Shown: one piece after another, positions 1-64,000 of the stretch | Position numbering within the stretch: position 1 is the first letter of the stretch | How the letters are laid out: each line of letters starts with the position of its first letter | Origin: Promethearchaeia archaeon | GTDB taxonomy: Archaea; Asgardarchaeota; Lokiarchaeia; Sigyniarchaeales; SOKP01 | Assembly: GCA_029856045.1 (NCBI GenBank) | Contig: JAHQWG010000035.1 | Span: 1-64,000, forward strand | Direction of reading: 5' to 3' | Length of the DNA: 64,000 nucleotides | Translations under genes and position numbers: made by a program | The notes under the pieces: model-generated | What the model was told of the DNA's origin: nothing | Database searches by the model: none | Seen by the model: only the letters and a program-made list of their open reading frames with translations

Positions 1-1
1 T

Positions 2-175
2 GTGGAAGGAGCTGAGACCCAAAATCCCTTAGCAGTGTGGGGGATTCACGTTCATTTTGGTTTAGTCCCAATGATCATTATGTGTTTCTCAGTCCTCATA
101 TTTTGGAAGTTTTATAACCTAACACCTGATAGAGTGAAAGAAATAAAAGATAAATTAATAGAAATTGGACTTTAA
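2..175 (+). CDS. C-terminal end of a GPH/MelB-type cation symporter (partial)
   Basis: This frame is open from the window edge and ends at TAA 173-175, giving the last 57 residues. It has one hydrophobic helix (VPMIIMCFSVLIFWKFYNL) followed by a charged tail, LTPDRVKEIKDKLIEIGL. A last helix followed by 'Y-x-L-T-x-x-(R/K)-x-x-E-I' is typical of the C-terminus of glycoside-pentoside-hexuronide (MFS_2, MelB-like) symporters, which co-import sugars with Na+ or H+. The gene start lies outside the window, so substrate and length cannot be judged. It is convergent with the cofactor genes that follow. A T-rich tract around 190-225 may end its transcript. Confidence 0.55.
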   Translation: MEGAETQNPLAVWGIHVHFGLVPMIIMCFSVLIFWKFYNLTPDRVKEIKDKLIEIGL

Positions 176-242
176 ATTAGTGTTTTGAGTCTTTTTAGGA
201 CCAATTTCCTTTTTTTATTTTAATTTATTATACTTAATTTTA

Positions 243-413
243 ATGAAAGAAATATTTAGAGAATATCATAAGCACCTATTATGTTTTGATATACCTGAAT
301 CTTTTTGGTTCGAGTCGAATTGTTATTTCTTACTTATTTCTTGTCAATTAATTCCTATAGAAATTTTAATTGCAATCATTTACATAATAAGATCAAATAG
401 ACCACTTACGTAA
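243..413 (+). CDS. Possible 56-residue membrane peptide, uncertain
   Basis: This open frame starts at ATG 243 in the gap between two convergent genes (176-485). The product would have a hydrophilic start (MKEIFREYHKH), a few cysteines, and one hydrophobic stretch (IPIEILIAIIYII) near its end. There is no clear Shine-Dalgarno sequence, and I recognise no family. A 57-codon open frame can arise by chance in DNA this AT-rich, so it is listed only because nothing else explains the gap. The rest of 176-485 shows only T-rich tracts. Confidence 0.2.
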   Translation: MKEIFREYHKHLLCFDIPESFWFESNCYFLLISCQLIPIEILIAIIYIIRSNRPLT

Positions 414-485
414 TCTTCAGGAGCTGAGCAAAGTCAAAAAAGTTTAAATTTTATTTAATCAATCCTATATAAAATAAATAACGAA

Positions 486-2066
486 TTACTCATCTTGGAT
501 ATAATATTTACCTGATTTTAGGCAAATTTCTGCTTTTTTTAACTCTCGTCCTAAATAATTAATATGAAATTTATCAACAGTTAGATTTAACTTTATGATT
601 TTTTTACTTATATCTTCAGCATTCTTGCCAACTATTGTATTTAAAAGATTATGACCATTTGAAATATGAAGCACGTATATTTCATTAGTATATGGGTTTG
701 TATAAATTTTAAAATAACCATTCGAATCAGGTTTATAGTAATCATCTGAATCTTTTATTAGTACTGCTTGATTTCTATTTATTTGTGGCAATTCAACTTT
801 ATTTTTACTTTTTGCACTAAAAATTTGTATTCCTTGATTAATAGGAGGCATTTTTTTATATTTAGATAAATATGCTAGTTTAATTCCCTTCTTCAATTCT
901 ATAACTCCGTTAAATAATTTTGCACTATGTTCAACCGTAAATATTACACCAATATCAAGCTCTGCAGCAATGCATGCTAAAAGCCCATTAATTCCTATAG
1001 AATCAATATCCATTAACTCAACAACGTTAGAAATTCCAAAAAATAAGGGAAATTCTAATTCTTTATATTTATCTTCTTTAACTTTTTTGTTATATAGTGA
1101 ATATGCACTAATGGAGTTTATAAATCCTGGATGAATTGGTGTTTCTAAAAGAGGATCCAAAATGAGTTTTTGAAATCCTTTCTTCTTTAAAATTTCTGTT
1201 AAAGCAAATAAACGTTCAATTCTAACTTCTGGCATCCTTGGCATAATTGCCTTTGTTGTATCAGTTGGAAGAATTACAAAGGGTAGATTTTTAGGTGCAT
1301 CTAAGTGATTCTCATAATTTCCATAATCTAAACTCAATATTAAGTCGATATCTGCATCAATAGCAGCATTAATTTCGGCTGAATTTAGAGTATCTGCACT
1401 TAGTAGAATATTATATTTACTTTTAATGTATTCAATAATTTCTTTTAATCTTGAAGGGTTCGGTTTATTCGATACACATCCGAGATCAATCATATCAGCT
1501 CCTGAAGTAATATAATGTTCTATTTTTCTATCTAATTGCTCAAGACTCTTTTCTGGTGCATTTATTATCTCAGCAATAATTAAAGGGGGTAAATCTCTTC
1601 CGATAATTTTGTCCGGAAATTTTTCATTAATGGTAAAAGTATGAGTAGAAATCGATTTTCGAGCAAATTCTATTCTATTCTTTACTATTTCTTCATATTG
1701 ATCTTCACCGGAAAATTTTAATAAATCACAAGCAGGAATTGTATTAGATAAATTTAAATCTTCTATTTTTTGTAAGATTGAGTGTAAATCTGATAAAAAT
1801 CTCGGACCTTTACGTATGGGAATTGAAAATTTTTTTTCTAAATTACTTGTATCCCATTGAATAAAACCTGGCAAAAGAACAATATCGTATTGATTTAAGT
1901 TCTCTTCTAAAAGAAGTTGGTTTGTTAAATCTTCGGTTAAAAATGCAGATACGGAGATAGGAGCTTTAAGAACATCTATAACACAATTCTCTGTTTCATT
2001 TGCGATTCTTTGTGCAGTTTGAAGGCTTTGTATTCCGGTAATTATTAAAATGTTTATATTAATCAC
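486..2066 (-). CDS. Dihydropteroate synthase-related protein (archaeal, ~500 aa class)
   Basis: The protein has 526 residues and belongs to the long archaeal dihydropteroate-synthase-like family. The N-terminal ~145 residues form an extra alpha/beta domain. A pterin-binding TIM-barrel-like core follows at roughly residues 150-400. It contains SGADMIDLGCVSNKPNPSRL (compare GADIIDIGGESTRP of true DHPS), LSADTLNSAEINAA and KLILDPLLETPIHPG. A ~120-residue C-terminal domain is also present. True DHPS joins a pterin to p-aminobenzoate. In archaea this family is linked to methanopterin-type cofactors, but its exact reaction is not fixed by sequence. The GTG start at 2066 lies 7 bases after the upstream flavoprotein gene, and the two neighbours (2074-3701) form an evident operon. 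Confident on family, moderate on role. Confidence 0.8.
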   Translation of the reverse strand: MININILIITGIQSLQTAQRIANETENCVIDVLKAPISVSAFLTEDLTNQLLLEENLNQYDIVLLPGFIQWDTSNLEKKFSIPIRKGPRFLSDLHSILQKIEDLNLSNTIPACDLLKFSGEDQYEEIVKNRIEFARKSISTHTFTINEKFPDKIIGRDLPPLIIAEIINAPEKSLEQLDRKIEHYITSGADMIDLGCVSNKPNPSRLKEIIEYIKSKYNILLSADTLNSAEINAAIDADIDLILSLDYGNYENHLDAPKNLPFVILPTDTTKAIMPRMPEVRIERLFALTEILKKKGFQKLILDPLLETPIHPGFINSISAYSLYNKKVKEDKYKELEFPLFFGISNVVELMDIDSIGINGLLACIAAELDIGVIFTVEHSAKLFNGVIELKKGIKLAYLSKYKKMPPINQGIQIFSAKSKNKVELPQINRNQAVLIKDSDDYYKPDSNGYFKIYTNPYTNEIYVLHISNGHNLLNTIVGKNAEDISKKIIKLNLTVDKFHINYLGRELKKAEICLKSGKYYIQDE

Positions 2067-2073
2067 TTTCTAT

Positions 2074-2625
2074 TTATGCTAGAATTATTCTTTTTATTTC
2101 ATTCAAATCAGAAAAAAGTGTAATTCCACCCATCTTTTTTAATCTTTTAATGTTTTCTAACTCGACTTCTCGAATCTTTAATATAAGTTTTTCTCCACTT
2201 GGTCTATTTGTCTCAATTGGTTTATCTTCTTGATCAGATGGATTTAAATAAACTGGAACACCACCTTTAATTGTTTGTGCAACGCAATTCGTTATAAGCG
2301 TGTCAGCTATACCATAAGCAATCTTTGCTGCTGAATTAGCACTTAAAGGGCACACAATTAACATTTTATATTTACCGGTCTGTAGAGGTCCCGCAAGAAA
2401 TGGGTTATTTGGAGTTTTCTCAACTTGAACTTTTTGAATGGTTTCTTTTAAATATAACCATTGGCGATACCACTTTACAACCACCACTCCTTGAGAAGAG
2501 AGTATTACTGTAAAATCTATTGAATATTTTTCTTGTAGTTCCTTCATTAGATCAATTGATTCTTTAATTAAATAGCCTGAACCAGTTATTCCCCATACAA
2601 TTTTTATTTTTTTCTTGTTATCCAT
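2074..2625 (-). CDS. dmrX: Archaeal flavoprotein, dihydromethanopterin reductase (DmrX)-like
   Basis: This 183-residue protein has the flavoprotein (HFCD/PF02441) fold. The N-terminus is KIVWGITGSGYLI, a flavin-phosphate loop, and the later segment VCPLSANSAAKIAYGIADTL is typical of the archaeoflavoprotein MJ0208/DmrX group. Characterised DmrX uses FMN to reduce dihydromethanopterin to tetrahydromethanopterin, the last step in making the C1 carrier. The gene sits between a DHPS-like gene (7-base gap) and a DUF1464 gene (5-base gap), so all three are probably co-transcribed from upstream of 3701. That context supports a pterin cofactor role over related flavoproteins such as AfpA or phosphopantothenoylcysteine decarboxylase. 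Confidence 0.65.
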   Translation of the reverse strand: MDNKKKIKIVWGITGSGYLIKESIDLMKELQEKYSIDFTVILSSQGVVVVKWYRQWLYLKETIQKVQVEKTPNNPFLAGPLQTGKYKMLIVCPLSANSAAKIAYGIADTLITNCVAQTIKGGVPVYLNPSDQEDKPIETNRPSGEKLILKIREVELENIKRLKKMGGITLFSDLNEIKRIILA

Positions 2626-2630
2626 AGTTT

Positions 2631-3701
2631 TTATGCCTTTCTTTCATATGGTATATAGATATGATCCAAAACAGAGCCTGATGAATCTTTTAATTTTAAA
2701 TTATCAATTATTGGTTTAAATTTGCCGCCAAGAAGACCATCCGCAATAAATGCTGCACCTTGAGCTGAACGCTTAGCAATCTGACTATAGGTTTTCATTT
2801 CTCTTACATTTGCAATCTTGTGCAGAGTATTTTTAAGATCATCTTTAATAACCTCTAAATCAATCCCTCTTCCCGCTAATAAGATATCTTTAATCTTATT
2901 CTTTTCAGAGAAGGCAGAAGTTATTGCAAAGGTTGCTTTTTTAATACTATCCATAAATGCTTTTATCGCTAATTTGGATTGTGCATCCTTTTTAGCTAAC
3001 TGAACAACTTCTTGAAGACTTAAATTCGCATAGCCAGCAATTGAAGCTACACCGCCTTGATAATAATGTTTTTTTTTGATTTCCCCAATTAAGTAAGCTA
3101 ATTCTCCATCGACACTTCCACAAGCATGTATTCCCATGATATTTGAACCACCAATGCCATCAATAATTTGTCCATTTTCAATAGCTAAAACAGCTGTAAA
3201 ACCAAATCCGATTTCAATAAGAATAAAATTTGTTTTTTCTGCTGTGATATTATAACTCTCAATTTGATCACGAATACCAACAACAGCCGTGCAAACTTTA
3301 TCAGCCGTTCCCAGATCTATTTTATTGACTTTTTTATATGTTGGTACTGTTGGTAAATGTTTGACGCTTGGCACAATTACACTTGGATAATTTTGAACTT
3401 TAATTCTTCTTAAAATTTCTCCTAATCCTACTATTTTTTTTTCTTTATCTCGTTTAAACTTTAATAAAATCTGAAACATATCATCTTCTGTTAAATCTTG
3501 AACCTTTTTTAAGGGTAGACCAAATCCACTTGGAGCCACCATTAAATCGAAAGGTTTCACACCATCTATTACTTCAAAAAATTTATCTGGGTCTTCCATT
3601 AAATTGCTTGTCAAAATTGAAGTATCTAGAAAGACTGAATTGTTATCCAAACCAAAGAAGTCCCAGCTCTTTGACCCAGGGTCAATTCCAATTACTCTCA
3701 A
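2631..3701 (-). CDS. DUF1464 family ASKHA-fold protein (predicted kinase)
   Basis: The 356-residue protein opens with RVIGIDPGSKSWDFFGL, a sugar-kinase/Hsp70-type phosphate loop. Further on come LIEIGFGFTAVLAIENGQIIDGIGG (second phosphate loop) and DILLAGRGIDL (adenosine motif). These are the hallmarks of the acetate/butyrate kinase-like ASKHA fold, and the overall sequence fits the archaeal family DUF1464, whose substrate I do not know. The start is TTG 3701, because the conserved first strand begins immediately after it. As the first gene of the run with the DmrX-like and DHPS-like genes, it may phosphorylate a precursor of a methanopterin-like cofactor, but that is inference from position only. 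Confidence 0.7.
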   Translation of the reverse strand: MRVIGIDPGSKSWDFFGLDNNSVFLDTSILTSNLMEDPDKFFEVIDGVKPFDLMVAPSGFGLPLKKVQDLTEDDMFQILLKFKRDKEKKIVGLGEILRRIKVQNYPSVIVPSVKHLPTVPTYKKVNKIDLGTADKVCTAVVGIRDQIESYNITAEKTNFILIEIGFGFTAVLAIENGQIIDGIGGSNIMGIHACGSVDGELAYLIGEIKKKHYYQGGVASIAGYANLSLQEVVQLAKKDAQSKLAIKAFMDSIKKATFAITSAFSEKNKIKDILLAGRGIDLEVIKDDLKNTLHKIANVREMKTYSQIAKRSAQGAAFIADGLLGGKFKPIIDNLKLKDSSGSVLDHIYIPYERKA

Positions 3702-3809
3702 GATTCTAGATCATAAAAGAATTTAAACTAGATAATTATAATTTTTATAAATATAAAGTATTATGTCTTTTTCTAATTAAAGAATCACTTTAATAAAGAG
3801 AAAAAAATT

Positions 3810-4007
3810 TTATTCTTTGAAGTAGCCTAGTAACTCAAGGTTTTTGTATTCGTGTTGAAGAAAATTTCTAATAGCAAGCCTTACGCCTTCTGATCTACTT
3901 GGTATCATTCCAAGTTTTTGAAGCTTTAAAAGATTTTTATCATAAATATCGGGTATATTAATAGTTATGTTGCGCATGTGTCTTTTCTTTTCCTTTTTAT
4001 CATCCAT
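3810..4007 (-). CDS. Ribbon-helix-helix (CopG-type) DNA-binding protein
   Basis: The product is 65 residues. After a lysine-rich start it has RNITINIPDIYDKNLLKLQKLG, a beta strand of alternating basic and hydrophobic residues followed by helix A. IPSRSEGVRLAIRNFLQHE then gives the second helix. This is the minimal ribbon-helix-helix fold, which binds DNA as a dimer through the strand. The motif PSRSEAIR(x)AIR is strongly conserved in archaeal CopG/NikR-like regulators. There is no effector domain. It stands alone with a 307-base AT-rich region upstream, in which a target or its own promoter could lie. Targets are unknown. Confidence 0.8.
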   Translation of the reverse strand: MDDKKEKKRHMRNITINIPDIYDKNLLKLQKLGMIPSRSEGVRLAIRNFLQHEYKNLELLGYFKE

Positions 4008-4314
4008 TTTTTATGAGACCTAAGTATTTCGTATTTGTTCAATTAATCATTTATATTTAATAATATTAATTTATACAATTAAATATTAAATTAAATCCTC
4101 GATTAAATGCAATTGACCCTTAAATATATTATATTTGAATTAATCCTTGTATAAATTCTATGATGGATTAATAATGATATATAAAACAAACTTATATTTA
4201 AAGCTATTCTCAATTTAGAAAGGAAATAATAGATTTTCGCTTTAAACATAATTATTTCATGATTTTAAAAATATTGTGTGCCAAAAATGAGTAATCCATC
4301 TATTTCCTTTAAGT
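4008..4314. other. Non-coding AT-rich gap with a long-range inverted repeat
   Basis: I see no gene in these 307 bases. The part next to 4007 should hold the promoter of the ribbon-helix-helix gene. Near the other end, AAAGGAAATA followed by AT and AGAT (4219-4234) is answered by ATCTATTTCCTTT (4298-4310). This forms an imperfect inverted repeat around ~63 bases, just downstream of the bud32 stop at 4315. It could be a transcript-end structure. Confidence 0.4.
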
Positions 4315-4986
4315 TTAGTTTTTTCGTTTGTTTTTTTCAATATATCTCCCCCGAGATTCGATAGTTTCAATTCGATCAATAATTTCATCTGATTTACTTC
4401 CATATTCTAATTTATAGCTATTTATTAAACTTTCAAAACATTCTTCGAAGTATTGCCCGTGTGTGCTTCGTAAAACCCTTTTAATTAAATGTAAATCCAC
4501 GCTTTTATCTTCAATTTTTATCGATTTCGTCGAAAGTCCAAAATCAACAAAAAAAATTTTTTCATTTCTGGTAATAATTATATTAGATGTTGTTAGATCA
4601 CCATGGATAAAATCATTTTTATGCATAAATGCAATATATTTCCCAATTTGTTCAAAATACCATTTTCTCTTAGATTTATCGATTTTTCCTATAAGATCTT
4701 TAAGTTTTTGACCTTTAATATACTTCATAATAAGCCAATTATTATTAAGATCCACTTCAAATACTTGGGGGACCGGAACATTACATTTCTTTACAGAAAT
4801 AAGCATTTTTCCCTCTATAATTGTTCGGGTTCGCCTTAATTTTTTATCTAAATCTTCTATCCGATACTTTTTAGGTCTACGATGTTTCACCAAAACCTCC
4901 TTATCAAACCATTTACCTTTATAAAGTGTCGCTTCCGCACCTGTATATATAATTCGATCAAGATCGATTACTGGATTATTATTCAT
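4315..4986 (-). CDS. bud32: Bud32/PRPK-type kinase of the KEOPS complex
   Basis: This is a small atypical protein kinase/ATPase of 223 residues. It shows GAEATLYKGKW (glycine-poor nucleotide loop), VLVKHRRPKKYR with the ATP-binding lysine, HGDLTTSNII (catalytic loop, HxDxxxxN) and FFVDFGLS (DFG metal loop). It ends in a short basic tail, as KEOPS kinases do. In KEOPS it drives t6A formation on tRNAs that read ANN codons, next to Kae1. I chose ATG 4986 over a TTG 15 bases earlier because a near-perfect Shine-Dalgarno (GGAGGAG) lies six bases before it. That site overlaps the kae1 stop, implying coupled translation. Many archaea fuse the two proteins, but here they are separate. Confidence 0.93.
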   Translation of the reverse strand: MNNNPVIDLDRIIYTGAEATLYKGKWFDKEVLVKHRRPKKYRIEDLDKKLRRTRTIIEGKMLISVKKCNVPVPQVFEVDLNNNWLIMKYIKGQKLKDLIGKIDKSKRKWYFEQIGKYIAFMHKNDFIHGDLTTSNIIITRNEKIFFVDFGLSTKSIKIEDKSVDLHLIKRVLRSTHGQYFEECFESLINSYKLEYGSKSDEIIDRIETIESRGRYIEKNKRKN

Positions 4987-4988
4987 AT

Positions 4989-6005
4989 TTAACTCCTCCA
5001 AGGTATTTCTACATTATCCATTCTCCATTTAGGATTGATTGTGGTATCTTTGATATTATCAGCTCCAACCTCTTTATATTTTAGTATCCCAGTCCAACCA
5101 ATCATAGCACCATTATCTCCCGCATATTTCAGGGGTACAACACTATATTTTGCATTGTGCTCATGGCTTATATACGCAATCATTTCTTGTAATCTCTTAT
5201 TTGCTGCAACCCCACCGGTCAATAAGACCTCGGTTTTATTAGTATGCGCTAATGCTCTTTCAGTTACCTCCGTAAGCATTGCAAAGGCAGTTTCTTGTAA
5301 GGAGTATGCAATATCACCTAAATTATATCTCCTATTGTAATCCTTGGATTTTAACAGATTTTTTACAGCTGTATATAATCCTGAAAAAGATAAATCCATA
5401 CCTTTTACAATATATGGTAATGGAATATATTTCTTAGACTTTTGTGCAAGTTTCTCAATCTTAGGACCACCTGGATGTTGTAATCCTGCATCTCGGGCAA
5501 ATGCATCAATAAAATTCCCCACAGCAATATCTAATGTTTCCCCAAATATTTGATAACTCTCTGATTCAAATGCACTAATAATAGTATTCCCCCCAGATAC
5601 GTATAACGTTAATGGATCTTTTAACCCGCATTTTAGCCTTCCGATTTCTATATGCCCAATACAATGATTTACCCCAATTAGAGGGATTTTTAGCTCTTGA
5701 CTCAGAAATCGAACGATAAGAGCACCTACTCTCAAAACAGGACCAAGACCGGGTCCTTGACTAAAAGCAATTAAATCAATATCCTTCATTGAAAGATTTG
5801 CTTGTTTTATCGCTATTGTTATGGTTTTATCAAAACATTCAAGATGATGTTCTCTGACCTCTCGAGGATGCAAACCACCAGTTTCTGGAATATATGTATC
5901 ATTTACAATACTAAGCACATTTCCATCAAAGTCTAAAATACTAACACCGAAGGTATGGGCTGTACATTCAATGCCTAAACAAATTTTCCTTTTTAATTTC
6001 ACCAA
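4989..6005 (-). CDS. kae1: tRNA threonylcarbamoyladenosine synthase subunit Kae1
   Basis: The protein has 338 residues and is full length for the Kae1/TsaD/OSGEP family, which transfers the threonylcarbamoyl group to A37 of tRNA. It starts with LGIECTAHTFGVSILD, the ASKHA phosphate loop. The Fe/Zn-binding HxxxH is visible in NHCIGHIE, the nucleotide motif in YVSGGNTII, and the late DNGAMIGWTG motif is intact. Cytosolic. Its stop overlaps the ribosome-binding site of bud32 downstream, and eS31 and eS24 genes lie upstream on the same strand. This is the conserved archaeal order linking tRNA modification with ribosomal proteins. Orthologous to the archaeal/eukaryotic Kae1 group rather than bacterial TsaD. 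Confidence 0.96.
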   Translation of the reverse strand: MVKLKRKICLGIECTAHTFGVSILDFDGNVLSIVNDTYIPETGGLHPREVREHHLECFDKTITIAIKQANLSMKDIDLIAFSQGPGLGPVLRVGALIVRFLSQELKIPLIGVNHCIGHIEIGRLKCGLKDPLTLYVSGGNTIISAFESESYQIFGETLDIAVGNFIDAFARDAGLQHPGGPKIEKLAQKSKKYIPLPYIVKGMDLSFSGLYTAVKNLLKSKDYNRRYNLGDIAYSLQETAFAMLTEVTERALAHTNKTEVLLTGGVAANKRLQEMIAYISHEHNAKYSVVPLKYAGDNGAMIGWTGILKYKEVGADNIKDTTINPKWRMDNVEIPWRS

Positions 6006-6042
6006 AAAATCACAAAAAAAGTAAAAACAAAATCAAAAAAAT

Positions 6043-6261
6043 TTACACTGCTTTCTTTCTTTGCCGTGGAGCACGCCTTCCTCCTCTTGCAGGAAGAATT
6101 GCAACACCTTTCTTCCCCTTCCTTTTAAATACGGTATAGCCACACTTACCACAAGAGAACCTGTCATAATGATTGGCCAGGAAATAGCCAGGACCACATT
6201 TAGGGCAAGATCGATGATTTCTTTTTAATTGATCGCCCTCAATTTCATAAAATTTTGACAC
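6043..6261 (-). CDS. rps27ae: Small-subunit ribosomal protein eS31 (S27ae)
   Basis: The product is 72 residues with a single C4 zinc ribbon: [20 protein letters not shown] followed by [11 protein letters not shown] strongly basic C-terminus ending PRQRKKAV follows. Archaeal S27ae is this short. In eukaryotes the same protein is made as a fusion to ubiquitin, and no ubiquitin-like part is present here. It sits 37 bases upstream of kae1 and 30 bases downstream of eS24, on the same strand. The apparent GTG start at 6261 gives [14 protein letters not shown]. An ATG is not available nearby in frame. Confidence 0.93.
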
Positions 6262-6291
6262 AATTTCTCACAATCATTTCAAATATATAAT

Positions 6292-6666
6292 TTACTTTTT
6301 TTTATTTGCTTTTGTTGAATTAAAAAGATTTTTGTATGGCTCACCTTTTCTTTTTGCAGAATAAATTGGTTCTCTTTTCTCTTTTTCAATATTTCTAACC
6401 CTAATATGAAATGGCTCAAAAAATCTTAAAGTCTCTTTATCCTCATAAATATGAGCAAGCCCTGATACTGAAGACGTCCCAAAATGAGTTTTAATATTTC
6501 TAATAATCGTTAAATTTTCATCTACTGTCTTTTGAGCAGCGATCTCCTTTTTGAAATCCATACGATTTGGAGTCCCTTTTCCTTTAGTATCTAATTTGAA
6601 TTTTAATTCAAGTCGATTGACGAGCTCGTTTTTCTTTTCTTCAATTATTTCAATACCGAGAACCAT
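6292..6666 (-). CDS. rps24e: Small-subunit ribosomal protein eS24
   Basis: This 124-residue protein has the archaeal/eukaryotic S24e pattern. It shows EIIEEKKNELVNRLELKFKL, then TPNRMDFKKEIAAQ (compare TPSRxEVRxKLAA in the family), then FGTSSVSGLAHIYEDKETL (family FGxxxSxGxAxIYDS). The C-terminus is lysine-rich. It probably shares a transcript with eS31, kae1 and bud32 downstream, with intergenic spaces of about 30 to 40 bases. Its promoter region faces that of the small membrane-protein gene at 6745. The family is clear from motif order and length. Confidence 0.93.
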   Translation of the reverse strand: MVLGIEIIEEKKNELVNRLELKFKLDTKGKGTPNRMDFKKEIAAQKTVDENLTIIRNIKTHFGTSSVSGLAHIYEDKETLRFFEPFHIRVRNIEKEKREPIYSAKRKGEPYKNLFNSTKANKKK

Positions 6667-6744
6667 ATCTAAAATCTAAATCTTTTTATCTACTCTATTA
6701 ATATTAGTTAAAATAAAGTATAAAATAAAACATTTTTGGTCACA

Positions 6745-6993
6745 ATGAAATATAATTATAAAAAAAATCTAAAGAAGTTGATAATTTTTATCATTTGTGA
6801 GATTATTGTCTTTTTATTACTTTTTATCTTTTTCTTGAATATTAAAAATATACTAACTGGAGGATGGATGCTTCTATTTATCCTGGGTATCGTGATTCCT
6901 TATTTAATTGGAATTGAAATAACCATAAGAAATATATTTCGCATATACAGATGGAAGAAACAAAAATCAGAGTCTTTAATTCGGGAAGAATAA
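6745..6993 (+). CDS. Small two-helix membrane protein, unknown
   Basis: The product is 82 residues from ATG 6745 (a TTG nine bases earlier is also possible). It begins with a basic segment (KYNYKKNLKK), has two hydrophobic helices (IIFIICEIIVFLLLFIFFL and WMLLFILGIVIPYLIGIEI), and ends basic and polar (RWKKQKSESLIREE). This suggests both ends face the cytoplasm. I recognise no family. It is the only plus-strand gene within an otherwise minus-strand information cluster. It ends nine bases before the converging dephospho-CoA kinase gene, so it may be a recent local insertion. Confidence 0.55.
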   Translation: MKYNYKKNLKKLIIFIICEIIVFLLLFIFFLNIKNILTGGWMLLFILGIVIPYLIGIEITIRNIFRIYRWKKQKSESLIREE

Positions 6994-7001
6994 TTCATTA
7001 C

Positions 7002-7595
7002 CTAATATTTTTCCATTAGCTTAATAAGTCTAGATACCATTTTCTTAATTTGCGTAGTCACCTCAATACAAACCAGACCTTCAGGAATAGGTTTTTCGGA
7101 ATCTGTAACAGGAGGTTGTCCATAAAAAACATAGGATTTAATACCTTCTAAAAGCGAAAATCCGGAAATTAATGGGATTACTAATAAATCCTCTTCTCCT
7201 TCAACAATTTTTACTAATACTCTTCTATTATTTTCGATTAACTGCTTTAATTTTGACCACATATCCTTAGATATCGTCCCCGTGGGATTTTCTAATTCAA
7301 TAATCTGCTCAAAAAATTCCGTGAAAGGAGTATCAATCTTTTGTCTTTTTGTCTTTTCATCAATAATACAAATTTTTATCATTTCCCTCAAATAAACATT
7401 TTCTAAAAAATCTTTAGTAACAATATCCCCCACGCAATAAACTCTATAATCTACACCCTTATTTATTTTTCTTTCTTTCTTAAAAAAAGAAATAACCTCT
7501 CCAATAGTATCTTCCCTTTTACCTGAGAATAATTTGCCTAATGGTTGTGTGAATTTTTTTCTTTGAGTTATAGGGAGCCGAAGATCTTTCATCAT
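7002..7595 (-). CDS. GTP-dependent dephospho-CoA kinase (archaeal DUF359)
   Basis: The 197-residue protein matches the archaeal DUF359 family, shown to be the GTP-using dephospho-CoA kinase that performs the last step of CoA synthesis. Visible family motifs are VGDIVTKDFLE, ICIIDEKTKR, ENPTGTISKDMW, VKIVEGEEDLLVIPLI and FYGQPPV. The overall fold is related to thiamine pyrophosphokinase and is not a P-loop kinase. Archaea usually carry it beside spt4 and rpo7, exactly as here, which supports the assignment. The first in-frame ATG is 7595, and a second one (7592) makes no practical difference. Confidence 0.9.
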   Translation of the reverse strand: MMKDLRLPITQRKKFTQPLGKLFSGKREDTIGEVISFFKKERKINKGVDYRVYCVGDIVTKDFLENVYLREMIKICIIDEKTKRQKIDTPFTEFFEQIIELENPTGTISKDMWSKLKQLIENNRRVLVKIVEGEEDLLVIPLISGFSLLEGIKSYVFYGQPPVTDSEKPIPEGLVCIEVTTQIKKMVSRLIKLMEKY

Positions 7596-7715
7596 TATAA
7601 ATATGACTTTAATTAAAAATAAATCTTTAAGAAAAATAAGGCATGAGAAACCAAATCTGTAAAGTCTTCAGAAGTTTACCAAAAAGTGGAATTGAGTGCA
7701 GAAGTAGCACAATCC

Positions 7716-7913
7716 TTATCTCACGCGAAGGGCATACTTTCCCTTTATATTAATATTCATGTACCTTGCAATTTTTGAATTAGGAGGATCTAAAATGATT
7801 ACTTCACCCGAAAAATCATCACTAAGTGTGTGAGTTTTACATTTTGGGCACATTGATTTATCTTTTTTGGTAATTAAATGGCAATTTTTACATGCCTTTT
7901 CATCAGATGCCAT
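7716..7913 (-). CDS. spt4: Transcription elongation factor Spt4 (RpoE'')
   Basis: This 65-residue zinc protein has KACKNCHLIT and SMCPKCKTHTLSDDFSGEVII, giving the four-cysteine ribbon. It ends with IARYMNINIKGKYALRVR, a close match to the archaeal Spt4 consensus in which the C-terminal strand ends 'GxYALRVR'. Spt4 pairs with Spt5/NusG on the RNA polymerase clamp and increases processivity. It lies 50 bases downstream of rpo7 on the same strand, the standard archaeal arrangement. Confidence 0.95.
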   Translation of the reverse strand: MASDEKACKNCHLITKKDKSMCPKCKTHTLSDDFSGEVIILDPPNSKIARYMNINIKGKYALRVR

Positions 7914-7963
7914 TCTTCAGCAATCACCTTTATTTTTAATATATTTAATATAAATTTATCAAT

Positions 7964-8590
7964 CTATTTCTTTTTTTTCTTTTTGGATGCTGTTTTCTTC
8001 TCCGTCTCCTCCGCCTCTCCTTCGGAAGTTACCTCTTCTTCTTTATAATATTCCTCAAGATCTCGCTCAATCCAATCTTTTTTACCCAAAAATGGTTGTC
8101 TCATTGTCAAACCTAATTTAGCAGTGCGACCGCCCCCCAAGCTAACAGCTATTATACGTGCGCGAACTGTATCATTTACCTCTAAGATCTTTCCGGTCTC
8201 TTTCCCTAAAAATCTATACGCACTTTCTTCATATACAATATAATCATCACATATCTGGCTTACATGCACAAGCGCATCTAAAGGACCAAGTCGAATAAAT
8301 GCACCAAAATCCACAATCTCAACGCAATCACCTTGCACGATCTCCGAGATTGTAGGTTTAAATGCTAAAATTCTAAAAATTACCTTATGAAATGTATTAG
8401 CTGAACTAGGGATTACTATACCTAACCCAACGTCTAATACATCAATAACTGCAATGATAAAACCAAATTCTTTGGTAACCGTACCTTCATAATCATCGCT
8501 GAGTATGATTCTAGCTGAAGTCTTTTTATCTTGCGAGTAAAGAAATGGAGGAATTTCAAGCGTCGATTCAAGAGTTATAAGCTTAAACAT
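7964..8590 (-). CDS. rpo7: RNA polymerase subunit Rpo7 (RpoE')
   Basis: The protein is 208 residues. The N-terminal ~80 residues form the truncated RNP domain that packs against the polymerase core. An S1/OB RNA-binding domain follows around residues 80-170, visible as GDCVEIVDFGAFIRLGPLDA then LVHVSQI. It ends with a ~30-residue acidic stretch and a run of lysines (TASKKKKKK), an extension beyond the ~187-residue average of the family. Rpo7 forms the stalk with Rpo4 and guides nascent RNA. It is the first gene of the minus-strand run with spt4. Its promoter lies in the AT-rich region 8591-8765. Confidence 0.95.
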   Translation of the reverse strand: MFKLITLESTLEIPPFLYSQDKKTSARIILSDDYEGTVTKEFGFIIAVIDVLDVGLGIVIPSSANTFHKVIFRILAFKPTISEIVQGDCVEIVDFGAFIRLGPLDALVHVSQICDDYIVYEESAYRFLGKETGKILEVNDTVRARIIAVSLGGGRTAKLGLTMRQPFLGKKDWIERDLEEYYKEEEVTSEGEAEETEKKTASKKKKKK

Positions 8591-8765
8591 GTTTTTATTT
8601 TCTCTTAATTTATAAGCTTAAAGCACAATAAAATAAATATTTTATTATATTAGAGAAATCATACATACAAAATAATCATTTTACAAAATAATTACTTATA
8701 AGATTGCAATGTAAAACTTAATCCACACACCCACTGAAACACATCTAAATTTTGTTATTAGTTTA

Positions 8766-8798
8766 ATAACAAAAAAATATATTTTTAAAATAATAAAA
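8766..8798 (+). repeat. 33-base direct repeat, copy 1 (duplicated TATA-like promoter)
   Basis: These 33 bases, including ACAAAAAAATATATTTTTAA, recur without mismatch at 8848-8880, an offset of 82. They contain an A-run followed by a TATATTTTTAAAA core like an archaeal BRE/TATA pair. The copy lies in the gap between the diverging rpo7 and roadblock genes. The rest of 8591-8894 shows nothing else I can name. Confidence 0.7.
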
Positions 8799-8847
8799 TA
8801 ATAATATATTTAAAGAATACTCATTAATACTCTTAATTTCTAGATTT

Positions 8848-8880
8848 ATAACAAAAAAATATATTTTTAAAATAATAAAA
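8848..8880 (+). promoter_or_regulatory. 33-base direct repeat, copy 2, probable promoter of the roadblock gene
   Basis: This is an exact second copy of 8766-8798. Its TATA-like core is centred about 30 bases before the ATG at 8895, which would give a leader of only a few bases. Two identical promoter blocks 82 bases apart suggest tandem start sites or paired binding of one regulator. Confidence 0.5.
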
Positions 8881-8894
8881 CAATATCTGGAAAA

Positions 8895-9260
8895 ATGGAC
8901 AGTATCGAAACATTAGACTCTATTCTGAGACAATTGCTTTCATCAATTCCTGAGATTAAAGCTGCAGCCATCGTTAGTGCGGAAGGACTTCCAATCGCTT
9001 CGGCTTTAGAGGCGGGAATTGATGAAACAAGAATCGCTGCAATGACTGCTGCAATAATTTCACTTGGCGAACGTGCCGCAATGGAGTTAAACAAGGGTAT
9101 ATTGGAACATATCCTTGTGAGGGGGACAAATGGCATATTATTAGTTATGTACTGTGGGGAGAACGCCGTTCTAACTGTCTCAACAACCATAGATGTGAAA
9201 CTCGGATTAATAATGCTAGATTGCAAACGATCTGCTGCGAAGATTGCTCAATTAATTTAA
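8895..9260 (+). CDS. Roadblock/LC7-family protein
   Basis: The protein is 121 residues and spans exactly one roadblock/LC7 domain. It has a first helix (SIETLDSILRQLLSSIP), a strand pair (IKAAAIVSAEGLPIASAL), the central helix (AAMTAAIISLGERAAMEL) and a late strand block (GILLVMYCGENAVLTVSTT). Related bacterial and archaeal proteins (MglB-like) and eukaryotic roadblocks act as dimers that hold or activate small Ras-like GTPases. Asgard genomes carry many copies. A Rag/Arf-like GTPase is encoded at 19491-20720, but no direct pairing can be claimed. It stands alone behind the duplicated promoter described at 8766 and 8848. Confidence 0.9.
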   Translation: MDSIETLDSILRQLLSSIPEIKAAAIVSAEGLPIASALEAGIDETRIAAMTAAIISLGERAAMELNKGILEHILVRGTNGILLVMYCGENAVLTVSTTIDVKLGLIMLDCKRSAAKIAQLI

Positions 9261-9465
9261 AAATTTAGAAGTTACATGTAAAATTTAATTGTTATAGGAA
9301 CTAATTTTCTTTTCTTTGTATTATTTATGGTAAGCCGATTTTTGGGTTTTAAATAATTTACTCCAAGCAATATAATAATGGACAGAAAAGTTAGATTTTA
9401 GAGAAAACAAATAAAAATCAAAAGTTTTATTATGTGCTTATAGAAAGAAATAAATTTAAAGTATT

Positions 9466-10509
9466 TTGCACGAATTAAATGATTTCATACTCGGTTTATT
9501 CTTTGCAGATGAGAATAATATAATTTATGAAAATATTAAATTCTCTAAAGAACTTACTGAGTTAAAAAGACAAGAGTTAATGGTACTTCCATTAAAATTT
9601 TTTGGTCCAGTTTTTTTAACTAAGGCATATTCAAGATCTTTTAATTGGGTAATTAAATTTATAGAATCCACACTATCTTTTAAAACGCAAGATACTGAGG
9701 ACACGTCGATTATCCAATCAACGTTTAATCTTAACTCCTCAATTATCACGGATAAAGGGGTTACAAATCTTTTTTCAATTATTGCTTCACCCTATACTGA
9801 AGATATTAATTTTATTTATAAAAAAATGGCAGATTATATTCATCCCGTTTTGCTTCAAGTAAGATCTATGTATCGACAAGAGCTAGATTCAGAAATTAAA
9901 GTTCAAAATTATTTAGATCAAGAGTTAGAGCGAGGTATTAATTTAATTGAATATTCTCTTGGATCCACAAGAAAAATATATTGGAAAGAGCAATTAAAAT
10001 ATTATTGTGTTGGTGTTATAGAGAGAAAGATATCTCGAGATTTGAGTGTAAAAGAATTGAGCATTTATACATTTGATAAAGATGATCCAATGAGAAGGAA
10101 ACATCTAGAAGATATCCCATCCTATTATGTTATGGTCATTTTAACAGGATATTATGAAAAGATGACAAATTTGACTTTGAATATTTTTGAGATGGTAAAT
10201 GTGAATTCCAGCATAAGGCAAATCGAAATAGGTTCAGAAAATAAAAAAGTTTTATATTTAGAAGAATATTCTGAAGACAATGATATTAAAAAGAGTTATG
10301 GTGTCATTTTAATTCCAATGGAAGAAGAATCCGAACATGTTAAAAATAAATCCTTTTATAAGAAGAATTTAAGAAAAATGTTGGATGGAAATATTTCTTT
10401 TGAAAATTTTATCAAACTTATTAATTCTAATTTTACCTTAGAAAAATGGGGAGCGACTTCAAATAAAGAACTTGAAAAAATTCAGGAAATTCTTGATAAA
10501 AAAGATTAA
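9466..10509 (+). CDS. Protein of unknown function, first of a gene pair
   Basis: The 347-residue soluble protein has no membrane helix, signal peptide or recognised motif. It mixes helices (ELDSEIKVQNYLDQELERGI) and strands (KKVLYLEEYSEDND, SYGVILIPMEEE). The N-terminal part (FILGLFFADENNIIYEN) could be the first strands of a longin- or roadblock-like fold, though this is weak. It starts at TTG 9466, since the nearest upstream in-frame stop is at 9457 and no ATG exists before residue 39. The next gene begins 13 bases after its stop with a strong ribosome-binding site, so the two likely work together. Confidence 0.6.
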   Translation: MHELNDFILGLFFADENNIIYENIKFSKELTELKRQELMVLPLKFFGPVFLTKAYSRSFNWVIKFIESTLSFKTQDTEDTSIIQSTFNLNSSIITDKGVTNLFSIIASPYTEDINFIYKKMADYIHPVLLQVRSMYRQELDSEIKVQNYLDQELERGINLIEYSLGSTRKIYWKEQLKYYCVGVIERKISRDLSVKELSIYTFDKDDPMRRKHLEDIPSYYVMVILTGYYEKMTNLTLNIFEMVNVNSSIRQIEIGSENKKVLYLEEYSEDNDIKKSYGVILIPMEEESEHVKNKSFYKKNLRKMLDGNISFENFIKLINSNFTLEKWGATSNKELEKIQEILDKKD

Positions 10510-10522
10510 GGGAGGTTAAAAG

Positions 10523-11131
10523 ATGGATAAAACAGATAATCCTTATAATATTGATAGAGCGCGACTTTTGGATAACTATCGGATTACTGAAAACATTTTA
10601 AAGAGTTCGGAAAAAAATGAAATCAAAATAATTGCACAATGGTTAGTTAATAATCAATCAGCAGGACCTTCTCAAGAAATTAATGTAGAGATAATTAATT
10701 ATTATAGTAAATATTTAAAAAAAGATAAAACTCTTTTAGATTTTGCTCTTGAATGGATTAGAGCGCAAAAGATTAGGAGAGAATATATATTAAATTTAAT
10801 TAAAACGAATTTTCCTAGTAATAACTTAAATCTTGTAATTGACCATTTTATTTCGTCCTTCTTTCTCAAGTATTATGAAATTTTAAGGGATTTATTTACA
10901 GATACGATTCAAGAATACGAACTCAGCGCACTTTTAGAAATTTTATTTGCCTCGGAAAGAGAGCAAAATTTTATTTTTGAAAATCACATGGAAAAGCATA
11001 AAAACAATCCACAATGTCCTACACTTTTTAAAGGTTCAGAAAGAATTGATACAAGTATTCTAACGCTAAGATCTGGACTTGCAAACATAATTCTAAGAGA
11101 TTATGAACCGATAGTTCAAATTCCTCCTTGA
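10523..11131 (+). CDS. Protein of unknown function, second of a gene pair
   Basis: The product has 202 residues and is nearly all helical by appearance, with no cysteines in zinc-like spacing and no membrane segment. A clear Shine-Dalgarno (GGGAGGT) stands 7 bases before ATG 10523, one of the better ones in the window. It directly follows the unknown gene at 9466 and precedes an M29 aminopeptidase by 68 bases. I recognise no family and offer no function. Confidence 0.6.
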   Translation: MDKTDNPYNIDRARLLDNYRITENILKSSEKNEIKIIAQWLVNNQSAGPSQEINVEIINYYSKYLKKDKTLLDFALEWIRAQKIRREYILNLIKTNFPSNNLNLVIDHFISSFFLKYYEILRDLFTDTIQEYELSALLEILFASEREQNFIFENHMEKHKNNPQCPTLFKGSERIDTSILTLRSGLANIILRDYEPIVQIPP

Positions 11132-11199
11132 AAAATTACATATTCTGTAAAGAACTTAAGATAAGTAACTATAACTACTACTTATCTTTATAGGTAAAT

Positions 11200-12309
11200 A
11201 TGATTATTCCTTTATATGAAAAGTTAGCACGATTAGTTGTTGAATATTCATTAGAGATCAAAAAAGGTCAGAGAATTATAATAAGGGGTCCAAGTAATGC
11301 AGAAGCTCTCTTTCAAGCTCTTTATTTGGAAGTTGTTAAGGTTGGAGCCCATCCAATGCTTGAAGTAGAACTTGAAGGAACACATGAGCTTTTCTTAAAA
11401 TATGCTTCTGAGGAGCAGTTGTTATATGTTGATAATCTTGAAAGATTAGTAAGGAAAGAATTTGATGGCTTTATTGTAATACGTTCAGATTATAATACAC
11501 GTAGATTAAGTACTATTGATCCCAAATTAATTGCGACCTATACAGGAGCACCGGCAAGAAAAGAATTAAGAGATATTTTTGAGACTAGAGTTGTGAAAGG
11601 GGAGTTGAAGTGGGCTTTAATTCCATTTCCATGTCATGCTTATGCTCAAGAAGCAAATATGGATTTATTTTCATATACAGAGTTTGTAGAAAAAGCATTA
11701 TTATTAGATAAAGAAGACCCGGTTGAGGAGTGGAGAAAAGTAGAGAAGGAACAAGATAAAATTGTGGATTACTTGAATAAAGTTGAGGAAATACATGTAA
11801 TTGGCGAAGATACCGATTTAACTCTATTAGTTAAGGGAAGAACATGGATAAATTGTTGCGGGCGCCTTAACTTACCTGATGGAGAGGTTTTTACGGGTCC
11901 AGTGGAAGATTCTGTGAATGGACACATTCGTTTCACTTATCCCGGGATTTATGCTGGCAATGAGATTGAAAATATCTATTTAGAATTTAAAGATGGAGAG
12001 GTAGTGCGCGCTACTGCTGATAAAGGTGAAGGATTGCTTAACGAATTACTTAATATTGAGAATGCTAGAAGATTGGGAGAATTTGCAGTTGGAACAAATT
12101 ATGGTATTACCCAATTTACCCGAAACATGTTATTTGATGAGAAGATTGGTGGAACCTTGCATTGTGCGATTGGATTGGGATTTAAGCAAACAGGTTCGAA
12201 AAATATGTGTGCTTTGCACTGGGATATCTTAAAAGATATGCGAATTCCTGGTTCGCAAATATATGCTGATGATAAACTAATCTATGAAGAAGGAAAGTGG
12301 AAGATTTAA
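11200..12309 (+). CDS. M29-family metallo-aminopeptidase
   Basis: This 369-residue protein fits the thermophilic aminopeptidase family M29 (AmpS/aminopeptidase T), which removes N-terminal residues using two metal ions. The region NLPDGEVFTGPVEDSVNG carries the first metal-binding Glu and the family signature. RRLGEFAVGTN supplies the second Glu, FDEKIGGTLHCAIG includes a metal-site His, and ALHWDIL gives the final His/Asp pair. Length is normal (about 370-410). Cytosolic, with no signal peptide. Most likely peptide recycling. Its stop lies 16 bases from the convergent MFS gene. Confidence 0.9.
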   Translation: MIIPLYEKLARLVVEYSLEIKKGQRIIIRGPSNAEALFQALYLEVVKVGAHPMLEVELEGTHELFLKYASEEQLLYVDNLERLVRKEFDGFIVIRSDYNTRRLSTIDPKLIATYTGAPARKELRDIFETRVVKGELKWALIPFPCHAYAQEANMDLFSYTEFVEKALLLDKEDPVEEWRKVEKEQDKIVDYLNKVEEIHVIGEDTDLTLLVKGRTWINCCGRLNLPDGEVFTGPVEDSVNGHIRFTYPGIYAGNEIENIYLEFKDGEVVRATADKGEGLLNELLNIENARRLGEFAVGTNYGITQFTRNMLFDEKIGGTLHCAIGLGFKQTGSKNMCALHWDILKDMRIPGSQIYADDKLIYEEGKWKI

Positions 12310-12325
12310 ATAAGCAATAAAAAAG

Positions 12326-13969
12326 TTATTCCATAAAAACTGAATATTTTTGGACAAAATATTTTTTTACTAGATAGCTAGTAGGTTTAAAAGGATTAAT
12401 GTGTCCTTTAAAATTTTTTAGTTCTTTCTCAAATTTTTGTTCAAATTCTTTTGAAAAATCATCGAGTTTTTTCAGTAATATTGGTAAATCCATGCTTGAG
12501 ATTAAAGCGGCGATATGATATTTTCCGTAGGAAAAAAACAAGTTTACTCCTTCTTTTTTAATCTTTCTAAGTTGTTTTTTACTCATTGTTATTTCATTAA
12601 TTATAGTGATTACTCCAGTAAGACCGCCAGAAATCAGATCTTCGTCCATTTCAAATCGTTCGATTTTTATTTTGGATTTACTATCTTTTTCTAAGTTATG
12701 AAAATAAAGACAAATGCCATCATAATTGAATATATAAAGATTTTTAATAGTGGAAGCCCATTGAAGTTCTTTAGAGACTAAGAATTCTTTCATTCCCATC
12801 ATCCAAACGAGAAGAATAACTAGAAGAAATGAGTTTATTCGATCAGGGAACTCAGGTATTATCAGATTCAAATCGGGGTTGGCGTTATATAATCCATTTA
12901 TCCATTTACTAAAAACATATCCAAGGACAATTCCAATGAACATTAAAGACATTAAAAGCCCATTAATTCGCCCTCTGTATTTTAATTTCCCTCTTTCTGT
13001 TGAAAAATCTCCGGATACTGTAAAAATGGCGAGTAAAAGCGGTGTAATTGAGAACCCATAATGTATTGAGAGATAGATTTTTTTAGGTATGCCATATATT
13101 ACTTCTGCTTCAACAAATGAACCATAGGATATAAGGAAAAATGAAAGAACTAAAATTCCCAAGACAATTGCATATTTTCGACCAATGTTATCTAAAAACC
13201 AGCCTGCCGCCAGTAAATAAAAAAAAGAGGCGATTGCGAATGTTATAATATCCAAGTCAAAACCATAACGTGCGAGTAAATCACCTAAAATAAAACTTAA
13301 TACTGTGAAACTGGAAGAGTATCGAAAAAAATGCTTCTCAAAAATAATTTTCATATATTTTTCATCAGATATAAGTCTTTCTTCAGTTTCTATATACTTA
13401 TAAGATCTTGAATACCAATAAATAATAATTAAAAGAACAGCTTCTACAATGAAAAGATAGGGATATAGGAACTCAAAGAATATAAAAGCAATTCCAATTA
13501 AACCTACAATGGAACATGAAATTATCAGAAAAGCCGTTACTCTTCCTCTATTAAGGATATTGGTTTCATGAATTAATGTTGTAAACCATAATACAACTAG
13601 TTGAGGTAATGTAAAAAGTATAATAAATAAACCAATATAATCAAAAATGGTACCAGTAAAATTAGTTAAGAACAGTCCTATAATGCAAATTAGTAAGGTT
13701 ATATTATAAAACCTTGTTTTATTCTTTATTTTATCACCAAGACAACCAGAAGCAAGAAAACTGAGAGAAACCACAATTAATAGAGTGATTCTTTCAGGAT
13801 CCAAAGCAAACCCCTCCCCAGTTAAGGCAACATATTTGAAGAGAAGAACTTCGGTGATTATTATAATTGCAAAACTAGAGAGTATTAAATAAATAAAAGA
13901 AATCTTAGGCAAATTTATATCTCTTATAAATGTTTTTCTAATCCAGGTCTTGATGGAATCTTTATTCAT
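12326..13969 (-). CDS. MFS-type membrane protein fused to a longin-like cytosolic domain
   Basis: The protein is 547 residues. Residues ~20-405 form about 12 hydrophobic helices in two halves. Between halves lies a basic loop (SRSYKYIETEERLISDEK), and GWFLDNIGRKYAIVLG resembles the MFS signature 'GxLaDrxGRrx'. Residues ~405-547 are soluble: LYIFNYDGICLYFHNL, DEDLISGGLTGVITIINEI, GVNLFFSYGKYHIAALIS, then an amphipathic helix rich in K, E and F. That order (strand, strand, helix, strand, strand, helix) resembles the longin/roadblock-like sensor domains common in Asgard archaea. The substrate is unknown. The domain assignment at the C-terminus is by eye and moderate. Confidence 0.65.
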   Translation of the reverse strand: MNKDSIKTWIRKTFIRDINLPKISFIYLILSSFAIIIITEVLLFKYVALTGEGFALDPERITLLIVVSLSFLASGCLGDKIKNKTRFYNITLLICIIGLFLTNFTGTIFDYIGLFIILFTLPQLVVLWFTTLIHETNILNRGRVTAFLIISCSIVGLIGIAFIFFEFLYPYLFIVEAVLLIIIYWYSRSYKYIETEERLISDEKYMKIIFEKHFFRYSSSFTVLSFILGDLLARYGFDLDIITFAIASFFYLLAAGWFLDNIGRKYAIVLGILVLSFFLISYGSFVEAEVIYGIPKKIYLSIHYGFSITPLLLAIFTVSGDFSTERGKLKYRGRINGLLMSLMFIGIVLGYVFSKWINGLYNANPDLNLIIPEFPDRINSFLLVILLVWMMGMKEFLVSKELQWASTIKNLYIFNYDGICLYFHNLEKDSKSKIKIERFEMDEDLISGGLTGVITIINEITMSKKQLRKIKKEGVNLFFSYGKYHIAALISSMDLPILLKKLDDFSKEFEQKFEKELKNFKGHINPFKPTSYLVKKYFVQKYSVFME

Positions 13970-14053
13970 TATTCTCTTTTAAAATTAATTTGTATATTAT
14001 CTTTTCTGTATATCTTTTATTTAATATTTATGTCAAAATGAAAGTAATTATTC

Positions 14054-14069
14054 AAATAATTAATTATTT
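14054..14069. promoter_or_regulatory. Perfect 16-base AT palindrome upstream of the MFS-longin gene
   Basis: AAATAATTAATTATTT is self-complementary and lies 85 bases before the start of the minus-strand MFS gene (13969). A/T-only palindromes occur by chance in this DNA, so an operator role is only a possibility. No other gene is visible between 13970 and 14125. Confidence 0.2.
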
Positions 14070-14125
14070 TGTCAAATAAATGATTATTTCAAAAAGACAT
14101 TTTTAAAAAAGTAAAAATGGAAATT

Positions 14126-14998
14126 TTAATTCTTGGGCATTTTCTCTTTACTTTTTTCGATTTTAATTAGTAGATATCCTACAAGCCGATGGCTTATTAC
14201 TTGTATGAATGATAATAACCACCACCAGCGAGGAATAAATATTTCTCTTTTATATTTACGTGATGCCTTTAGTACAAGTTTTGCTATATCTCTAGCTTCA
14301 ACGTATTTGTATAAAAAACCTCTTTTTTGGTATTTTTCAACCCATTTTTTCAATTCTGGAGATCTCTCCCAAAACTTGGTACTTGCCGGAGCAGGACAAA
14401 TAGTGATTACTTGAATATTATGATTTTGCATTTTATACTCCAATCGAATTGAATCTGCCATTCCAACGATTGCATATTTGCTCATTGAGTAAGCTGCCAT
14501 ATTAGGAATACCTGCCTTTCCCGCTGAACTTGAAGTGAAAATTAGTTGACCTTCTCGTTTATCAGGAAATTCTTCAGTTGGAGCAGAACGACCAATGTAA
14601 GGAAATGCTGCTTGAAGAACGAGCCATATACCATCAACATTTACGGACATTATTCTTCGATATTCTTTAAATGTTCCACCATTTGTTATGGAACAAATAT
14701 CACCAATTCCAGCATTATTATATAAAATATCTATATACTTCTCTTTTTCACCAATGCTTTGAATAACCGATTCCACCTGTTCAGGATTTAGAACATCAAA
14801 TGCAAATGCTTCCACATACTCAGCTCCGAGTTCTTTTATTTCTTTTACTAATTCATTAAGCGCTGGACCTGGTAGATCTAACAAATACATCCGCATTCCT
14901 AATGGTGCAAAATGACGGCAGACCTCACTACCAATATCTCCACTTGCTCCAGTTATTACAAATGTCTTTCCTTTATACCATTTCTTTTTCATAATCAT
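14126..14998 (-). CDS. Short-chain dehydrogenase/reductase
   Basis: This is a classical SDR of 290 residues. FVITGASGDIGSEVCRHF is the NAD(P)-binding TGxxxGxG loop, LYNNAGIGDI the NNAG motif, and FTSSSAGKAG with AAYSMSKYAIVG gives the catalytic Ser and the YxxxK pair. A hydrophobic/basic C-terminal tail (WWWLLSFIQVISHRLVGYLLI) may attach it to the membrane, as in SDRs acting on lipids or retinoid-like substrates. Substrate cannot be read from sequence. It is transcribed divergently from the polyprenol-kinase-like membrane protein at 15200, so a role in lipid metabolism is plausible but inferred. Confidence 0.88.
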   Translation of the reverse strand: MIMKKKWYKGKTFVITGASGDIGSEVCRHFAPLGMRMYLLDLPGPALNELVKEIKELGAEYVEAFAFDVLNPEQVESVIQSIGEKEKYIDILYNNAGIGDICSITNGGTFKEYRRIMSVNVDGIWLVLQAAFPYIGRSAPTEEFPDKREGQLIFTSSSAGKAGIPNMAAYSMSKYAIVGMADSIRLEYKMQNHNIQVITICPAPASTKFWERSPELKKWVEKYQKRGFLYKYVEARDIAKLVLKASRKYKREIFIPRWWWLLSFIQVISHRLVGYLLIKIEKSKEKMPKN

Positions 14999-15199
14999 AA
15001 ACTTTTTTTAATTTTAAGATCTTATTTTTGTGTAAGAATCTCTATAGCATATTTTTTAGTGATTTTATTTAAACTTAAGAGTATTTAAAAATTTTGTCAA
15101 AAAGACCTTTTATTATTATTAATTACTTAGATGAGTGAATTAGTCAATAATACTAACAATTACAAAAGATTTTTTATAAATCAATGGCTTCAATGATCA

Positions 15200-16297
15200 A
15201 TGGCTTCATTAATTGATTTATTCATAATTTTACCTTTTATTGCTCTTTTAATTTACTTTCAAGTAAAAATTATAAAATATTCCCGCGATAAAAACGCAAA
15301 ATTTTATTGCAAAATACTATTAGTGCTCTATATTATTATAGTTTTTACCTTTTTCTTAAATGTAGATTACAAATTTCCAGCAGGTTTTGCAATGTGGTTA
15401 GGTATGGGGATAATTCTTGGTTATTTTGGTCTTTATAATTTGATAAATATAAAATTCCTTCATAGACAACAAGAAATAAAAGAAATTGACAAGGAATTTC
15501 AAGAATTCAGAGCTAATACACATGAGTATATAAGAAAATTTTTTCATTTCTTCTTTTTTGGAGGGGTTTTATTAGATGTTATCATTTTTAACACAATTAC
15601 TATTGCTCTATTAGAAAATATTCCAGGTTTTGCAGAATTTTGCAATATAAATCCATTTTGGCCAGGTTTTGATTTTTTAATTACACCAAAATATATATCA
15701 CCAACTCTAGTTGATATCAGTGTAATGGTATTTTTTATGATTGGTGTACCTTTTGCGATAATTTTAGAATTTTTTAGGTTAAGTCCAAATATGGGTATCC
15801 CATTTTATAGGTTATTTAAGAAAAGTTTAAGACCTTCAGAACAATACAACGTTGGGCACTATTATTACTTCATATTTGGTATTTTTATGGCATCTATTTT
15901 TCTACCAATTGCTTGTACATTTGGAATACTCTGTCTCCTATGTTTTGGTGATACATTTGCCTCTATAATTGGTAAAAAGATTGGAAAGCATAAGATAAAA
16001 TGGGAATCTGAAAAATCATGGGAGGGAACTATAAGTGGCTCCATAATAACATTTATTACTTCTTACTTCTTTATTGGCTGGGAATTAGCAATTATATTAA
16101 CTCTAATTTTTGGTATTTTTGATATGATTACGCCCAATTTACTAAAGATATCTGATAATTTATTATATCCATTATTAGCTGGCATCATCTTGTACTTAAT
16201 AGTTGTAATATTTGGTTATCAAATTCACGCGCCGATTGCAGATATTTTCGCACATTTTAATGAATGGTATGCAATGTTTTACCCGGAGTGGGCTTAA
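15200..16297 (+). CDS. Dolichol/phytol kinase-like (SEC59/DGK1/VTE5) membrane protein
   Basis: The protein is 365 residues with about nine hydrophobic helices. It carries EYIRKFFHFFFFG, the RKxxHF motif that opens the catalytic half of CTP-dependent polyprenol kinases, then CFGDTFASIIGKKIGKHKIK and EKSWEGTISGS. These are the GDxxAxxxGxxxG...K(S/T)xEG motifs shared by dolichol kinase, phytol kinase and CDP-lipid synthases. The most likely role is phosphorylating a polyprenol or isoprenoid alcohol, possibly to recycle the lipid carrier used by AglB (47010-50888). The true start ATG 15200 follows a 13-base tandem duplication (15180-15192 and 15196-15208). That duplication creates an out-of-frame decoy ATG at 15184, reading MASMINGFIN and stopping at 15216. 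Confidence 0.75.
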   Translation: MASLIDLFIILPFIALLIYFQVKIIKYSRDKNAKFYCKILLVLYIIIVFTFFLNVDYKFPAGFAMWLGMGIILGYFGLYNLINIKFLHRQQEIKEIDKEFQEFRANTHEYIRKFFHFFFFGGVLLDVIIFNTITIALLENIPGFAEFCNINPFWPGFDFLITPKYISPTLVDISVMVFFMIGVPFAIILEFFRLSPNMGIPFYRLFKKSLRPSEQYNVGHYYYFIFGIFMASIFLPIACTFGILCLLCFGDTFASIIGKKIGKHKIKWESEKSWEGTISGSIITFITSYFFIGWELAIILTLIFGIFDMITPNLLKISDNLLYPLLAGIILYLIVVIFGYQIHAPIADIFAHFNEWYAMFYPEWA

Positions 16298-16460
16298 TGT
16301 CCGGAAATTTTTCTAATTTCTCTTTTTTTAAAAAAGAAGTTTAATTTTTCTTTAGATGATAATTTTCCTTTAAAAAGAGGATAAAAACGAATTTTTATTA
16401 ACCTTTTTTTAATTTTTAATATTATTTATTATTTGAAAATAATTCTCTCAAAATAATTCT

Positions 16461-17279
16461 ATGATTGAAGAATTAAACGATATTGCTTTATTTATTTTTG
16501 ATTTAGATGGAGTCATTTATCGAGGAGATGCCTTGATAAAACATTCAAATTTAATCATAAAGACTCTACGTAATAAAGGTATTGATGTAGTTTTTAATAC
16601 AAATAATTCCACAGCCACACGGGAGATGTATGTTAAAAAACTTAAAAACTTTGGAATTCAAACCATTAGAGAAGATATTTATACAAGTGCTTATATTACT
16701 GCTCAAAAATTGTCTAAAATAAAAAATAATTCAAATATTTTCATTATAGGAGAAATTGGGCTTAAATTGGAGTTAGAAGCTCAAGGACATAATGTTTTTA
16801 CTGATAATTCTCTCTCAGATGAGATTGATTTTGTGGTTGTTGGTTTAGATAGACATTTAACTTATGAAAAAGTGAGTATTGCTCAAGAATGTATATTGAA
16901 TTACGGAGCAAAATTTTATGCAACCAATTCAGATGCTACACTTCCAACAAAACAGGGAATCTTACCTGGAGCTGGAGTTATGGTTAAGGCAGTTGAGATC
17001 GCGACAGGTCATAAGCCGTTAGAGATCTTTGGAAAACCCCAGATTACGGGAATTGAGTTGATATTAGAGAAGTATGATACGCCTCCAGATAAAGCAGTAT
17101 TTGTAGGTGATAGATTAAATACGGATATTGTTGCTGGTAATCGAGCAAAGTTAAAAACAATTTTAGTCCTTACTGGAGTGACTAACAGGAAAATGCTGAA
17201 AAACATTAGCAGCGAATTGAGTACCCCAGATATTGTAATCAATACATTAAGCGATTTATTTATACATCAAAAGCTCTAA
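16461..17279 (+). CDS. HAD-superfamily phosphatase, subfamily IIA (NagD/PGP-like)
   Basis: The protein is 272 residues. FDLDGVIYRG at residues 13-22 holds the nucleophile Asp and general acid Asp. VFNTNNST is motif II, GKPQITGIELIL carries the motif III Lys, and VFVGDRLNTDIVAGNRA is motif IV. The C2-type cap between motifs II and III defines subfamily IIA (NagD, 4-nitrophenylphosphatase, phosphoglycolate phosphatase). Archaeal members dephosphorylate small sugar or glycol phosphates, and the precise substrate is not predictable. Monocistronic, with an AT-rich 5' region. Confidence 0.9.
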   Translation: MIEELNDIALFIFDLDGVIYRGDALIKHSNLIIKTLRNKGIDVVFNTNNSTATREMYVKKLKNFGIQTIREDIYTSAYITAQKLSKIKNNSNIFIIGEIGLKLELEAQGHNVFTDNSLSDEIDFVVVGLDRHLTYEKVSIAQECILNYGAKFYATNSDATLPTKQGILPGAGVMVKAVEIATGHKPLEIFGKPQITGIELILEKYDTPPDKAVFVGDRLNTDIVAGNRAKLKTILVLTGVTNRKMLKNISSELSTPDIVINTLSDLFIHQKL

Positions 17280-17407
17280 TTTCTTATTTTTATCTTTAAA
17301 GAAAATATTGGAACCGAAACGAAAATTTCCAATTTTAATAGTTTTTAAATAGTTAAAAGTTGTAGTAATGATCATAAAAATAATTATAATTTAATCGGGT
17401 TGGGATA

Positions 17408-17944
17408 TTGAGCATTAATGAATTTGAAATTGAAAAAACTAATGAAAAAATTAAAAACAGTAGAGAAGAATTAAATGCTTTAAGTGGATATGAAATTATT
17501 ACTGAATCCTTAATTCTAAAAGTATATGATGTATTCGGGCGCAATGCTCTTCTTAGTATATTATATCAAGTTGGAACAGCCCCAGGATTGTCAATTGCAA
17601 AAAGATTAAAAGAGAAATATAATAAGGAAGTATTTGGAATACTTGAATCCATTGAACTTCTACTTGGAGAATTAAAAGAATTTTACTCTGTTCAAATTAC
17701 AAACGTTGAAGAAGATGAGAAAAAAATTAGGTTTGTTATTTTCAATAAATGTTTTCTTCGGGATTCTTATAAACATCGTAAGAGATTGAAGCCCGGGAAA
17801 GCTTTTTGCAGAGTTAATAAAGGGTATTTTGAGAAAGCTTTAAAAGAAATGCTTGGAGAAACGGTTAAGAAAATAGAGATTAATTTTTTAGATGACAATG
17901 TTGAAAAGGATGTTTGTGAAGAAGAGATAATCTTCTTTAAGTAA
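17408..17944 (+). CDS. V4R/TRAPP-like small-ligand-binding domain protein
   Basis: This 178-residue protein begins at TTG 17408, as no ATG is available before residue ~150. The core matches the V4R (vinyl-4-reductase, Bet3-like) pattern: an N-terminal helical part (FGRNALLSILYQVGTAPGLSI and on), strands, then the signature end. In that end GKAFCRVNKGYFEKALKEML is followed by a helix/strand and a late cysteine (DVCEEEIIFF), like the 'C-x-x-x-x-G-x-x...CxFxI' close of V4R domains. V4R proteins bind hydrophobic ligands, and the related Bet3 fold builds TRAPP tethering complexes in eukaryotes. Assignment is by pattern and moderate. Confidence 0.55.
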   Translation: MSINEFEIEKTNEKIKNSREELNALSGYEIITESLILKVYDVFGRNALLSILYQVGTAPGLSIAKRLKEKYNKEVFGILESIELLLGELKEFYSVQITNVEEDEKKIRFVIFNKCFLRDSYKHRKRLKPGKAFCRVNKGYFEKALKEMLGETVKKIEINFLDDNVEKDVCEEEIIFFK

Positions 17945-17963
17945 ATTTTCTCTTAATTAATAT

Positions 17964-19364
17964 TTACTCCAAGAATCTACTATAATTATTGAGAAAATTC
18001 AAGTTAAAGATTTGAGCATCAATTAGAGAATCTAATTGTACGAATTCATTCGGTGCATGAGCAAAACCCCCGATCCCAAGGCCACCTACAATAAAATTTT
18101 TATTCAAATTGGTTTTAATAATACTTAAAGGGGCTGCTGCTGGGCTTAAAGGCCATATCTCAGGTTCCAAATTTATATCTTTACAAGTCTTTAAAAAAAC
18201 TTTGCTAATTGTAGAATCTATTGGAACTCGAGAACCTGAATATCCCATATTGTATTTTAAGTCGAATTTTGAAGCTGATTTTATAATAAATTTTTGTAAT
18301 TTATTTTTAATATCGTTAAAAATCTGTTCAGGGGATATATCATGGGCGAATCTAATATCTATGTTTGCCAATGCAGAATTAGCGACCATATTTTTATAAC
18401 CATTTTCCAAATATCCGGATTTTAACGAGGAAATATTAAAAGTTGGTTGAAAAAGATATTTCAAAAAAGCTGATTTGACATCGGAATCTATTATTCGATT
18501 AATACCTGCTTTATTAATAACATCATCCATACTGATTTTTTCAATTAAATTTTCAAAAATAACCTTCTCTGAGTTGTTATACTTATAAGGTTCAACTAAT
18601 ATTTTGATTTTAAATCCTGTTTCATCATAAAGTTTATTTAAAAATATGTTTAAATCTCTCGCTGGATTTGCTATAATATTACTAAACGCGGAGTGGGGTT
18701 CCTTATTTTCTGAATAAGCCTTTATTGATAAAGAGATAATGCCTTTATAACCCATTTTAATTACTGGTGTCTTATCCAAATTTTGTTTTGCAGAAGGGTA
18801 ATAACAATCAATACATTGCTTTAGTTTTGTTCTATTTTGATTCAGAAATTCACGGAATGTGGGAGAACCAATCTCTTCTTCTCCATCGAATACTAATATT
18901 AATGAAATTGGCAATAAATTTTCTCTTTTTAATATTTTTACAACGTTTAGGAACGTCATTAATGGAGTTTTCGAATTATATGCACCTCGGGCAATTATAC
19001 AGTCTCCTAATTTTTCTAAAGGGGGATTTAATTTTGAAATTTCAGCTGCAAAGGGGGGTGATATCCAATCCTTTTCCTTACTTATTGGTTGCGTGTCATA
19101 CATCATATAGATTAAAAGTTTTTCAGGACGATTTCCCTTTACTTCAGTAAAAATAGTAGGATTAATTTTATGCTCAAAAATATTTATCTCTTCACAAAAC
19201 TCAGAAATATAATTAATGATGAATTTTTTTGCTTGCTTAATCCCATTTGAATTTAAAGAATAACTTGGAATTCGTAAAAATTCTTGTAAATCATTAGTTA
19301 TGAATAGAGCGTTTTCTTCCTGAATTTGGTTTCGAATATTTTCTAAATTAATACTATTAGACAC
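17964..19364 (-). CDS. M20-family metallopeptidase (ArgE/DapE/carboxypeptidase-like)
   Basis: The product is 466 residues. MYDTQPISKEKDW corresponds to the first metal motif (HxDxx in the family). Here the usual His is replaced by Tyr, while the Asp is kept. LVFDGEEEIGSPTF carries the catalytic Glu pair, and a dimerisation/lid domain occupies the middle (IKAYSENKEPHSAFSN and on). The late metal His is visible in GGFAHAPNEFVQL. Such enzymes split dipeptides or N-acyl amino acids. It starts at GTG 19364. The Tyr-for-His change in the first motif is unusual and could alter metal binding. Confidence 0.85.
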   Translation of the reverse strand: MSNSINLENIRNQIQEENALFITNDLQEFLRIPSYSLNSNGIKQAKKFIINYISEFCEEINIFEHKINPTIFTEVKGNRPEKLLIYMMYDTQPISKEKDWISPPFAAEISKLNPPLEKLGDCIIARGAYNSKTPLMTFLNVVKILKRENLLPISLILVFDGEEEIGSPTFREFLNQNRTKLKQCIDCYYPSAKQNLDKTPVIKMGYKGIISLSIKAYSENKEPHSAFSNIIANPARDLNIFLNKLYDETGFKIKILVEPYKYNNSEKVIFENLIEKISMDDVINKAGINRIIDSDVKSAFLKYLFQPTFNISSLKSGYLENGYKNMVANSALANIDIRFAHDISPEQIFNDIKNKLQKFIIKSASKFDLKYNMGYSGSRVPIDSTISKVFLKTCKDINLEPEIWPLSPAAAPLSIIKTNLNKNFIVGGLGIGGFAHAPNEFVQLDSLIDAQIFNLNFLNNYSRFLE

Positions 19365-19490
19365 GTTCTGATGACCTTAATTTATAGATAAATATCTATT
19401 AATTTTATACAATTAAAAAATGATTCAAAATAAAATAAAAAAATTTTTTGAATAATAAAATATTTGTATTTTGAAAAAGAAGAATAAGAA

Positions 19491-20720
19491 TTAATAATTT
19501 ACTTTCTTTCTTTTTTGAAATAATTCCTTTAATTCATTTAATACTGTCGTTCGAGTACTTTGGGAATCATTTTCGGTTGCAATAGGTTGTTCTGGTTCAG
19601 GGGTTGTCATTCCTTCTTGAAACCGATTTTCTAAAACATCAAGTCTTTGATTTATTCGATCAAATTCAACCATAACGTTTTCAGAGAGTCGAATAACTGC
19701 GGTTAAAGTGCTGTCTAGAATCTTCCCAAGCCCTTCCACTTTTTCTAAGGTTGGATCGGTTAGAGATTGCTGATCTCTTAATACATCTTTGAGAAATTTT
19801 GCGAATTCTGGTTGTGAACTAACAAGATCGTAAATTGAGCTTGTATAAACATCGAACTCTAAATTGCGCTCTTTTAATAGATCATTTATCCCTATTGTGG
19901 CCATCTCAACATTTAATTGAAATTCGGGGGTTTCCCTTAAATCAGGATCTGATTTGTGAATGAATACAATGATGTACGGTTGTTCCTCAAAAGTATTAAG
20001 TATTTCTAATATTTGAGAAAAGTATTTAAAGGATTCATCAAATTTATCTGCGTCTTGTACATCTATCACATATAATACAAGTTGTGTTTGCATAAAATAT
20101 TTCTCTGGTTCTTTTAAATACATCTTTCGATATATTTCCTGACCTCCGAAATCCCATATGAGGAGTGTGAGATCTTTTGTCTCTACTATTCTTCTTTTCA
20201 CTTTTTTTGTAGGTTTCAATTTACTTAATTCTTGGATTCCTAAACGTCCTCCAAACCTACTTAATATAGCTGTCTTACCTGCATTTTCTAGTCCCACACA
20301 AATAATTTTAGTTTCTTTCTTCTTAATTGGTTGTTTCTTTTTCGCTGTTCGAACAATAACATCACTTATTATTATCCCTTTCTTTAATTTTGTTTCAAGG
20401 TTAGGAATTTTTTCAGTAAGTATATCAATTTGTTTTCGCATTTTTTCAACGATTTTAGCTTGTTTAATTGGATCTTCGGTGGCATCAAGAGAAAATAATT
20501 GGTCGAATGGCTTTTCTTTATCTAATTTACTTAAATCTTCAATAACATTAATGTCAAATAGTTTTGAAATGATTTTTGTATCATTTTTAGTGAAAAATTT
20601 ATACGTAAATATTGGTAATTTTGCTAAATCCCCAATTGATTTAATTTCTTTGAGATTAAGAAAGTTTTTATCAAAATATTTTAAAAATGGTACAATAGAC
20701 TCTTTGGACTCTTTACTCAT
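19491..20720 (-). CDS. Arf/Rag-like small GTPase with helical N-terminal domain and C-terminal coil
   Basis: The protein is 409 residues. The G domain spans ~138-315: G1 CVGLENAGKTAIL (143-150 core), G3 WDFGGQE (Gln retained) at 189-195, G4 HKSD at 255-258 and G5-like YTSSIYD. WDFGGQ and HKSD are typical of Arf and Rag/Gtr relatives. Residues ~20-80 hold two helix-hairpin-like units, SIGDLAKLPIF and VIEDLSKLDK, resembling HhH repeats. Residues ~85-115 and ~325-375 look like coiled coil. No lipid-anchor cysteine lies at the end. Probably a molecular switch on membranes or a scaffold. Asgard genomes are rich in such GTPases with extra domains. It is divergent from the TFB gene. Confidence 0.85.
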   Translation of the reverse strand: MSKESKESIVPFLKYFDKNFLNLKEIKSIGDLAKLPIFTYKFFTKNDTKIISKLFDINVIEDLSKLDKEKPFDQLFSLDATEDPIKQAKIVEKMRKQIDILTEKIPNLETKLKKGIIISDVIVRTAKKKQPIKKKETKIICVGLENAGKTAILSRFGGRLGIQELSKLKPTKKVKRRIVETKDLTLLIWDFGGQEIYRKMYLKEPEKYFMQTQLVLYVIDVQDADKFDESFKYFSQILEILNTFEEQPYIIVFIHKSDPDLRETPEFQLNVEMATIGINDLLKERNLEFDVYTSSIYDLVSSQPEFAKFLKDVLRDQQSLTDPTLEKVEGLGKILDSTLTAVIRLSENVMVEFDRINQRLDVLENRFQEGMTTPEPEQPIATENDSQSTRTTVLNELKELFQKRKKVNY

Positions 20721-21042
20721 AATATATAATCATTTTTTTAATATTTTTAATATTTTTTTAATGTTATTTAATTTTTATATTAATTTTAAAACTAAATTTT
20801 TACCGCCTATATTATATAATGATATTAATATATTTTAATCACTCTTTAAAAGATATTAATAATAATTCAGACAATTGATCAGTAAAAAAAGAAGTTCTTG
20901 GGATTAAAGATAAAAGATTAAATATAAAATTATTTTTATATTTAGTTTTTTAAGTAAATTATTAAGTTTTTTTTCTAAAATTATAAATATTTAAACTCTC
21001 ATTTTATTGTTATTGAAACCTCCAATAAAATCTAACACTTCT
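20721..21042. other. Divergent promoter region between the GTPase and TFB genes
   Basis: I find no gene here. The region is extremely AT-rich, with a repeated TTTTTAATA pattern at 20727-20760 next to the GTPase start. A TATA-like stretch, TATAAATATTTAAA (20982-20995), lies about 50 bases ahead of the TFB ATG. It presumably holds promoters for both genes. Confidence 0.4.
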
Positions 21043-21975
21043 ATGAATAAAAAAGATCTCAAACAAAATGACGATTTTTTTGACCAGAACGAAGAGCCTT
21101 GTTGCGATTCAGTTAAATTAATTGAGGAAAATGGTTATGTTGTGTGTTTAAACTGTGGATGTGTGTATTATCAAATTTTTGATGATTCCCCTCGAAGAGC
21201 GTTTACTCAAGAAGAAGTAAGAAAACGTAAGAAGAATGAACCAGTTTATAGTCCCATTGGCCCACGTACAGTCATAAAAGGTCAGAGAGATGCACGAGGC
21301 ATATTATTAACGCCTAAATACAAATCACAGTTTAATAGACTTGCTAAAATTCATCGATCCCTTACTACTAGCTTTGAAAGAAACTTATGGATAGCATTGC
21401 CTAATTTACAAAGACTCCAAAAAGTATTAGGCATTCCAGACACAGTAGCAGAGGACAGTCTTAGGATCTACACCTACACCGTTAAAGAAAAGCTTACTAT
21501 GGGTCGTAGTATAGATACATTACTTACCGCTTCAATTTTTGCAGCACTTCGTGTTCATGGGATTCCTAGAACGATTGATGAAATTGTAAAAATTGCACAA
21601 TTGCCCAAGAAAAAGGTTGTGAAAGCTTATCGTCTCATATTTATGGAAGTACTGCCTAAATTAAATTTAAAAGTTCAATATTTCGATCCTGAGCGATATG
21701 TAGATAAATTCATTGAAGATCTACATTTATCCATGAAAGTAAGGAATTATGCAATTGATATTATTGAAAGGGCTAAAAAGAATGGATTTATAATTGCTGG
21801 AAAAGATCCTAAAGGGATATCATGTGCAGCTATCTACCTTGGAGCAAAGAAATATAATGAGCCGCGCACTCAAAAAGAGATTGCAGATTTATCTAACATT
21901 ACTGAAGTTACTTTGCGTATGAGATGCAAGGACCTTCTCAAATTTGCATTTTCGGTATTAAAATCAAAAAATTGA
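21043..21975 (+). CDS. tfb: Transcription initiation factor TFB (TFIIB homologue)
   Basis: From ATG 21043 the protein has 310 residues (a TTG 36 bases earlier is the only extension). It contains a zinc-ribbon-like start (EPCCDSVKLIEENGYVVCLN), then RRAFTQEEVRKRKK and the B-reader/linker. Two cyclin repeats follow, with LTMGRSIDTLLTASIFAALR and KDPKGISCAAIYLGAKKYN as the repeat signatures, then REVTLRMR-like NITEVTLRMRCKDLL. TFB binds TBP-DNA and places RNA polymerase. The first half of the zinc ribbon reads C-C-D-S in place of the usual C-x-x-C-G-S, so this may be one of several TFB paralogues. No TBP gene is in the window. Confidence 0.93.
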   Translation: MNKKDLKQNDDFFDQNEEPCCDSVKLIEENGYVVCLNCGCVYYQIFDDSPRRAFTQEEVRKRKKNEPVYSPIGPRTVIKGQRDARGILLTPKYKSQFNRLAKIHRSLTTSFERNLWIALPNLQRLQKVLGIPDTVAEDSLRIYTYTVKEKLTMGRSIDTLLTASIFAALRVHGIPRTIDEIVKIAQLPKKKVVKAYRLIFMEVLPKLNLKVQYFDPERYVDKFIEDLHLSMKVRNYAIDIIERAKKNGFIIAGKDPKGISCAAIYLGAKKYNEPRTQKEIADLSNITEVTLRMRCKDLLKFAFSVLKSKN

Positions 21976-22013
21976 GAAGTCTTACACATTAATTAGATAT
22001 TATTATCTGTAAC

Positions 22014-25000
22014 CTAAGAAATAAGAATCATTTCCTCTTCAAATAGAGGTAAGATATTTCCTCCCAAAAATTTAATTCCCATTTCATACAATCCCTTATC
22101 CCCCATTAAATTTGCTTCAATTAGAAAGGAAAGTATTAAAATATAGAATGAATCTTTTATTAATTTTTTTGAAATTCCCAATGGATCAAGAATTTTTTCC
22201 AATTCTATTTTGATTGATTGAAGAGATTGATCTGTTTTAAATAAACACAGTCCCCATAAAAGTAAATTTAAACCTGCATTTTCAAAATCTTTTCGCTTAA
22301 TAAGTACTGTTGCAACGTGGAGATACTTGTTTGCCGCTTCTTTAAAAGTGTTATTATTTAATAGATCTAAGATCTCATTATAATATCTTCTTCTTAAAGC
22401 ACTTCTTTTTTTAAGGACTTCGTTTACGGTTCGTTTTACATCTATTTGTTTTTGTTTTAACTTTTCAAAATTTTGTTCTAAGAGGATCTTCTTTTTATCT
22501 ATTTCTGCTTTTTCTTTACGTAAAATATCAGCATTTATCTCTTCTCCCTTTTGAATAGAAGGTTGTTCAATTTTTTCCCCACTAATTTCTATTATTTTTC
22601 TTTCTATTTTCATTTCTGGAGTTTTTATATCAATATCTTCTCCTAGATATAAACTTAATACTAATTTTTCTATTTCGAAGAGTGGGAGAGTTTTCATGAA
22701 ACCAATAGCTTCTTTAATTCTTTTTTCATCTTTGTATTTCCTCATTTCTATAATATATTCAATAATTTTCACCGGAAATGTTTCGAATAGTATTTTGATA
22801 TATTCTTTCAATTCTTTTCTAATAGAATTTATAAAAATTGGAATCTTTTCGAATTGATTTTCTTTTAATAAAATTAAACATGCAACCGCGATGGATATCG
22901 CACTTAAATTATATTTTTTAATTTTCGTTAACCTAATAGCAACATCCTTATAAGCGGCAATTGAATCTTCATATTCTCTCTTATTAAGTAACATAAGAGG
23001 TGTTTGAAAATAAGTTCTTTTTAATCCTTTTCTCGATTTGAACTGTCCTTCAAGTTCATTTAAAGCTTCTTTAGCTTTTTGTTTTAATATTGATAATTTT
23101 TCTTTTAAAAGCTCTCCTTTAACTACTTGTTCTGCTTTTTCAGCTTTTATTGCACTTCTTTCTGATTCTATTTTATGGATTTTTTTACTAATGATTTTTG
23201 AATATTTTTTATTCTCAATTCTTTGATTGTAAGTATTTGCAAGACTTAAATCTTCTAAAAAAATATAAGTTTCAGCAATTTTTTTATATATCTCATCAAA
23301 ATTTATTTTTTTATTATCCAAATATGATGATGAGATATATAATGCCTGTTGGATTAGAGAGAGCGATGATTTTATACCTTTTCTGTTTTCATTATTTTCA
23401 ATTTTTTTTAATGCGTGTTTTTTTAATAATTCAATATAAAATTCAGAAAATTTTGTTGAACCCTCATAAATCATTAGAGATCTATAAATTCTTAATAATT
23501 TTTCAAGATCATTTTCAAATTTTGAATATCCACCCTTTTCATAAATTGATTCTATTGATTTAATAATTTGAAGTAATTTTCCTTGAAAATACCTTTTCTT
23601 TGTGATTCTTTTTAAAGACTTAGAGTGATAAATAAATTCAGGTAGATAATTCCCTTCAATTAGAATATTTAATGCTTGAATATTAACATCATCAGATAAA
23701 TCGTCTTCTCCAAAATGCTTTAATAATTGAGAATGCTCTAATAATCCATTAGCTCCTTGCATTATTTTTCCCTTAGAAACATGATGATTTGCTAAATCAA
23801 TTGCTTCTTTACTAATATTTAAAAAGATATTTTTTTCTGCTTTAACATATTCTTTTAGGATTTCAACTCCATGTTCAATAAATTCTTCTTGTTCCTTTTT
23901 TTTCCGTGCTTTATCACTATCCTCAACTTCAGAAACAAATTCTGTTAATTTTTTCTTTAAATCCAAAGAATTTAATTCATTAATTAAAAGGCTAACCATA
24001 TTAAAATTAAGAACTTCTGCAAAAGAACGTACTAATTTTTCTAATTGATTATCTAAATTATCTCTTTCAAGATTAAATGTATTACAAATATTAACAATCT
24101 CATCATATGTCTCTTTGGCACTATAAATATCATCTTTTTTAATTTTATCTTTAAAGATTAGGATTAATGCTTCTCCAAGTTTTTTAACTATTTTCTCTAA
24201 ATCTTCGAACAACCCTTCTTTTTGATACATATTTGTTGATAAGTATAATTGTTCTTTTGCAGTATCTAACTTATTTATCGAGATCAAATAATCTACAGAA
24301 GCATTTATTTTATCTGTTATTTCATTTAATATATCTTTTTTATCCTTCCTGTTCATTTTTTGGCAAATAATAAAAGCATTTTCGACTTTCGTTGCTGAAA
24401 CCCATGAATAAACGGCATATTTATATGCTTGTTGAATTATCTCTTTATCTTCTAATTCTATAGAAGCCCAATTTCCAGCAGTTTCATATTGTTTTGCAGC
24501 TTCATCGAAATTATTTTTATTAAAAAGTCGATTTCCATATGCAATCATATTTTCAACGTAATACCTTTTAAATAAGAGACTTTTCTCATGATCAATCTCT
24601 TCTAGAACATCTGATGCTTCTAAATATCTATATGCTTTTGAATATAAGAAAGATGCTTGCTCCCCATATATAAAAAAATCATCCATGCTATATATATTAG
24701 CAACTCTGGCTGCACATTCTGCAGCTCTTGCAGATTCATAATATTTACTTTCTTGATAAAAGGTGTTTGCTTGAGAGATAAAAATAGAAAGCCGCATCCA
24801 AGCATTTTCTACATTGATTGGGATTTTACTTGTAATCATTGATTCTGTAAGTGTGCTCAGCACTTTGTAAAATTGATTTGGGGGCAAATTAATAAAACTT
24901 TCATAGGTGGGATAATTTTTCCAAACTCCTTCTAACAATATATTTGAAGAGATTGTTATAATTCGACTAGCACTATAAAAAAAGATAATTATAGGGATGC

Positions 25001-25289
25001 CTCTTCTTACATCTGAAATAATTTCTGATAAAAGTTCAAATAAATCCCACTCCCTTTTTTCCATCGGGTTGAGAAAATAAATTATTCCATCAACATTAGG
25101 AATAATTTCATCAAAATCTGCTGTAAGTTTTGCCACAACATCAATTTCTAAATTACATATATTATCAAAAACTTTTATTTCTTTATAACACTCATAGATG
25201 TCTTCCTGATCTTTTCCATCTTCGACACCCGTATTCATTATATATGGTATTGAACTTTCCGGTGTACCTAGGACAAGAATACGGAACAT
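22014..25289 (-). CDS. Large helical-repeat scaffold with a GTPase-like N-terminal domain
   Basis: The protein is 1,091 residues. The N-terminus, MFRILVLGTPESSIPYIMNT, resembles the first strand of a small GTPase, but the P-loop Gly-Lys-Ser/Thr is missing. Later strands are recognisable (VDGIIYFLNP, IPIIIFFYSA), so residues 1-~160 look like a pseudo-GTPase. From ~165 on, helix pairs of TPR/alpha-SNAP type dominate, for example FYQESKYYESARAAECAARV and FNKNNFDEAAKQYETAGNWA. Charged coils sit around 690-750 and 925-960. Two similar ~85-residue blocks occur near 755-845 and 950-1040. No membrane helix. Such proteins usually serve as assembly or tethering platforms. I know of no named family, and the role is unknown. 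Confidence 0.75.
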   Translation of the reverse strand: MFRILVLGTPESSIPYIMNTGVEDGKDQEDIYECYKEIKVFDNICNLEIDVVAKLTADFDEIIPNVDGIIYFLNPMEKREWDLFELLSEIISDVRRGIPIIIFFYSASRIITISSNILLEGVWKNYPTYESFINLPPNQFYKVLSTLTESMITSKIPINVENAWMRLSIFISQANTFYQESKYYESARAAECAARVANIYSMDDFFIYGEQASFLYSKAYRYLEASDVLEEIDHEKSLLFKRYYVENMIAYGNRLFNKNNFDEAAKQYETAGNWASIELEDKEIIQQAYKYAVYSWVSATKVENAFIICQKMNRKDKKDILNEITDKINASVDYLISINKLDTAKEQLYLSTNMYQKEGLFEDLEKIVKKLGEALILIFKDKIKKDDIYSAKETYDEIVNICNTFNLERDNLDNQLEKLVRSFAEVLNFNMVSLLINELNSLDLKKKLTEFVSEVEDSDKARKKKEQEEFIEHGVEILKEYVKAEKNIFLNISKEAIDLANHHVSKGKIMQGANGLLEHSQLLKHFGEDDLSDDVNIQALNILIEGNYLPEFIYHSKSLKRITKKRYFQGKLLQIIKSIESIYEKGGYSKFENDLEKLLRIYRSLMIYEGSTKFSEFYIELLKKHALKKIENNENRKGIKSSLSLIQQALYISSSYLDNKKINFDEIYKKIAETYIFLEDLSLANTYNQRIENKKYSKIISKKIHKIESERSAIKAEKAEQVVKGELLKEKLSILKQKAKEALNELEGQFKSRKGLKRTYFQTPLMLLNKREYEDSIAAYKDVAIRLTKIKKYNLSAISIAVACLILLKENQFEKIPIFINSIRKELKEYIKILFETFPVKIIEYIIEMRKYKDEKRIKEAIGFMKTLPLFEIEKLVLSLYLGEDIDIKTPEMKIERKIIEISGEKIEQPSIQKGEEINADILRKEKAEIDKKKILLEQNFEKLKQKQIDVKRTVNEVLKKRSALRRRYYNEILDLLNNNTFKEAANKYLHVATVLIKRKDFENAGLNLLLWGLCLFKTDQSLQSIKIELEKILDPLGISKKLIKDSFYILILSFLIEANLMGDKGLYEMGIKFLGGNILPLFEEEMILIS

Positions 25290-25437
25290 ATATCGAATTT
25301 TTTATCACCTAATATCTGAGTTATATTTACAAGGAGAAAAATATTATGAGATCTTCAATACCTTTAATACTTTTTTTGATTTCTAAATTTTTAAATTTAA
25401 TCATATATTTTATTTTTTAATTCGGGGTTTCGATTTT

Positions 25438-26115
25438 ATGAGTCATTCTGAGTCAAACATAGATCTCATTGATAGAAATTATAAAATCATTAAACATCGA
25501 ATGATCGTCCAAATGAATGATGCGATTAATAGAGGGAAAAATTTAATTAATATAGAGCTAAATATGGGAATATTTAATTTTATTACAAAGCCATTCATAA
25601 ATGCTTTTTATAGTTACTGGTCCAAGAAAGAATTAAAAGAAGGAACTTTAAAACAAATTGAAATTACATTAGATTCAGCTAAACTCTTGATTTTAAATGG
25701 AAATACTCCAGAATTTTTTAACAAAATAATAGAGGAGAGTTTTCCAATTTATTTATCGGGAGATCAAACAGATCTACAATGCAAAAAGAATCATAAAAAT
25801 TATTCCAAATTGAGAGAAATCAATAAAAAGGCTTATATTGCACAAGTTAAAGGAGCAGTAGAGATGTTAAAAATAACAGGAAATGTTCAATGTTATGATG
25901 ATTTGGTAAGATTTGCATTTAAAGATAGGGAGAGTGCTTATAATTCTCTTTCTGAACAATTAGAATTTACTAATGAATGTATTAAAATAGTAGAAGGGGA
26001 TCCATCAATTTTAACTGTCCCCACAGCTAAGGGTTTAATCCTTAAAGTTTTAAGAAAAGGTTTTGAGCAAACAAAACTAAACCTAAATAAAGATTTAGAT
26101 GAAACTTTTAAATAA
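25438..26115 (+). CDS. Helical protein of unknown function
   Basis: The product is 225 residues, largely helical, without signal peptide. A moderately hydrophobic segment (FNFITKPFINAFYSYWSKKE) is the only membrane-like part. The C-terminal half has MLKITGNVQCYDDLVRFAFK and TAKGLILKVLRKGFEQTK. The last 17 bases overlap the start of the membrane-protein gene at 26099 in another frame, a sign of translational coupling. I recognise no family. It is divergent from the large scaffold gene across 148 AT-rich bases. Confidence 0.6.
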   Translation: MSHSESNIDLIDRNYKIIKHRMIVQMNDAINRGKNLINIELNMGIFNFITKPFINAFYSYWSKKELKEGTLKQIEITLDSAKLLILNGNTPEFFNKIIEESFPIYLSGDQTDLQCKKNHKNYSKLREINKKAYIAQVKGAVEMLKITGNVQCYDDLVRFAFKDRESAYNSLSEQLEFTNECIKIVEGDPSILTVPTAKGLILKVLRKGFEQTKLNLNKDLDETFK

Positions 26116-27211
26116 TTTACCTTTCAAATTTATTAATTTGACACAAGATAATTCTGAACATAAAGAGAATCAAAAAACTTTCAATAATTTAAGAGCAATT
26201 TTTTTATTTTTGTTTAGAGTATTTGTATTCATAATTATTTATTATTACTGTTCTATTAATTTTAATTCTATTTCCAGACCTTTTATTGAGAATCAAACCT
26301 TTTTTATTCAATTTAATTTATCATTGTTTATTTTCGCAACTTTTTCTAACCTTTTTGGATGGAAAATTGGTTTTATTAGTGGTTTTTTAGGAGAATTTTT
26401 ATATCAACTAAGCTTTTTTCCGGAGAACTCAATTTACATCGATTGGATTATTATTATCGGATTAATGGGGTTATTATTTGGGATATATGAATATAAACCG
26501 CTAAAATATCAAAAAGGGACAACCAAGATTTTTAATAACTTTCTGGTTTTCATTATTTCCTCCTTTAGTATTTTAATTTTATCCGTATTTTTTACTGTGT
26601 TTAATTCTACCCTCGAGTTAGAATTAATTTTATTAAATGTTGGTTTTAAATTATTTATGGAGATAGTTATATCGGCTGTTTTTTTAGTTCCAATTCTTAT
26701 CTTCATAATTGACATGTTATTTTCTTCAACTGAGAGAGAAATTTATAATGTGTTATTAACTCATCATTCATATTTTGAAATTGATCATACATTTAAAATA
26801 AAATTTGGACGTATAAGCGTGTATTTCTGTTCCAGATGTAGTGGAATGATTATTTCACTTGTTTTTTCATCGTTTATAGTTTATTTGTATGAAAATATCA
26901 CCAAAACTCCATTCAATCAGGAACTTGCTTTCTTTTCATGTGTTTTTCTTCCAATTCCTGGATTAATTGATTGGAGCACTCAAAAATTGAAGTATCGAAA
27001 ATCCAATACAAATAAAAGACTAATTACTGGGTTTCTTTTGGGGATGTCCTTGTATTTTTTAGCCTTTACCAGAGATTATCTAATGTTAATGTCTATTATT
27101 ATAATAATATACTTTTCTATATTCTTCTCAATTTATTATGTCGGTTATAAAAAAGAATTAAAAGAATATAAAAGATCCATTGATCAACTGAACGATTCTT
27201 CACTTGAATAA
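26099..27211 (+). CDS. Polytopic membrane protein with a DUF2085-like C-terminal domain
   Basis: The protein is 370 residues with about nine hydrophobic helices. The first half includes LSLFIFATFSNLFGWKIGF and SGFLGEFLYQ, reminiscent of the substrate-binding S components of ECF vitamin transporters. The second half has THHSYFEIDHTFKIKFGRIS, VYFCSRCSGMI (a CxRCxG motif), PIPGLIDWSTQKL and NKRLITGFLLGMSLY. This is the pattern of predicted membrane family DUF2085. The fusion is by eye. The gene overlaps the preceding one by 17 bases. Function unknown. Confidence 0.6.
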   Translation: MKLLNNLPFKFINLTQDNSEHKENQKTFNNLRAIFLFLFRVFVFIIIYYYCSINFNSISRPFIENQTFFIQFNLSLFIFATFSNLFGWKIGFISGFLGEFLYQLSFFPENSIYIDWIIIIGLMGLLFGIYEYKPLKYQKGTTKIFNNFLVFIISSFSILILSVFFTVFNSTLELELILLNVGFKLFMEIVISAVFLVPILIFIIDMLFSSTEREIYNVLLTHHSYFEIDHTFKIKFGRISVYFCSRCSGMIISLVFSSFIVYLYENITKTPFNQELAFFSCVFLPIPGLIDWSTQKLKYRKSNTNKRLITGFLLGMSLYFLAFTRDYLMLMSIIIIIYFSIFFSIYYVGYKKELKEYKRSIDQLNDSSLE

Positions 27212-27294
27212 TTCAAAATTATGATAACAATTGGTCTAAAAATCAGTTAAATATTATTTTCCTAATATTCTAATCAAGAAAAAAAAATAAAAAA

Positions 27295-27828
27295 ATGAGG
27301 AAAATGATATTAGATATAATAATTAATTGGAATAATTGGTTTAACGGGCTAAGTATGGTTGAACAGATCATACTTGCTAGCTTAATAGTAGTAGTTGCTG
27401 TCAGTGTTACAGTGCTTGTGTGTATTGGGGTCTATTATTTGATAAAATATCTTTGTTTGGGAATTTTCTACATATTAAAGGGGATTTTTAAGGGTTTTAA
27501 ATTTGTTATTAATAAAATAGTTGATTTAATAGACAAAATATTAAATTTAGGAGACCATAAAGTTCCTTTGACAGATAAAATAACTGATAAAAGAGAAAAT
27601 ATCCAAAAATCCGTTGTAGAATTACCAAGCATGATTGATAAATCATCAGAACATGAACAAGAACTAGACTTTGGTTTTTGCCCTGAATGTGGAATGAGAT
27701 TCACTGATAAAATGCACGAACATTTGGATTCAAATGGGATGACTTTTTGTGTTCATTGCGGGCAATGCTTTAGAAGGGATATGCCAAACAAAATAGACGA
27801 ACAGCCAGTAAATCAACTAATAACATAG
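27295..27828 (+). CDS. Membrane-anchored zinc-ribbon protein
   Basis: The protein is 177 residues. A first hydrophobic region (IILASLIVVVAVSVTVLVCI and on to LIKYLCLGIFYILKGIF) gives one or two N-terminal membrane helices. An amphipathic linker follows, then a C-terminal zinc ribbon: FCPECGMRFTDKMHEHLDSN with FCVHCGQCFRR, two CxxC knuckles. The next gene (27906) repeats the idea with the ribbon at its N-terminus, so the two may form a membrane complex. The molecular role is unknown. Confidence 0.65.
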   Translation: MRKMILDIIINWNNWFNGLSMVEQIILASLIVVVAVSVTVLVCIGVYYLIKYLCLGIFYILKGIFKGFKFVINKIVDLIDKILNLGDHKVPLTDKITDKRENIQKSVVELPSMIDKSSEHEQELDFGFCPECGMRFTDKMHEHLDSNGMTFCVHCGQCFRRDMPNKIDEQPVNQLIT

Positions 27829-27905
27829 TCTTATACTTAAAAAAAAATTTCCATAATGTTTTTTTATTATTTTTTATTTAAATATAATTTAGAGAGGAAT
27901 TAGAA

Positions 27906-29636
27906 ATGAATGATGAACAAAAAAATGTAAAAAGATCAAAATATTTTTGTAGGGAATGCGGACATAAGTTTCCTAAAGAATTGGTTGAAAGAATTGAGAA
28001 TGGAGTTCAAATATTTTGTGAAAATTGTGGATATAAGTTTCTTTTAGAGGGAGTAAAATTCCGTGAATTAAAAGAAAAAGATTTCAAGGATAAAGAAAAA
28101 AAGGAGCTTAAAGAAAAAAAAGAAAAAAAAGAAATTAAATGGTCATCCTCTTGGAGACCCAGAAAACAAGAGATTTCACAACAGGGAATGGTTAATCTTA
28201 ATAATATAATTCAAGGTATCAATAAATTTTCTTATATTATCTTATTAATTATTTCAATAATTTCTTTAACAAGAATATTTCTAGTAATTCGGATTGGAAA
28301 TGATCTCCAATTTTTAATTATAATTTTTGAATCAATAGCACTCTTTATTTTTGGGATTAGAATTGCGGGTTTCGATAAAAAATATATAGCACCTTTAATT
28401 AGGACAGGTGAATATAATAAAGTTGGTGTTTCAGCTATTGCTTTGGGAATTTTAGGATGCATAGTATATGGTGCGGGGGTTGTATTGTTAATAAAAGGTA
28501 TTCTATTAATAATTTACATTTCACAAGATGAGAAAAATCAAGAATTTCAAGGCTATGATTGGGGATTGTTAATAAAAGACTCGTTAAATTCAGTATCAAG
28601 TTATGCAGGTGTATCAATTATAATTTTAGGAATATCTGCTTTTGCATATATGGTTATATCAAGTATTTTAATTCCTTTTGATTTTGGTTTTTTAACTACT
28701 TTGAGTATAATCTTTATTATGTTGATATTTTCATTAATAGGCGTTTCTATTGACAAGAAGAGATCTCCAAAAATATCTTCCAAAAAGGTTTTTGAGGAAA
28801 ATGAGGCTGGATCATTTCTCATTGCAGGAATTTTTGGATGTTTTTTTTACGCCTCTGGAATTTTTATTTTGCTAAAAGCAATTATTATAATTATTTTAGC
28901 TCAAAAAGGACGCCCCGAAAAAATTTTATATGATTCTTCTCGAAAATTATCAATTTCTGAAGAAATAATACCAAAACAGCCTCCAACTTCTCGGCAAGAA
29001 CCTCCGAAATCTCCTTATGAAATAGAAAGCGATGAAAAAGGAATAGATCAAAAATATATTTCAGTTCCTTTAACCGCTAAAAAAGCAACACCTTTAAAAC
29101 CTTTTCCAATAGAAGAGAAAAAGAATAAGAGACTAGAGGAAATTCCTTTTTTTGAGATTGATAAGAAACCTACTGAAACAAAATCAGAAAAGCAATTAGA
29201 AAAGGAAGTTAAGAAACAAAAGAAGATTGATGAAATAATCGAGAAAAAATTCAAAAAACAACCATTAAAATTAAAATTACACCAGTCTTTATTACCTATT
29301 TCTGATGAATCTGATAGAGAGATTGTTGAAAGATATTTTTTAAAGATCTTTAATGTTTTATCAGAAAAAATTCGAAGGAAAATACTTGAATTGAACATTC
29401 CAGAGAAAGATAAAAAAGAAATTTTGAAAGAATTTGTGTATTTAACAGAAGAGGAGCAGGAAAAATATCTTAATGAACTATTTGAACTTAATCGAGAAAT
29501 TTCAGAGAAACTGATTTTAAGAGTTAAAAAATTAAATTTAAAACCTGAATATCTAAACCAAATCATTGAGCAGTTGAGATATATGCCCGTCGGTGAGCAG
29601 GAGATCTACTTGAAGTTTTTAGAGGAAAAAACTTAG
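27906..29636 (+). CDS. Membrane protein with N-terminal zinc ribbon and long charged C-terminal region
   Basis: The protein is 576 residues. Residues ~12-42 form a zinc ribbon (YFCRECGHKFPKELVERIEN, FCENCGYKF). A lysine-rich linker (KEKKELKEKKEKKEIKW) follows, then six or so hydrophobic helices from ~100 to ~345 with two similar pairs: AIALGILGCIVYGAGVVLLI and LIAGIFGCFFYASGIFILL. The last 200 residues are soluble, proline- and lysine-rich, then helical (EEEQEKYLNELFELNREISE). The repeated GIxGCxxYxxGxxxL helix suggests internal duplication. It has a good ribosome-binding site (GAGAGGAAT) before ATG 27906. It is followed after 13 bases by the winged-helix gene. No family recognised. Confidence 0.65.
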   Translation: MNDEQKNVKRSKYFCRECGHKFPKELVERIENGVQIFCENCGYKFLLEGVKFRELKEKDFKDKEKKELKEKKEKKEIKWSSSWRPRKQEISQQGMVNLNNIIQGINKFSYIILLIISIISLTRIFLVIRIGNDLQFLIIIFESIALFIFGIRIAGFDKKYIAPLIRTGEYNKVGVSAIALGILGCIVYGAGVVLLIKGILLIIYISQDEKNQEFQGYDWGLLIKDSLNSVSSYAGVSIIILGISAFAYMVISSILIPFDFGFLTTLSIIFIMLIFSLIGVSIDKKRSPKISSKKVFEENEAGSFLIAGIFGCFFYASGIFILLKAIIIIILAQKGRPEKILYDSSRKLSISEEIIPKQPPTSRQEPPKSPYEIESDEKGIDQKYISVPLTAKKATPLKPFPIEEKKNKRLEEIPFFEIDKKPTETKSEKQLEKEVKKQKKIDEIIEKKFKKQPLKLKLHQSLLPISDESDREIVERYFLKIFNVLSEKIRRKILELNIPEKDKKEILKEFVYLTEEEQEKYLNELFELNREISEKLILRVKKLNLKPEYLNQIIEQLRYMPVGEQEIYLKFLEEKT

Positions 29637-29649
29637 ATTTCATAAGAAT

Positions 29650-30504
29650 ATGGTGAAAGAAATGTCTTTACAACAAAGAAGAGATAAAAAAAAATCAGAA
29701 ATAGAAGAAAAATCAATTGATAAAGTTCAAATAATTAAAGAAAAAGTTGATATAATTGAAAAAATTTCTGATTTTGAAGAATTATCTCAAATTGAGAAGG
29801 ATATTCTAAAAATTGCCAAAAAAACATTGAAATTAAAAAAATTTGATTCAACAATCTCTGTTGAAAGAGTTGAGAATTTACCTCCATTAGTAGAAAAGCT
29901 ATATGCAGATTGCATTGCTAAATTATCTTATTCAAGGGGATATAGTAAGGAAGAATTATTTTTAGCGATTCGTTCATTAGAACAGAAAAAATATATTGTG
30001 ACTAATGAGAGAAGAACAAAAGAAGAGATTTTAACTAATCTAAAATATCAAGAAGTTATTAGATTTGTTAAATCTAATCCAGGCATTCATGGTAGAAGTA
30101 AAAAGATAGAATCAGATCTTAAAATTACAAGAAATCCTTTTATAAAATATATGATTGTTCTTGAAAAATTTGATATTGTAAGATCAAAAAAATTTGGAAA
30201 AACATTATATTTCTTTTTAAAGGACGTTCCTGAAGAATACGAGGTTTTGGTAATATTGTTTCAGAATAATTTAATACCTGCCATTCTAAAAGCCTTTATC
30301 CAAGAACCTACTAAAAAAATTACTACAATTGCTAATGATTTAGAAGTTTTTCATGGGACAATTCAATACCACATAAAACGTTTATTAGATTTCGAAATCC
30401 TCAAGTCAGGGGAAGAGAAGGGGAAAAACATATATAATGTAAATTTAAGTCTTTTAAAGCAATATAATCAAAATTTTCAAGAACCAAAATTTATTGAAGC
30501 TTAA
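29650..30504 (+). CDS. Winged-helix transcription-factor-like protein
   Basis: The protein is 284 residues. It begins with a charged coil, then carries what look like two or three winged-helix units. LKYQEVIRFVKSNPGIHGRS is a typical wing-helix start in archaeal regulators. The closing unit, KKITTIANDLEVFHGTIQYH then IKRLLDFEILKSGEEKGK, is a clear ArsR-like helix-turn-helix with wing. Located 13 bases after the zinc-ribbon membrane protein and probably in the same transcript. This suggests it regulates, or responds to, that membrane system. The target is unknown. Confidence 0.7.
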   Translation: MVKEMSLQQRRDKKKSEIEEKSIDKVQIIKEKVDIIEKISDFEELSQIEKDILKIAKKTLKLKKFDSTISVERVENLPPLVEKLYADCIAKLSYSRGYSKEELFLAIRSLEQKKYIVTNERRTKEEILTNLKYQEVIRFVKSNPGIHGRSKKIESDLKITRNPFIKYMIVLEKFDIVRSKKFGKTLYFFLKDVPEEYEVLVILFQNNLIPAILKAFIQEPTKKITTIANDLEVFHGTIQYHIKRLLDFEILKSGEEKGKNIYNVNLSLLKQYNQNFQEPKFIEA

Positions 30505-30528
30505 TTTTTTTAAAAATTTTAGTATAAT

Positions 30529-31404
30529 TTAAAGAATGTTTTTAATTTTTTTTAAAGATTTAATAACAATATCAATAGCTCTATCAATTCCGGTGAATGT
30601 TTCTGGATGTATATAATTTGATTTAAATATATCGTATTTATTATGCCCTACTACATCTGAAACTGAAATTACAGAAGCCGTTTTAATATTAAATAATTGA
30701 CCTAACAAAAACAATAAAGAGCTTTCCATATCGACTCCAATTATCCCCTCTTTTATCCAGGATTTTGCAGCATCATCCGTCTCTAAAAATAAAGCGCCAG
30801 TAGTCCAAATTGGTCCGGTTAATATCTTATTTGAATATAAGCTTTCAGCAGTATTTAATAAAATTTCATTCAACTCATTTGATGGAGAAATTTTATATAC
30901 CCTTTCGTTTCCTGCTTTAATTTTATGTATTCCTTCAATAGGATTTTTTATAAATTCTAAATCCTTCAGTTCTTCATAATATTTGAGAATATAATAGGGA
31001 GACACACCATCTCCGCAGAACGCACTCTCAGGAATTATTATTTTTCCCGGCTCAATTGATCGACCAATAATATTTAATCCACCACAAAAATCGGTTCGGA
31101 TAATCACCTTACATTTTGTAAATTTCAAACACTCCAATTTTTCAGCAATATAAGGAGTACCTATTAGACTTTGAATTACACTAACTTCTACTTCACCTAA
31201 TCTACCATTATAGACATTTCCATATCTTATTTTATTTTTTAATCTTTTAACGACTTTTTCCATTACAAGCTTTACAGCGGGTAAAATCACAATTTCATTA
31301 ACCTTAGTTGGTGAAGTCTCTAAAAACATTCGGAATAATTTCTCTTCAGTAGAGATGAATTTCAATCCCAAATTAAGTAAGCTGGATTTGATTTTTTCAA
31401 CCAT
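30529..31404 (-). CDS. Nucleoside phosphorylase (PNP/UDP phosphorylase family)
   Basis: The product is 291 residues from ATG 31404; an SD-like GTGATT lies just upstream, so I prefer this to the GTG nine bases earlier. Family features are NGRLGEVEVSVIQSLIGTPY (phosphate-loop region), RTDFCGGLN, IIPESAFCGDGVSPYY and IIGVDMESSLLFLLGQLF. The last is the 'xxxMExAa' motif whose Met/Glu bind the ribose. SVISVSDVVGHNK supplies the Asp that contacts the base. It releases bases from nucleosides with phosphate. The choice between uridine and purine substrates is not certain. Confidence 0.85.
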   Translation of the reverse strand: MVEKIKSSLLNLGLKFISTEEKLFRMFLETSPTKVNEIVILPAVKLVMEKVVKRLKNKIRYGNVYNGRLGEVEVSVIQSLIGTPYIAEKLECLKFTKCKVIIRTDFCGGLNIIGRSIEPGKIIIPESAFCGDGVSPYYILKYYEELKDLEFIKNPIEGIHKIKAGNERVYKISPSNELNEILLNTAESLYSNKILTGPIWTTGALFLETDDAAKSWIKEGIIGVDMESSLLFLLGQLFNIKTASVISVSDVVGHNKYDIFKSNYIHPETFTGIDRAIDIVIKSLKKIKNIL

Positions 31405-31509
31405 TATAATCACATTTGATTAGATTTTAATTTTAAGGCTAGTAATAAATATTCATTTTTTCTCTAAAATACTTAATTTATATTAATTAAAATACTTAAA
31501 TTAAATTAG

Positions 31510-32790
31510 ATGAGCACAGAAAAAAAGTGGAAAAATGAAATATCGGAACAATTTATACAAGATTATCTAAAATCTAATTATAGAATTGTTGGAAAAAACA
31601 GACACTCAGCTATAAAGCCATGTCACTGGTTAGAACAGCGATTAATGACCGGGAGGGATAATCAAAATTGTTATAAAGGTGTTTTCGGGGTAAAAAGTAA
31701 TTTATGTTTGCAAAATACGCCATCTGTTCCTTTTTGTAATCATCAATGTGTATTTTGTTGGCGAGATCTTCAGAGTTCATTGGGGCCTACCTTTAATGTT
31801 GTACCAGATGAACCTAAGGAATTAGTAAATGAAATGATTCGACATCAAAAAAATCTTATTCAAAATCATTTGCCATTAAAGAGATACATTGAGAATTATC
31901 ACATTATGATTAAAATTCTGAAATATTTATTTAAAAATAATAAATCTGAATCAATTCAATCGGTATCAAGAAAAATAGATGCCAGTAAAACCAAAATAGA
32001 TCGGGCTATGGTATTACTAAAAAATATGAGATTTTTGGAGTATATTGAGGGTGATATTAACCATTATTGTATAAAGAAAAGTATCAAAAAACAAATAAAG
32101 TCTGATGTGGATATTGAACCTTTAGTAAATAATAATATCACAACTTTAAGAGAAATTGAAAAAGTTCATGAAGAATCAATGAATCCAAAACATGCGGCAA
32201 TATCACTTGATGGGGAACCTTTTTTATATCCTTTACTCTCTGATTTTGTGGCAGAATTTAAAAAACAAAAAATGACAACTTTTATTGTTTCAAACGGCAC
32301 GTTTCCTGAGAAGATCGAATCAATGGAGTATTATCCCTCTCAATTATATATTTCTTTACCAGCCTCAAATGAAAAAACTTATAAAAAAATTTGCAGACCT
32401 ATGCTTAAAAATGGATGGAAAAATATCATGAAAACAATGGATTTATTCAGTTCTATACCGTGTAGAACCGTTTTAAGAATAACTGGAGTTAAAAATTTAA
32501 ATCTTAAGCATGAGGCTATAGATGAATATTTGAAAATTATAAAACGAGCAAATCCTAACTTCTTAGATATTAAAGGATTTACACTTCAAGCTAAAGCGTT
32601 ATTAATTAAAGAACGTCTAAAATCTTCCAAAGATCTCCAATCCTTCTTTCCAGAATTTGAAGATATAAAAGAATTCGCAGAAAAAATAAGTAATTTAGGA
32701 AATTTCTCTATTTTATACAAGAACGAGAGAAGTCGTGATGTGCTTCTTGGAGTTAATTGGAATAAAAAAAAATTAGAAATAAGTAAGTAA
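31510..32790 (+). CDS. tyw1: 4-demethylwyosine synthase TYW1 with an inserted domain
   Basis: The radical SAM enzyme builds the tricyclic base at G37 of tRNA-Phe from N1-methylguanosine and pyruvate. The SAM cluster is C76, C80, C83 in PFCNHQCVFCWRDLQ, where the tryptophan-arginine after the last Cys is TYW1-typical. Further motifs are NPKHAAISLDGEPFLYP, TTFIVSNGTFPE and YISLPASNEKTYKKICRP. At 426 residues it exceeds the usual ~310-350 of archaeal TYW1. The excess lies at ~120-205, where HIMIKILKYLFKNNKSESIQ, SVSRKIDASKTKIDRAMVLL and the following turn look like a winged-helix unit. There is no flavodoxin domain, as expected in archaea. Confidence 0.92.
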   Translation: MSTEKKWKNEISEQFIQDYLKSNYRIVGKNRHSAIKPCHWLEQRLMTGRDNQNCYKGVFGVKSNLCLQNTPSVPFCNHQCVFCWRDLQSSLGPTFNVVPDEPKELVNEMIRHQKNLIQNHLPLKRYIENYHIMIKILKYLFKNNKSESIQSVSRKIDASKTKIDRAMVLLKNMRFLEYIEGDINHYCIKKSIKKQIKSDVDIEPLVNNNITTLREIEKVHEESMNPKHAAISLDGEPFLYPLLSDFVAEFKKQKMTTFIVSNGTFPEKIESMEYYPSQLYISLPASNEKTYKKICRPMLKNGWKNIMKTMDLFSSIPCRTVLRITGVKNLNLKHEAIDEYLKIIKRANPNFLDIKGFTLQAKALLIKERLKSSKDLQSFFPEFEDIKEFAEKISNLGNFSILYKNERSRDVLLGVNWNKKKLEISK

Positions 32791-33087
32791 TTTTATTTCC
32801 AGCAAATTTAATCCGCTAAGACATGAAATAATTCTAAAATATAAATAGATTATTTTATTATTTTCTCTGATTGTATTATTTTACTATTTTTACTTCAAAA
32901 AGAACCAACTACGAATAAGTCAAAAGGTTTAATAAAATTCATTAGTAAAAAATTTTTTGCACTATTTGTATTTGCTTTTTGTTCATTTTAAAAAAAAAAT
33001 GTAAACAAATCTTATTAAACCATATTTTTATATAATCGTTGTAACCAAATATTCAAATTATTAATTAGCAAGGTTTGAGGATCATAA
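32791..33087. other. Non-coding AT-rich gap
   Basis: I see no gene or recognisable RNA here. A TATA-like TTTTTATATAATC lies at 33027-33039. The only coding-like sequence is the kinase scrap that begins at the end of this gap. Confidence 0.35.
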
Positions 33088-33204
33088 TATTTTATAGAGA
33101 AAATAATAATGGGTTATAAAGGGGAAATTTGGGTTGAGGATAGTTTTCAAGGGGATTCCTCAAAGGGAAGTAATTTTATCATAACTATTCCAGAGGTTGA
33201 GTAA
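33088..33204 (+). pseudogene. Remnant of a histidine kinase C-terminus
   Basis: This frame opens after a stop at 33085 and ends at TAA 33202-33204. Its peptide runs YFIEKIIMGYKGEIWVEDSF then QGDSSKGSNFIITIPEVE. That is the last strand-turn-strand of a HATPase domain, including the 'G-x-I-W-V-E-D...KGSxFxxxIP' end found in archaeal sensor kinases. Nothing upstream in any frame restores the N, G1 or F boxes, so only the tail survives. It has its own possible ATG at 33109 (31 residues). Its end overlaps the response-regulator start (33197) by eight bases, as in a normal kinase-regulator operon. This suggests the rest of the kinase was lost by deletion. Confidence 0.65.
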
Positions 33205-33568
33205 TATAACTACGATATTTGTTGTCGAAGATGATCTATCATTACAACGTTTATATAGTGAAATTTTAAGTTTGCATGGATTTCACGTTGTTGGTGCTGC
33301 GAAAAATGGAAAAGAAGCAGTTGAGATATTTAAAACGTTTTCAGAAAAACCTGATATTATTCTGATGGATCATAGGATGCCTGTTAAGAATGGAATTCAA
33401 GCAACAAAAGAAATTCTACAGTATGGAGATCAATCAAAAATTATTTTTATTAGTGCAGATATAAGTATTCGAGAAAAAGCGCTTTCAATTGGGGCGATTC
33501 ATTTTATTGAGAAGCCTTTTACTTATGATCAATTGGTTGATCATATCAAAAAAGTATTGCTCATATGA
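33197..33568 (+). CDS. Stand-alone response-regulator receiver (CheY-like)
   Basis: The protein is 123 residues, a complete receiver domain and nothing more. The acidic pocket is EDD at 11-13, the phospho-acceptor Asp58 sits in IILMDHRMPV, the Ser/Thr switch in IFISADIS, and the conserved Lys in IEKPFTYDQL. The start is TTG 33197, overlapping the stop of the kinase remnant. With its partner kinase broken, the input must come from another kinase, or the gene may be an orphan. Output would be through protein contact. Confidence 0.92.
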   Translation: MSNITTIFVVEDDLSLQRLYSEILSLHGFHVVGAAKNGKEAVEIFKTFSEKPDIILMDHRMPVKNGIQATKEILQYGDQSKIIFISADISIREKALSIGAIHFIEKPFTYDQLVDHIKKVLLI

Positions 33569-33613
33569 AATTAAATGAGATTTTCATACAAAAAAAATTT
33601 CTTATCTCTACTA

Positions 33614-34264
33614 TTAAGGAGTAATTTTTTTGAGCTGAGATTCAACTATTTCTTTCAATTCTTTAATGCCAATTTTTTCAAGAGTGGAAGTCATAAGAAC
33701 TGGAAAAACATCACCATCAAAATCTTTAAATTCATTGAATTTAACTAGTTTTAGACCAAATTTTGTAGCACTATTAAGAAAGAATGTTTCTGTTTTTTTT
33801 CTATCAATTGTATTTAATTTATCAATTTTACTTAATACAACTAATACTGGTGTATTAAATTCTTTGAATAGATCAATAAATTCAAACGTTAGTGGTATAG
33901 TCTCCTCACTTTTATAAAACCACTTTTCCAACTCATCCCTAATCCTGAGGACATTTACTACAACGATTCCTAAAAAGAATTCTTTATAATGTTTTTCTAA
34001 ATGGATTATAATCATTTTCTTTATATGTTCTGTTCTTCTTCTACTCGTTTTCTTCATAAACCCGAAACCTGGTAAATCCAAAATGTCAAAAGGCATTAAT
34101 GGGTCTTGTATTTTTTTTAATAATAAAGTAGTACCAGGGATTTTACCAGTTTTCCCCTTAAATTTTTTGGGATTACTAACTAAAAAGCGTGTAAGACTAG
34201 TCTTTCCAACATTAGAATTTCCAATAATTATTAAAACAGGTTTTAATTCTTTCTCTGAAGTCAT
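33614..34264 (-). CDS. engB: EngB/YihA-type GTP-binding protein
   Basis: The product is 216 residues with TrmE-Era-type GTPase motifs. G1 is GNSNVGKTSLTRFL, G2 the Thr of GTTLLLK, G3 DLPGFGFMKKTSR, G4 VLSKIDKL, and G5 near VLMTSTLEKIG. The order KTGKIPGTT...ILDLPGFG is that of EngB, a ribosome-assembly GTPase in bacteria. Archaeal homologues exist with unknown targets. It shares the strand with the acidic repeat protein 47 bases upstream. Confidence 0.85.
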   Translation of the reverse strand: MTSEKELKPVLIIIGNSNVGKTSLTRFLVSNPKKFKGKTGKIPGTTLLLKKIQDPLMPFDILDLPGFGFMKKTSRRRTEHIKKMIIIHLEKHYKEFFLGIVVVNVLRIRDELEKWFYKSEETIPLTFEFIDLFKEFNTPVLVVLSKIDKLNTIDRKKTETFFLNSATKFGLKLVKFNEFKDFDGDVFPVLMTSTLEKIGIKELKEIVESQLKKITP

Positions 34265-34311
34265 TACTCATCTTAATATATATGCAATTAAAGCAATAAA
34301 TAAATCATTGA

Positions 34312-35208
34312 TTAAATATCATTAAAATCATCTTTTAGAAAGTTAGAAATCATTTTATCCTGTTCTTCTTTTGGTATAATTGGACGTCGGCTTATGGGTT
34401 CTCCATTTTCTTTCAAAATTCTCTTTAAAAGATCTACATTGAGATTAATTTTAAATTTCCCCCCTTTATATCTTATAATATCTTTATCATATAATTTTAA
34501 TCTAAGGAGATAACCTAACCCAAAATAAAATTGCTGTTGGGGAATATTATCAAATGGGCTTTTGCTTGTTACCTCCTTTAAGAGATCATATAATCCTTCT
34601 TTTGAAGCGCTGTGATCTTCCGTCTCGAAAACAAGATGATATAAAGAATGATACCATATTTTATCGCGTTTATCTTTAATATAATTTTGAAAATCCTCAG
34701 CAGTAACTTCTTTCTTTTTTTGAATTTCTTTCCTTTTTTCTAATTCTAATCGGATTTTTTGTTCTAATCCTTCTGAAATAGGTTGTTCTGTTTTTTCTAT
34801 AGATTCTACATCTTTAGCCTCACTTTTCATTGTTGCTATAGCCTCTTTCATGTCCCTTAATTCATCTAAATCAAGTTCTTGAAGATCTGAAAAGTTTTGG
34901 GATAACTGTTCTCTTTCATCTAAATATGTCATTAACTCTGAATTTTCGACAGATATTTCTTCAGAGACTTCTGCTTCCTCTATTTCATCTTCTGAAACTT
35001 CCTCTTTTGATTTTCCTTTCCTAACTTCTTCAACAGCTTCTTTAATATCCTGCAACTCTTCCATATCTAAATCACTTAAATCAGAAAAATCTTCTGAAAG
35101 AATATCAATTTCTTTTATATAGGCTTTAAGATCAGTATCTTGCTGTTCCTCATCCTCAGATTCACCAAATTTTTTATTATTTTGCTCATTTTGCTCTTCA
35201 TCTGACAT
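34312..35208 (-). CDS. Acidic protein with a 41-residue internal repeat
   Basis: The protein is 298 residues. The first half is very acidic and contains two copies of a ~41-residue unit, at 26-66 and 91-131. They share LSxxFSDLxxLDxxELxDxKEA and differ mainly at surface charges. The second half (from ~170) is a compact, more normal domain (KIWYHSLYHLVFETED, QQQFYFGLGYLLRLKLYDKD) ending in a basic/proline segment. No family recognised. The repeat could be a protein-binding helical hairpin. It lies upstream of engB on the same strand, possibly co-transcribed. Confidence 0.6.
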   Translation of the reverse strand: MSDEEQNEQNNKKFGESEDEEQQDTDLKAYIKEIDILSEDFSDLSDLDMEELQDIKEAVEEVRKGKSKEEVSEDEIEEAEVSEEISVENSELMTYLDEREQLSQNFSDLQELDLDELRDMKEAIATMKSEAKDVESIEKTEQPISEGLEQKIRLELEKRKEIQKKKEVTAEDFQNYIKDKRDKIWYHSLYHLVFETEDHSASKEGLYDLLKEVTSKSPFDNIPQQQFYFGLGYLLRLKLYDKDIIRYKGGKFKINLNVDLLKRILKENGEPISRRPIIPKEEQDKMISNFLKDDFNDI

Positions 35209-35553
35209 CTAAATATACCATATTCCTTATTTCTTAGATATTTAATTTCTAATTCAAATCAATAAATAATAAGTATATTTTCTTATTGAATATTACTTTA
35301 CAAACTGGATAACTAATAAAAAATTATTAAAAGAAAAAATAAGAATGAGTAGAAAAATCTTAATGAGGGTTGGAAGATTAAAACCAATTTTTGAGGGTAT
35401 TGATGAATTATATGCTAGAATAAATATTAAACTCTAAGAAGTAATTCAAACCTTTAAATAATTAACTTATTTTATTAAATGTTAGAGAAATTTATTAGAG
35501 TTAAAAAAAATAAATATAAAAAATTTTTAATTACTTTCAAGAGATAGGTTGGT
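35209..35553. other. AT-rich gap with a doubtful 30-codon frame
   Basis: No convincing gene is present. A short open frame at 35345-35437 (MSRKILMRVGRLKPIF and on) lacks a ribosome-binding site and any family likeness. The first ~60 bases should hold the promoter of the acidic repeat protein on the minus strand. Confidence 0.3.
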
Positions 35554-35886
35554 ATTATCATAAGTAGAAAATTAAAATTCTGTCTATTTGCAATAATTGG
35601 ATTAATTTCTGGGATATATCTTATAATTTATTTAAAAACAGCAAATCGTCTATTAGATTACTTTTTGATGCCAATTTTACTAATTGTCGGATCATCGGGG
35701 CCTTTTTTTATTTATGTTGCTCCTCAGAGTCTTAATAACATATTATTGAGCTTGGGGTGGAAGAAAGAAGAAAAGATTAAAAAAAAATGCACTATTTGTA
35801 AAAGAGTTATACCTTCTTTTCAAAATAAGTGTCCCTACTGTACAAAAAAATCTAATCCAATAGAATATAATTATCAACGCTATTAA
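35554..35886 (+). CDS. Small membrane-anchored zinc-ribbon protein
   Basis: The frame is open from 35548 to the stop at 35886. The first standard starts are TTG 35665 and ATG 35668, but the in-frame sequence before them reads as a good membrane helix (KLKFCLFAIIGLISGIYLII). I therefore suspect a non-standard start near 35554 (ATT), preceded by a purine-rich stretch. The protein then has a second helix (MPILLIVGSSGPFFIYVAP) and a C-terminal zinc ribbon: KCTICKRVIPSFQNKCPYCT. If translation starts at 35668, only the second helix and the ribbon remain. Function unknown. Similar ribbon-plus-helix proteins are at 27295 and 27906. Confidence 0.5.
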   Translation: MIISRKLKFCLFAIIGLISGIYLIIYLKTANRLLDYFLMPILLIVGSSGPFFIYVAPQSLNNILLSLGWKKEEKIKKKCTICKRVIPSFQNKCPYCTKKSNPIEYNYQRY

Positions 35887-36014
35887 TATTTTAGATTATA
35901 AAAGATAAAATGGTTTCAGCTACTTCTATATTTCTTAAAGTTTTCAATGATTTTTAATATAGTATAGAGATTTAAAATAAATGAAAAATAAGAAATTAAA
36001 AAATTATAAAAAAA

Positions 36015-38258
36015 CTAAGTCTGTTTATAGATGAATCTCTCCCATGGCTTAGGATTCGGTAATTCGACCTTCATGCCTTTTCTTTTTCTAATATTCAAGA
36101 TTAATTCTTCTTGCATTTTGGTCGGAACTCGCTCAAAGGCTTTAAATTCATAACCAAAAAAGGCACGACCTTGTGTAGCACCTCTAAAATCGTCATCAAT
36201 TCCTAGCGTTTCCGAAGCAGGAATTTCGCCATGAACAGTCACATAATCATCATCAGAACTAACATTCACAATTTTTCCTCGATGTTGGTTTAAAATTGAA
36301 ATTATACCCGATTCCGTCCCTGCGGGAGTTTTAATATCTACCCTCTGAATGGGTTCATACATTTGTGGATCACCTTTTAGAAATGCTAATGAAAAACCAG
36401 AAAAAATCATCCCGGCTATTTGATTATACTGAGTATGTCTCGGATCTTCATGGATTACCATATCTGTAAAAATTACTTTTAAACCTAAGGCAGGTTCTTT
36501 AGCTAAAACGCAACTTTGAGTCCAATCGCGAAATGCCGCAACTAAATAAGATTTAACTCTATTAAATCTTTGCAATCCCATTGTTCCATTGATTAGAACA
36601 TTTCCTTTATATATATCTACAATCCTTCTAGCTTCTTTTGTATCCCATCCAGCCTCTTCTCTTAAGATTTTTGCTCTCTCTTTCTCAGGCATATATTCTC
36701 CAATTTTGCCTGACATAATTAGTTCTAAGGAAGTATTATCAAGAGGTTCAATATGCATAAGAAATTTATTGTGAGTATTTGCAGATTTTGTATGAACGTC
36801 AGAAGTTAATTTTTCGATTTTCTCACGATATACAATAATCGGAGCTCCAACTTCGATTGGTACTTGTTTATCAATACGTTTTGTTAAAATATCTATCTGA
36901 AGAGGGTCAATACCAGATAATATATATTCGCCAGATTCTTCATCTAATCTAAATTCGGCAGTAGTATCAGCCATTAACCATTTTTGCACAACCTCTCCTA
37001 ATTTTGCTAAATCTTGATGATCCTTTGGTTTTATACTTCGCGATACTACAGCTTCACAAGCATATTTAATTTGCTCAAATGATGGGATATATTCCCCCTT
37101 ACCTGGTGCCATTTTTGCTGCAATGAAAGTTTCTCCAGTAGGACAAATAAAACCATATATTGCGAAAAGATTACCTGCGGGGATTTTTCCAGTATCTAAA
37201 ATATCGGTTATTTCCATAACACCTAAACGTTTTATCCGTACTTTCTCTTTTTTGCCTAATAAATATATTGAATCTGAAAGATCTAGCGTCCCGGAAAATA
37301 CTCTACCTATTAAAGTTGCACGAAAAGACTTAGGATCAATAAATATTTTCGTTATCATTCCATATAACGGCCCATTTGGATCACAATTTAATAAAGCTTG
37401 GCCTAGTTCTGAATCTAAATCACCTTCAGACCAGATTTTCGGAATTCGATATTTTGATGCTGTTAATGGATCTGGAAGATGATCTACAACCATTCTTAAT
37501 AGAGCCTCATCTAATCTGAGATTTTTTCTCAAATATGCAATATCTCCTTCGTTGTATTTCTCAAAAACAAAGGTTGGTTTAATATTGTTTTCCTTAAGAA
37601 TTTCAAGGGTGAAACCCCAACCATCCTTCGCGGAACCAATTGCAACACTATTATTTGGAAATGAAACTCTCCAATCAATTCCTTTCGGGGAGATCTTTTT
37701 TATTAATTCATTAACCTCATTTTGAATCTTATCTATTCTCTCATAAACCTGCTTGGGACTGAGTTTTAATTCGTTAATTAATCTATCGACTTTATTAATG
37801 AATAAAACGGGCTTACATAATTCTTCTCCAACGCTTAATCTAATATTCGTTTCTGTTTGAGTCATTACTCCTTCTAAAGCATCTACCAAGATTATACAAC
37901 CATCTGAAGCCCTTAATGCACGTGATACTTCGCCAGTAAATGAAATATGTCCGGGAGTATCATTAATTTGAAAGATATAAGGTTCCTTATCGTCTGGGGT
38001 TCTTGAATCATTAAAAGCAAGTAATACAACGCTTGTAAATATCGTAATACCCCTTTCTTGTTCTTCTTCATCCGAGTCAGTAGCAAGGAGTAGGCCTGCA
38101 TCCTCTTCACGCATGAGCCCCGCCCGCTCTAAAAGGTAATCTGTAGTTGTTGTTTTGCCATGATCTATATGAGCAACAATTGAGAAGATCCTTTTCTTCT
38201 CATAAGGTCCACCAATTACAAGATTCCGTATTTCTTCGGGATTTTTTACTTTTACCAT
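36015..38258 (-). CDS. fusA: Elongation factor 2 family GTPase, probable non-canonical paralogue
   Basis: The protein is 747 residues, full length for aEF-2. G1 is AHIDHGKTTTTD, G2 ERGITI, G3 NDTPGHISF, G4 INKVDR. In domain IV the diphthamide loop normally reads HxDxxHRGxxQ. Here it is HEDPRHTQYNQ, near residue 600. The His that would be modified is kept, but the following Arg-Gly pair and small residues are replaced. Several Asgard lineages are known to have EF-2 paralogues with a degenerate loop, and some lack diphthamide synthesis. G3 has ISF where VDF is usual. It should still bind GTP and the ribosome. Whether it is the working translocase or a second copy cannot be decided here. Confidence 0.88.
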   Translation of the reverse strand: MVKVKNPEEIRNLVIGGPYEKKRIFSIVAHIDHGKTTTTDYLLERAGLMREEDAGLLLATDSDEEEQERGITIFTSVVLLAFNDSRTPDDKEPYIFQINDTPGHISFTGEVSRALRASDGCIILVDALEGVMTQTETNIRLSVGEELCKPVLFINKVDRLINELKLSPKQVYERIDKIQNEVNELIKKISPKGIDWRVSFPNNSVAIGSAKDGWGFTLEILKENNIKPTFVFEKYNEGDIAYLRKNLRLDEALLRMVVDHLPDPLTASKYRIPKIWSEGDLDSELGQALLNCDPNGPLYGMITKIFIDPKSFRATLIGRVFSGTLDLSDSIYLLGKKEKVRIKRLGVMEITDILDTGKIPAGNLFAIYGFICPTGETFIAAKMAPGKGEYIPSFEQIKYACEAVVSRSIKPKDHQDLAKLGEVVQKWLMADTTAEFRLDEESGEYILSGIDPLQIDILTKRIDKQVPIEVGAPIIVYREKIEKLTSDVHTKSANTHNKFLMHIEPLDNTSLELIMSGKIGEYMPEKERAKILREEAGWDTKEARRIVDIYKGNVLINGTMGLQRFNRVKSYLVAAFRDWTQSCVLAKEPALGLKVIFTDMVIHEDPRHTQYNQIAGMIFSGFSLAFLKGDPQMYEPIQRVDIKTPAGTESGIISILNQHRGKIVNVSSDDDYVTVHGEIPASETLGIDDDFRGATQGRAFFGYEFKAFERVPTKMQEELILNIRKRKGMKVELPNPKPWERFIYKQT

Positions 38259-38555
38259 AGTATTTTTTCAATTTATTTATTCATTCATCTAATTAAATTT
38301 TTAAATATGAAGAAAAATAAAAATTTTGCGATTTTTAAAAATAAGAACACTCAAATAATGCTATGCTTTTATATCAACGCGAGTATTCCAAAATAACAAT
38401 TAAAAAATTAAAGTAAAAATTATTTAGATATGATATTTAAACAATTTATAATTTGTAGGTAAAATCCATGTAAATTGATTACCAAGTAAGAATTCAAAAC
38501 AATATTTCTTAAATTTTAGTTAGGTAAAAACTTTGGAAAAAACAAGTTAAATTAA

Positions 38556-40010
38556 TTATTTGATGTAAGGAAGTACCATTTCCTTTAGAATATAGACACA
38601 TCTCTTTCCAACATCGGTTTTTGCATGACAACAATTTGAAACATTAATTAGATCAAACTCTTTCGGCGCTTTATTTTCTGAAATATCATTTAAAAAGTCT
38701 AAAAATTTTATGAATCTTCGCTTCTCTTCTATATAAAGAAAGTTTTCTTTTAGAAGATAATTAGGGTTTTTCTTTTTAAATTGTTTCGCATGTAATTTTT
38801 CCTTAACTGGTGGACCACGCCTAAGAAATTTCTCTGAAATTTTTGGTTTTTCACAAAAAAATGAGATTGCATAAAGATTTTTATCAGTTTCAAAATAAAC
38901 TTCAAAAGTAATTTTTCCAAATCTAGGGTCTTTAGATTTTTCTATTTCGCCACTAATTTTTACCTTTTCTCCAAAAGAATATAATTTATCTCTTAATTCT
39001 GTATAATGAACTTCTAGATTTTCATTTTTGAATTCAATTAAAAAAAGATGGTCAAATATCGCTTCTTTCTTTACCAAATTAAAATCAACAATTGGTAAGG
39101 ATTTAAATTGAAAATATGAAATGTCAGGATCTTTTAAAAATTGCTTAACTTTATCTTTACAATAATAATATGCTTTTTTTGATATTGCAGCTGCTACATT
39201 TCTGTTTTTGTCTGTGGGATCAATTATTATTAGAAAATCATTAATAAATCGAGGCTTTTTTTTTAATTGTTGGGTATTTCTGCCAAAAAAATCGATAGGC
39301 TGATTTTCCAATTCATCAAAATGCTGAAATAAATTTAATAAATTTCTGAAATGATAAATTAATAATTCTGAACTGTATCCTATGAACCCTATCCTTCCAA
39401 CAGGACTTTTATCTCCATAGGAATAACAGCATTTAAAAAATTGTTTTAATAATCTTACTTCATTCTTTTGTTCCTTAGTTAAATTATCTCTAACAAATCG
39501 AGTATGCCAAGGAGTTCTATCAACAGCCGTTATTGGACCATTTTCCAATAAGTATTCCTTAGATAAAGCAAAGCAAAGAACAATATCAATTTCAGTTATT
39601 CCTTCTGAATCAATATATTCCGCAGAGACATAGGGATGTTCTGCATAAAGTAATATAATATTCTTAAAATCGTGCTTTTCTATAGCTTTAATTATCCAAG
39701 TTTCACAGAGTTCTCTAAATTTACTTTTCAATTTTTGTTTTAATTTAGTTTTACTTATTTTTTCTTCCATAAACGATTTAAAATCCATTCCAATAAACAA
39801 ATCAATATCAGATGTGTTTCTCAATTGAGTTTGTTTAATTCCTGTTGAACCTTGAGGCTCAATAAATTTAAAGGTAATTCCCAATTCTTTTGCCTTTTGT
39901 GTTAGTAATTTGGTCAAAAAATCAATAATTTCTTTATGTTTTTCTATTTCTTGCTTTGTAGGAAGAATTTCATTGAGAGCAGCTTTAAATATGTCATCAA
40001 ATTGAGTCAT
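38556..40010 (-). CDS. cca: CCA-adding tRNA nucleotidyltransferase (archaeal class I)
   Basis: This 484-residue enzyme adds CCA to tRNA 3' ends. The catalytic head shows PQGSTGIKQTQLRNTSDIDL with the two metal Asp residues at 68 and 70. The third Asp lies in GITEIDIVLCF. Central and tail domains follow with typical archaeal segments (VDRTPWHTRFVRDNL, EVRLLKQFFKCCYSYG, GFIGYSSELLIYHF). Length is slightly above the ~440-460 average. It sits 25 bases downstream of aIF5B and is probably co-transcribed with it. Confidence 0.93.
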   Translation of the reverse strand: MTQFDDIFKAALNEILPTKQEIEKHKEIIDFLTKLLTQKAKELGITFKFIEPQGSTGIKQTQLRNTSDIDLFIGMDFKSFMEEKISKTKLKQKLKSKFRELCETWIIKAIEKHDFKNIILLYAEHPYVSAEYIDSEGITEIDIVLCFALSKEYLLENGPITAVDRTPWHTRFVRDNLTKEQKNEVRLLKQFFKCCYSYGDKSPVGRIGFIGYSSELLIYHFRNLLNLFQHFDELENQPIDFFGRNTQQLKKKPRFINDFLIIIDPTDKNRNVAAAISKKAYYYCKDKVKQFLKDPDISYFQFKSLPIVDFNLVKKEAIFDHLFLIEFKNENLEVHYTELRDKLYSFGEKVKISGEIEKSKDPRFGKITFEVYFETDKNLYAISFFCEKPKISEKFLRRGPPVKEKLHAKQFKKKNPNYLLKENFLYIEEKRRFIKFLDFLNDISENKAPKEFDLINVSNCCHAKTDVGKRCVYILKEMVLPYIK

Positions 40011-40035
40011 GTGATCCGCCTTTTAGAACTAATTC

Positions 40036-41838
40036 CTACATGCCCCACCAAGGGTTTTTTTCTTTTCGCATTAAGACAATATATTCTCGTAAAATATCTT
40101 TTTGTTCTGAGGTTAATTCTTCCAGAAATTTACCTATTAATTGTCTTACATGAGATTCAGGAACATTTATATAAAGAATCTCATCTTTTTCAAGATCTCT
40201 ACCAATTTCAACACCTTTCATTGAAACTGCTACCTCCATATCTTTAGTTGCTTTTTGAATATTTTGTCCTTTATCTTGAACTTTATTTATACGCCCTATG
40301 TATTTCCCATTATTTTTGATTATAGGAATTTTGGAAACCAAATCACCACCAATTACCCTAACTCCAAAAACAGCAGGATTCGAGTTTCTAAAGATAAATT
40401 CAGGCATCATTTGAAGCTTTCCCGGTAAGATTAATTCACCTAATTCTTTTGCAGTATCTTCTGCTTTTCGAGTTTCCTTATATTCAATATAATCCTCTGT
40501 CAATCTATAAATGACATCATTAGTAAAAATTCTTACATTTTCATTGTATGCCATCTCTTTTGCTTCATCTAAGATATTTACATTAAAGCCAAGAACAACG
40601 GACGAATATAAATCAAAATCTCTCACTACAACTGCACTCAATATATCGGCTTTTTTTATCGGACCTACATCAGCCCGACTAATATCAATACCATTTTCGG
40701 ATAAATGTTTCCCTAATGCCTCTAAAGACCCTAATGTATCCGCTTTTAGGACGATCCCTGCCTTATCTGTATGAATTCTTATACTATTAACTTCATCTTC
40801 AACTTTTTTATAAATTTCTTCTTCTTTCGAATCATCTTCAATTACATAAAGTGGAGCTCCTGCAATAGAATCTTCTAAATCTGATGCTAGGATTTTTATT
40901 CCAGCAGATGCGTGAACTTCATTAACTGAATCAAATTTTTGACGAGGATCCCTAATCTCATCAAGTGGTTTTGGCTGAAAAAGGGCTCGTATTTTTGTAA
41001 CTATTGGTTTATCTAATCCTCCAACAACCATTTTTTGCCCTTTTTTAATAATTCCATCATATATTAAAGTATCAATTGTATATCCGTATCCAGCTTCCTT
41101 TTTAACCTCTAATACTACACCTTTTGCTGGACCTTCAGAATAAAGCAATTTATCTTTTAAAAATTGTTGTGCTAATCCTAATAAAACGATAAGCATTGAA
41201 GATATACCTTCCCCAGTGATCGCACTAGTTGGCACAATAGCTAAGCTTTCAGTAAAATCTTTTATTTTGTCATATCTATCACACCCAGGAAATCCCTCTT
41301 CTAAAAAATCTCCAATAATCTTATATAATCTCTCATTAAAATCTTTTTTAACAAATTCAGTTTGCTTATTATAGGTTTCAACAAAGTCAGCATTTTTATT
41401 TGGTTTCCAACCTGGAATTCTGTCTATTTTATTTGCTGCGATAATGAAGGGGACTTTTCTTTCCCGAAGTATATTTACAGATTCCCAAGTAATAGGCATT
41501 GGCCCATCCATTATATCAATTACTAAAATTGCAATATCTGCAACAGCTCCTCCCCTTTTTCTCAAGTTCATAAATGCTGCGTGCCCTGGAGTATCCACTA
41601 TTAAAATTCCTGGAAGAAAAATATCTAAATCTGCAAATTTTTGGCCGCAAAAATTTTTAATCGCTTCTACTGGAAAATAACTAGCTCCGATATGTTGAGT
41701 TATCCCAGCAGCCTCCCTTTTCTGTACAACCGTTCCTCTCACATAATCTAATAAGCTTGTCTTTCCATGGTCAATGTGGCCGAGTATTGAAGCTATCAAT
41801 TCTCTAGGTTTTTTATCTTTATTGATAGATTGCGTCAT
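40036..41838 (-). CDS. infB: Translation initiation factor aIF5B
   Basis: From ATG 41838 the protein has 600 residues (a GTG 12 bases earlier is possible). GTPase motifs: GHIDHGKTSLLD, GITQHIG, VDTPGHAAF, ANKIDR. Between G4 and domain II comes IPTSAITGEGISSML. The C-terminus has the eIF1A-interacting helical domain (EELTSEQKDILREYIVLM). It promotes joining of the ribosomal subunits after start-codon selection. No intein is present. It precedes cca by 25 bases. Archaeal/eukaryotic in type and clearly not bacterial IF2, which has a different C-terminus. Confidence 0.95.
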   Translation of the reverse strand: MTQSINKDKKPRELIASILGHIDHGKTSLLDYVRGTVVQKREAAGITQHIGASYFPVEAIKNFCGQKFADLDIFLPGILIVDTPGHAAFMNLRKRGGAVADIAILVIDIMDGPMPITWESVNILRERKVPFIIAANKIDRIPGWKPNKNADFVETYNKQTEFVKKDFNERLYKIIGDFLEEGFPGCDRYDKIKDFTESLAIVPTSAITGEGISSMLIVLLGLAQQFLKDKLLYSEGPAKGVVLEVKKEAGYGYTIDTLIYDGIIKKGQKMVVGGLDKPIVTKIRALFQPKPLDEIRDPRQKFDSVNEVHASAGIKILASDLEDSIAGAPLYVIEDDSKEEEIYKKVEDEVNSIRIHTDKAGIVLKADTLGSLEALGKHLSENGIDISRADVGPIKKADILSAVVVRDFDLYSSVVLGFNVNILDEAKEMAYNENVRIFTNDVIYRLTEDYIEYKETRKAEDTAKELGELILPGKLQMMPEFIFRNSNPAVFGVRVIGGDLVSKIPIIKNNGKYIGRINKVQDKGQNIQKATKDMEVAVSMKGVEIGRDLEKDEILYINVPESHVRQLIGKFLEELTSEQKDILREYIVLMRKEKNPWWGM

Positions 41839-41952
41839 TAAAAATCCCACTTTAAATCTATTAAACTTCTTAATTTATAATATTAAAAATAATCTTATAT
41901 TAATTATCATTACGATAAAGTTATAAAAAACTAAAAAGAATTAGAAAACTCA

Positions 41953-44841
41953 TTATTGCAAATATTTCTTTAAAAATTTTCCCGTATATGAATGGACATT
42001 TTGAATGATTTCCTCAGGTGTGCCTTGAACGACTATTTCCCCTCCTTTTTCTCCTCCTTCTGGCCCTAAATCAATAATATAGTCCGTTGATTTAATGATT
42101 TCCATATTATGTTCAATAATTATAACAGTATTTCCTTTATCAGTTAATTTTTGAAGCACATTTATTAATTTTTTAACATCATCAAAGTGTAATCCAGTTG
42201 TTGGTTCATCAAGCAGATATAATGTGTTTCCTGTACTAACCTTTCTTAGTTCTCTTGCAATTTTTAATCGCTGTGCTTCACCTCCACTTAGAGTTGTAGA
42301 GGATTGTCCTAATTCAAGATAACCTAAACCCACATCTATAATTGTTTTGATTGTTCTTTTTAGATTAGGGATATTTTTAAAGACTCTGTAAGCCTTAATG
42401 AATGACATCTTTAAGACGTCTGCAATGGAATATCCTTTAAATTTTATATCTAAAGTTTCTTCATTAAATCTTTTCCCTTTACACACATCACATCTTATAT
42501 ATACATCGGGAAGAAATAACATCTCTTTGAGAATATAACCAGTGCCTTGACATTTTCCACAACGACCTCCTTTAACATTAAAAGAGAAACGTCCTTTTAG
42601 GTATCCTCTTTCTTTTGCTTCTGGTAAATTAGCGTATATTTCTCTAATATAATCTAATGCTTTTGTGTAAGTTGCTGGAATTGAACGTGGAGTTCTCCCT
42701 ATAGGACTTTGATCAATATTAATGATTTTATCAATGTTTTGAAATCCAAAAATATCATCAAAATCTCCAACTTTATAAAATCTCTCTTCGGAACCCATTA
42801 TTTTTTTGAGACCTTTATAAAGGCAATCTACAAAAAGACTCGTTTTTCCGGCTCCTGAAACACCAGTAACACAAACAAAAACTCCTAAGGGTATTTTTAC
42901 ATCAATGTTTTTTAAATTATTCTCTCGAGCACCTTTTATTCTTAAAAATTTATTATTTAATTCCCTTCTTGAAACGGGAAGTGGAATTGTTAATTGACCA
43001 TTTAGATATTTTCCCGTAATTGATTTTTCATTGGAAATTATTGCTTGCAATGGTCCCGCTGCAACTAAATAGCCCCCATTTTCTCCTGCAAATGGTCCTA
43101 AGTCGATTATATGATCCGCATTCCTTATAATACTCTCATCATGTTCAACAACTATGACGGTATTCCCTAAATCTCTTAATTTCTTTAGCATATTTATTAA
43201 TTTTTTAATGTCTCGAGTATGAAGTCCTATAGTTGGTTCATCAAGCACATAAGTAACGCCAACAAGATTAGAACCCAATTGTGTTGCTAGTCTTATTCTT
43301 TCGCTTTCTCCAACTGATAACGTCTGAGCTTTTCTATTTAATGAAATATAATCCAATCCTACATTAATTAAAAAAAATAATCGATCCTTGATTTCTTTTA
43401 AAATGTCTTTAGTGATTTTTTTTTCAGATTCTGTTAATTTTAAATTATTGAAAAATTTTAATGAGTCTTTAACTGCCAAATCACAAATTTCAGCAATGTT
43501 TTTTCCCCCTATTAATACCGATAGACTAAAAGGATTTAACCGTTGTCCTTTGCATTTTGGACATATCACTTCGATCATAAAGTGACTATAAGAAATTCGT
43601 TGCTCCTTAGAAGTTGTTTCGACATATCTCCGATAAAATAATGGAATTAATCCTTCAAAAGCTCTTTTAAATCTCCATTGATAACTTGCATTATTATTTT
43701 TCTCTCTTTTATTAAATTTACTCTCATATTCTTCTTTTCTTAAATCAAATTGTATTTCATCATATCCTGTACCATATAGTATTTTTTCTAACAATTCAGG
43801 ATCAAGATCTTTAATCGGAGTTTTCGTATCAGCTCTATAATGTTTTAAAACTTGCTTTAAGATTTGCCAAGAATAACCATTTGTACTCTTAAATCCTGAA
43901 ATTTTTCTGATATTGCTTTCTTCCAATGTTTTTGTTAAATCTTTTCCAATAATTAAACTTGGAAGGAATTGTAAAGCACTTCCTAGTCCATTACACTTCT
44001 GGCAAGAGCCATGAGGTGTATTAAAGGAAAACATACGCGGCTTTAAATCGGAAAAGGATAATCCACATTCAATACAAGCATAATGTTCAGAAAATGTTTG
44101 TTCTGTGCTACTATCCTCGTCTAAGGTTTCTATTTTAACTATTCCTTCTCCAAGTTTTAGTGAAGTCTCAACTGAATCCGATAATCTTTTTCTAATACCA
44201 TCCGAAATTACTAACCTATCAACAATTACATCTATATTATGTTTTTTATATTTATCAAGGACGATTTCTTCAGAAAGTGAATATTGAATACCATCAATTT
44301 CAACCCTTGCATAACCCTGCCGCTTTAATTTTTCTAGTAAATCTTGGTATAACCCTTTTCTTGCTCTTACAACCGGAGATTTAATAATAATTTTTGAGCC
44401 CTTTTTATGTTGCTTAATTATTTGGGACACTATCTCAGTAGCAGTTTGAGGTGATATTTTTCTTCCACAATTTGGACAATGAGCAATACCGATATTTGCA
44501 TAAAGAACTCTTAAATAATCATAAATTTCAGTAACTGTTCCCACCGTACTTCTTGGATTTCTCGATATCATTTTTTGTTCAATTGCGATAGAAGGGCTGA
44601 GCCCTTCAATAGAATCTACATCTGGCTTTTCCAATTCACCCAAAAATTGTCTCGCATAACTTGATAATGATTCTAAGAACCGTCGTTGGCCTTCAGCAAA
44701 AATTGTATCCATTGCTAAACTTGATTTTCCACTCCCTGACACTCCTGTAATTACAATTAACTTATTATGGGGTATCTTTACATCTATATTTTTAAGATTG
44801 TTCTGACGAGCTCCTTTTACATAAATCATAGTATTACCCAT
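41953..44841 (-). CDS. uvrA: Excinuclease ABC subunit A
   Basis: The product is 962 residues from ATG 44841, chosen because the archaeal-perfect GGTGAT lies five bases before it, at the uvrB stop. Two ABC ATPase halves are present: GVSGSGKSSLAMDTIFAEG and GVSGAGKTSLFVDCL (Walker A), with signature/Walker B as LSVGESERIRLA...YVLDEPTIGLH and LSGGEAQRLKIA...YLLDEPTTGLH. Zinc sites are CPNC/CPKC and, in the second half, CGKCQGTGYI...CDVCKGKRF. It recognises DNA damage with UvrB in nucleotide-excision repair. This repair system is of bacterial type, and archaeal copies are taken as ancient transfers. uvrC is not in the window. Confidence 0.97.
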   Translation of the reverse strand: MGNTMIYVKGARQNNLKNIDVKIPHNKLIVITGVSGSGKSSLAMDTIFAEGQRRFLESLSSYARQFLGELEKPDVDSIEGLSPSIAIEQKMISRNPRSTVGTVTEIYDYLRVLYANIGIAHCPNCGRKISPQTATEIVSQIIKQHKKGSKIIIKSPVVRARKGLYQDLLEKLKRQGYARVEIDGIQYSLSEEIVLDKYKKHNIDVIVDRLVISDGIRKRLSDSVETSLKLGEGIVKIETLDEDSSTEQTFSEHYACIECGLSFSDLKPRMFSFNTPHGSCQKCNGLGSALQFLPSLIIGKDLTKTLEESNIRKISGFKSTNGYSWQILKQVLKHYRADTKTPIKDLDPELLEKILYGTGYDEIQFDLRKEEYESKFNKREKNNNASYQWRFKRAFEGLIPLFYRRYVETTSKEQRISYSHFMIEVICPKCKGQRLNPFSLSVLIGGKNIAEICDLAVKDSLKFFNNLKLTESEKKITKDILKEIKDRLFFLINVGLDYISLNRKAQTLSVGESERIRLATQLGSNLVGVTYVLDEPTIGLHTRDIKKLINMLKKLRDLGNTVIVVEHDESIIRNADHIIDLGPFAGENGGYLVAAGPLQAIISNEKSITGKYLNGQLTIPLPVSRRELNNKFLRIKGARENNLKNIDVKIPLGVFVCVTGVSGAGKTSLFVDCLYKGLKKIMGSEERFYKVGDFDDIFGFQNIDKIINIDQSPIGRTPRSIPATYTKALDYIREIYANLPEAKERGYLKGRFSFNVKGGRCGKCQGTGYILKEMLFLPDVYIRCDVCKGKRFNEETLDIKFKGYSIADVLKMSFIKAYRVFKNIPNLKRTIKTIIDVGLGYLELGQSSTTLSGGEAQRLKIARELRKVSTGNTLYLLDEPTTGLHFDDVKKLINVLQKLTDKGNTVIIIEHNMEIIKSTDYIIDLGPEGGEKGGEIVVQGTPEEIIQNVHSYTGKFLKKYLQ

Positions 44842-44853
44842 CCTAATCACCTT

Positions 44854-46842
44854 TTATTTGATATTATTTTTAAGTTTTAGGTCTTTGATCTGGTCTCTTA
44901 AGTATGCTGCATCTTCAAACCTTAAATCTTGAGCTGCACGATACATCTCACTTTCAAGATATCTTAATAAATCCTTTGTATTTATAGACGCTTCAATTTT
45001 TTCTACAATTTTAAATTTTAATTTTTTAGTTTCTTTTTCTTTCAATTCTTGTTCTTCAGCCAGAGATTCCAAAATTTTCTTATGAATTGTTTTTGGAGTA
45101 ATATTATTTTTTTTATTAAACTCAATTTGTTTTTTTCGTCTACGAGTAGTCTCGTCTACAGCAGCTTTTATTGATCGTGTTATTTTATCAGCGTATAAAA
45201 TAGCCCTTCCATTTATATTTCTAGAAGCTCTTCCAATTGTTTGGATCAAAGAACGAGTGTTTCTAAGAAATCCTTCCTTATCTGCATCAAGGATTGCCAC
45301 GAGAGATACTTCTGGTAAATCTAACCCCTCTCTTAACAAATTTATACCAACTATAACATCAAAAACACCCTCTCTTAAGTTGCGGAGTATTTCAAACCTT
45401 TCTACGGTGTCTATCTCTGAATGCAGGTAAGTTATTTTAAGACCCAATTCATTATAATAATCTGCAATATCTTCTGACATTCTTTTCGTTAGAGTTGTAA
45501 TTAAAACACGTTCATTATTTTTAATTACTTTTCTAATTTCTCCTAAAAGATCATCAATTTGGTTTTTAGTTGGTCTTACTTCAAGGATGGGATCCACAAG
45601 ACCTGTAGGTCTTATGATTTGTTCAGCTACTTTACCATTTGATTTCTCTATTTCATAATCCATTGGAGTGGCACTCATAAAAATGACTTCATTGATCTTT
45701 AGTTCCCATTCTTCAAATTTTAAAGGCCTATTGTCATAAGCGCTTGGGAGTCTGTAGCCAAAGTCAATTAGGTTATTCTTCCGGGATATGTCTCCTCTAA
45801 TCATTCCATGTAGCTGAGGAACGGTTATATGAGATTCGTCTACAATCATCAAAAATTTTTTAGGGAAATAATCAATAATCGTCCTTGGAGGGACCCCAGG
45901 TTCTCTATTGTCCAAATATCTTGAATAATTTTCAATAGCTTTACAAAATCCCATTTCTCGTAACATTTCAAGGTCAAATTTTGTCCGGGATTCAATTCTT
46001 TGTGCTTCAGCATATTTTTTTCCTTTTTTAAAATATGCAACCCTTTCTTGCATCTCTTTTTCAATTTTATCGATTGCAGTGATTTTATTTTCCTCCGGAA
46101 TTATAAATTCACTGGCTGGGAATATTCTACAATTAGGTAAGTTATTTATTGTGTTGATAGAGACAGGGTGAATTTCTTCAATTGATTCAATCTCATCACC
46201 GAATAGAGATATTCTTAGAGCTGTTTCTAAATAAGCAGGGTATATGTCAATAATATCACCCTTGGTTCTAACAGTAGCTCTTTTAAATTCCATGTCCTTA
46301 CGTTCATATCCCATTTCAATGAGCTTTCTGAGAATATTGCTCCTTTTGACTTTCTCTCCCACTTCCAGAACAATAGAAGCATCTTCCCAGTCCTCCGGTC
46401 GTCCCATTCCATAAATACAAGAAACCGTGGCGACAACTATTACATCAGTCCTTGTTCTAAGTGCATGAGCTGTTGCTAATCGATGTCTTTGGATTTCTTC
46501 ATTAACGCTAAAATCCTTTTCTATATATAACCCACTAACTGGAACGTAAGCCTCAGGCTGGTAATAATCATAATATGACACGAAATAACGTACTGCATTA
46601 TTAGGGAATAAATCTTTTAACTCATTGTATAATTGTGCGGCCAATGTTTTATTCGGAGCCATTACAAGTGTTGGTAATTGAATTTCTTGTATAACGTTAG
46701 CTACTGTGAAACTCTTGCCAGTACCCGTAGCACCTAAAAGGGTTTGAAAATGATTTCCTCTTTTGATTCCATCAACTAAAGCATTAATTGCAGTAGGCTG
46801 GTCTCCAGTGGGTGAATATTCACTTTTTAATTCAAATTTCAA
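44854..46842 (-). CDS. uvrB: Excinuclease ABC subunit B
   Basis: This 662-residue helicase-like protein verifies damage after loading by UvrA. Visible are LLGATGTGKSFTVANVI (Walker A), YYDYYQPEAYVP (the beta-hairpin inserted into the duplex), FLMIVDESHITVPQL (Walker B) and NLLREGLDLPEVSLVAILDA then TIGRASRN (motifs V and VI). The C-terminal UVR motif is DLRFEDAAYLRDQIKDLK. TTG 46842 is the start, since bacterial UvrB begins with the same 'MKFEL.SEY.P.GDQP'. It precedes uvrA by 12 bases, forming a uvrBA operon. Confidence 0.97.
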   Translation of the reverse strand: MKFELKSEYSPTGDQPTAINALVDGIKRGNHFQTLLGATGTGKSFTVANVIQEIQLPTLVMAPNKTLAAQLYNELKDLFPNNAVRYFVSYYDYYQPEAYVPVSGLYIEKDFSVNEEIQRHRLATAHALRTRTDVIVVATVSCIYGMGRPEDWEDASIVLEVGEKVKRSNILRKLIEMGYERKDMEFKRATVRTKGDIIDIYPAYLETALRISLFGDEIESIEEIHPVSINTINNLPNCRIFPASEFIIPEENKITAIDKIEKEMQERVAYFKKGKKYAEAQRIESRTKFDLEMLREMGFCKAIENYSRYLDNREPGVPPRTIIDYFPKKFLMIVDESHITVPQLHGMIRGDISRKNNLIDFGYRLPSAYDNRPLKFEEWELKINEVIFMSATPMDYEIEKSNGKVAEQIIRPTGLVDPILEVRPTKNQIDDLLGEIRKVIKNNERVLITTLTKRMSEDIADYYNELGLKITYLHSEIDTVERFEILRNLREGVFDVIVGINLLREGLDLPEVSLVAILDADKEGFLRNTRSLIQTIGRASRNINGRAILYADKITRSIKAAVDETTRRRKKQIEFNKKNNITPKTIHKKILESLAEEQELKEKETKKLKFKIVEKIEASINTKDLLRYLESEMYRAAQDLRFEDAAYLRDQIKDLKLKNNIK

Positions 46843-47009
46843 GATATCAGACTCACAGATTGCTACTTCTATTTATGAAAAAAACATTATTAATAATTAA
46901 TAAGCAGTGATTTATCGTAAAAATTAATAATTCTTAATTTCTTAAGATTTTTACTGTTATAAATATAAAGGAATAAATGGTAAAAATAAAAATAAAAGTT
47001 TTGAAGATA

Positions 47010-50000
47010 TTAAGCCACAACTGTAATTACGCGAATATCTTCTGCTCCTTCTTCAGTTCTAATTAATATCTCAAGAGTATCATCTATATTAATTGTTCCA
47101 ATTAATAATCCGAGATCTGTTAATGTTATTGTTAATGATATTTCCTCACCTGTTTCGATAGTTAGATCAACACTATCAACAATTGTGATTGTACTCCATG
47201 GAATATATGTATTATTTACATACACTGCATCAACTGTTAGATTATCATCGCCTATGTTTTTAAGATTGAGTGTTAATAGATCTTGACTATCATCTGCTGA
47301 GGATATATCTAAGATATCAATGCTGTATTTCTCCGGATTCGATGCAGGGTTAACTTCAGCTGTAAATGATCGTTTTATTGACATTCCAGATTTAGTAGTT
47401 ATATTTATTTCTACAATATTTGATTGATTTATATTGTATTGAGTTGAATTGAAAGAGAATATTGCTATCTCTTGGAGATCCAACGTTTTAATGTTATGGT
47501 TAAAAATCACATCATCAATAGAGATGCTTTCTGTCCCATTTATTATCACACTATCAAGTTCAATAAGAATATTTCCTGTATTTTTAAGTGCAACCTCTAT
47601 TGTCTCATTAGCCCATACATGTGTTATGTTAAGTTCAGATTCAGAGATAAATCTAAAATTTGCAGAATTTCTAATTGGATACAAGTTTCCTACATCCGTA
47701 GCTGCAATATATCCATCCAAGCCAGATGCTGCGACAATTACTTCAATTTCTTCATTATTCTCAATATCCGGATAATCAATTATTAGATCTTTGATCTCAT
47801 CTTCGGAGAGAAGATAATCATCGTCAACTGAATCATATTTTTCAGGATGACCATTTATATAAACAAAATTAGTTAGTCCAATTAATTTATTTCCAGTATT
47901 TTTTACCTTAATGAAAATTGAGCCATTATCATATGCACAGGCACTATTTATATCTATAGGAATTTGAGTTCTATTTTTACTAGATAATATTTTTGATTCA
48001 TCAGAAAGCACGCGGTCTTCAGGGATTATTGAGATTTTATATTCTTTTTTATTATAAGTAAAAATTGTTTCATCAAATATTCCTTCAGATGCAACAACTC
48101 TTATTGTATCACTTAATTGATCCATTGCATCTCCTAATGTAGATTTATTAACTGGAGATTCAGGAATATAAATCGTTGTTTTTGATCCTGATTCCAGTAA
48201 GGAATTACTTAATTGATAGGTGCTTTGGTTGAATTCAATTCCATTTATATAGGTTGTGTTTAAATTAATATTTCCTTCGCCTGTATTTTCAACTTCTAAA
48301 TAAAAACTTGTATTTAAATTATCTTCATTAATTATTGCAATACTATTTTCTCTATTGATTTTTATTCCATAATTAGGAGCTGGGTCAACCAAAATATTAG
48401 TAGAACTTGCTTCAAAAGTATATTTTGTATCTTCTAAAGCCTCAGCTTCTATACTAACTGAAATATTAACTACATCATTTAATTCAAAGCCTGCATTTTG
48501 GGCATCTATCCAAACGAGTTTTTCCTCTCCTGGTTCAACTTGATAGTCGTTATCTTCAATAGTAAAATCATAAGAATCTTCTTTTATGAAAACATTATCT
48601 AAGGTTACCTCTTTAATTCCTGTATTTATTAATTTAAAATTAGCAAAGCCATTATCATAAACCTTCGGATCGCTAACTTCTACTGAGGAATCTAATGCAG
48701 TATAATCAACTCGAAATAATTTGACTAATCCTTGTGTAGAAAAGAATATAGGCTTAAACACTTTGAAATCATAATAACCATGGTAAGGAATAAATTCAGA
48801 CCATAATCTGCCATCGTCAAGTTTACTAGGTTGGATATTTTGAGAAGAATCACCTGCAACTTTTTGGGCATAATAATATTCAAATTGTGTTGTGACTTCC
48901 TCTAATACAGTTGGTAATCCAGAAAACATTAATCTAACTAATTGACTTTGAAACCATTTTTCTTTATATGCACCCGTAGTTGGATTTTGATATTCAGATT
49001 CATCAAATACACCATTTTCTTTCCAATTATAAGCTTCCCATCCAAATCTTTTATACGTCTGATAATTATCATTACAAATTCTGAGCATCCAAGGCCATTT
49101 TCCCTCATCTCCTCCAAGTTGGGTAAACATCGTAAAATATACGAGAACATAATCAGCTTGCAAGTTACGCAGTATTTTAGCACTCTCTAATTCATCTGTT
49201 TGCATAAATGCCATACCTGTGGCACCTATTCGTGTTTGGTTTATTGTTCCGTTATCATTAATCGTTGTAGCATTACCAATAGGAGTTATCCAATAACCAT
49301 AATCCCACCAGCTTACTACTACAGTCCCGGGAGGTAAATTAGTCCTGATCCAAGTCATACTTTCTTCCCAATCATGAAGAGTACCCCCTGGAGTAATTTG
49401 TGAGTAAGATAAAGAATTAATCGAAATATCTGCTGCGTGAGAGACTTGAGCAAACATTAGAAATCCGATTATGGCATAAATTCCAAAAGATTCCCAACTC
49501 CCAATGGTCGTTTTTACTTGTCTTTTCCTACGTCTGGTTATCATACTCTTTTCTTTACCAATAAAACTCCCGAACAATTTTAAAATACTCGATAACCCGT
49601 AAGAGCCAATTAAAACTACTGCAGGAGCAAATAATAAAATAATTCGAATCATACTACCTGTAAAATAGAATAAAGTGAGAACATAGATTATAATTAAAAA
49701 ATCCTCTTCATTTCCTCTTTTAATACAGAAATAAATCCCTACAGGTACTAATAAACTCGGAATTAATGTATTATAATAAAATACACTCCATGGGCTTGGC
49801 ATATGCTCAGCAACCGAAGCAACTAACTGCAAATCTTGCCTTAACAAAGGAGAAAATACACTTGTAAATCGTGCATCAAATCCAAATGGAATTATATTAG
49901 GAAATAACCATAGAACTATTGCCCCAATTAAAATTACAGGGATTATTGCCCAACGCAAGAAAGTTAATACAGCGTCATAAAATTTTGGATTTATTGTTTT

Positions 50001-50888
50001 TTGTCGATAAAAGAGATGATATATGATTAATACTACTGAAAAGAGAAAAACTGCTAAAAATTCAAAATCGTTAAAAAATCCTTCGGGGGAAAATTTAATA
50101 AATAAGGAGTAAATAAGGATTCCGACCCCTTCAGTTCCCGCATAAGCTATAAATAATCTTGGTGAATATTTATCAACTATAATTAATATCCCTGTTAATA
50201 AAGGAATTATTAATAACGTATAAACATAACCACCCCAACTAAGTGATAAATAACCTAATGATAATCCAGCAAGAATTGCATGATGGATCTTTCCTGTTTT
50301 TACTGCTTTAACAAAAAATAAAAGAGTTAATAATGTTCCGAGAATACCAATAGTTTCATTATCGAAAAATCCAGCAACTGTTCGTTGCATATGTCCAGGA
50401 TTGAATGCTAAGAAAAATGCAGCAAGTAGACCAGTTCGTTTATCTAAAATTTCCTTACCCAAAAAGTACATAATAAAAACTGTTAAAGCTCCAGCAAATG
50501 CAGGAAAATAATAGCAAACATCATATAATTGAATAGGAATTCCAATTCCATTCAATACCCAATAAATTATTGAAACTGTAAATTGTAGTCCTGGTCTCAG
50601 TCTAAAACGATCAATTCCCTCAGGATACCAAGATTTAAAATCATGCCAATGAAAATATTCATAAATCCCGTTTTGACTTAAATATTCTGCCGAATAATAT
50701 TGTATCCAAGGATCGAACGCTTTTATCAAAGGAGGGCCCACAAATATTGGACTTAGCCTTATCAAAAGCGCAACAATCACAATTAAGATTAAAGCAATTA
50801 TAAAAACAAAGTTCTCTTTTTTTACTCTAATTTTTGTTCTAATTTTATCGCGAAAATCTAAAAATCTTGATTTCAATTTTAATTGCAT
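47010..50888 (-). CDS. aglB: Oligosaccharyltransferase AglB (STT3) with a long repeat tail
   Basis: This 1,292-residue membrane enzyme transfers a lipid-linked glycan to Asn in N-x-S/T sequons outside the cell. About 13 membrane helices occupy residues ~30-470. The acidic loop motif is in FDPWIQYY, and the catalytic WWDYGYWITPIGN lies near residue 525. After ~700 come five beta-rich units, each starting with a hydrophobic strand and N-T/I-G: FKLINTGIKEV (~748), LEVENTGEGNI (~863), IKVKNTGNKLI (~991), VALKNTGNILI (~1098), LNLKNIGDDNL (~1205). The tail roughly doubles the usual soluble part and should face outside. The lipid-carrier kinase candidate is at 15200. Confidence 0.93.
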   Translation of the reverse strand: MQLKLKSRFLDFRDKIRTKIRVKKENFVFIIALILIVIVALLIRLSPIFVGPPLIKAFDPWIQYYSAEYLSQNGIYEYFHWHDFKSWYPEGIDRFRLRPGLQFTVSIIYWVLNGIGIPIQLYDVCYYFPAFAGALTVFIMYFLGKEILDKRTGLLAAFFLAFNPGHMQRTVAGFFDNETIGILGTLLTLLFFVKAVKTGKIHHAILAGLSLGYLSLSWGGYVYTLLIIPLLTGILIIVDKYSPRLFIAYAGTEGVGILIYSLFIKFSPEGFFNDFEFLAVFLFSVVLIIYHLFYRQKTINPKFYDAVLTFLRWAIIPVILIGAIVLWLFPNIIPFGFDARFTSVFSPLLRQDLQLVASVAEHMPSPWSVFYYNTLIPSLLVPVGIYFCIKRGNEEDFLIIIYVLTLFYFTGSMIRIILLFAPAVVLIGSYGLSSILKLFGSFIGKEKSMITRRRKRQVKTTIGSWESFGIYAIIGFLMFAQVSHAADISINSLSYSQITPGGTLHDWEESMTWIRTNLPPGTVVVSWWDYGYWITPIGNATTINDNGTINQTRIGATGMAFMQTDELESAKILRNLQADYVLVYFTMFTQLGGDEGKWPWMLRICNDNYQTYKRFGWEAYNWKENGVFDESEYQNPTTGAYKEKWFQSQLVRLMFSGLPTVLEEVTTQFEYYYAQKVAGDSSQNIQPSKLDDGRLWSEFIPYHGYYDFKVFKPIFFSTQGLVKLFRVDYTALDSSVEVSDPKVYDNGFANFKLINTGIKEVTLDNVFIKEDSYDFTIEDNDYQVEPGEEKLVWIDAQNAGFELNDVVNISVSIEAEALEDTKYTFEASSTNILVDPAPNYGIKINRENSIAIINEDNLNTSFYLEVENTGEGNINLNTTYINGIEFNQSTYQLSNSLLESGSKTTIYIPESPVNKSTLGDAMDQLSDTIRVVASEGIFDETIFTYNKKEYKISIIPEDRVLSDESKILSSKNRTQIPIDINSACAYDNGSIFIKVKNTGNKLIGLTNFVYINGHPEKYDSVDDDYLLSEDEIKDLIIDYPDIENNEEIEVIVAASGLDGYIAATDVGNLYPIRNSANFRFISESELNITHVWANETIEVALKNTGNILIELDSVIINGTESISIDDVIFNHNIKTLDLQEIAIFSFNSTQYNINQSNIVEINITTKSGMSIKRSFTAEVNPASNPEKYSIDILDISSADDSQDLLTLNLKNIGDDNLTVDAVYVNNTYIPWSTITIVDSVDLTIETGEEISLTITLTDLGLLIGTINIDDTLEILIRTEEGAEDIRVITVVA

Positions 50889-51088
50889 ATATATCTGTCC
50901 AAGCTCTATTTTTTTTGAAGATATTCTATTTCAATATATATATTAATTTTCAATATTCGACTCAGATAAATATGATACCAAGTTCTAATACATCTATATA
51001 TAATATAATTATGAAATTTATATTACTAAAAAACCTTTTCAAGAATTTTAATATCAAACTTAAAATCAAATATTACTTTATATAAACT

Positions 51089-51241
51089 ATGAGTAATGAT
51101 ATAAAACTACTAATTAATGAGAAAGAGATACCTATGAATCCTTTTGTTACAAAAATCATCAGAGATGTTAATTTAGCAATAATTAATCACTTACGAGAAA
51201 TGCCAGATGTGGTTAAAAAAATAACTATTGTTTTAGATTAG
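51089..51241 (+). CDS. Small conserved-looking archaeal protein, 50 residues
   Basis: A short gene begins at ATG 51089 and ends at TAG 51239-51241. The product is MSNDIKLLINEKEIPMNPFV, followed by TKIIRDVNLAIINHLREMPD and a final strand (VVKKITIVLD). The pattern 'I-x-(G/E)-K-x-(I/V)-P-(L/M)-N-x-F-V' followed by a helix and a closing strand recalls a tiny, widespread archaeal protein of unknown role. It lies 29 bases upstream of truA on the same strand and may be co-transcribed. Too small for a catalytic fold. Perhaps a dimeric adaptor. Confidence 0.6.
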   Translation: MSNDIKLLINEKEIPMNPFVTKIIRDVNLAIINHLREMPDVVKKITIVLD

Positions 51242-51270
51242 AAATAGTTTAACTAATAAATCAGAGTTCT

Positions 51271-52110
51271 ATGAAATCAGCGCAACGATATTTTATTAAG
51301 ATGTATTATTTGGCTGATCATTATCTCGGATCTCAGCGTCAAAAGGAAGAAAATACCATTGAAGGTATTTTAATAAAGAAACTTATTGATAAATCCTATA
51401 TTGAAAATGAAAGCAAATCTGGTTTTGAAGCAGCAAGTCGAACAGATCGTTTTGTTTCTGCAAGAGGAGCTGTTTTTTCTTTTATAACTCAGAAAAGTTT
51501 TTATCCTGAGGAATTGAATAGTGCTCTCCCGAATGATATAGGAGTCTGGAGTGTTGCAAAAATTCCAATAGATTATAAACCGAGACGGAATGCAATTTGT
51601 CGGCATTATAAATATATTTTTGAGTATCCTATATCCTATCTCGTAAAAAATTCAGAATTTGATATCGATTTAATTAAACAAGGATGTGATTTATTACAAG
51701 GTAGACACGATTTTATTAATTTTACTAAAAAAGAGAAGGATAAAAATACAGTCAGAGATCTGGTGGATATTAAATTATCGATTAAAAATGAATTTCTCGT
51801 TATGGATTTTTATAGCAAAAGTTATTTAAGACAACAGATACGAAAAATGATTAAAAAACTGATTGAACTAGGAACTAGAAAAATAACACTAAAAGAGTTT
51901 AAATTTTTATTTAACCCAATGAAATCATTTTCTTATAAGCCTCACTCTCCTAATGGATTAATTTTATGGGATGTTAAATACCCAAAAGAGGTTAATTTTA
52001 TAGAAAATAAAAAAGGGAAAGAGCGTATGTTTAATTTTTTTGAGGAAAAATTAAACTATAATATTTTTAGATTAAATTTTTTCAACATTTTAAAAGATGG
52101 AAGAGGTTAA
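51271..52110 (+). CDS. truA: tRNA pseudouridine synthase TruA
   Basis: The protein is 279 residues. The catalytic Asp is D59 in AASRTDRFVSARGAVFSF, the TruA signature. Further family segments are PRRNAICRHYKYIFEYPI, GCDLLQGRHDFINFTK and SYLRQQIRKMIKKLIELG, the last forming the late active-site helix (family: FLxxMVRxMVG). It isomerises uridines 38-40 of the tRNA anticodon stem. Length is near the archaeal norm. Cytosolic. Preceded closely by the 50-residue protein gene. Confidence 0.93.
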   Translation: MKSAQRYFIKMYYLADHYLGSQRQKEENTIEGILIKKLIDKSYIENESKSGFEAASRTDRFVSARGAVFSFITQKSFYPEELNSALPNDIGVWSVAKIPIDYKPRRNAICRHYKYIFEYPISYLVKNSEFDIDLIKQGCDLLQGRHDFINFTKKEKDKNTVRDLVDIKLSIKNEFLVMDFYSKSYLRQQIRKMIKKLIELGTRKITLKEFKFLFNPMKSFSYKPHSPNGLILWDVKYPKEVNFIENKKGKERMFNFFEEKLNYNIFRLNFFNILKDGRG

Positions 52111-52132
52111 AATGAAATTATTTTTTTCCTCT

Positions 52133-52160
52133 AAAAGATTTTAACCATCCGTTTATAAAT
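52133..52160 (+). promoter_or_regulatory. 28-base promoter-like element upstream of thrH
   Basis: Beginning AAAAGATTTTAA and ending GTTTATAAAT, this stretch matches 54310-54337 upstream of the acyl-CoA synthetase gene at 25 of 28 positions. In both places the next ATG follows after exactly seven bases (52168 and 54345). The first part resembles an archaeal BRE/TATA placed for a near-leaderless transcript. Confidence 0.5.
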
Positions 52161-52167
52161 ATATAAA

Positions 52168-52230
52168 ATGAAGAAAATTCAAAAAGAAGATTATATTATA
52201 TTTAATAATTATGCACATTATCTGTTTTGA
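52168..52230 (+). CDS. Possible 20-residue leader peptide before thrH
   Basis: ATG 52168 opens a 20-codon frame (MKKIQKEDYIIFNNYAHYLF) that stops at TGA 52228-52230, inside the first codons of thrH, in another frame. Its ATG stands at the same distance from the shared promoter element as the ATG of the acyl-CoA synthetase. It is not rich in threonine codons, so classic attenuation is unlikely. Confidence 0.25.
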   Translation: MKKIQKEDYIIFNNYAHYLF

Positions 52231-52813
52231 CCTTGAAGGGGTCTTCACACCAGAAGTTTGGATAAATGTATCTTTAAAAACAGGAATTGATGAGCTCAAA
52301 CTAACTACTCGTGATATTTCTGACTATGACGTTCTTATGAAAAGAAGGTTAGAAATTCTTAAAGAACATAATATTACCTTAAATGAAATCAAAACTGTGA
52401 TCTCAGAGATGGAACTTTTACCAGGAGCCAAAGATTTTTTGGATTGGGTTCGTTCGATAGTACAAGTGATTATAGTTACTGATAGTTTCATCGAATTTGC
52501 TATGCTTTTTATGAAAAAACTCGATTATCCCCTCTTATTATGCCACAATCTTGAAACAGATGAGAAAGGTATAATTACGGATTATAAATTGCGGATTAAT
52601 GATATGAAAAGAGAAACTGTAAAAGCTTTTAAAAATATGAACTATGATGTAATTGCTGTAGGAGATTCATATAATGATACTGCGATGTTGTTGGAAGCAA
52701 AACATGGTATATTATTTCGCCCACCAGAAAAAATAATTAAAGAATTTCCACAATTTCCGGTTGTAACAGAATATGCTGAATTTAAAAAAGTTTTATTAAA
52801 AATTCTTCAATAA
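52211..52813 (+). CDS. thrH: ThrH-type phosphoserine phosphatase / homoserine phosphotransferase
   Basis: This HAD-fold protein of 200 residues begins IICFDLEGVFTPEVWINVS. The DxE motif I, followed by 'GVxxPExW', is the ThrH signature and differs from SerB (DxD). The remaining motifs are VTDSF (motif II), the Lys of MKRETVK, and AVGDSYNDTAMLLEA (motif IV). ThrH moves phosphate from phosphoserine to homoserine, giving serine and phosphohomoserine. The converging neighbour is threonine synthase, which uses phosphohomoserine. The two stops overlap by 18 bases. That context supports the transferase role over simple phosphatase action. Confidence 0.88.
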   Translation: MHIICFDLEGVFTPEVWINVSLKTGIDELKLTTRDISDYDVLMKRRLEILKEHNITLNEIKTVISEMELLPGAKDFLDWVRSIVQVIIVTDSFIEFAMLFMKKLDYPLLLCHNLETDEKGIITDYKLRINDMKRETVKAFKNMNYDVIAVGDSYNDTAMLLEAKHGILFRPPEKIIKEFPQFPVVTEYAEFKKVLLKILQ

Positions 52814-54151
52814 ATAACTTTTAAAATCTTCATATTTTTCGATTTCAATAGGATTTGGAAATTCTACTCTGTTTTTAATTGCTTCTAAAGATTTTGGTAT
52901 CTTTGGAGTGATTTCAATTAATGATATTATCTCATCGGGAAACTTCGCGGGATCTGCAGTTTCTAATGAGATTGCTTTAATTTTATAAAATCTAAGGTTA
53001 TCTTTTCGATATTTTTGTAGAGCCGCCCAACCAACCGCTCCATGAGGTTCAATTATTTTATTATATTTCTGATAAAATGATTTAATTGTTCTGCGAGTTG
53101 ATTCATCATTAATAGAAATCGCAAAAATATCCTCTCTTATTTTTTCTAAATCTGGATTTTTATGAATTAAACCTGTCTCATCAATAATGCCCCCATATAA
53201 ATCAATAAGTCGCGCAAAATTAGAAGGATGTCCAACATTCATTGCACTTGATATACAATGCTTTGAGGGTTCAACTTTCTGGTAAATTCCTCTTCTTAAA
53301 TAAAGTGGAAATTCATCATTCTCATTGACAGCAGAAATAAATTTTTTAACAGGTAAACCCATTCTATATGCAATCAATCCACCAATTAAATTTCCGAAAT
53401 TTCCAGAAGGTACAACAAATATTACTTTTTCGTTTATTTCTTTTACTACTCGTGAATATGCCCAGAAATAATATAAAGTTTGAGGTAAGAGTCTTCCAAC
53501 ATTAATTGAATTTGCTGAAGTTAAATTAAGAAATTGTAAATTTTTATCAGCAAACGCAGTCTTTACATAACGTTGGCAGTCATCAAATTTTCCATCTATT
53601 CCAATAGCGATAATATTTTTTCCTAATGTAGTCATTTGTTTTCTCTGCAGATCGCTTATCTCATTTCTAGGATAAAGAATTATTACTTTTATTCGTTTTT
53701 TTTTATAAAATGCAGAAGCAACCGCACCTCCAGTATCTCCACTAGTGGCTGTTAAAATGACCATATCCTTCTCCTCTAAATTTAAAAAATATTCCATTAC
53801 TCTTGCTAACGTTCTAGCCCCAATATCTTTAAAACTACAAGTCGGTCCCCTATCAAGAAACATAATATAATCAAAATTATTGATTTTTTCTACTGGTATT
53901 TTAAAATCTAAGGCATCTGCTATGATTTTTTTTAAATCTGTTTCTGGAATAACTTTTCCAAATAATTTTAAGAGAATAATATTTGATATTTGATTAAATT
54001 TTAAATTAATAAAGGAATGAATTGTGGATTCCGATAAAATAGGAATCGTATTTAGCATATATAAGCCTTTATCGAAAGCTTGTCCCTTAAAAATTGCTTC
54101 TTTTAAGCCCACATCGGGAGTATTATAATTGGTTGAATGAAATAACACCAT
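52796..54151 (-). CDS. thrC: Threonine synthase
   Basis: This PLP enzyme of 451 residues converts phosphohomoserine to threonine. The PLP lysine is in DRGPTCSFKDIGARTLARVM, and the phosphate loop is TATSGDTGGAVASAF. VVPSGNFGNLIGGLIAYRMG and STRRTIKSFYQKYNKIIEPH are family segments of the long (E. coli/yeast-type) class. The N-terminus, HSTNYNTPDVGLKEAI, is the swivelling lid typical of that class. It converges with thrH, which is the likely source of its substrate. No homoserine kinase gene is visible in the window. Confidence 0.94.
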   Translation of the reverse strand: MVLFHSTNYNTPDVGLKEAIFKGQAFDKGLYMLNTIPILSESTIHSFINLKFNQISNIILLKLFGKVIPETDLKKIIADALDFKIPVEKINNFDYIMFLDRGPTCSFKDIGARTLARVMEYFLNLEEKDMVILTATSGDTGGAVASAFYKKKRIKVIILYPRNEISDLQRKQMTTLGKNIIAIGIDGKFDDCQRYVKTAFADKNLQFLNLTSANSINVGRLLPQTLYYFWAYSRVVKEINEKVIFVVPSGNFGNLIGGLIAYRMGLPVKKFISAVNENDEFPLYLRRGIYQKVEPSKHCISSAMNVGHPSNFARLIDLYGGIIDETGLIHKNPDLEKIREDIFAISINDESTRRTIKSFYQKYNKIIEPHGAVGWAALQKYRKDNLRFYKIKAISLETADPAKFPDEIISLIEITPKIPKSLEAIKNRVEFPNPIEIEKYEDFKSYLLKNF

Positions 54152-54309
54152 TTTAAATTTTTTTAAATCCCCTTTTTTTTATTAACAGAATATAATTATA
54201 AGCAAAATTATTATTATTAAAAAAATATAATGCTTTAAAAAAAATATTACCTAAAATGCAAGAGAAATTAAAAAATAATCCAAAAAGTAATCTTTTTTTT
54301 TTCCCCCAC

Positions 54310-54337
54310 AAAAGATTTTAATCATCTGTTTATAGAT
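54310..54337 (+). promoter_or_regulatory. 28-base promoter-like element upstream of the acyl-CoA synthetase gene
   Basis: This is the second copy of the element at 52133-52160, with three differences. It follows a C-rich break (TTCCCCCAC) in an otherwise A/T background and lies seven bases before ATG 54345. Confidence 0.5.
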
Positions 54338-54344
54338 AGATTAT

Positions 54345-55838
54345 ATGAGTAATACGTCTTTCTCGGAGAAAATTGATTTTGAGAGACTTTTTTTCCCAAG
54401 AGCTGTTGGGATTGTAGGGGCATCACAAAACCCAGCAGGTGGAGGTTATTTTGTAAGAATTTTATTGGGACGATTTCGAGGTTCTATTTATTTGTTTAAT
54501 CCTCGATTAAAAGGGCAAAAATTGTTCGGTATAAAAGTATATGGCTCAATTTTGGAAATTCCTAAATCAGAACCTATTGATTACGTAATTCTTGCAGTTC
54601 CGGCTCGATTATGTCCTAAATTACTAGAAGAAGTTGGCAGAAAAGGAGTTCCATTTGTTACAATATTTTCATCAGGCTTTTCAGAAGTTGGAGACAGAGA
54701 TCTTGAGAAAAATGTATTGGATATCGCAAAAAAATACAAAATAAGAATCCTAGGACCAAATTGTTTGGGAGTATATAATCCAAGCAGCAATCTCTATATT
54801 AACGCTGTGCAATCAAAAAAAGCAGGAAATTTTTCAGCGATTTTTCAATCAGGTGGTCTTTCAGTAAATGTTAGTAATCTTGCTGTTTCCTATGGTTGTT
54901 TCATATCAAAATTAATTTCCCTAGGTAATGCAATAGACTTAACTTATCCAGATTTTTTAGATTATTTTTTAACTGATCCTAAAACAGCAATTATTGGATT
55001 GTATCTTGAAAATCTTAAATCTCAAAAGATTGGTCGTAGATTCTTAAATAGTGTTAAAAATTTAAATTTAAATAGGAAGCCTGTGATATTATGGAAAGTT
55101 GGTTATGGTGAAGCAACAAAAAAAGCAATCATGTCTCACACCGGTGGATTAGCGGGTAATAGTAAAATATTTAAAGCAGTTGCAAAACAAACTGGTTGTA
55201 GTTTAGTAAGTAGTTCAAAAGAACTTGCAGCATTGGCATCCGGATTTAAATTATTAAATTTACCTAAAACTCGTGATCTTGGCGTAATCGGAATAGGTGG
55301 TGGTTCTTGTATCGAATTAGTTGATATATTAGAAAAATTTAATCTTAGAATTCCACAATTAACTCAAAAAACTACAGCAAAGTTAGGGAGATTTCTTCCA
55401 GATGTAAATACGAATCTTACCAATCCAATAGATCTTGGGGCAATGGGAATAATGCCAAATATTTACTATCGAACAATAGTTTCACTCGATAAAGACCCAA
55501 ATATTTCAGCAATTATTTTTGTAAAAGATCCTGAGCGGTTTGGAGGTTTTGAAGAACAAGTTATGGAAGAACATGGTAAACTTGATAAAATCGATTTAAA
55601 TAAAGTTTTCTTAAAGTATATGAGAAAAGTAAGAAAAGTTTGCGAAAAGCCTATAATTTGTATTATGTTAAAAATAAATGAAGGTTTTAATGAATATAAG
55701 AGCAGATATAGATTTAAATTAAGTCTTTTAAATCGGGCTATTCCTGTTTATGAATCAATAGAATTAGCGGGGAAAGTATTAAATTATCTGAATACTTATA
55801 GGGAATTCCTTCAAAATCACAATAGATTTCCAAGGTAA
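54345..55838 (+). CDS. ADP-forming acetyl/acyl-CoA synthetase, alpha (CoA-binding) subunit
   Basis: This 497-residue protein contains domains 1, 2 and 5 of NDP-forming acyl-CoA synthetases. VGIVGASQNPAGGGYFVRIL is the CoA-binding Rossmann start, RILGPNCLGVYNP the linker, FQSGGLSVNVSNLAVSYG the succinyl-CoA-synthetase-like motif, and MSHTGGLAGNSKIF holds the phosphorylated His. The ATP-grasp beta part is absent, so it must pair with a separate beta subunit. The enzyme turns acyl-CoA into acid while making ATP, a key energy step in peptide- or acid-fermenting archaea. Slightly longer than the usual ~460 residues at the C-terminus (RKVRKVCEKPIICIMLKINE). Shares a promoter-like element with thrH. 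Confidence 0.88.
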   Translation: MSNTSFSEKIDFERLFFPRAVGIVGASQNPAGGGYFVRILLGRFRGSIYLFNPRLKGQKLFGIKVYGSILEIPKSEPIDYVILAVPARLCPKLLEEVGRKGVPFVTIFSSGFSEVGDRDLEKNVLDIAKKYKIRILGPNCLGVYNPSSNLYINAVQSKKAGNFSAIFQSGGLSVNVSNLAVSYGCFISKLISLGNAIDLTYPDFLDYFLTDPKTAIIGLYLENLKSQKIGRRFLNSVKNLNLNRKPVILWKVGYGEATKKAIMSHTGGLAGNSKIFKAVAKQTGCSLVSSSKELAALASGFKLLNLPKTRDLGVIGIGGGSCIELVDILEKFNLRIPQLTQKTTAKLGRFLPDVNTNLTNPIDLGAMGIMPNIYYRTIVSLDKDPNISAIIFVKDPERFGGFEEQVMEEHGKLDKIDLNKVFLKYMRKVRKVCEKPIICIMLKINEGFNEYKSRYRFKLSLLNRAIPVYESIELAGKVLNYLNTYREFLQNHNRFPR

Positions 55839-55910
55839 ATTAATACAGTCTCTATGTTTAAAAAGAAAATTAAAAATAAAAAAGTTAAATTAATAATTAT
55901 TTAGATTATT

Positions 55911-56780
55911 TTAACCAATCTTTTCTAAAATATCGCTTACTCTAGTTCTATGAAACTTAGTTCCCAACTCATCTGCAGGAATGCCCATTCCAAGAGCGAT
56001 TAATTCAGAAATGTAAAATATTGGGATTTTAAATTCCTCCTCGAATTTCTTAGATAAATCTCTCTGTTTTCCATCAAATTGTTGAAAACATGCAGGACAA
56101 TTGACAACCAAGCAATCAGCTCCTGCTTTTTTCACGGCATCCATCTTTTTCTTCAAGATTGCCATGCCATGATCCTCATACGCATTTGAAACTGATGAGC
56201 CACAACATAATGTTTCTTCTCCATAATCAACTACTGTTGCCCCACAAGCAGCAACAATCTCTTTAAGATCTATTGGATGCATAGGATCGTCAGTTTCCAT
56301 AACCTCAGAAGGACGCATATAGTGACAACCAGGATGACATGCGACTTTTAAACCTGATAATGGTTTCACTGTGGAATTTTTAATCTTTTCTAATTCACCT
56401 TTAAGCACACTAACAAAATGCTTTACATCAATAGTTCCTTTATATTCCTTCCCGATTTTTGATAATTCTTTATTAATTTTGTCCTTTTTCAGATTATCAT
56501 GTTTTAATGTATGATTAACTAGTTTTAATGTATTTGAACAGCCATTACAAAGAGAGATAATATCTTTTCCTTCAGATTCGGCTAATGCCAAATTACGAGC
56601 ACCTATTGCTAACCATCCATCATTATCAAAATTTGCAAAACCGGTTGGGTCAGGACAACACGAGAACGGAGCCTGAGAAGTTGCTATACCTAATTTATCA
56701 AAAATTTTTCTACAAGATGCTTCTATAAAAGGAATCCTATTGCCAATCAAACAACCTTCAAACATTTTATACTCTGCCAT
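55911..56780 (-). CDS. hdrB: Heterodisulfide reductase subunit B
   Basis: The product is 289 residues with two CCG domains that bind non-cubane [4Fe-4S] clusters. The first shows FSCCPDPTG and LCNGCSNTLK. The second shows ACHPGCHYMRP, TLCCGSSVSNAYEDHG and NCPACFQQ. HdrB is the catalytic part of HdrABC and reduces the CoM-S-S-CoB or an analogous disulfide. It is the last gene of the operon vhuG-vhuA-vhuU-hdrC-hdrB and begins six bases after hdrC, with an SD-like GGAG at the hdrC end. In a probable non-methanogen the disulfide substrate is unknown. Confidence 0.93.
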   Translation of the reverse strand: MAEYKMFEGCLIGNRIPFIEASCRKIFDKLGIATSQAPFSCCPDPTGFANFDNDGWLAIGARNLALAESEGKDIISLCNGCSNTLKLVNHTLKHDNLKKDKINKELSKIGKEYKGTIDVKHFVSVLKGELEKIKNSTVKPLSGLKVACHPGCHYMRPSEVMETDDPMHPIDLKEIVAACGATVVDYGEETLCCGSSVSNAYEDHGMAILKKKMDAVKKAGADCLVVNCPACFQQFDGKQRDLSKKFEEEFKIPIFYISELIALGMGIPADELGTKFHRTRVSDILEKIG

Positions 56781-56786
56781 TTTTCT

Positions 56787-57281
56787 CTACTCTCCTTTCA
56801 ATTTCTTATCAATTCCCATATTCTTCAATAATGTAGAAAGTTCATTTACATCAGGTGCAGCAACCGCTGGTAAACCAAGTTGTTCACGTCGTCTTTCTAT
56901 AGCAGGTTGAGATGGAATTGCTTTAGCATTTTCAAAAATTGTCTTTGCTTGGAGATAATAAAAATCTGGCGCATCTCCATTAGCAACGCTATGATTCTTT
57001 AATAATTTGAAAATCTCGGTTAATTCGATATTCTGTGGGCATACTTCATCGCATGTATCACAAATTGTACAACCCCATATGGCAATTTTTTCTGCTGAAA
57101 ATATTGCATCTTTAAAGCCAAGCAATGCATTTAAAATATTTTGTCTTGGATTGTATGCATTATCAGTAACTTCGGCAACGGGGCAATTATCAGTGCATCG
57201 ATTGCATTGATAACAATATTTGATCACACCACTCATATGCATATCAAGAACTTGCTTTCTAAATTCAAAATCTGTTGCCAT
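56787..57281 (-). CDS. hdrC: Heterodisulfide reductase subunit C
   Basis: This 164-residue protein from ATG 57281 (GTG 57293 would add four residues) has two ferredoxin-type [4Fe-4S] motifs. They are YCYQCNRCTDNCPVAEVT and CTICDTCDEVCPQNIEL, each CxxCxxCxxxCP. It passes electrons between HdrA and HdrB. Further family text: NPRQNILNALLG and GAPDFYYLQAKTIFENAKA-like HSVANGDAPDFYYLQ. Lies directly downstream of the selenocysteine gene vhuU and upstream of hdrB. HdrA is not in the window. Confidence 0.93.
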   Translation of the reverse strand: MATDFEFRKQVLDMHMSGVIKYCYQCNRCTDNCPVAEVTDNAYNPRQNILNALLGFKDAIFSAEKIAIWGCTICDTCDEVCPQNIELTEIFKLLKNHSVANGDAPDFYYLQAKTIFENAKAIPSQPAIERRREQLGLPAVAAPDVNELSTLLKNMGIDKKLKGE

Positions 57282-57327
57282 TTTTTCACACACGTTTTTT
57301 TATTTTTTTCCTGTTTTTTTATTTTTA

Positions 57328-57397
57328 TTGGTTTTAACCCATGCAAGGGCAGTTATATCTAATCTATTTTTTTTATTAGATATTCATCCTAAACCAA
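57328..57397 (-). ncRNA. Nested inverted repeats at the vhuU 3' end: SECIS candidate
   Basis: On the minus strand TTGGTTT (57397-57391, last codons of vhuU) pairs with AAACCAA (57334-57328). Inside that, ATATCTAAT (57383-57375), immediately after the stop, pairs perfectly with ATTAGATAT (57363-57355) around an A-rich 11-base loop. A small GCCC/GGGT hairpin follows at about 57336-57350. A 3' structured element is what an archaeal selenocysteine gene needs. The helix and AA-containing loop recall SECIS elements, but I could not place a full kink-turn (UGA/GA) core. Candidate only. Confidence 0.4.
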
Positions 57398-57533
57398 CAT
57401 TTAATTCACGTGAGTAAATTTCTTTACCGTCCTCATTCACTACGGTGATGTGGGCGGCACACGATAGTCAACAATCATAACATCGGACTATCATTTCTAA
57501 GAGATTTACCACTCCTTCAGGAATATCTTCCAT
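57384..57533 (-). CDS. vhuU: VhuU: selenocysteine-containing small subunit of split [NiFe]-hydrogenase
   Basis: Reading TGA (57470-57468) as Sec gives 49 residues: MEDIPEGVVNLLEMIVRCYD, then CULSCAAHITVVNEDGKEIY, then SRELNVGLG and a TGA stop. Residues 20-28, D-C-U-L-S-C-A-A-H, match the C-terminal DPCxxCxxH nickel-site motif of [NiFe]-hydrogenase large subunits, with Sec at the first Cys ligand and Cys for Pro. The upstream VhuA lacks this motif. Methanococcal Vhu hydrogenase is split in the same way, with Sec in VhuU. Position is in the operon between vhuA (62-base gap) and hdrC. ATG 57533 is preceded by a weak GTGA; an in-frame GTG at 57545 is possible. Ordinary gene callers would miss it. 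Confidence 0.85.
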
Positions 57534-57595
57534 ATTTTTTTTCACTTTTCTCCATTTATTTTAATTATTTAGAGTAAAAAGATCCTCAATTATTT

Positions 57596-58903
57596 TTATT
57601 TTATCCAAGGGTCTGGCAATTTTAATCCCTCCAATGCATTATCCTCAAATATCTGCTTAGCTACATGCATCAACGACTTCTCAATGCCAGCAATATTATG
57701 ATTTGTTGCGACTAACAGATTCAATTTCTTACAAATCCCATCTGCATCAGACCATATATGATATAACAACAATCCTCGAGGCGCTTCTGTAATTGCAATT
57801 CCTTCTGCTTCTCTTGGTTCAATATCTAATGTTTTACAATCCGGGTTGCATATGTCAGAATCACCAAGTAAACTCCCAACTATTTCTATTGCCTCTACTG
57901 TTTCAATTAATCGAGCCCAATGATATGCAAACGTATGATGAATAAGATCAGTTCCAATTTTAGCTCTCATAGCTTTTAATGCCTCATCCGCTAGTGGAGT
58001 AGCCATTTTATCAACACAATTAATCCTTGCTAAACAATTAGCACGATATATTCCATCTGGATAACCAGCGGGCTTATAATACATATGAGTTGCATATGAA
58101 TGAGCTGGAACATGTTCTCCTAAGGCATCTAAATAGTTATGAACATCATAATCTATTTTTTTACCTTCTAAATCAACTATACGAATATCTCCTTCGTAAA
58201 TATCATGAACTCCATTATTTGTCATCCCAAGATAATAAGTTGGAACGACCCCGACATTTGCTATTACATCCCAATAATCTTCTACTACTTTTAATCCAAT
58301 CTCTACAGTCTTTTTTGTAAATTCAACTTGTTCTGGAATTTGTTTAAGAAACTTTTGTCGAACATCCTCATCCATCGGTTTTTTCATACCTCCGACGATT
58401 GCTGAAATAGGATGTACAGATTTTCCACCAATCTCGGCACATAATTTCTGTCCGAAATCCATCATCTTTAAAGCCATTGCCCCAACATCAGGCATCTTAT
58501 TAATGACATAAACTATATTTCTTAATGCTGGATCTGCAAATGGACCAACTAAAAAGTCAGGTGCAGCTAATGCATAGAAATGCAATAAATGCGAGGAATA
58601 TTGTTTTGCATTTATCAATAATTTTCTCAATTTTAATGCTGGTGTTGGAATTTGAACATTCCATGCATCCTCAACAGCCTTAGTTGGAGTTAAATGATGA
58701 GGTATTGGACAAATACCACAAATTCTAGTAGTTATTCTGGGTACATGCTCACAATATCGCCCTTCACAAAACTTTTCAAAAAATCTAGTTGATGTGACAT
58801 TAAATTGAGCATCTTTAACTTTTCCATCATCTCCAATAACGATCCTGAGTCCTCCGTGTCCCTCAAGCCGAGTTATTGGTTCTACTATTATTTCTTTTAC
58901 CAT
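57596..58903 (-). CDS. vhuA: F420-non-reducing [NiFe]-hydrogenase large subunit (VhuA/MvhA), C-terminally split
   Basis: This 435-residue large subunit starts IIVEPITRLEGHGGLRIVI, the L1 region with RxxGH. It has TRICGICPIPHHLTPTKAVE, the L2 motif whose two Cys bind Ni and Fe. It ends GLKLPDPWIK, with the protein stopping right where a normal subunit has DPCxxCxxH. The last two metal ligands must therefore come from another chain, supplied by VhuU (57384-57533). Other family text: AHSYATHMYY and EAPRGLLLYHI. Belongs to the Mvh/Vhu type (group 3c) that feeds H2 electrons to Hdr. Three bases separate it from vhuG. Confidence 0.92.
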   Translation of the reverse strand: MVKEIIVEPITRLEGHGGLRIVIGDDGKVKDAQFNVTSTRFFEKFCEGRYCEHVPRITTRICGICPIPHHLTPTKAVEDAWNVQIPTPALKLRKLLINAKQYSSHLLHFYALAAPDFLVGPFADPALRNIVYVINKMPDVGAMALKMMDFGQKLCAEIGGKSVHPISAIVGGMKKPMDEDVRQKFLKQIPEQVEFTKKTVEIGLKVVEDYWDVIANVGVVPTYYLGMTNNGVHDIYEGDIRIVDLEGKKIDYDVHNYLDALGEHVPAHSYATHMYYKPAGYPDGIYRANCLARINCVDKMATPLADEALKAMRAKIGTDLIHHTFAYHWARLIETVEAIEIVGSLLGDSDICNPDCKTLDIEPREAEGIAITEAPRGLLLYHIWSDADGICKKLNLLVATNHNIAGIEKSLMHVAKQIFEDNALEGLKLPDPWIK

Positions 58904-58906
58904 TTA

Positions 58907-60223
58907 TTATTCACCTAAATTAAAATCTCGATTTGATGCTAATGTAAATTTATTAAATGTTCCGATTGGGTCCTTTACTTGTATAAAAAATTCTTCCTTA
59001 CTTAATTCTACATTGAAACTCTCTTTAATAGTTTTATAAAATCTTGTAGCTTGATCAATTACCCATTCTGTTTGTCCATAGCATCCTGTGCAAGGTGCAT
59101 TTACTTTGATACATAAACCTCCACAACCAGCTTTAGTTATTGGACCAACACATATATAACCTTGCTCTATAAAGCAATCTTCTTGATTTGGAATCCCCTC
59201 ATAATCTCTTTTTACTTTTGTCATTGTTCCTTTTCCTATTATTCTAGGACATGTTTGACAAACATTTGAGATCTCATGGAATTCGGGATGCATTGCTAAG
59301 AATCCGAGTAAATTCGTTGCGATTTCAGTGGTAATTGAAGGAATAGTTGCTAATGGTGTATCTGGTTTTCCTCTTTTTTTAATTTGCATCATAATATCAC
59401 CTGAGAGGTCAAATCCAGCCATTAATGGTACATTTAAGAATAAGGATAAAAACTCGAATAAATTCTTTTTATTACCAGAGCTGATATAATCAAGAGATTT
59501 TGTCATATCTAGTAGTTTTTGCGCTTTATCTGAAGCGTTTTTTGCTGGACCCATACATCCAACGCAAGGATCACCTTTATTTGTACATTTTAAAGAACAG
59601 CCTATACTAGTAACTGGTCCATAACATAAGACTCCATTATCCAATAAACAACCACTCTCTTTTAATACACAATCCTCACAAAAGGACTTCTCATTCATTG
59701 GAAAACCTTTTTGTCCTAATAAGAATTGAACAACTCCAACTATTTGCTCTGTTCTTGGTGGACAACCTGCAAGAAATGCATCTACTTTGATAACATCATC
59801 AACATTTACGACTTTATCTTCAAAACCAGGAACGTGTTGATCAGGAATTCGTTTAGTAGTTGCTGACTCAACCTCCATAAATTTTCTCATTTGAACTTCA
59901 TCTATGGGCCATTGGTTTGCCAATCCAGGAACATTACCATAACAAGCACAACTTCCAAAAGCAATAATTATTTTTGATTTTTTTCTTATCAATTTTGTGT
60001 TTGCCAAATCTTCTTTGGTCCTTATCATTCCTTCAATAAAGCCAACAACAATTTCTTCATCTTCTCTCGCAACTAAGGAATCATGTTTAAAATCTACAAC
60101 AGCAGGCCAATATACAATATCTAATGCTGGGAGTACTTGAAGTAAACCTAGATGTGCGTTTAATAGGCTCTGGTGACAACCCCAGCACGAACTTAATTGC
60201 ATAAAAGCTACTTTTACTGTCAT
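58907..60223 (-). CDS. vhuG: F420-non-reducing hydrogenase small subunit (VhuG/MvhG) with duplicated Fe-S module
   Basis: The product is 438 residues, against about 290-310 for ordinary MvhG. The proximal cluster ligands are C13/C16 (SSCWGCHQS), C92 or C94 (FGSCACYG) and C154 (LAGCPPRTEQ). Then an eight-cysteine module (C182, 185, 192, 200, 209, 213, 220, 223) is followed by a second one (C322, 325, 350, 358, 367, 371, 378, 381). From the third Cys onward their spacing is identical. Each module should hold two [4Fe-4S] clusters, so the electron wire has one extra unit. First gene of the operon. The promoter should lie in 60224-60300, which has TATATATA-like stretches. Confidence 0.9.
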   Translation of the reverse strand: MTVKVAFMQLSSCWGCHQSLLNAHLGLLQVLPALDIVYWPAVVDFKHDSLVAREDEEIVVGFIEGMIRTKEDLANTKLIRKKSKIIIAFGSCACYGNVPGLANQWPIDEVQMRKFMEVESATTKRIPDQHVPGFEDKVVNVDDVIKVDAFLAGCPPRTEQIVGVVQFLLGQKGFPMNEKSFCEDCVLKESGCLLDNGVLCYGPVTSIGCSLKCTNKGDPCVGCMGPAKNASDKAQKLLDMTKSLDYISSGNKKNLFEFLSLFLNVPLMAGFDLSGDIMMQIKKRGKPDTPLATIPSITTEIATNLLGFLAMHPEFHEISNVCQTCPRIIGKGTMTKVKRDYEGIPNQEDCFIEQGYICVGPITKAGCGGLCIKVNAPCTGCYGQTEWVIDQATRFYKTIKESFNVELSKEEFFIQVKDPIGTFNKFTLASNRDFNLGE

Positions 60224-60427
60224 TTTTCATCTACTTTTTATATATAGTTTAATTTTATTTTTAATTGTAGATGATTTTATCTATATATAATCTAATATAA
60301 GATTCACGATTATATTGTATTTATGTATATATATTCATAACTTTATTTTAGATATTTAATAAATTCGATTAATAATCTTTAATCTTTAGATTAAATCTTG
60401 TGAAAAGAAGAGGATTTATTTTGAAAA

Positions 60428-61396
60428 TTATAAATTTAATAGAACTATTTTTGCTAAAAGAGCATTTAATTGAATAATTTCAGTTCCTCCCTGGCTTAGT
60501 CTATATTCAATTTCCGCTAAAATCTTTATAATTTCTATCTTCTGCTCTTCAGATATTTTTAAGTTATAGACTTCTCGGTGCATTTGTCTAATCAGATTAC
60601 TTCCAGATAATCCATATTCTCTAATTAATTTATCTAAAGTTAATTTTGAAAGTTGCAATTCCCCTTTTATTGAATAATTTAATATTTTTTTAATTTCTTC
60701 AGAGGGTACTTCTCCAGCTATTCTTAATATGATATCTTCATTAATATCATCAGATAAAGTGCTGCTTGATTGCAGGTAATTTATAGCCCTTCTTAAATCG
60801 CCTATACTTACTTTTATAAGCGCGTTTAAACCGCTTTCGTCAATTTTAATATTTTCTTTAACTACAATAGATTTTAATCTTTCCTTGATATCATTATCAG
60901 ACAATTTTGAAAATCTAAATACAACTGCTCTTGATTGGATAGGGAGGATTATTTTATTTGAGTAATTACAAATCAGAATCATTCGACAATTTCTTGTATA
61001 TTTCTCCATAGTTCTTCTCAATGCCTGTTGAGCTGGTGCAGTCATATTATCCGCTTCATCTAGAATTAGAATTTTAAAAGGGATGTCTAGTGGAGGTTTA
61101 GCTTTCGCAAAATCCTTAATTATTGTTCTAATTACATTAATACCTCTTTCATCACTTGCGTTCAGCTCTAAAAATGTAATATTAGGAGTCATTTTTCTGC
61201 CATATATTTCTCTAACCATTACTAAAGCACATGTAGTTTTACCCGTTCCGGCAGGTCCAGCAAATATTAAATGTGGCATTGCCTTATCTTTAATGAATTG
61301 TTTAAGACGTGAAATGATTTCTGATTGATTTACAACATCGGCCAATTTCATAGGTCTATATTGTTCCACCCAAGGTTTTCGTAATTTTTCAGTCAT
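60428..61396 (-). CDS. rfcS: Replication factor C small subunit
   Basis: This AAA+ clamp-loader ATPase of 322 residues shows PWVEQYRPMKLADVVNQSEI (box II), FAGPAGTGKTTCALVMV (Walker A), LILDEADNMTAPAQQALRRT (Walker B and central helix), RMILICNYSNKIILPIQSRA (sensor 1 and the SRC-like region, here SRA in place of SRC), and GDLRRAINYLQSS (sensor 2). With RfcL it loads PCNA onto primed DNA. RfcL is not in the window. Divergent from enolase, with an AT-rich promoter region between (61397-61535). Confidence 0.95.
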   Translation of the reverse strand: MTEKLRKPWVEQYRPMKLADVVNQSEIISRLKQFIKDKAMPHLIFAGPAGTGKTTCALVMVREIYGRKMTPNITFLELNASDERGINVIRTIIKDFAKAKPPLDIPFKILILDEADNMTAPAQQALRRTMEKYTRNCRMILICNYSNKIILPIQSRAVVFRFSKLSDNDIKERLKSIVVKENIKIDESGLNALIKVSIGDLRRAINYLQSSSTLSDDINEDIILRIAGEVPSEEIKKILNYSIKGELQLSKLTLDKLIREYGLSGSNLIRQMHREVYNLKISEEQKIEIIKILAEIEYRLSQGGTEIIQLNALLAKIVLLNL

Positions 61397-61535
61397 AATA
61401 GGTCAGATAAATAACTTAGAAAAATTAAATAATAATTATTAAAAATATTAGTTTCGTAGGTTATATTTAATAAATCTTTAAAATTAATATAAAATTTTTT
61501 AATAACAATAAAAAAAAAATTTGAAAGAGAAAAAG

Positions 61536-62840
61536 ATGCCAGAATTTACTATAACAAAAATAAAATCACGCTGGATTTTAGACAGTAGGGGAAACCCAAC
61601 AGTAGAAACAGAAATCTATAGCGGTGATGTTTTTTCTCGTGCTGCAGTTCCATCAGGAGCGTCAACGGGCTCTTCAGAGGCGTTGGAATTAAGAGATGGT
61701 GGTAATGCTTTCTTAGGAAAGGGAGTAAAAACCGCGGTTGCAAATGTTAATGACATTTTAGGGAAAAAAATGATTGGATTTGATGTTAGAGAGCAGAAAA
61801 AAATTGACGAAGAAATGATTAGACTGGATGGAACAGAAAATAAAAGCAAGTTAGGAGCTAATGCAATCTTATCTGTATCTTTAGCAACTGCCAAATTAGC
61901 AGCAACTTTACAAAAAATTCCATTATTCGCACATTTGTATCAAATGAGTCACAATAAATCAACTAATTCTTACTTAATGCCTATTCCTTGTTCTAACATT
62001 ATTAATGGTGGAAAACACGCAGGAAATGCATTGGCAATCCAAGAATTTATGATTTTACCAATCGGTGCGAAAACTTTTGATGAAAGCATACAGTTTTTAG
62101 TTGAAACTTACCACACTATGAAAGACCTTTTAATGAAGGAATATGGAAAAAATTCAATTAATGTGGGGGATGAGGGCGGGTTTGCTCCATCAATGCAAAA
62201 AACAACCGAAGCTTTAGATATTATTGTAGAAGCGATAAATCGAAGTGGATTCACACCTGGAATTGATTTTGTATTAGGGCTTGATGCGGCAGCAAGTGAA
62301 TTTTATAAGGATGGTGCATATCATATTGATGGGAAAGTTTTAGATCCAAATGAAATGATTCAATATTATATTAATCTTGTTGAAGATTATCCAATAAAAT
62401 TGATTGAGGACCCATTTGATGAGAATGCTTTTGATTCTTTTAGGAAATTAACGAAAAATGTTAATGATAACGTGATAATTGTTGATGACGACATAACAGT
62501 AACAAATGTTAAAATCTTAGAGAAAGCCATCGGTATGGAAGCAGGAAGTGCGCTTTTATTAAAAGTTAATCAGATAGGAACACTAACAGAGGCAATTAAC
62601 GCCGCAAAAATGGCTTTTGATAATAATTTCAATGTTGTAGTTTCCCATCGCTCTGGAGAAACTGAAGATACATTCATTGCAGATTTATCTGTAGGTTTAT
62701 GTACTGGCTTGATAAAAACAGGTGCTCCATGTAGAACAGATAGAAATGCTAAATATAATCAACTATTAAGGATTGAAGGAAATAATCCAGATAAAGTAAC
62801 ATATCCAAACTCATTTAATGATTGGAAAAACTTCCAATAA
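61536..62840 (+). CDS. eno: Enolase
   Basis: From ATG 61536 the protein has 434 residues; a TTG 15 bases earlier is less likely because family members begin near 'I..I..R.ILDSRGNPTVE'. Visible are RWILDSRGNPTVETEI, PSGASTGSSEALELRDG (mobile loop), NVGDEGGFAPSM, GLDAAASEFY (metal Asp), IEDPFDENAFDSF, VDDDITVTN, LLKVNQIGTLTEA (catalytic Lys) and VVSHRSGETEDTFIADL. It converts 2-phosphoglycerate to phosphoenolpyruvate in glycolysis/gluconeogenesis. Its stop abuts the stop of the converging methyltransferase gene with no gap. Confidence 0.97.
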   Translation: MPEFTITKIKSRWILDSRGNPTVETEIYSGDVFSRAAVPSGASTGSSEALELRDGGNAFLGKGVKTAVANVNDILGKKMIGFDVREQKKIDEEMIRLDGTENKSKLGANAILSVSLATAKLAATLQKIPLFAHLYQMSHNKSTNSYLMPIPCSNIINGGKHAGNALAIQEFMILPIGAKTFDESIQFLVETYHTMKDLLMKEYGKNSINVGDEGGFAPSMQKTTEALDIIVEAINRSGFTPGIDFVLGLDAAASEFYKDGAYHIDGKVLDPNEMIQYYINLVEDYPIKLIEDPFDENAFDSFRKLTKNVNDNVIIVDDDITVTNVKILEKAIGMEAGSALLLKVNQIGTLTEAINAAKMAFDNNFNVVVSHRSGETEDTFIADLSVGLCTGLIKTGAPCRTDRNAKYNQLLRIEGNNPDKVTYPNSFNDWKNFQ

Positions 62841-63485
62841 TTATTTTGTTTTTATTAATCGATATAAATCAACCAAGATATTTTTTCTTTTTTTAGTGTG
62901 AAATTGAAAAGTTTTCTCTAATATCAAATTTAATGAGAAAATATCATCAACCACCCAATTTCTTTTTTCTATATATGACGTTAGAAATTCTCGAGTGTTT
63001 TTATTTGACAGATGAACCGAATAAATAATATCTGAAATGGTTAAGGCAGTATCTAAAAATAATCTATCTGCCTTTCTCGTTTGAACTCCAAATGGAGGAT
63101 TCATAATAGTTGTGATATTGGCGCTCCCTCGAAAAAGATCATCCCTAAAAGGTAAATGGTTAATATCTGATGCAATTGGATGATTAAGATGATATAGATC
63201 TAATTTATCACAATTATTCTTTAATATAATTAGCGCTAAGGGGTCTATATCAATATTTAATACTAATAACGCTTTAAGATAGGTAGCGGCAATCGATAAC
63301 CTTCCAGTACCAGCTCCTAAATCAAGAACTATCTTGTTTTCAATATCATTATGTTCAAATCCGGCATAGAACATTATATCCACTGCAGAAATTGCATTGA
63401 TACAATATTGTTCTAAAGATAAATTAGGATTAGTAAAATGTTTTGTTTTCTGAATAATGGTAACTAATTCTTTTTTTCTCATCAA
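62841..63485 (-). CDS. METTL5-like N6-adenine methyltransferase
   Basis: The protein is 214 residues. The SAM-binding motif is VLDLGAGTGRLSIAATYL, followed by LNIDIDPLALIILKNNC (acidic loop) and the catalytic TIMNPPFGVQTRKADRLFLD (NPPF). The NPPFG plus T-R-x-x-x-x-D-x-x-F-L pattern is that of the archaeal/eukaryotic METTL5 group, which makes m6A on 18S-type rRNA. The N-terminal KELVTIIQKTKHFTNPNLSLEQY also fits. Eukaryotic METTL5 pairs with TRMT112, and no Trm112 gene is in the window. Converges with enolase without spacer. Confidence 0.88.
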   Translation of the reverse strand: MMRKKELVTIIQKTKHFTNPNLSLEQYCINAISAVDIMFYAGFEHNDIENKIVLDLGAGTGRLSIAATYLKALLVLNIDIDPLALIILKNNCDKLDLYHLNHPIASDINHLPFRDDLFRGSANITTIMNPPFGVQTRKADRLFLDTALTISDIIYSVHLSNKNTREFLTSYIEKRNWVVDDIFSLNLILEKTFQFHTKKRKNILVDLYRLIKTK

Positions 63486-63617
63486 AAATCCAGATAATAT
63501 TTTCTTCCCTTATAAAAAATATTGGAAACCATTATTTATTATAGATCATTTTTAATTGTAATATTAAGAGAGTGTTACTAAGAAAATTAATGAAATAATT
63601 AAAAAAAATTGATTTGA

Positions 63618-64000
63618 ATGACAAATAATACTAAAAACGGGGAATATGCTTCTATTGGGCAGAGATTGGGTGTAGTTGAAGAATATTTACCTGATAAGAA
63701 TTCTACTTATGCAGACAAAGGGGTAATTTATGCGACTAGATCAGGAGCAATACATATTGATTCCCACAAAAAGAAGATCTCTGTTAAAGAACCTGACGAA
63801 AGTAAGAGACAAAAAATGAAAATCGGTGATATTGTTATTGGAATAATAAATTTTGTGAGAAAGTATTCTGTAGGTGTAAAGATATATATAATTAATAATA
63901 ATGTTAAGTTTTTTTCGGGAAATCTAGGAAATGTTCATGTATCTCAAATATCAAGAAATTATGTTGAAAAAATAGAGGATGCTTTTCAAAAAACAGATAT
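63618..64000 (+). CDS. csl4: Exosome subunit Csl4 (partial, 5' part)
   Basis: The frame from ATG 63618 runs to the window edge (127 codons). It has an N-terminal domain (GQRLGVVEEYLPDKNSTYAD, then GVIYATRSGAIHID) and the start of an S1 RNA-binding domain (MKIGDIVIGIINFVRKYSVG, GNLGNVHVSQIS). This combination and the order 'G..LG.VEE..PG.GTY...G.I.A...G' are those of archaeal Csl4, a cap protein of the RNA-degrading exosome. The C-terminal zinc ribbon would lie past the end. No Rrp4/Rrp41/Rrp42 genes are visible. Confidence 0.85.
   Translation, partial: MTNNTKNGEYASIGQRLGVVEEYLPDKNSTYADKGVIYATRSGAIHIDSHKKKISVKEPDESKRQKMKIGDIVIGIINFVRKYSVGVKIYIINNNVKFFSGNLGNVHVSQISRNYVEKIEDAFQKTD

Follow-up and report, generated by a model that had tools for sequence, protein, structure and literature searches.

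A vhuU gene with a predicted selenocysteine codon in a Lokiarchaeal hydrogenase operon, and a covarying extra hairpin in its SECIS element

VhuU and FrhA selenoproteins of Asgard archaea were reportedly described by Mariotti in 2016, and the vhuU gene treated here, the same gene in the same lineage, is one more member of this group. The VhuU protein is of an already known kind, as its selenocysteine-bearing form is established for Asgard archaea, and for this lineage as the original prediction had stated, in the main-text passages of two later papers (PMC11227280, PMC11291895), one of which mentions a length of about 50 amino acids (Valentin-Alvarado 2024, PMC11291895). The split VhuU of methanogens (NCBIfam model NF041786; chain M of Protein Data Bank entry 9sfi) is likewise encoded by a separate small gene after vhuA and, in a residue by residue alignment, likewise carries selenocysteine as the first ligand of UxxCxxH. 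It differs in having a proline before the selenocysteine (DP-X in 9sfi) where the Lokiarchaeal protein has a cysteine (DCU), and in the kind of SECIS element that goes with it. Methanogen SECIS elements consist of one hairpin with a kink-turn-like GAA_A bulge (PMC11881835) and, like the element described below, are located 3' at a short distance from the gene end. The Asgard model, as given in the accessible text, comprises a core, an upper stem, an apical loop, an internal loop and a lower stem (PMC11227280), and a review presents the Lokiarchaeal SECIS with one apical loop (PMC9499178). A Lokiarchaeal SECIS was nonfunctional in M. maripaludis (PMC11881835), and SBP2 homologues are reported to be lacking in Asgard genomes (PMC11227280). 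How archaea recognise SECIS elements without SBP2 is an open question, and the Asgard elements have been proposed as the ancestors of the eukaryotic ones.

The window analysed here is the whole stretch of 64,000 nucleotides from contig JAHQWG010000035.1 of a Promethearchaeia archaeon. An interval of about 300 bases separates the end of vhuA at 57596 from the start of hdrC at 57293, and the original prediction had placed in it a minus-strand gene for 49 residues which becomes visible only if a TGA is read as selenocysteine. Translation of minus strand 57533-57384 in this manner confirms the frame and yields MEDIPEGVVNLLEMIVRCYDC-U-LSCAAH-ITVVNEDGKEIYSRELNVGLG, with the selenocysteine TGA at 57470-57468 as codon 22 and a TGA stop at 57386-57384. 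Several relatives have an in-frame stop immediately 5' of the position aligned with the methionine, which makes the ATG at 57533 the probable start.

Upstream of this gene, vhuA (57596..58903, minus strand) encodes a hydrogenase large subunit without the C-terminal nickel-site motif. It matches NF041785 with E 7.3e-127, yet below the curated cut-off; its best Protein Data Bank match is chain g of 9sfi, a protein of 418 residues of the split type, and among named genomes its nearest relatives are Candidatus Lokiarchaeota MAGs with 91% identity. The small frame directly after it is a separate open reading frame with a C-terminal nickel-site motif of the form UxxCxxH and a TGA at the first ligand. 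The VhuU model NF041786 matches the peptide with E 1.6e-14 and 53.4 bits, less than its curated cut-off of 70 bits; this shortfall limits the name and not the homology, since U was written as C in the query and NF041786 is an equivalog-level model. In alignments with the 27 residues of 9sfi chain M and with the fused MvhA of 5odc (DPCLSCATH), the TGA is found opposite the nonstandard residue X of the former and the cysteine of DPCLSC in the latter, and the peptide is therefore the missing C-terminal nickel site. Two further claims were thereby sustained, namely that D-C-U-L-S-C-A-A-H fits the motif lacking in VhuA with selenocysteine at the first ligand, and that the enzyme is split as in methanogen Vhu, for which the homology to split VhuU (NF041786, 9sfi chain M) is direct. 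After His28 the peptide continues with an extension of 21 residues (57387..57449, minus strand); chain M of 9sfi ends one residue beyond the corresponding histidine, and by analogy the tail is probably cut off at maturation.

VhuU copies were gathered beside VhuA relatives, which are themselves present in 70 of 77 Asgard genomes, with a search pattern that permitted cysteine as well as TGA at the selenocysteine codon. All of the VhuA-adjacent copies in Asgard genomes have the TGA (55/55), embedded in D-x-U-x-x-C-x-x-H, and cysteine at this position was found only in fused paralogues with DPCxxC ends. The original prediction could have fallen on a merely degenerate site in relatives with a complete motif in VhuA; instead the relatives keep a conserved vhuU and a VhuA without the C-terminal motif. 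Among 37 close vhuU copies a stretch spanning the TGA shows 2790, 834 and 9861 differences at codon positions 1, 2 and 3, which is a coding pattern. Read by the standard code the frame would close after codon 21, and one might take the TGA for a true stop and the site for what is left of a broken vhuA C-terminus or for a gene of a 21-residue peptide. This is highly improbable, as past the TGA the frame keeps its coding character in many genomes, where most changes fall in third positions, the TGA is invariant, the SECIS element is conserved and the genome contains a selenocysteine machinery.

This machinery was looked for in the genome of 3.34 Mb, which is rated 100% complete. A selenocysteine tRNA with a UCA anticodon scored over the Rfam cut-off, the SepSecS gene adjoins the tRNA gene, and SelB is encoded on the same contig. 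SelD requires one in-frame TGA in its motif FGUSCK, and four hdrA-mvhD pairs require TGA as well. A single PSTK-like gene scored 147 bits, the cut-off being 290, so that of the components expected elsewhere in the genome tRNA-Sec, SepSecS, SelB and SelD were found and PSTK is present as a sub-threshold match. The occurrence of in-frame TGA in several genes would also fit a general reassignment of this codon, for example to tryptophan, in place of recoding at chosen sites. The probability of this is close to nil, since the in-frame TGA codons stand at known selenocysteine positions (SelD GUSCK, HdrA, MvhD CxxU, VhuU UxxC), the stop of vhuU itself is TGA, and the tRNA with the UCA anticodon is typed as a selenocysteine tRNA. 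Conservation, the selenocysteine machinery and the placement of TGA at selenocysteine sites thus led to the rejection of both the broken-gene and the reassignment reading. There is little doubt that the 49-residue frame is a real gene, the vhuU of a split F420-non-reducing [NiFeSe] hydrogenase of the VhuAGU type, for which selenocysteine insertion and activity are predicted.

Codon 21 (57473-57471), which adjoins Sec22, encodes cysteine, giving D-C-U where the textbook nickel-site motif reads D-P-C; like the SECIS element described below, this feature goes beyond the original prediction. In the 55 Asgard copies the residues at this place are DCU in 51, DPU in two, and DFU and DNU in one each. 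No discussion of the DCU motif was found in the main-text passages on Asgard VhuU (PMC11227280, PMC11291895). A cysteine next to selenocysteine at the nickel site may have a redox role, and it poses the testable question of whether a Se-S bond forms which protects the site.

The SECIS element (57327..57399, minus strand) starts within the last vhuU codons and extends into the 3' untranslated region. Its unconstrained minimum free energy fold of -16.8 kcal/mol consists of exactly three helices, P1, P2 and P3, which are also indicated by covariation. The 5' strand of P1 (57391..57398) lies in the V-G-L codons and forms eight pairs, with compensatory changes, with the 3' strand at 57327..57334. 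The AUGA core (57384..57387) overlaps the UGA stop of vhuU. It is followed by P2 (57355..57383), a eukaryote-like arm of nine pairs with the A-rich apical loop AAAAAAAAUAG of 11 nucleotides, after which AA forms the [G/A]A part of the core. P3 is an additional hairpin, GCCC-UUGCAU-GGGU (57337..57350), supported by the fold and by covariation. Nine pairs of P1 and P2 have two-sided changes, a result reached in 0/500 shuffles. Since AUGA is kept in two relatives (L040, L070) where vhuU stops at an upstream TAG, it is conserved as RNA and not merely as a stop.

A scan of Rfam around vhuU matched no SECIS family, and on inspection of the fold the GAA_A bulge between two stems of euryarchaeal SECIS was absent from 57327-57399. 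The element does have the features of the Asgard eSECIS-like type I, namely a core GA_[G/A]A, an upper stem of 7-15 base pairs, an apical loop of 8-20 nucleotides, a free energy below -5 kcal/mol and a place near the gene end. With this type as described in the accessible text (Huang 2024, PMC11227280) it shares the AUGA_AA core, the 9-bp upper stem, the A-rich loop of 11 nucleotides, the lower stem UGG/CCA and the overlap of AUGA with the stop. The published type is, in the same text, without a further helix, whereas the vhuU element has the covarying P3 in what is the internal loop of the model.

Some relatives deviate in this region. In the vhuU copy L025, which retains the SECIS, the tail 3' of the nickel-site motif is interrupted by an in-frame TAA; this may reflect either an error of sequencing or a shorter tail. 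In one related family (L046, L048, L049, L051) vhuU stops with TAA or TAG, and in three of its members (L048, L049, L051) the AUGA core lies farther downstream, apart from the stop.

As the published models contain only core, upper stem, apical loop, internal loop and lower stem (PMC11227280, as far as its text is accessible), P3 might be located outside a correctly recognised two-helix, eukaryote-like SECIS of vhuU, being either fortuitous or a distinct signal that belongs to the next gene. Individual P3 hairpins are indeed barely better than shuffles and not significant one by one, and as single-hairpin shuffling gave no clear answer, covariation was used. In vhuU, selD and mvhD elements, whose neighbour genes differ, P3 occupies the same place, flanked by the 3' strands of P2 and P1. 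In the genome studied here it is found in all four mvhD elements and, by eye, in the selD element as CACC-UGUGU-GGUG. A geometric search recovered P1-P2-P3 in 78 of 88 elements, although this is no test by itself because the search selects for pairing; 74 of the 78 parsed elements have a P3 loop with GC. When the selD P3 arms were cut by outside anchors, they paired at 91.5% compared with 71% for permuted arms (0/5000), with 31 two-sided changes as opposed to 9.6. For mvhD, all four pairs of P3 were complete in 88% compared with 48% at equal offset freedom (0/3000). The arms therefore fit their own partners better than permuted ones, and two-sided changes were seen in all four P3 pairs in both alignments A3 and A5. 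In view of these data a position of P3 outside the SECIS is improbable, with only a small chance left to it.

A covariance model built solely from vhuU elements (R1) found only vhuU in its own genome. It matched 15 of 25 loci carrying mvhD elements with a best E of 2.3e-10, and these matches were 93% paired with two-sided changes in 4/4 P3 pairs. In a joint alignment the covariation score was 0.732 versus 0.214 (0/500 shuffles), a value which leans toward the model because the alignment had been fitted to it, and to which related sequences do not contribute independently. With the joint model (R2), only vhuU and three hdrA-mvhD loci were picked from the 3.34 Mb with E < 1e-15, the next match having E 0.7; its training set had included these four elements or close relatives of theirs. 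A model containing P3 thus selects selenoprotein genes from a whole genome, and P3 marks the true borders of the SECIS. The same scan missed the SECIS of selD and that of the fourth mvhD. Two weak R2 matches (C8, C25) do not coincide with any selenoprotein gene and were regarded as noise. RNAalifold applied to 18 close vhuU elements paired the P3 region differently, a discrepancy which is resolved with the selD, mvhD and distant vhuU sequences. The fourth selenocysteine-containing mvhD (L094, contig C44) has an additional TGA near its end, and its SECIS, missed by the models, is longer and divergent with a P3 of AUCCC-UGCAA-GGGAU.

P3 is not mentioned in the accessible texts on Asgard SECIS, and relative to these texts the vhuU SECIS with P3 looks like a new variant of the architecture. 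A covarying third helix common to the selenoprotein gene classes examined offers a concrete target for the question of SECIS recognition. We tentatively propose, as an idea somewhat more apt to fail than to hold, that Asgard SECIS elements are three-way junctions and that selenocysteine recoding needs P3, with its conserved GC-bearing loop, as a hitherto undescribed component, for instance because the missing archaeal SECIS-binding factor, SelB or the ribosome docks there. At codon 22 the UGA would be read as selenocysteine, which SelB and tRNA-Sec would deliver under the direction of the SECIS, at that moment still folded some 70 nucleotides ahead of the ribosome. On reaching codon 50 the ribosome would have opened P1 and the core, and the UGA there would for this reason act as a stop. 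VhuU would then complete VhuA, with Sec22 and Cys25 as the C-terminal nickel ligands and a CxxC contributed by VhuA near its own N-terminus.

The remaining genes of the operon lie on the same strand. The small subunit gene vhuG (58907..60223), recognised by a profile match, encodes 438 amino acids in which the cysteine-rich C-terminal segment is duplicated (31% identity over 55 residues, E 6e-11); its relatives have 435-466 amino acids. Profile matches also identified an hdrC-like gene (56787..57293) and an hdrB-like gene (55911..56780). HdrA and MvhD are absent from the operon and are found elsewhere in the genome as selenocysteine-containing pairs. The combination of vhuAG with hdrBC, together with MvhD and HdrA elsewhere, corresponds in gene content to the HdrABC-coupled group 3c type, and the putative complex would probably send electrons from the hydrogenase via MvhD and HdrA to HdrBC. 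Four vhuA operons among the relatives are without an adjacent vhuU. They represent a second operon type of Lokiarchaeal relatives (L026, L032, L034, L036), in which hdrC follows directly 3' of vhuA. Two genomes (G016, G022) contain such an operon in addition to a vhuU-bearing one, and one VhuU may be common to two VhuA proteins.

Follow-up and report, generated by a model that had tools for sequence, protein, structure and literature searches.

The element at the 3' end of vhuU, which spans 57326-57399 on the minus strand of the window (the whole 64,000-nucleotide stretch analysed), is very probably a eukaryote-like SECIS of the Asgard kind that carries a conserved extra hairpin and is three-armed. 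The full explanation derived from the sequence, that a SECIS folded as a three-way junction would enable selenocysteine (Sec) to be inserted at the in-frame UGA of vhuU, is given a probability of roughly 0.87. As a SECIS the element is of an already known kind, and its third helix is not described in the literature as far as this was searched. The SECIS elements of Asgard archaea are cited as connecting the selenocysteine coding of archaea with that of eukaryotes, and the puzzle of this link is that no SBP2 homologue is known in archaea, according to the text of PMC9723677 and PMC9499178. If these elements form three-way junctions in which the third helix is conserved, the search pattern in print covers only a part of the element, and the intermediate cannot be taken as just an early form of the eukaryotic SECIS. 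The three-helix layout is also a fuller signature for the finding of Asgard selenoprotein genes, and the third helix bears on the evolution of the eukaryotic signal.

The gene order on the minus strand is that of a split hydrogenase, vhuA/mvhA (58903-57596, from the list of open reading frames) being followed downstream by vhuU (57533-57384). The frame at 57596-58903 we take to be a hydrogenase large subunit without its C-terminal piece, which vhuU supplies. The vhuU frame runs from an ATG at 57533 to a UGA stop at 57386-57384, and an inner ATG at 57494 may be the true start. With TGA read as U, the translation of this frame is MEDIPEGVVNLLEMIVRCYDCULSCAAHITVVNEDGKEIYSRELNVGLG. Its single in-frame UGA (57470-57468, residue 22 of the translated frame) falls in the motif RCYDCULSCAAH, and the element lies about 80 nt downstream of it.

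A search for relatives gave a VhuU match at E <=0.01 in 189 of 227 Asgard-phylum genomes, Cys forms and full hydrogenases included; the genomes compared are mostly metagenome assemblies. Among 110 fetched loci a script recognised 101 Sec-UGA vhuU genes, 61 of them from the window family and 40 others. Nine vhuU-type loci whose pattern was not recognised were left out; three are of Cys type, and L058 belongs to the window family. The in-frame TGA of the window gene recurs at the same place in the relatives, and the Sec UGA is present in 101/101 of the genes that the script recognised. The codon directly after it is CUA (57467-57465 in the window) in 60/61 family vhuU and in 21/40 other vhuU. 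At other mostly-leucine positions of vhuU, CUA is found in 8/61 genes (codon +22) and in 1/61 (codon +26). UGA-CUA is a classic context of stop-codon readthrough.

The two nested inverted repeats noticed in the preliminary description of this DNA are perfect and lie where it had placed them. The inner one, ATATCTAAT/ATTAGATAT (57355-57363 with 57375-57383), forms the upper stem (NC helix), whose 5' arm is 57375-57383 and which is closed by an A-rich apical loop of 11 nt, AAAAAAAAUAG (57364-57374). The outer one, TTGGTTT/AAACCAA (57328-57334 with 57391-57397), grows to a lower stem (C helix) of 9 bp, 57391-57399 with 57326-57334. The 3' arm of the lower stem is in the 3' UTR. The structure had been said to begin exactly at the vhuU stop, which is true of its core, the AUGA of the bulged strand (57387-57384) that includes the stop codon, and not of the outer 5' arm, which lies within the last codons of vhuU. 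This AUGA, correctly seen to precede the inner stem, is kept in the relatives. The partner that had been missed on the other side exists as AA (57354-57353), giving the core AUGA_AA, a variant which the text of PMC11227280 reports for Lokiarchaeia/Helarchaeales. This reading of the partner is one of two features absent from the preliminary description. The other is a third helix (T helix), GCCC-UUGCAU-GGGU at 57337-57350, whose arms (57347-57350 with 57337-57340) lie inside the outer stem.

Folding of 57300-57400 (minus strand) with RNAfold pairs both repeats at -18.4 kcal/mol, compared with a mean of -9.23 for dinucleotide shuffles (z -3.80, 0/200 as good). The minimum-energy fold of the window element is a three-way junction. 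When the element is folded alone, each of the three helices has a mean pair probability above 0.9, that of the third helix being 0.96.

The compensatory changes to be expected in relatives of a SECIS are found. Alignment A1 holds 60 of the 62 window-family vhuU fetched, aligned with MAFFT by sequence alone; L061, cut by a contig end, is omitted from it. In A1, 93.8% of the cells are paired, compared with 89.5% after shuffling, and a slide by one column halves the pairing. Changes on both sides are seen at 13/22 pairs, including 8/9 pairs of the upper stem, with 66 double-change cells against 13.4 in the shuffles (0/500 as many). As the sequences are related, the shuffle counts and p values given here are nominal and not strict probabilities. 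RNAalifold, run on the alignment unprompted, draws three helices at matching places, with the third offset by one column. The core reads AUGA in 55 and UUGA in 5 of the 60 rows, and its partner GA in 34 and AA in 26. Alignment A2 consists of 20 vhuU chosen by eye as alignable from among the 40 that do not belong to the family (19 from family f28 and one from the window order), and has 47 double-change cells against 14.3 (0/500).

The 5' arm of the lower stem lies in coding sequence, and third positions of vhuU codons that change synonymously covary with the 3' UTR. In A1, a GGC codon goes with G in the 3' UTR in 28 rows and GGT with A in 27, with 4 and 1 rows off the pattern (28/1/4/27, Fisher p 9e-12, nominal as the rows are related). 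GTT pairs with A in 52 rows or with G in 2, and GTA or GTG with T in 6, with no exceptions (52/0/0/6, p 2.5e-8, nominal, the two T-G rows being omitted from the count).

A parser that requires UGA, (G/A)A and the upper, third and lower helices, with a threshold score of 40, gives the window element 51.5, which 0/300 dinucleotide shuffles reach (best 35.6). At or above the threshold, the three helices are parsed after 162 of 192 Asgard vhuU, vhuD and selD genes (L061 again left out), compared with 5 of 1152 shuffles, six for each gene. The counts within and outside the family are 58/60 and 33/40 for vhuU, 22/23 and 10/20 for vhuD, and 24/30 and 15/19 for selD; 30/192 genes are below the threshold, among them 10/20 of the vhuD outside the family. 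The rows omitted are 9/53 vhuD that were not recognised, one vhuD duplicate, 1/50 selD and 1/7 Cys-VhuD. The core of the 162 parses is AUGA in 147, UUGA in 10 and GUGA in 5, the UGA itself being required by the parser. Its partner is GA in 131 and AA in 31, where only the choice between the two is informative, as (G/A)A was demanded. AAA stands among the first 8 bases of the apical loop in 156/162.

The UGA of the core serves as the stop codon in 86/91 parsed vhuU, but only in 4/32 vhuD and 5/39 selD; AUGA is thus kept without being the stop. Two family vhuU (L033 and L064) have a UAG stop a few bases upstream and keep AUGA and the whole element, which is a natural separation of the stop codon from the SECIS core.

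The strongest rival explanation is that of an ordinary eSECIS-like element with two stems, in which the internal loop happens to fold into the GC hairpin and this hairpin has no role. In the text of PMC11227280, the Asgard model indeed has two stems with an internal loop. In the window-family vhuU the hairpin shows no covariation: it is almost always CCC/GGG, and its pairing is reached by 163/500 shuffles. Covariation is uninformative there, as the helix is near-invariant. Hairpins of 3 bp are also frequent in shuffled GC-rich segments. For this reason, shuffling gave too weak a test of the third helix taken by itself, short GC-rich stretches pairing by chance (seen versus expected: vhuU 99/99 versus 66.0, selD 45/47 versus 24.5, vhuD 34/39 versus 16.8). 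The blind two-stem parse that accompanied it gave no result in 8/193 genes and was clearly misplaced in about a dozen; twelve misplaced rows were flagged in the test and still counted if parsed. The test was therefore replaced by covariation in alignments made by sequence only and by the parse of all three helices.

Evidence against an incidental fold comes from Lokiarchaeal selD. Alignment A3 contains 24 of the 30 genes fetched (omitted: L160, cut by a contig end; L163, L164, L170 and L175, of another type; L184, without a parse). Taken alone, the third helix is paired in 92.0% of the cells of A3 against 74.2% (0/500), with 22 double-change cells against 6.5 (0/500). Double changes occur at 5/5 of its pairs, a measure which 21/500 shuffles match. 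In A2 they occur at 1 of 4 third-helix pairs; these counts cover vhuU and selD, the mixed vhuD alignment A4 being too uneven to count. Among the 162 elements there are 85 distinct pairs of third-helix arms (different arm lengths being counted apart); the helix is 4-6 bp long in 152 and is 0-2 nt away from the lower stem in 137. Its loop contains GC in 150/162 and GT in 9 more, although GC was not asked for by the parser; the usual loops are UGCAA, CGCAA or UUGCAU. These regularities make a two-stem element with a fortuitous hairpin improbable, and favor the three-armed SECIS.

Two vhuU of family f26 (L101 and L105) have a long third hairpin, UGGGCCC-AUAUGCG-GGGCUUA, and an atypical lower stem, and score 33.0 and 39.0, under the threshold. 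The elements of Lokiarchaeal vhuD (L151-L156 and L216-L220) are of two types, one with GAC and a GC hairpin and the other with GAAGAAAUGG-xxGCA-CCAU.

In the genome of the window, the three-helix shape is parsed after all six Sec genes examined, with scores of 48.0-53.7. The five genes other than vhuU are four vhuD and one selD, in which the third helix was seen by eye as well as by the parse. The folds of these elements are less uniform than the parses. The parsed third helix has a pair probability of 0.06 in selD and of 0.02 in the vhuD of contig C15, a point in favor of the two-stem reading; in the folds of both it is drawn in another register, in the C15 vhuD by the minimum-energy fold. 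Averaged over 39 selD, the pair probability of the third helix is 0.57. For the parsed upper stem the values in two other vhuD are 0.28 and 0.23. The fold of the C15 vhuD element does not stand out from those of its shuffles (z -0.24, 75/200).

A 3' end signal, that is a terminator or a stability hairpin without a role in recoding, would agree with the location at the 3' end and with the A-rich tract that follows. The element is found, on the other side, after three unrelated families of Sec genes. The 3' ends of Cys-type vhuD (five from this genome and one from another) give no parse in 5/6 and a score of 32.6 in one, as opposed to 48.0-53.7 for the Sec genes. AUGA is, moreover, retained where it is not the stop. 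An end signal of this sort is very unlikely.

The parser score alone is not decisive, as an unrelated 3' end also scores well. Among 54 other 3' ends of the window (stop-to-stop frames of at least 120 aa) the best score is 46.9, at about 14128 on the minus strand, which we judge to be due to chance in AT-rich sequence. A covariance model of the element, R1, was also used to search the 3.34 Mb genome. The search did not place the SECIS elsewhere: the window copy scores highest (98.8 bits), being a member of the training set, and is followed by the end of hdrA-vhuD on contig C15 (49.4 bits) and then by a match of 18.8 bits (E 1.34). It recovered 1/5 of the other elements, missing the three remaining vhuD and selD. 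Of the Sec loci, 26/47 had an R1 match at the right place with E <=10, and of the Cys-type vhuU loci 0/3, a weak control as one of these has almost no sequence past the gene. R1 is too specific to the vhuU of its own family. Rfam at the gathering threshold has no match in the whole window. A permissive Rfam search of 57200-57560 gave no SECIS family up to E 10, its lone match being PreQ1 with 13.4 bits (E 3.9), under the gathering score. Ten relatives had no Rfam match up to E 1.

Four parts of the Sec machinery are found in the genome. The genes for tRNA-Sec (C1:2268-2356, 61 bits, gathering 47), SepSecS (C1:885-2039, 387 bits; its family PF05889 also matches in 4/14 control genomes) and SelB (C1:5689-6582, 267.7 bits, cut-off 242.25) are clustered within 6 kb on contig C1 (G000:C1:885-6582). 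The SelD gene, with an in-frame UGA, is on contig C44. The same contig carries a locus (L138, G000:C44:55900-59000, minus strand) in which hdrA has at least 3 apparent in-frame UGAs, in AAAUTPR, SIUILG and VEUYAC, and the vhuD after it has two. All five would depend on one element 3' of vhuD, from which the most distant lies roughly 2.2 kb upstream.

A SECIS of the bacterial type would be located at the Sec UGA itself, where GATAGTC/GACTATC (57486-57492 with 57463-57469) is a perfect 7-bp repeat that forms in the long fold and keeps all 7 pairs in 44/61 family vhuU. One of its arms is near-invariant and bears conserved codons, however, and the variation of the other breaks pairs without compensation (one pair in 16/61, another in 9/61). 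The hairpin was rejected as a bacterial-style SECIS as no compensatory change was found, and its chances are even slighter than those of an end signal. That the inverted repeats of the 3' element arose by chance in AT-rich sequence is extremely unlikely, in spite of the control 3' end scoring 46.9, as 0/300 shuffles reach the score of the element and covariation is found in the separate alignments A1, A2 and A3.

The sequence and position of the element and the covariation of its helices are observations. We infer that the element is used as a SECIS from its context, the stop codon of a gene carrying a Sec UGA and a genome that has Sec genes, and from its close agreement with the Asgard eSECIS-like model in print; anatomy and comparative evidence likewise support the candidacy put forward in the preliminary description. 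The element would be transcribed together with vhuU and let the UGA at 57470-57468 be read as selenocysteine. Its lower stem, whose strands come from the final codons of vhuU and from the 3' UTR, would open into two arms. One arm would be the upper stem with its A-rich loop, entered through the non-Watson-Crick quartet AUGA_(G/A)A. The other, on the 3' strand, would be the short G+C-rich hairpin with a loop of the UGCA type. Judging from established knowledge, the SECIS would mark the mRNA, and SelB would deliver Sec-tRNA at the UGA. The third hairpin, capped by the GC(A) loop, might position the element for SelB and Sec-tRNA or for the ribosome, replacing an SBP2-like k-turn protein. The vhuU SECIS presumably works without a protein of this kind, and the absence of SBP2 and the presence of the third helix would be two sides of one arrangement.

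The quartet AUGA_(G/A)A would be the core of a kink-turn, and the extra helix opposite the bulge might turn it into a k-junction. A k-junction is a kink-turn that bears an additional helix on its non-bulged strand, as described in the text of PMC4005666 and PMC10573300 for the TPP riboswitch and DUF-3268. The window element shares with k-junctions the extra helix on the non-bulged strand adjoining the lower helix, a likeness that is one of secondary structure, and its core would correspond to the G.A core of the kink-turn. The third helix lies opposite the bulge, between the A of the n-strand and the lower helix. The sequence would permit tandem sheared pairs, G.A and A.A, with A.A replacing A.G at the second pair. 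The spacing of 0-2 nt in 137/162 elements is a hint of coaxial third and lower helices. A search of the literature for a k-junction in a SECIS found none, and in PMC11227280 the word is confined to the reference list. According to the text of PMC10573300, the two k-junctions tested fold with metal ions, and archaeal L7Ae did not fold them, the third helix being a hindrance at the face where it binds; SBP2 has an L7Ae motif (PMC2746813, in its text). If the Asgard elements are three-way junctions with a conserved third helix, these properties of the two k-junctions offer a structural explanation for the lack of SBP2 that can be tested. It is possible, although doubtful, that the whole class of Asgard SECIS elements consists of k-junctions, in which the third helix would allow kinking in the absence of a k-turn protein and block the face for L7Ae or SBP2. 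The UGA would then be recoded without SBP2, the GC(A) loop would replace the SBP2 contact, and the eukaryotic SECIS would have arisen by loss of the helix, opening this face to SBP2.

The closest known system is the type I Asgard eSECIS-like element that Huang et al. described in 2024 (PMC11227280). Its text describes AUGA (or GUGA) overlapping the stop codon, a (G/A)A partner, an upper stem of 7-15 bp, an A-rich apical loop of 8-20 nt, an energy below -5 kcal/mol and, in frhA (a class there including vhuU), a lower stem with UGG_CCA. The window element shares AUGA at the stop, the (G/A)A partner, here AA, the upper stem (9 bp), the loop (11 nt) and the lower stem with UGG_CCA, and the energy of 57300-57400 agrees with this model; compensatory changes in A1, in A2 and at synonymous codons accompany its helices. 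What it has in addition is the third hairpin, conserved and placed between quartet and lower stem, which the text covered of PMC11227280 does not describe; in the main text of that paper "hairpin" has 0 occurrences. A literature search for a SECIS with a side hairpin, in texts other than the founding 2016 paper (Mariotti et al.), found nothing. Two-stem models are given for Asgard elements in the texts of both PMC11227280 and PMC13188914, and the SECIS of Lokiarchaeota is described, in the texts covered, with a single apical loop. According to the text of PMC11881835, a Lokiarchaeal vhuU SECIS is not functional in Methanococcus maripaludis.

The remark in the preliminary description that SECIS elements from Lokiarchaeota had been described as nearer to the eukaryotic kink-turn type fits an element of the kind known in Asgard archaea. 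With the eukaryotic SECIS, as it is described in the sources covered, the window element has in common a kink-turn quartet of the AUGA_GA type at the base of the upper stem, adenines in the apical loop that do not pair, and the 3' location. The eukaryotic SECIS differs, by description only, in having two stems and one apical loop and in being bound by SBP2; owing to the third helix, the window element is not a two-stem structure with a single apical hairpin. The methanogen SECIS (eaSECIS) has a GAA opposite A core and is a single hairpin, as compared by description only with the texts of PMC9622424 and PMC11881835. For the hdrA/vhuD SECIS of Methanococcales and Methanopyrus, a core of AUGA_(G/A)A is reported. 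It has in common with the window element the site in the 3' UTR and a short GC-clamped stem under a small loop.
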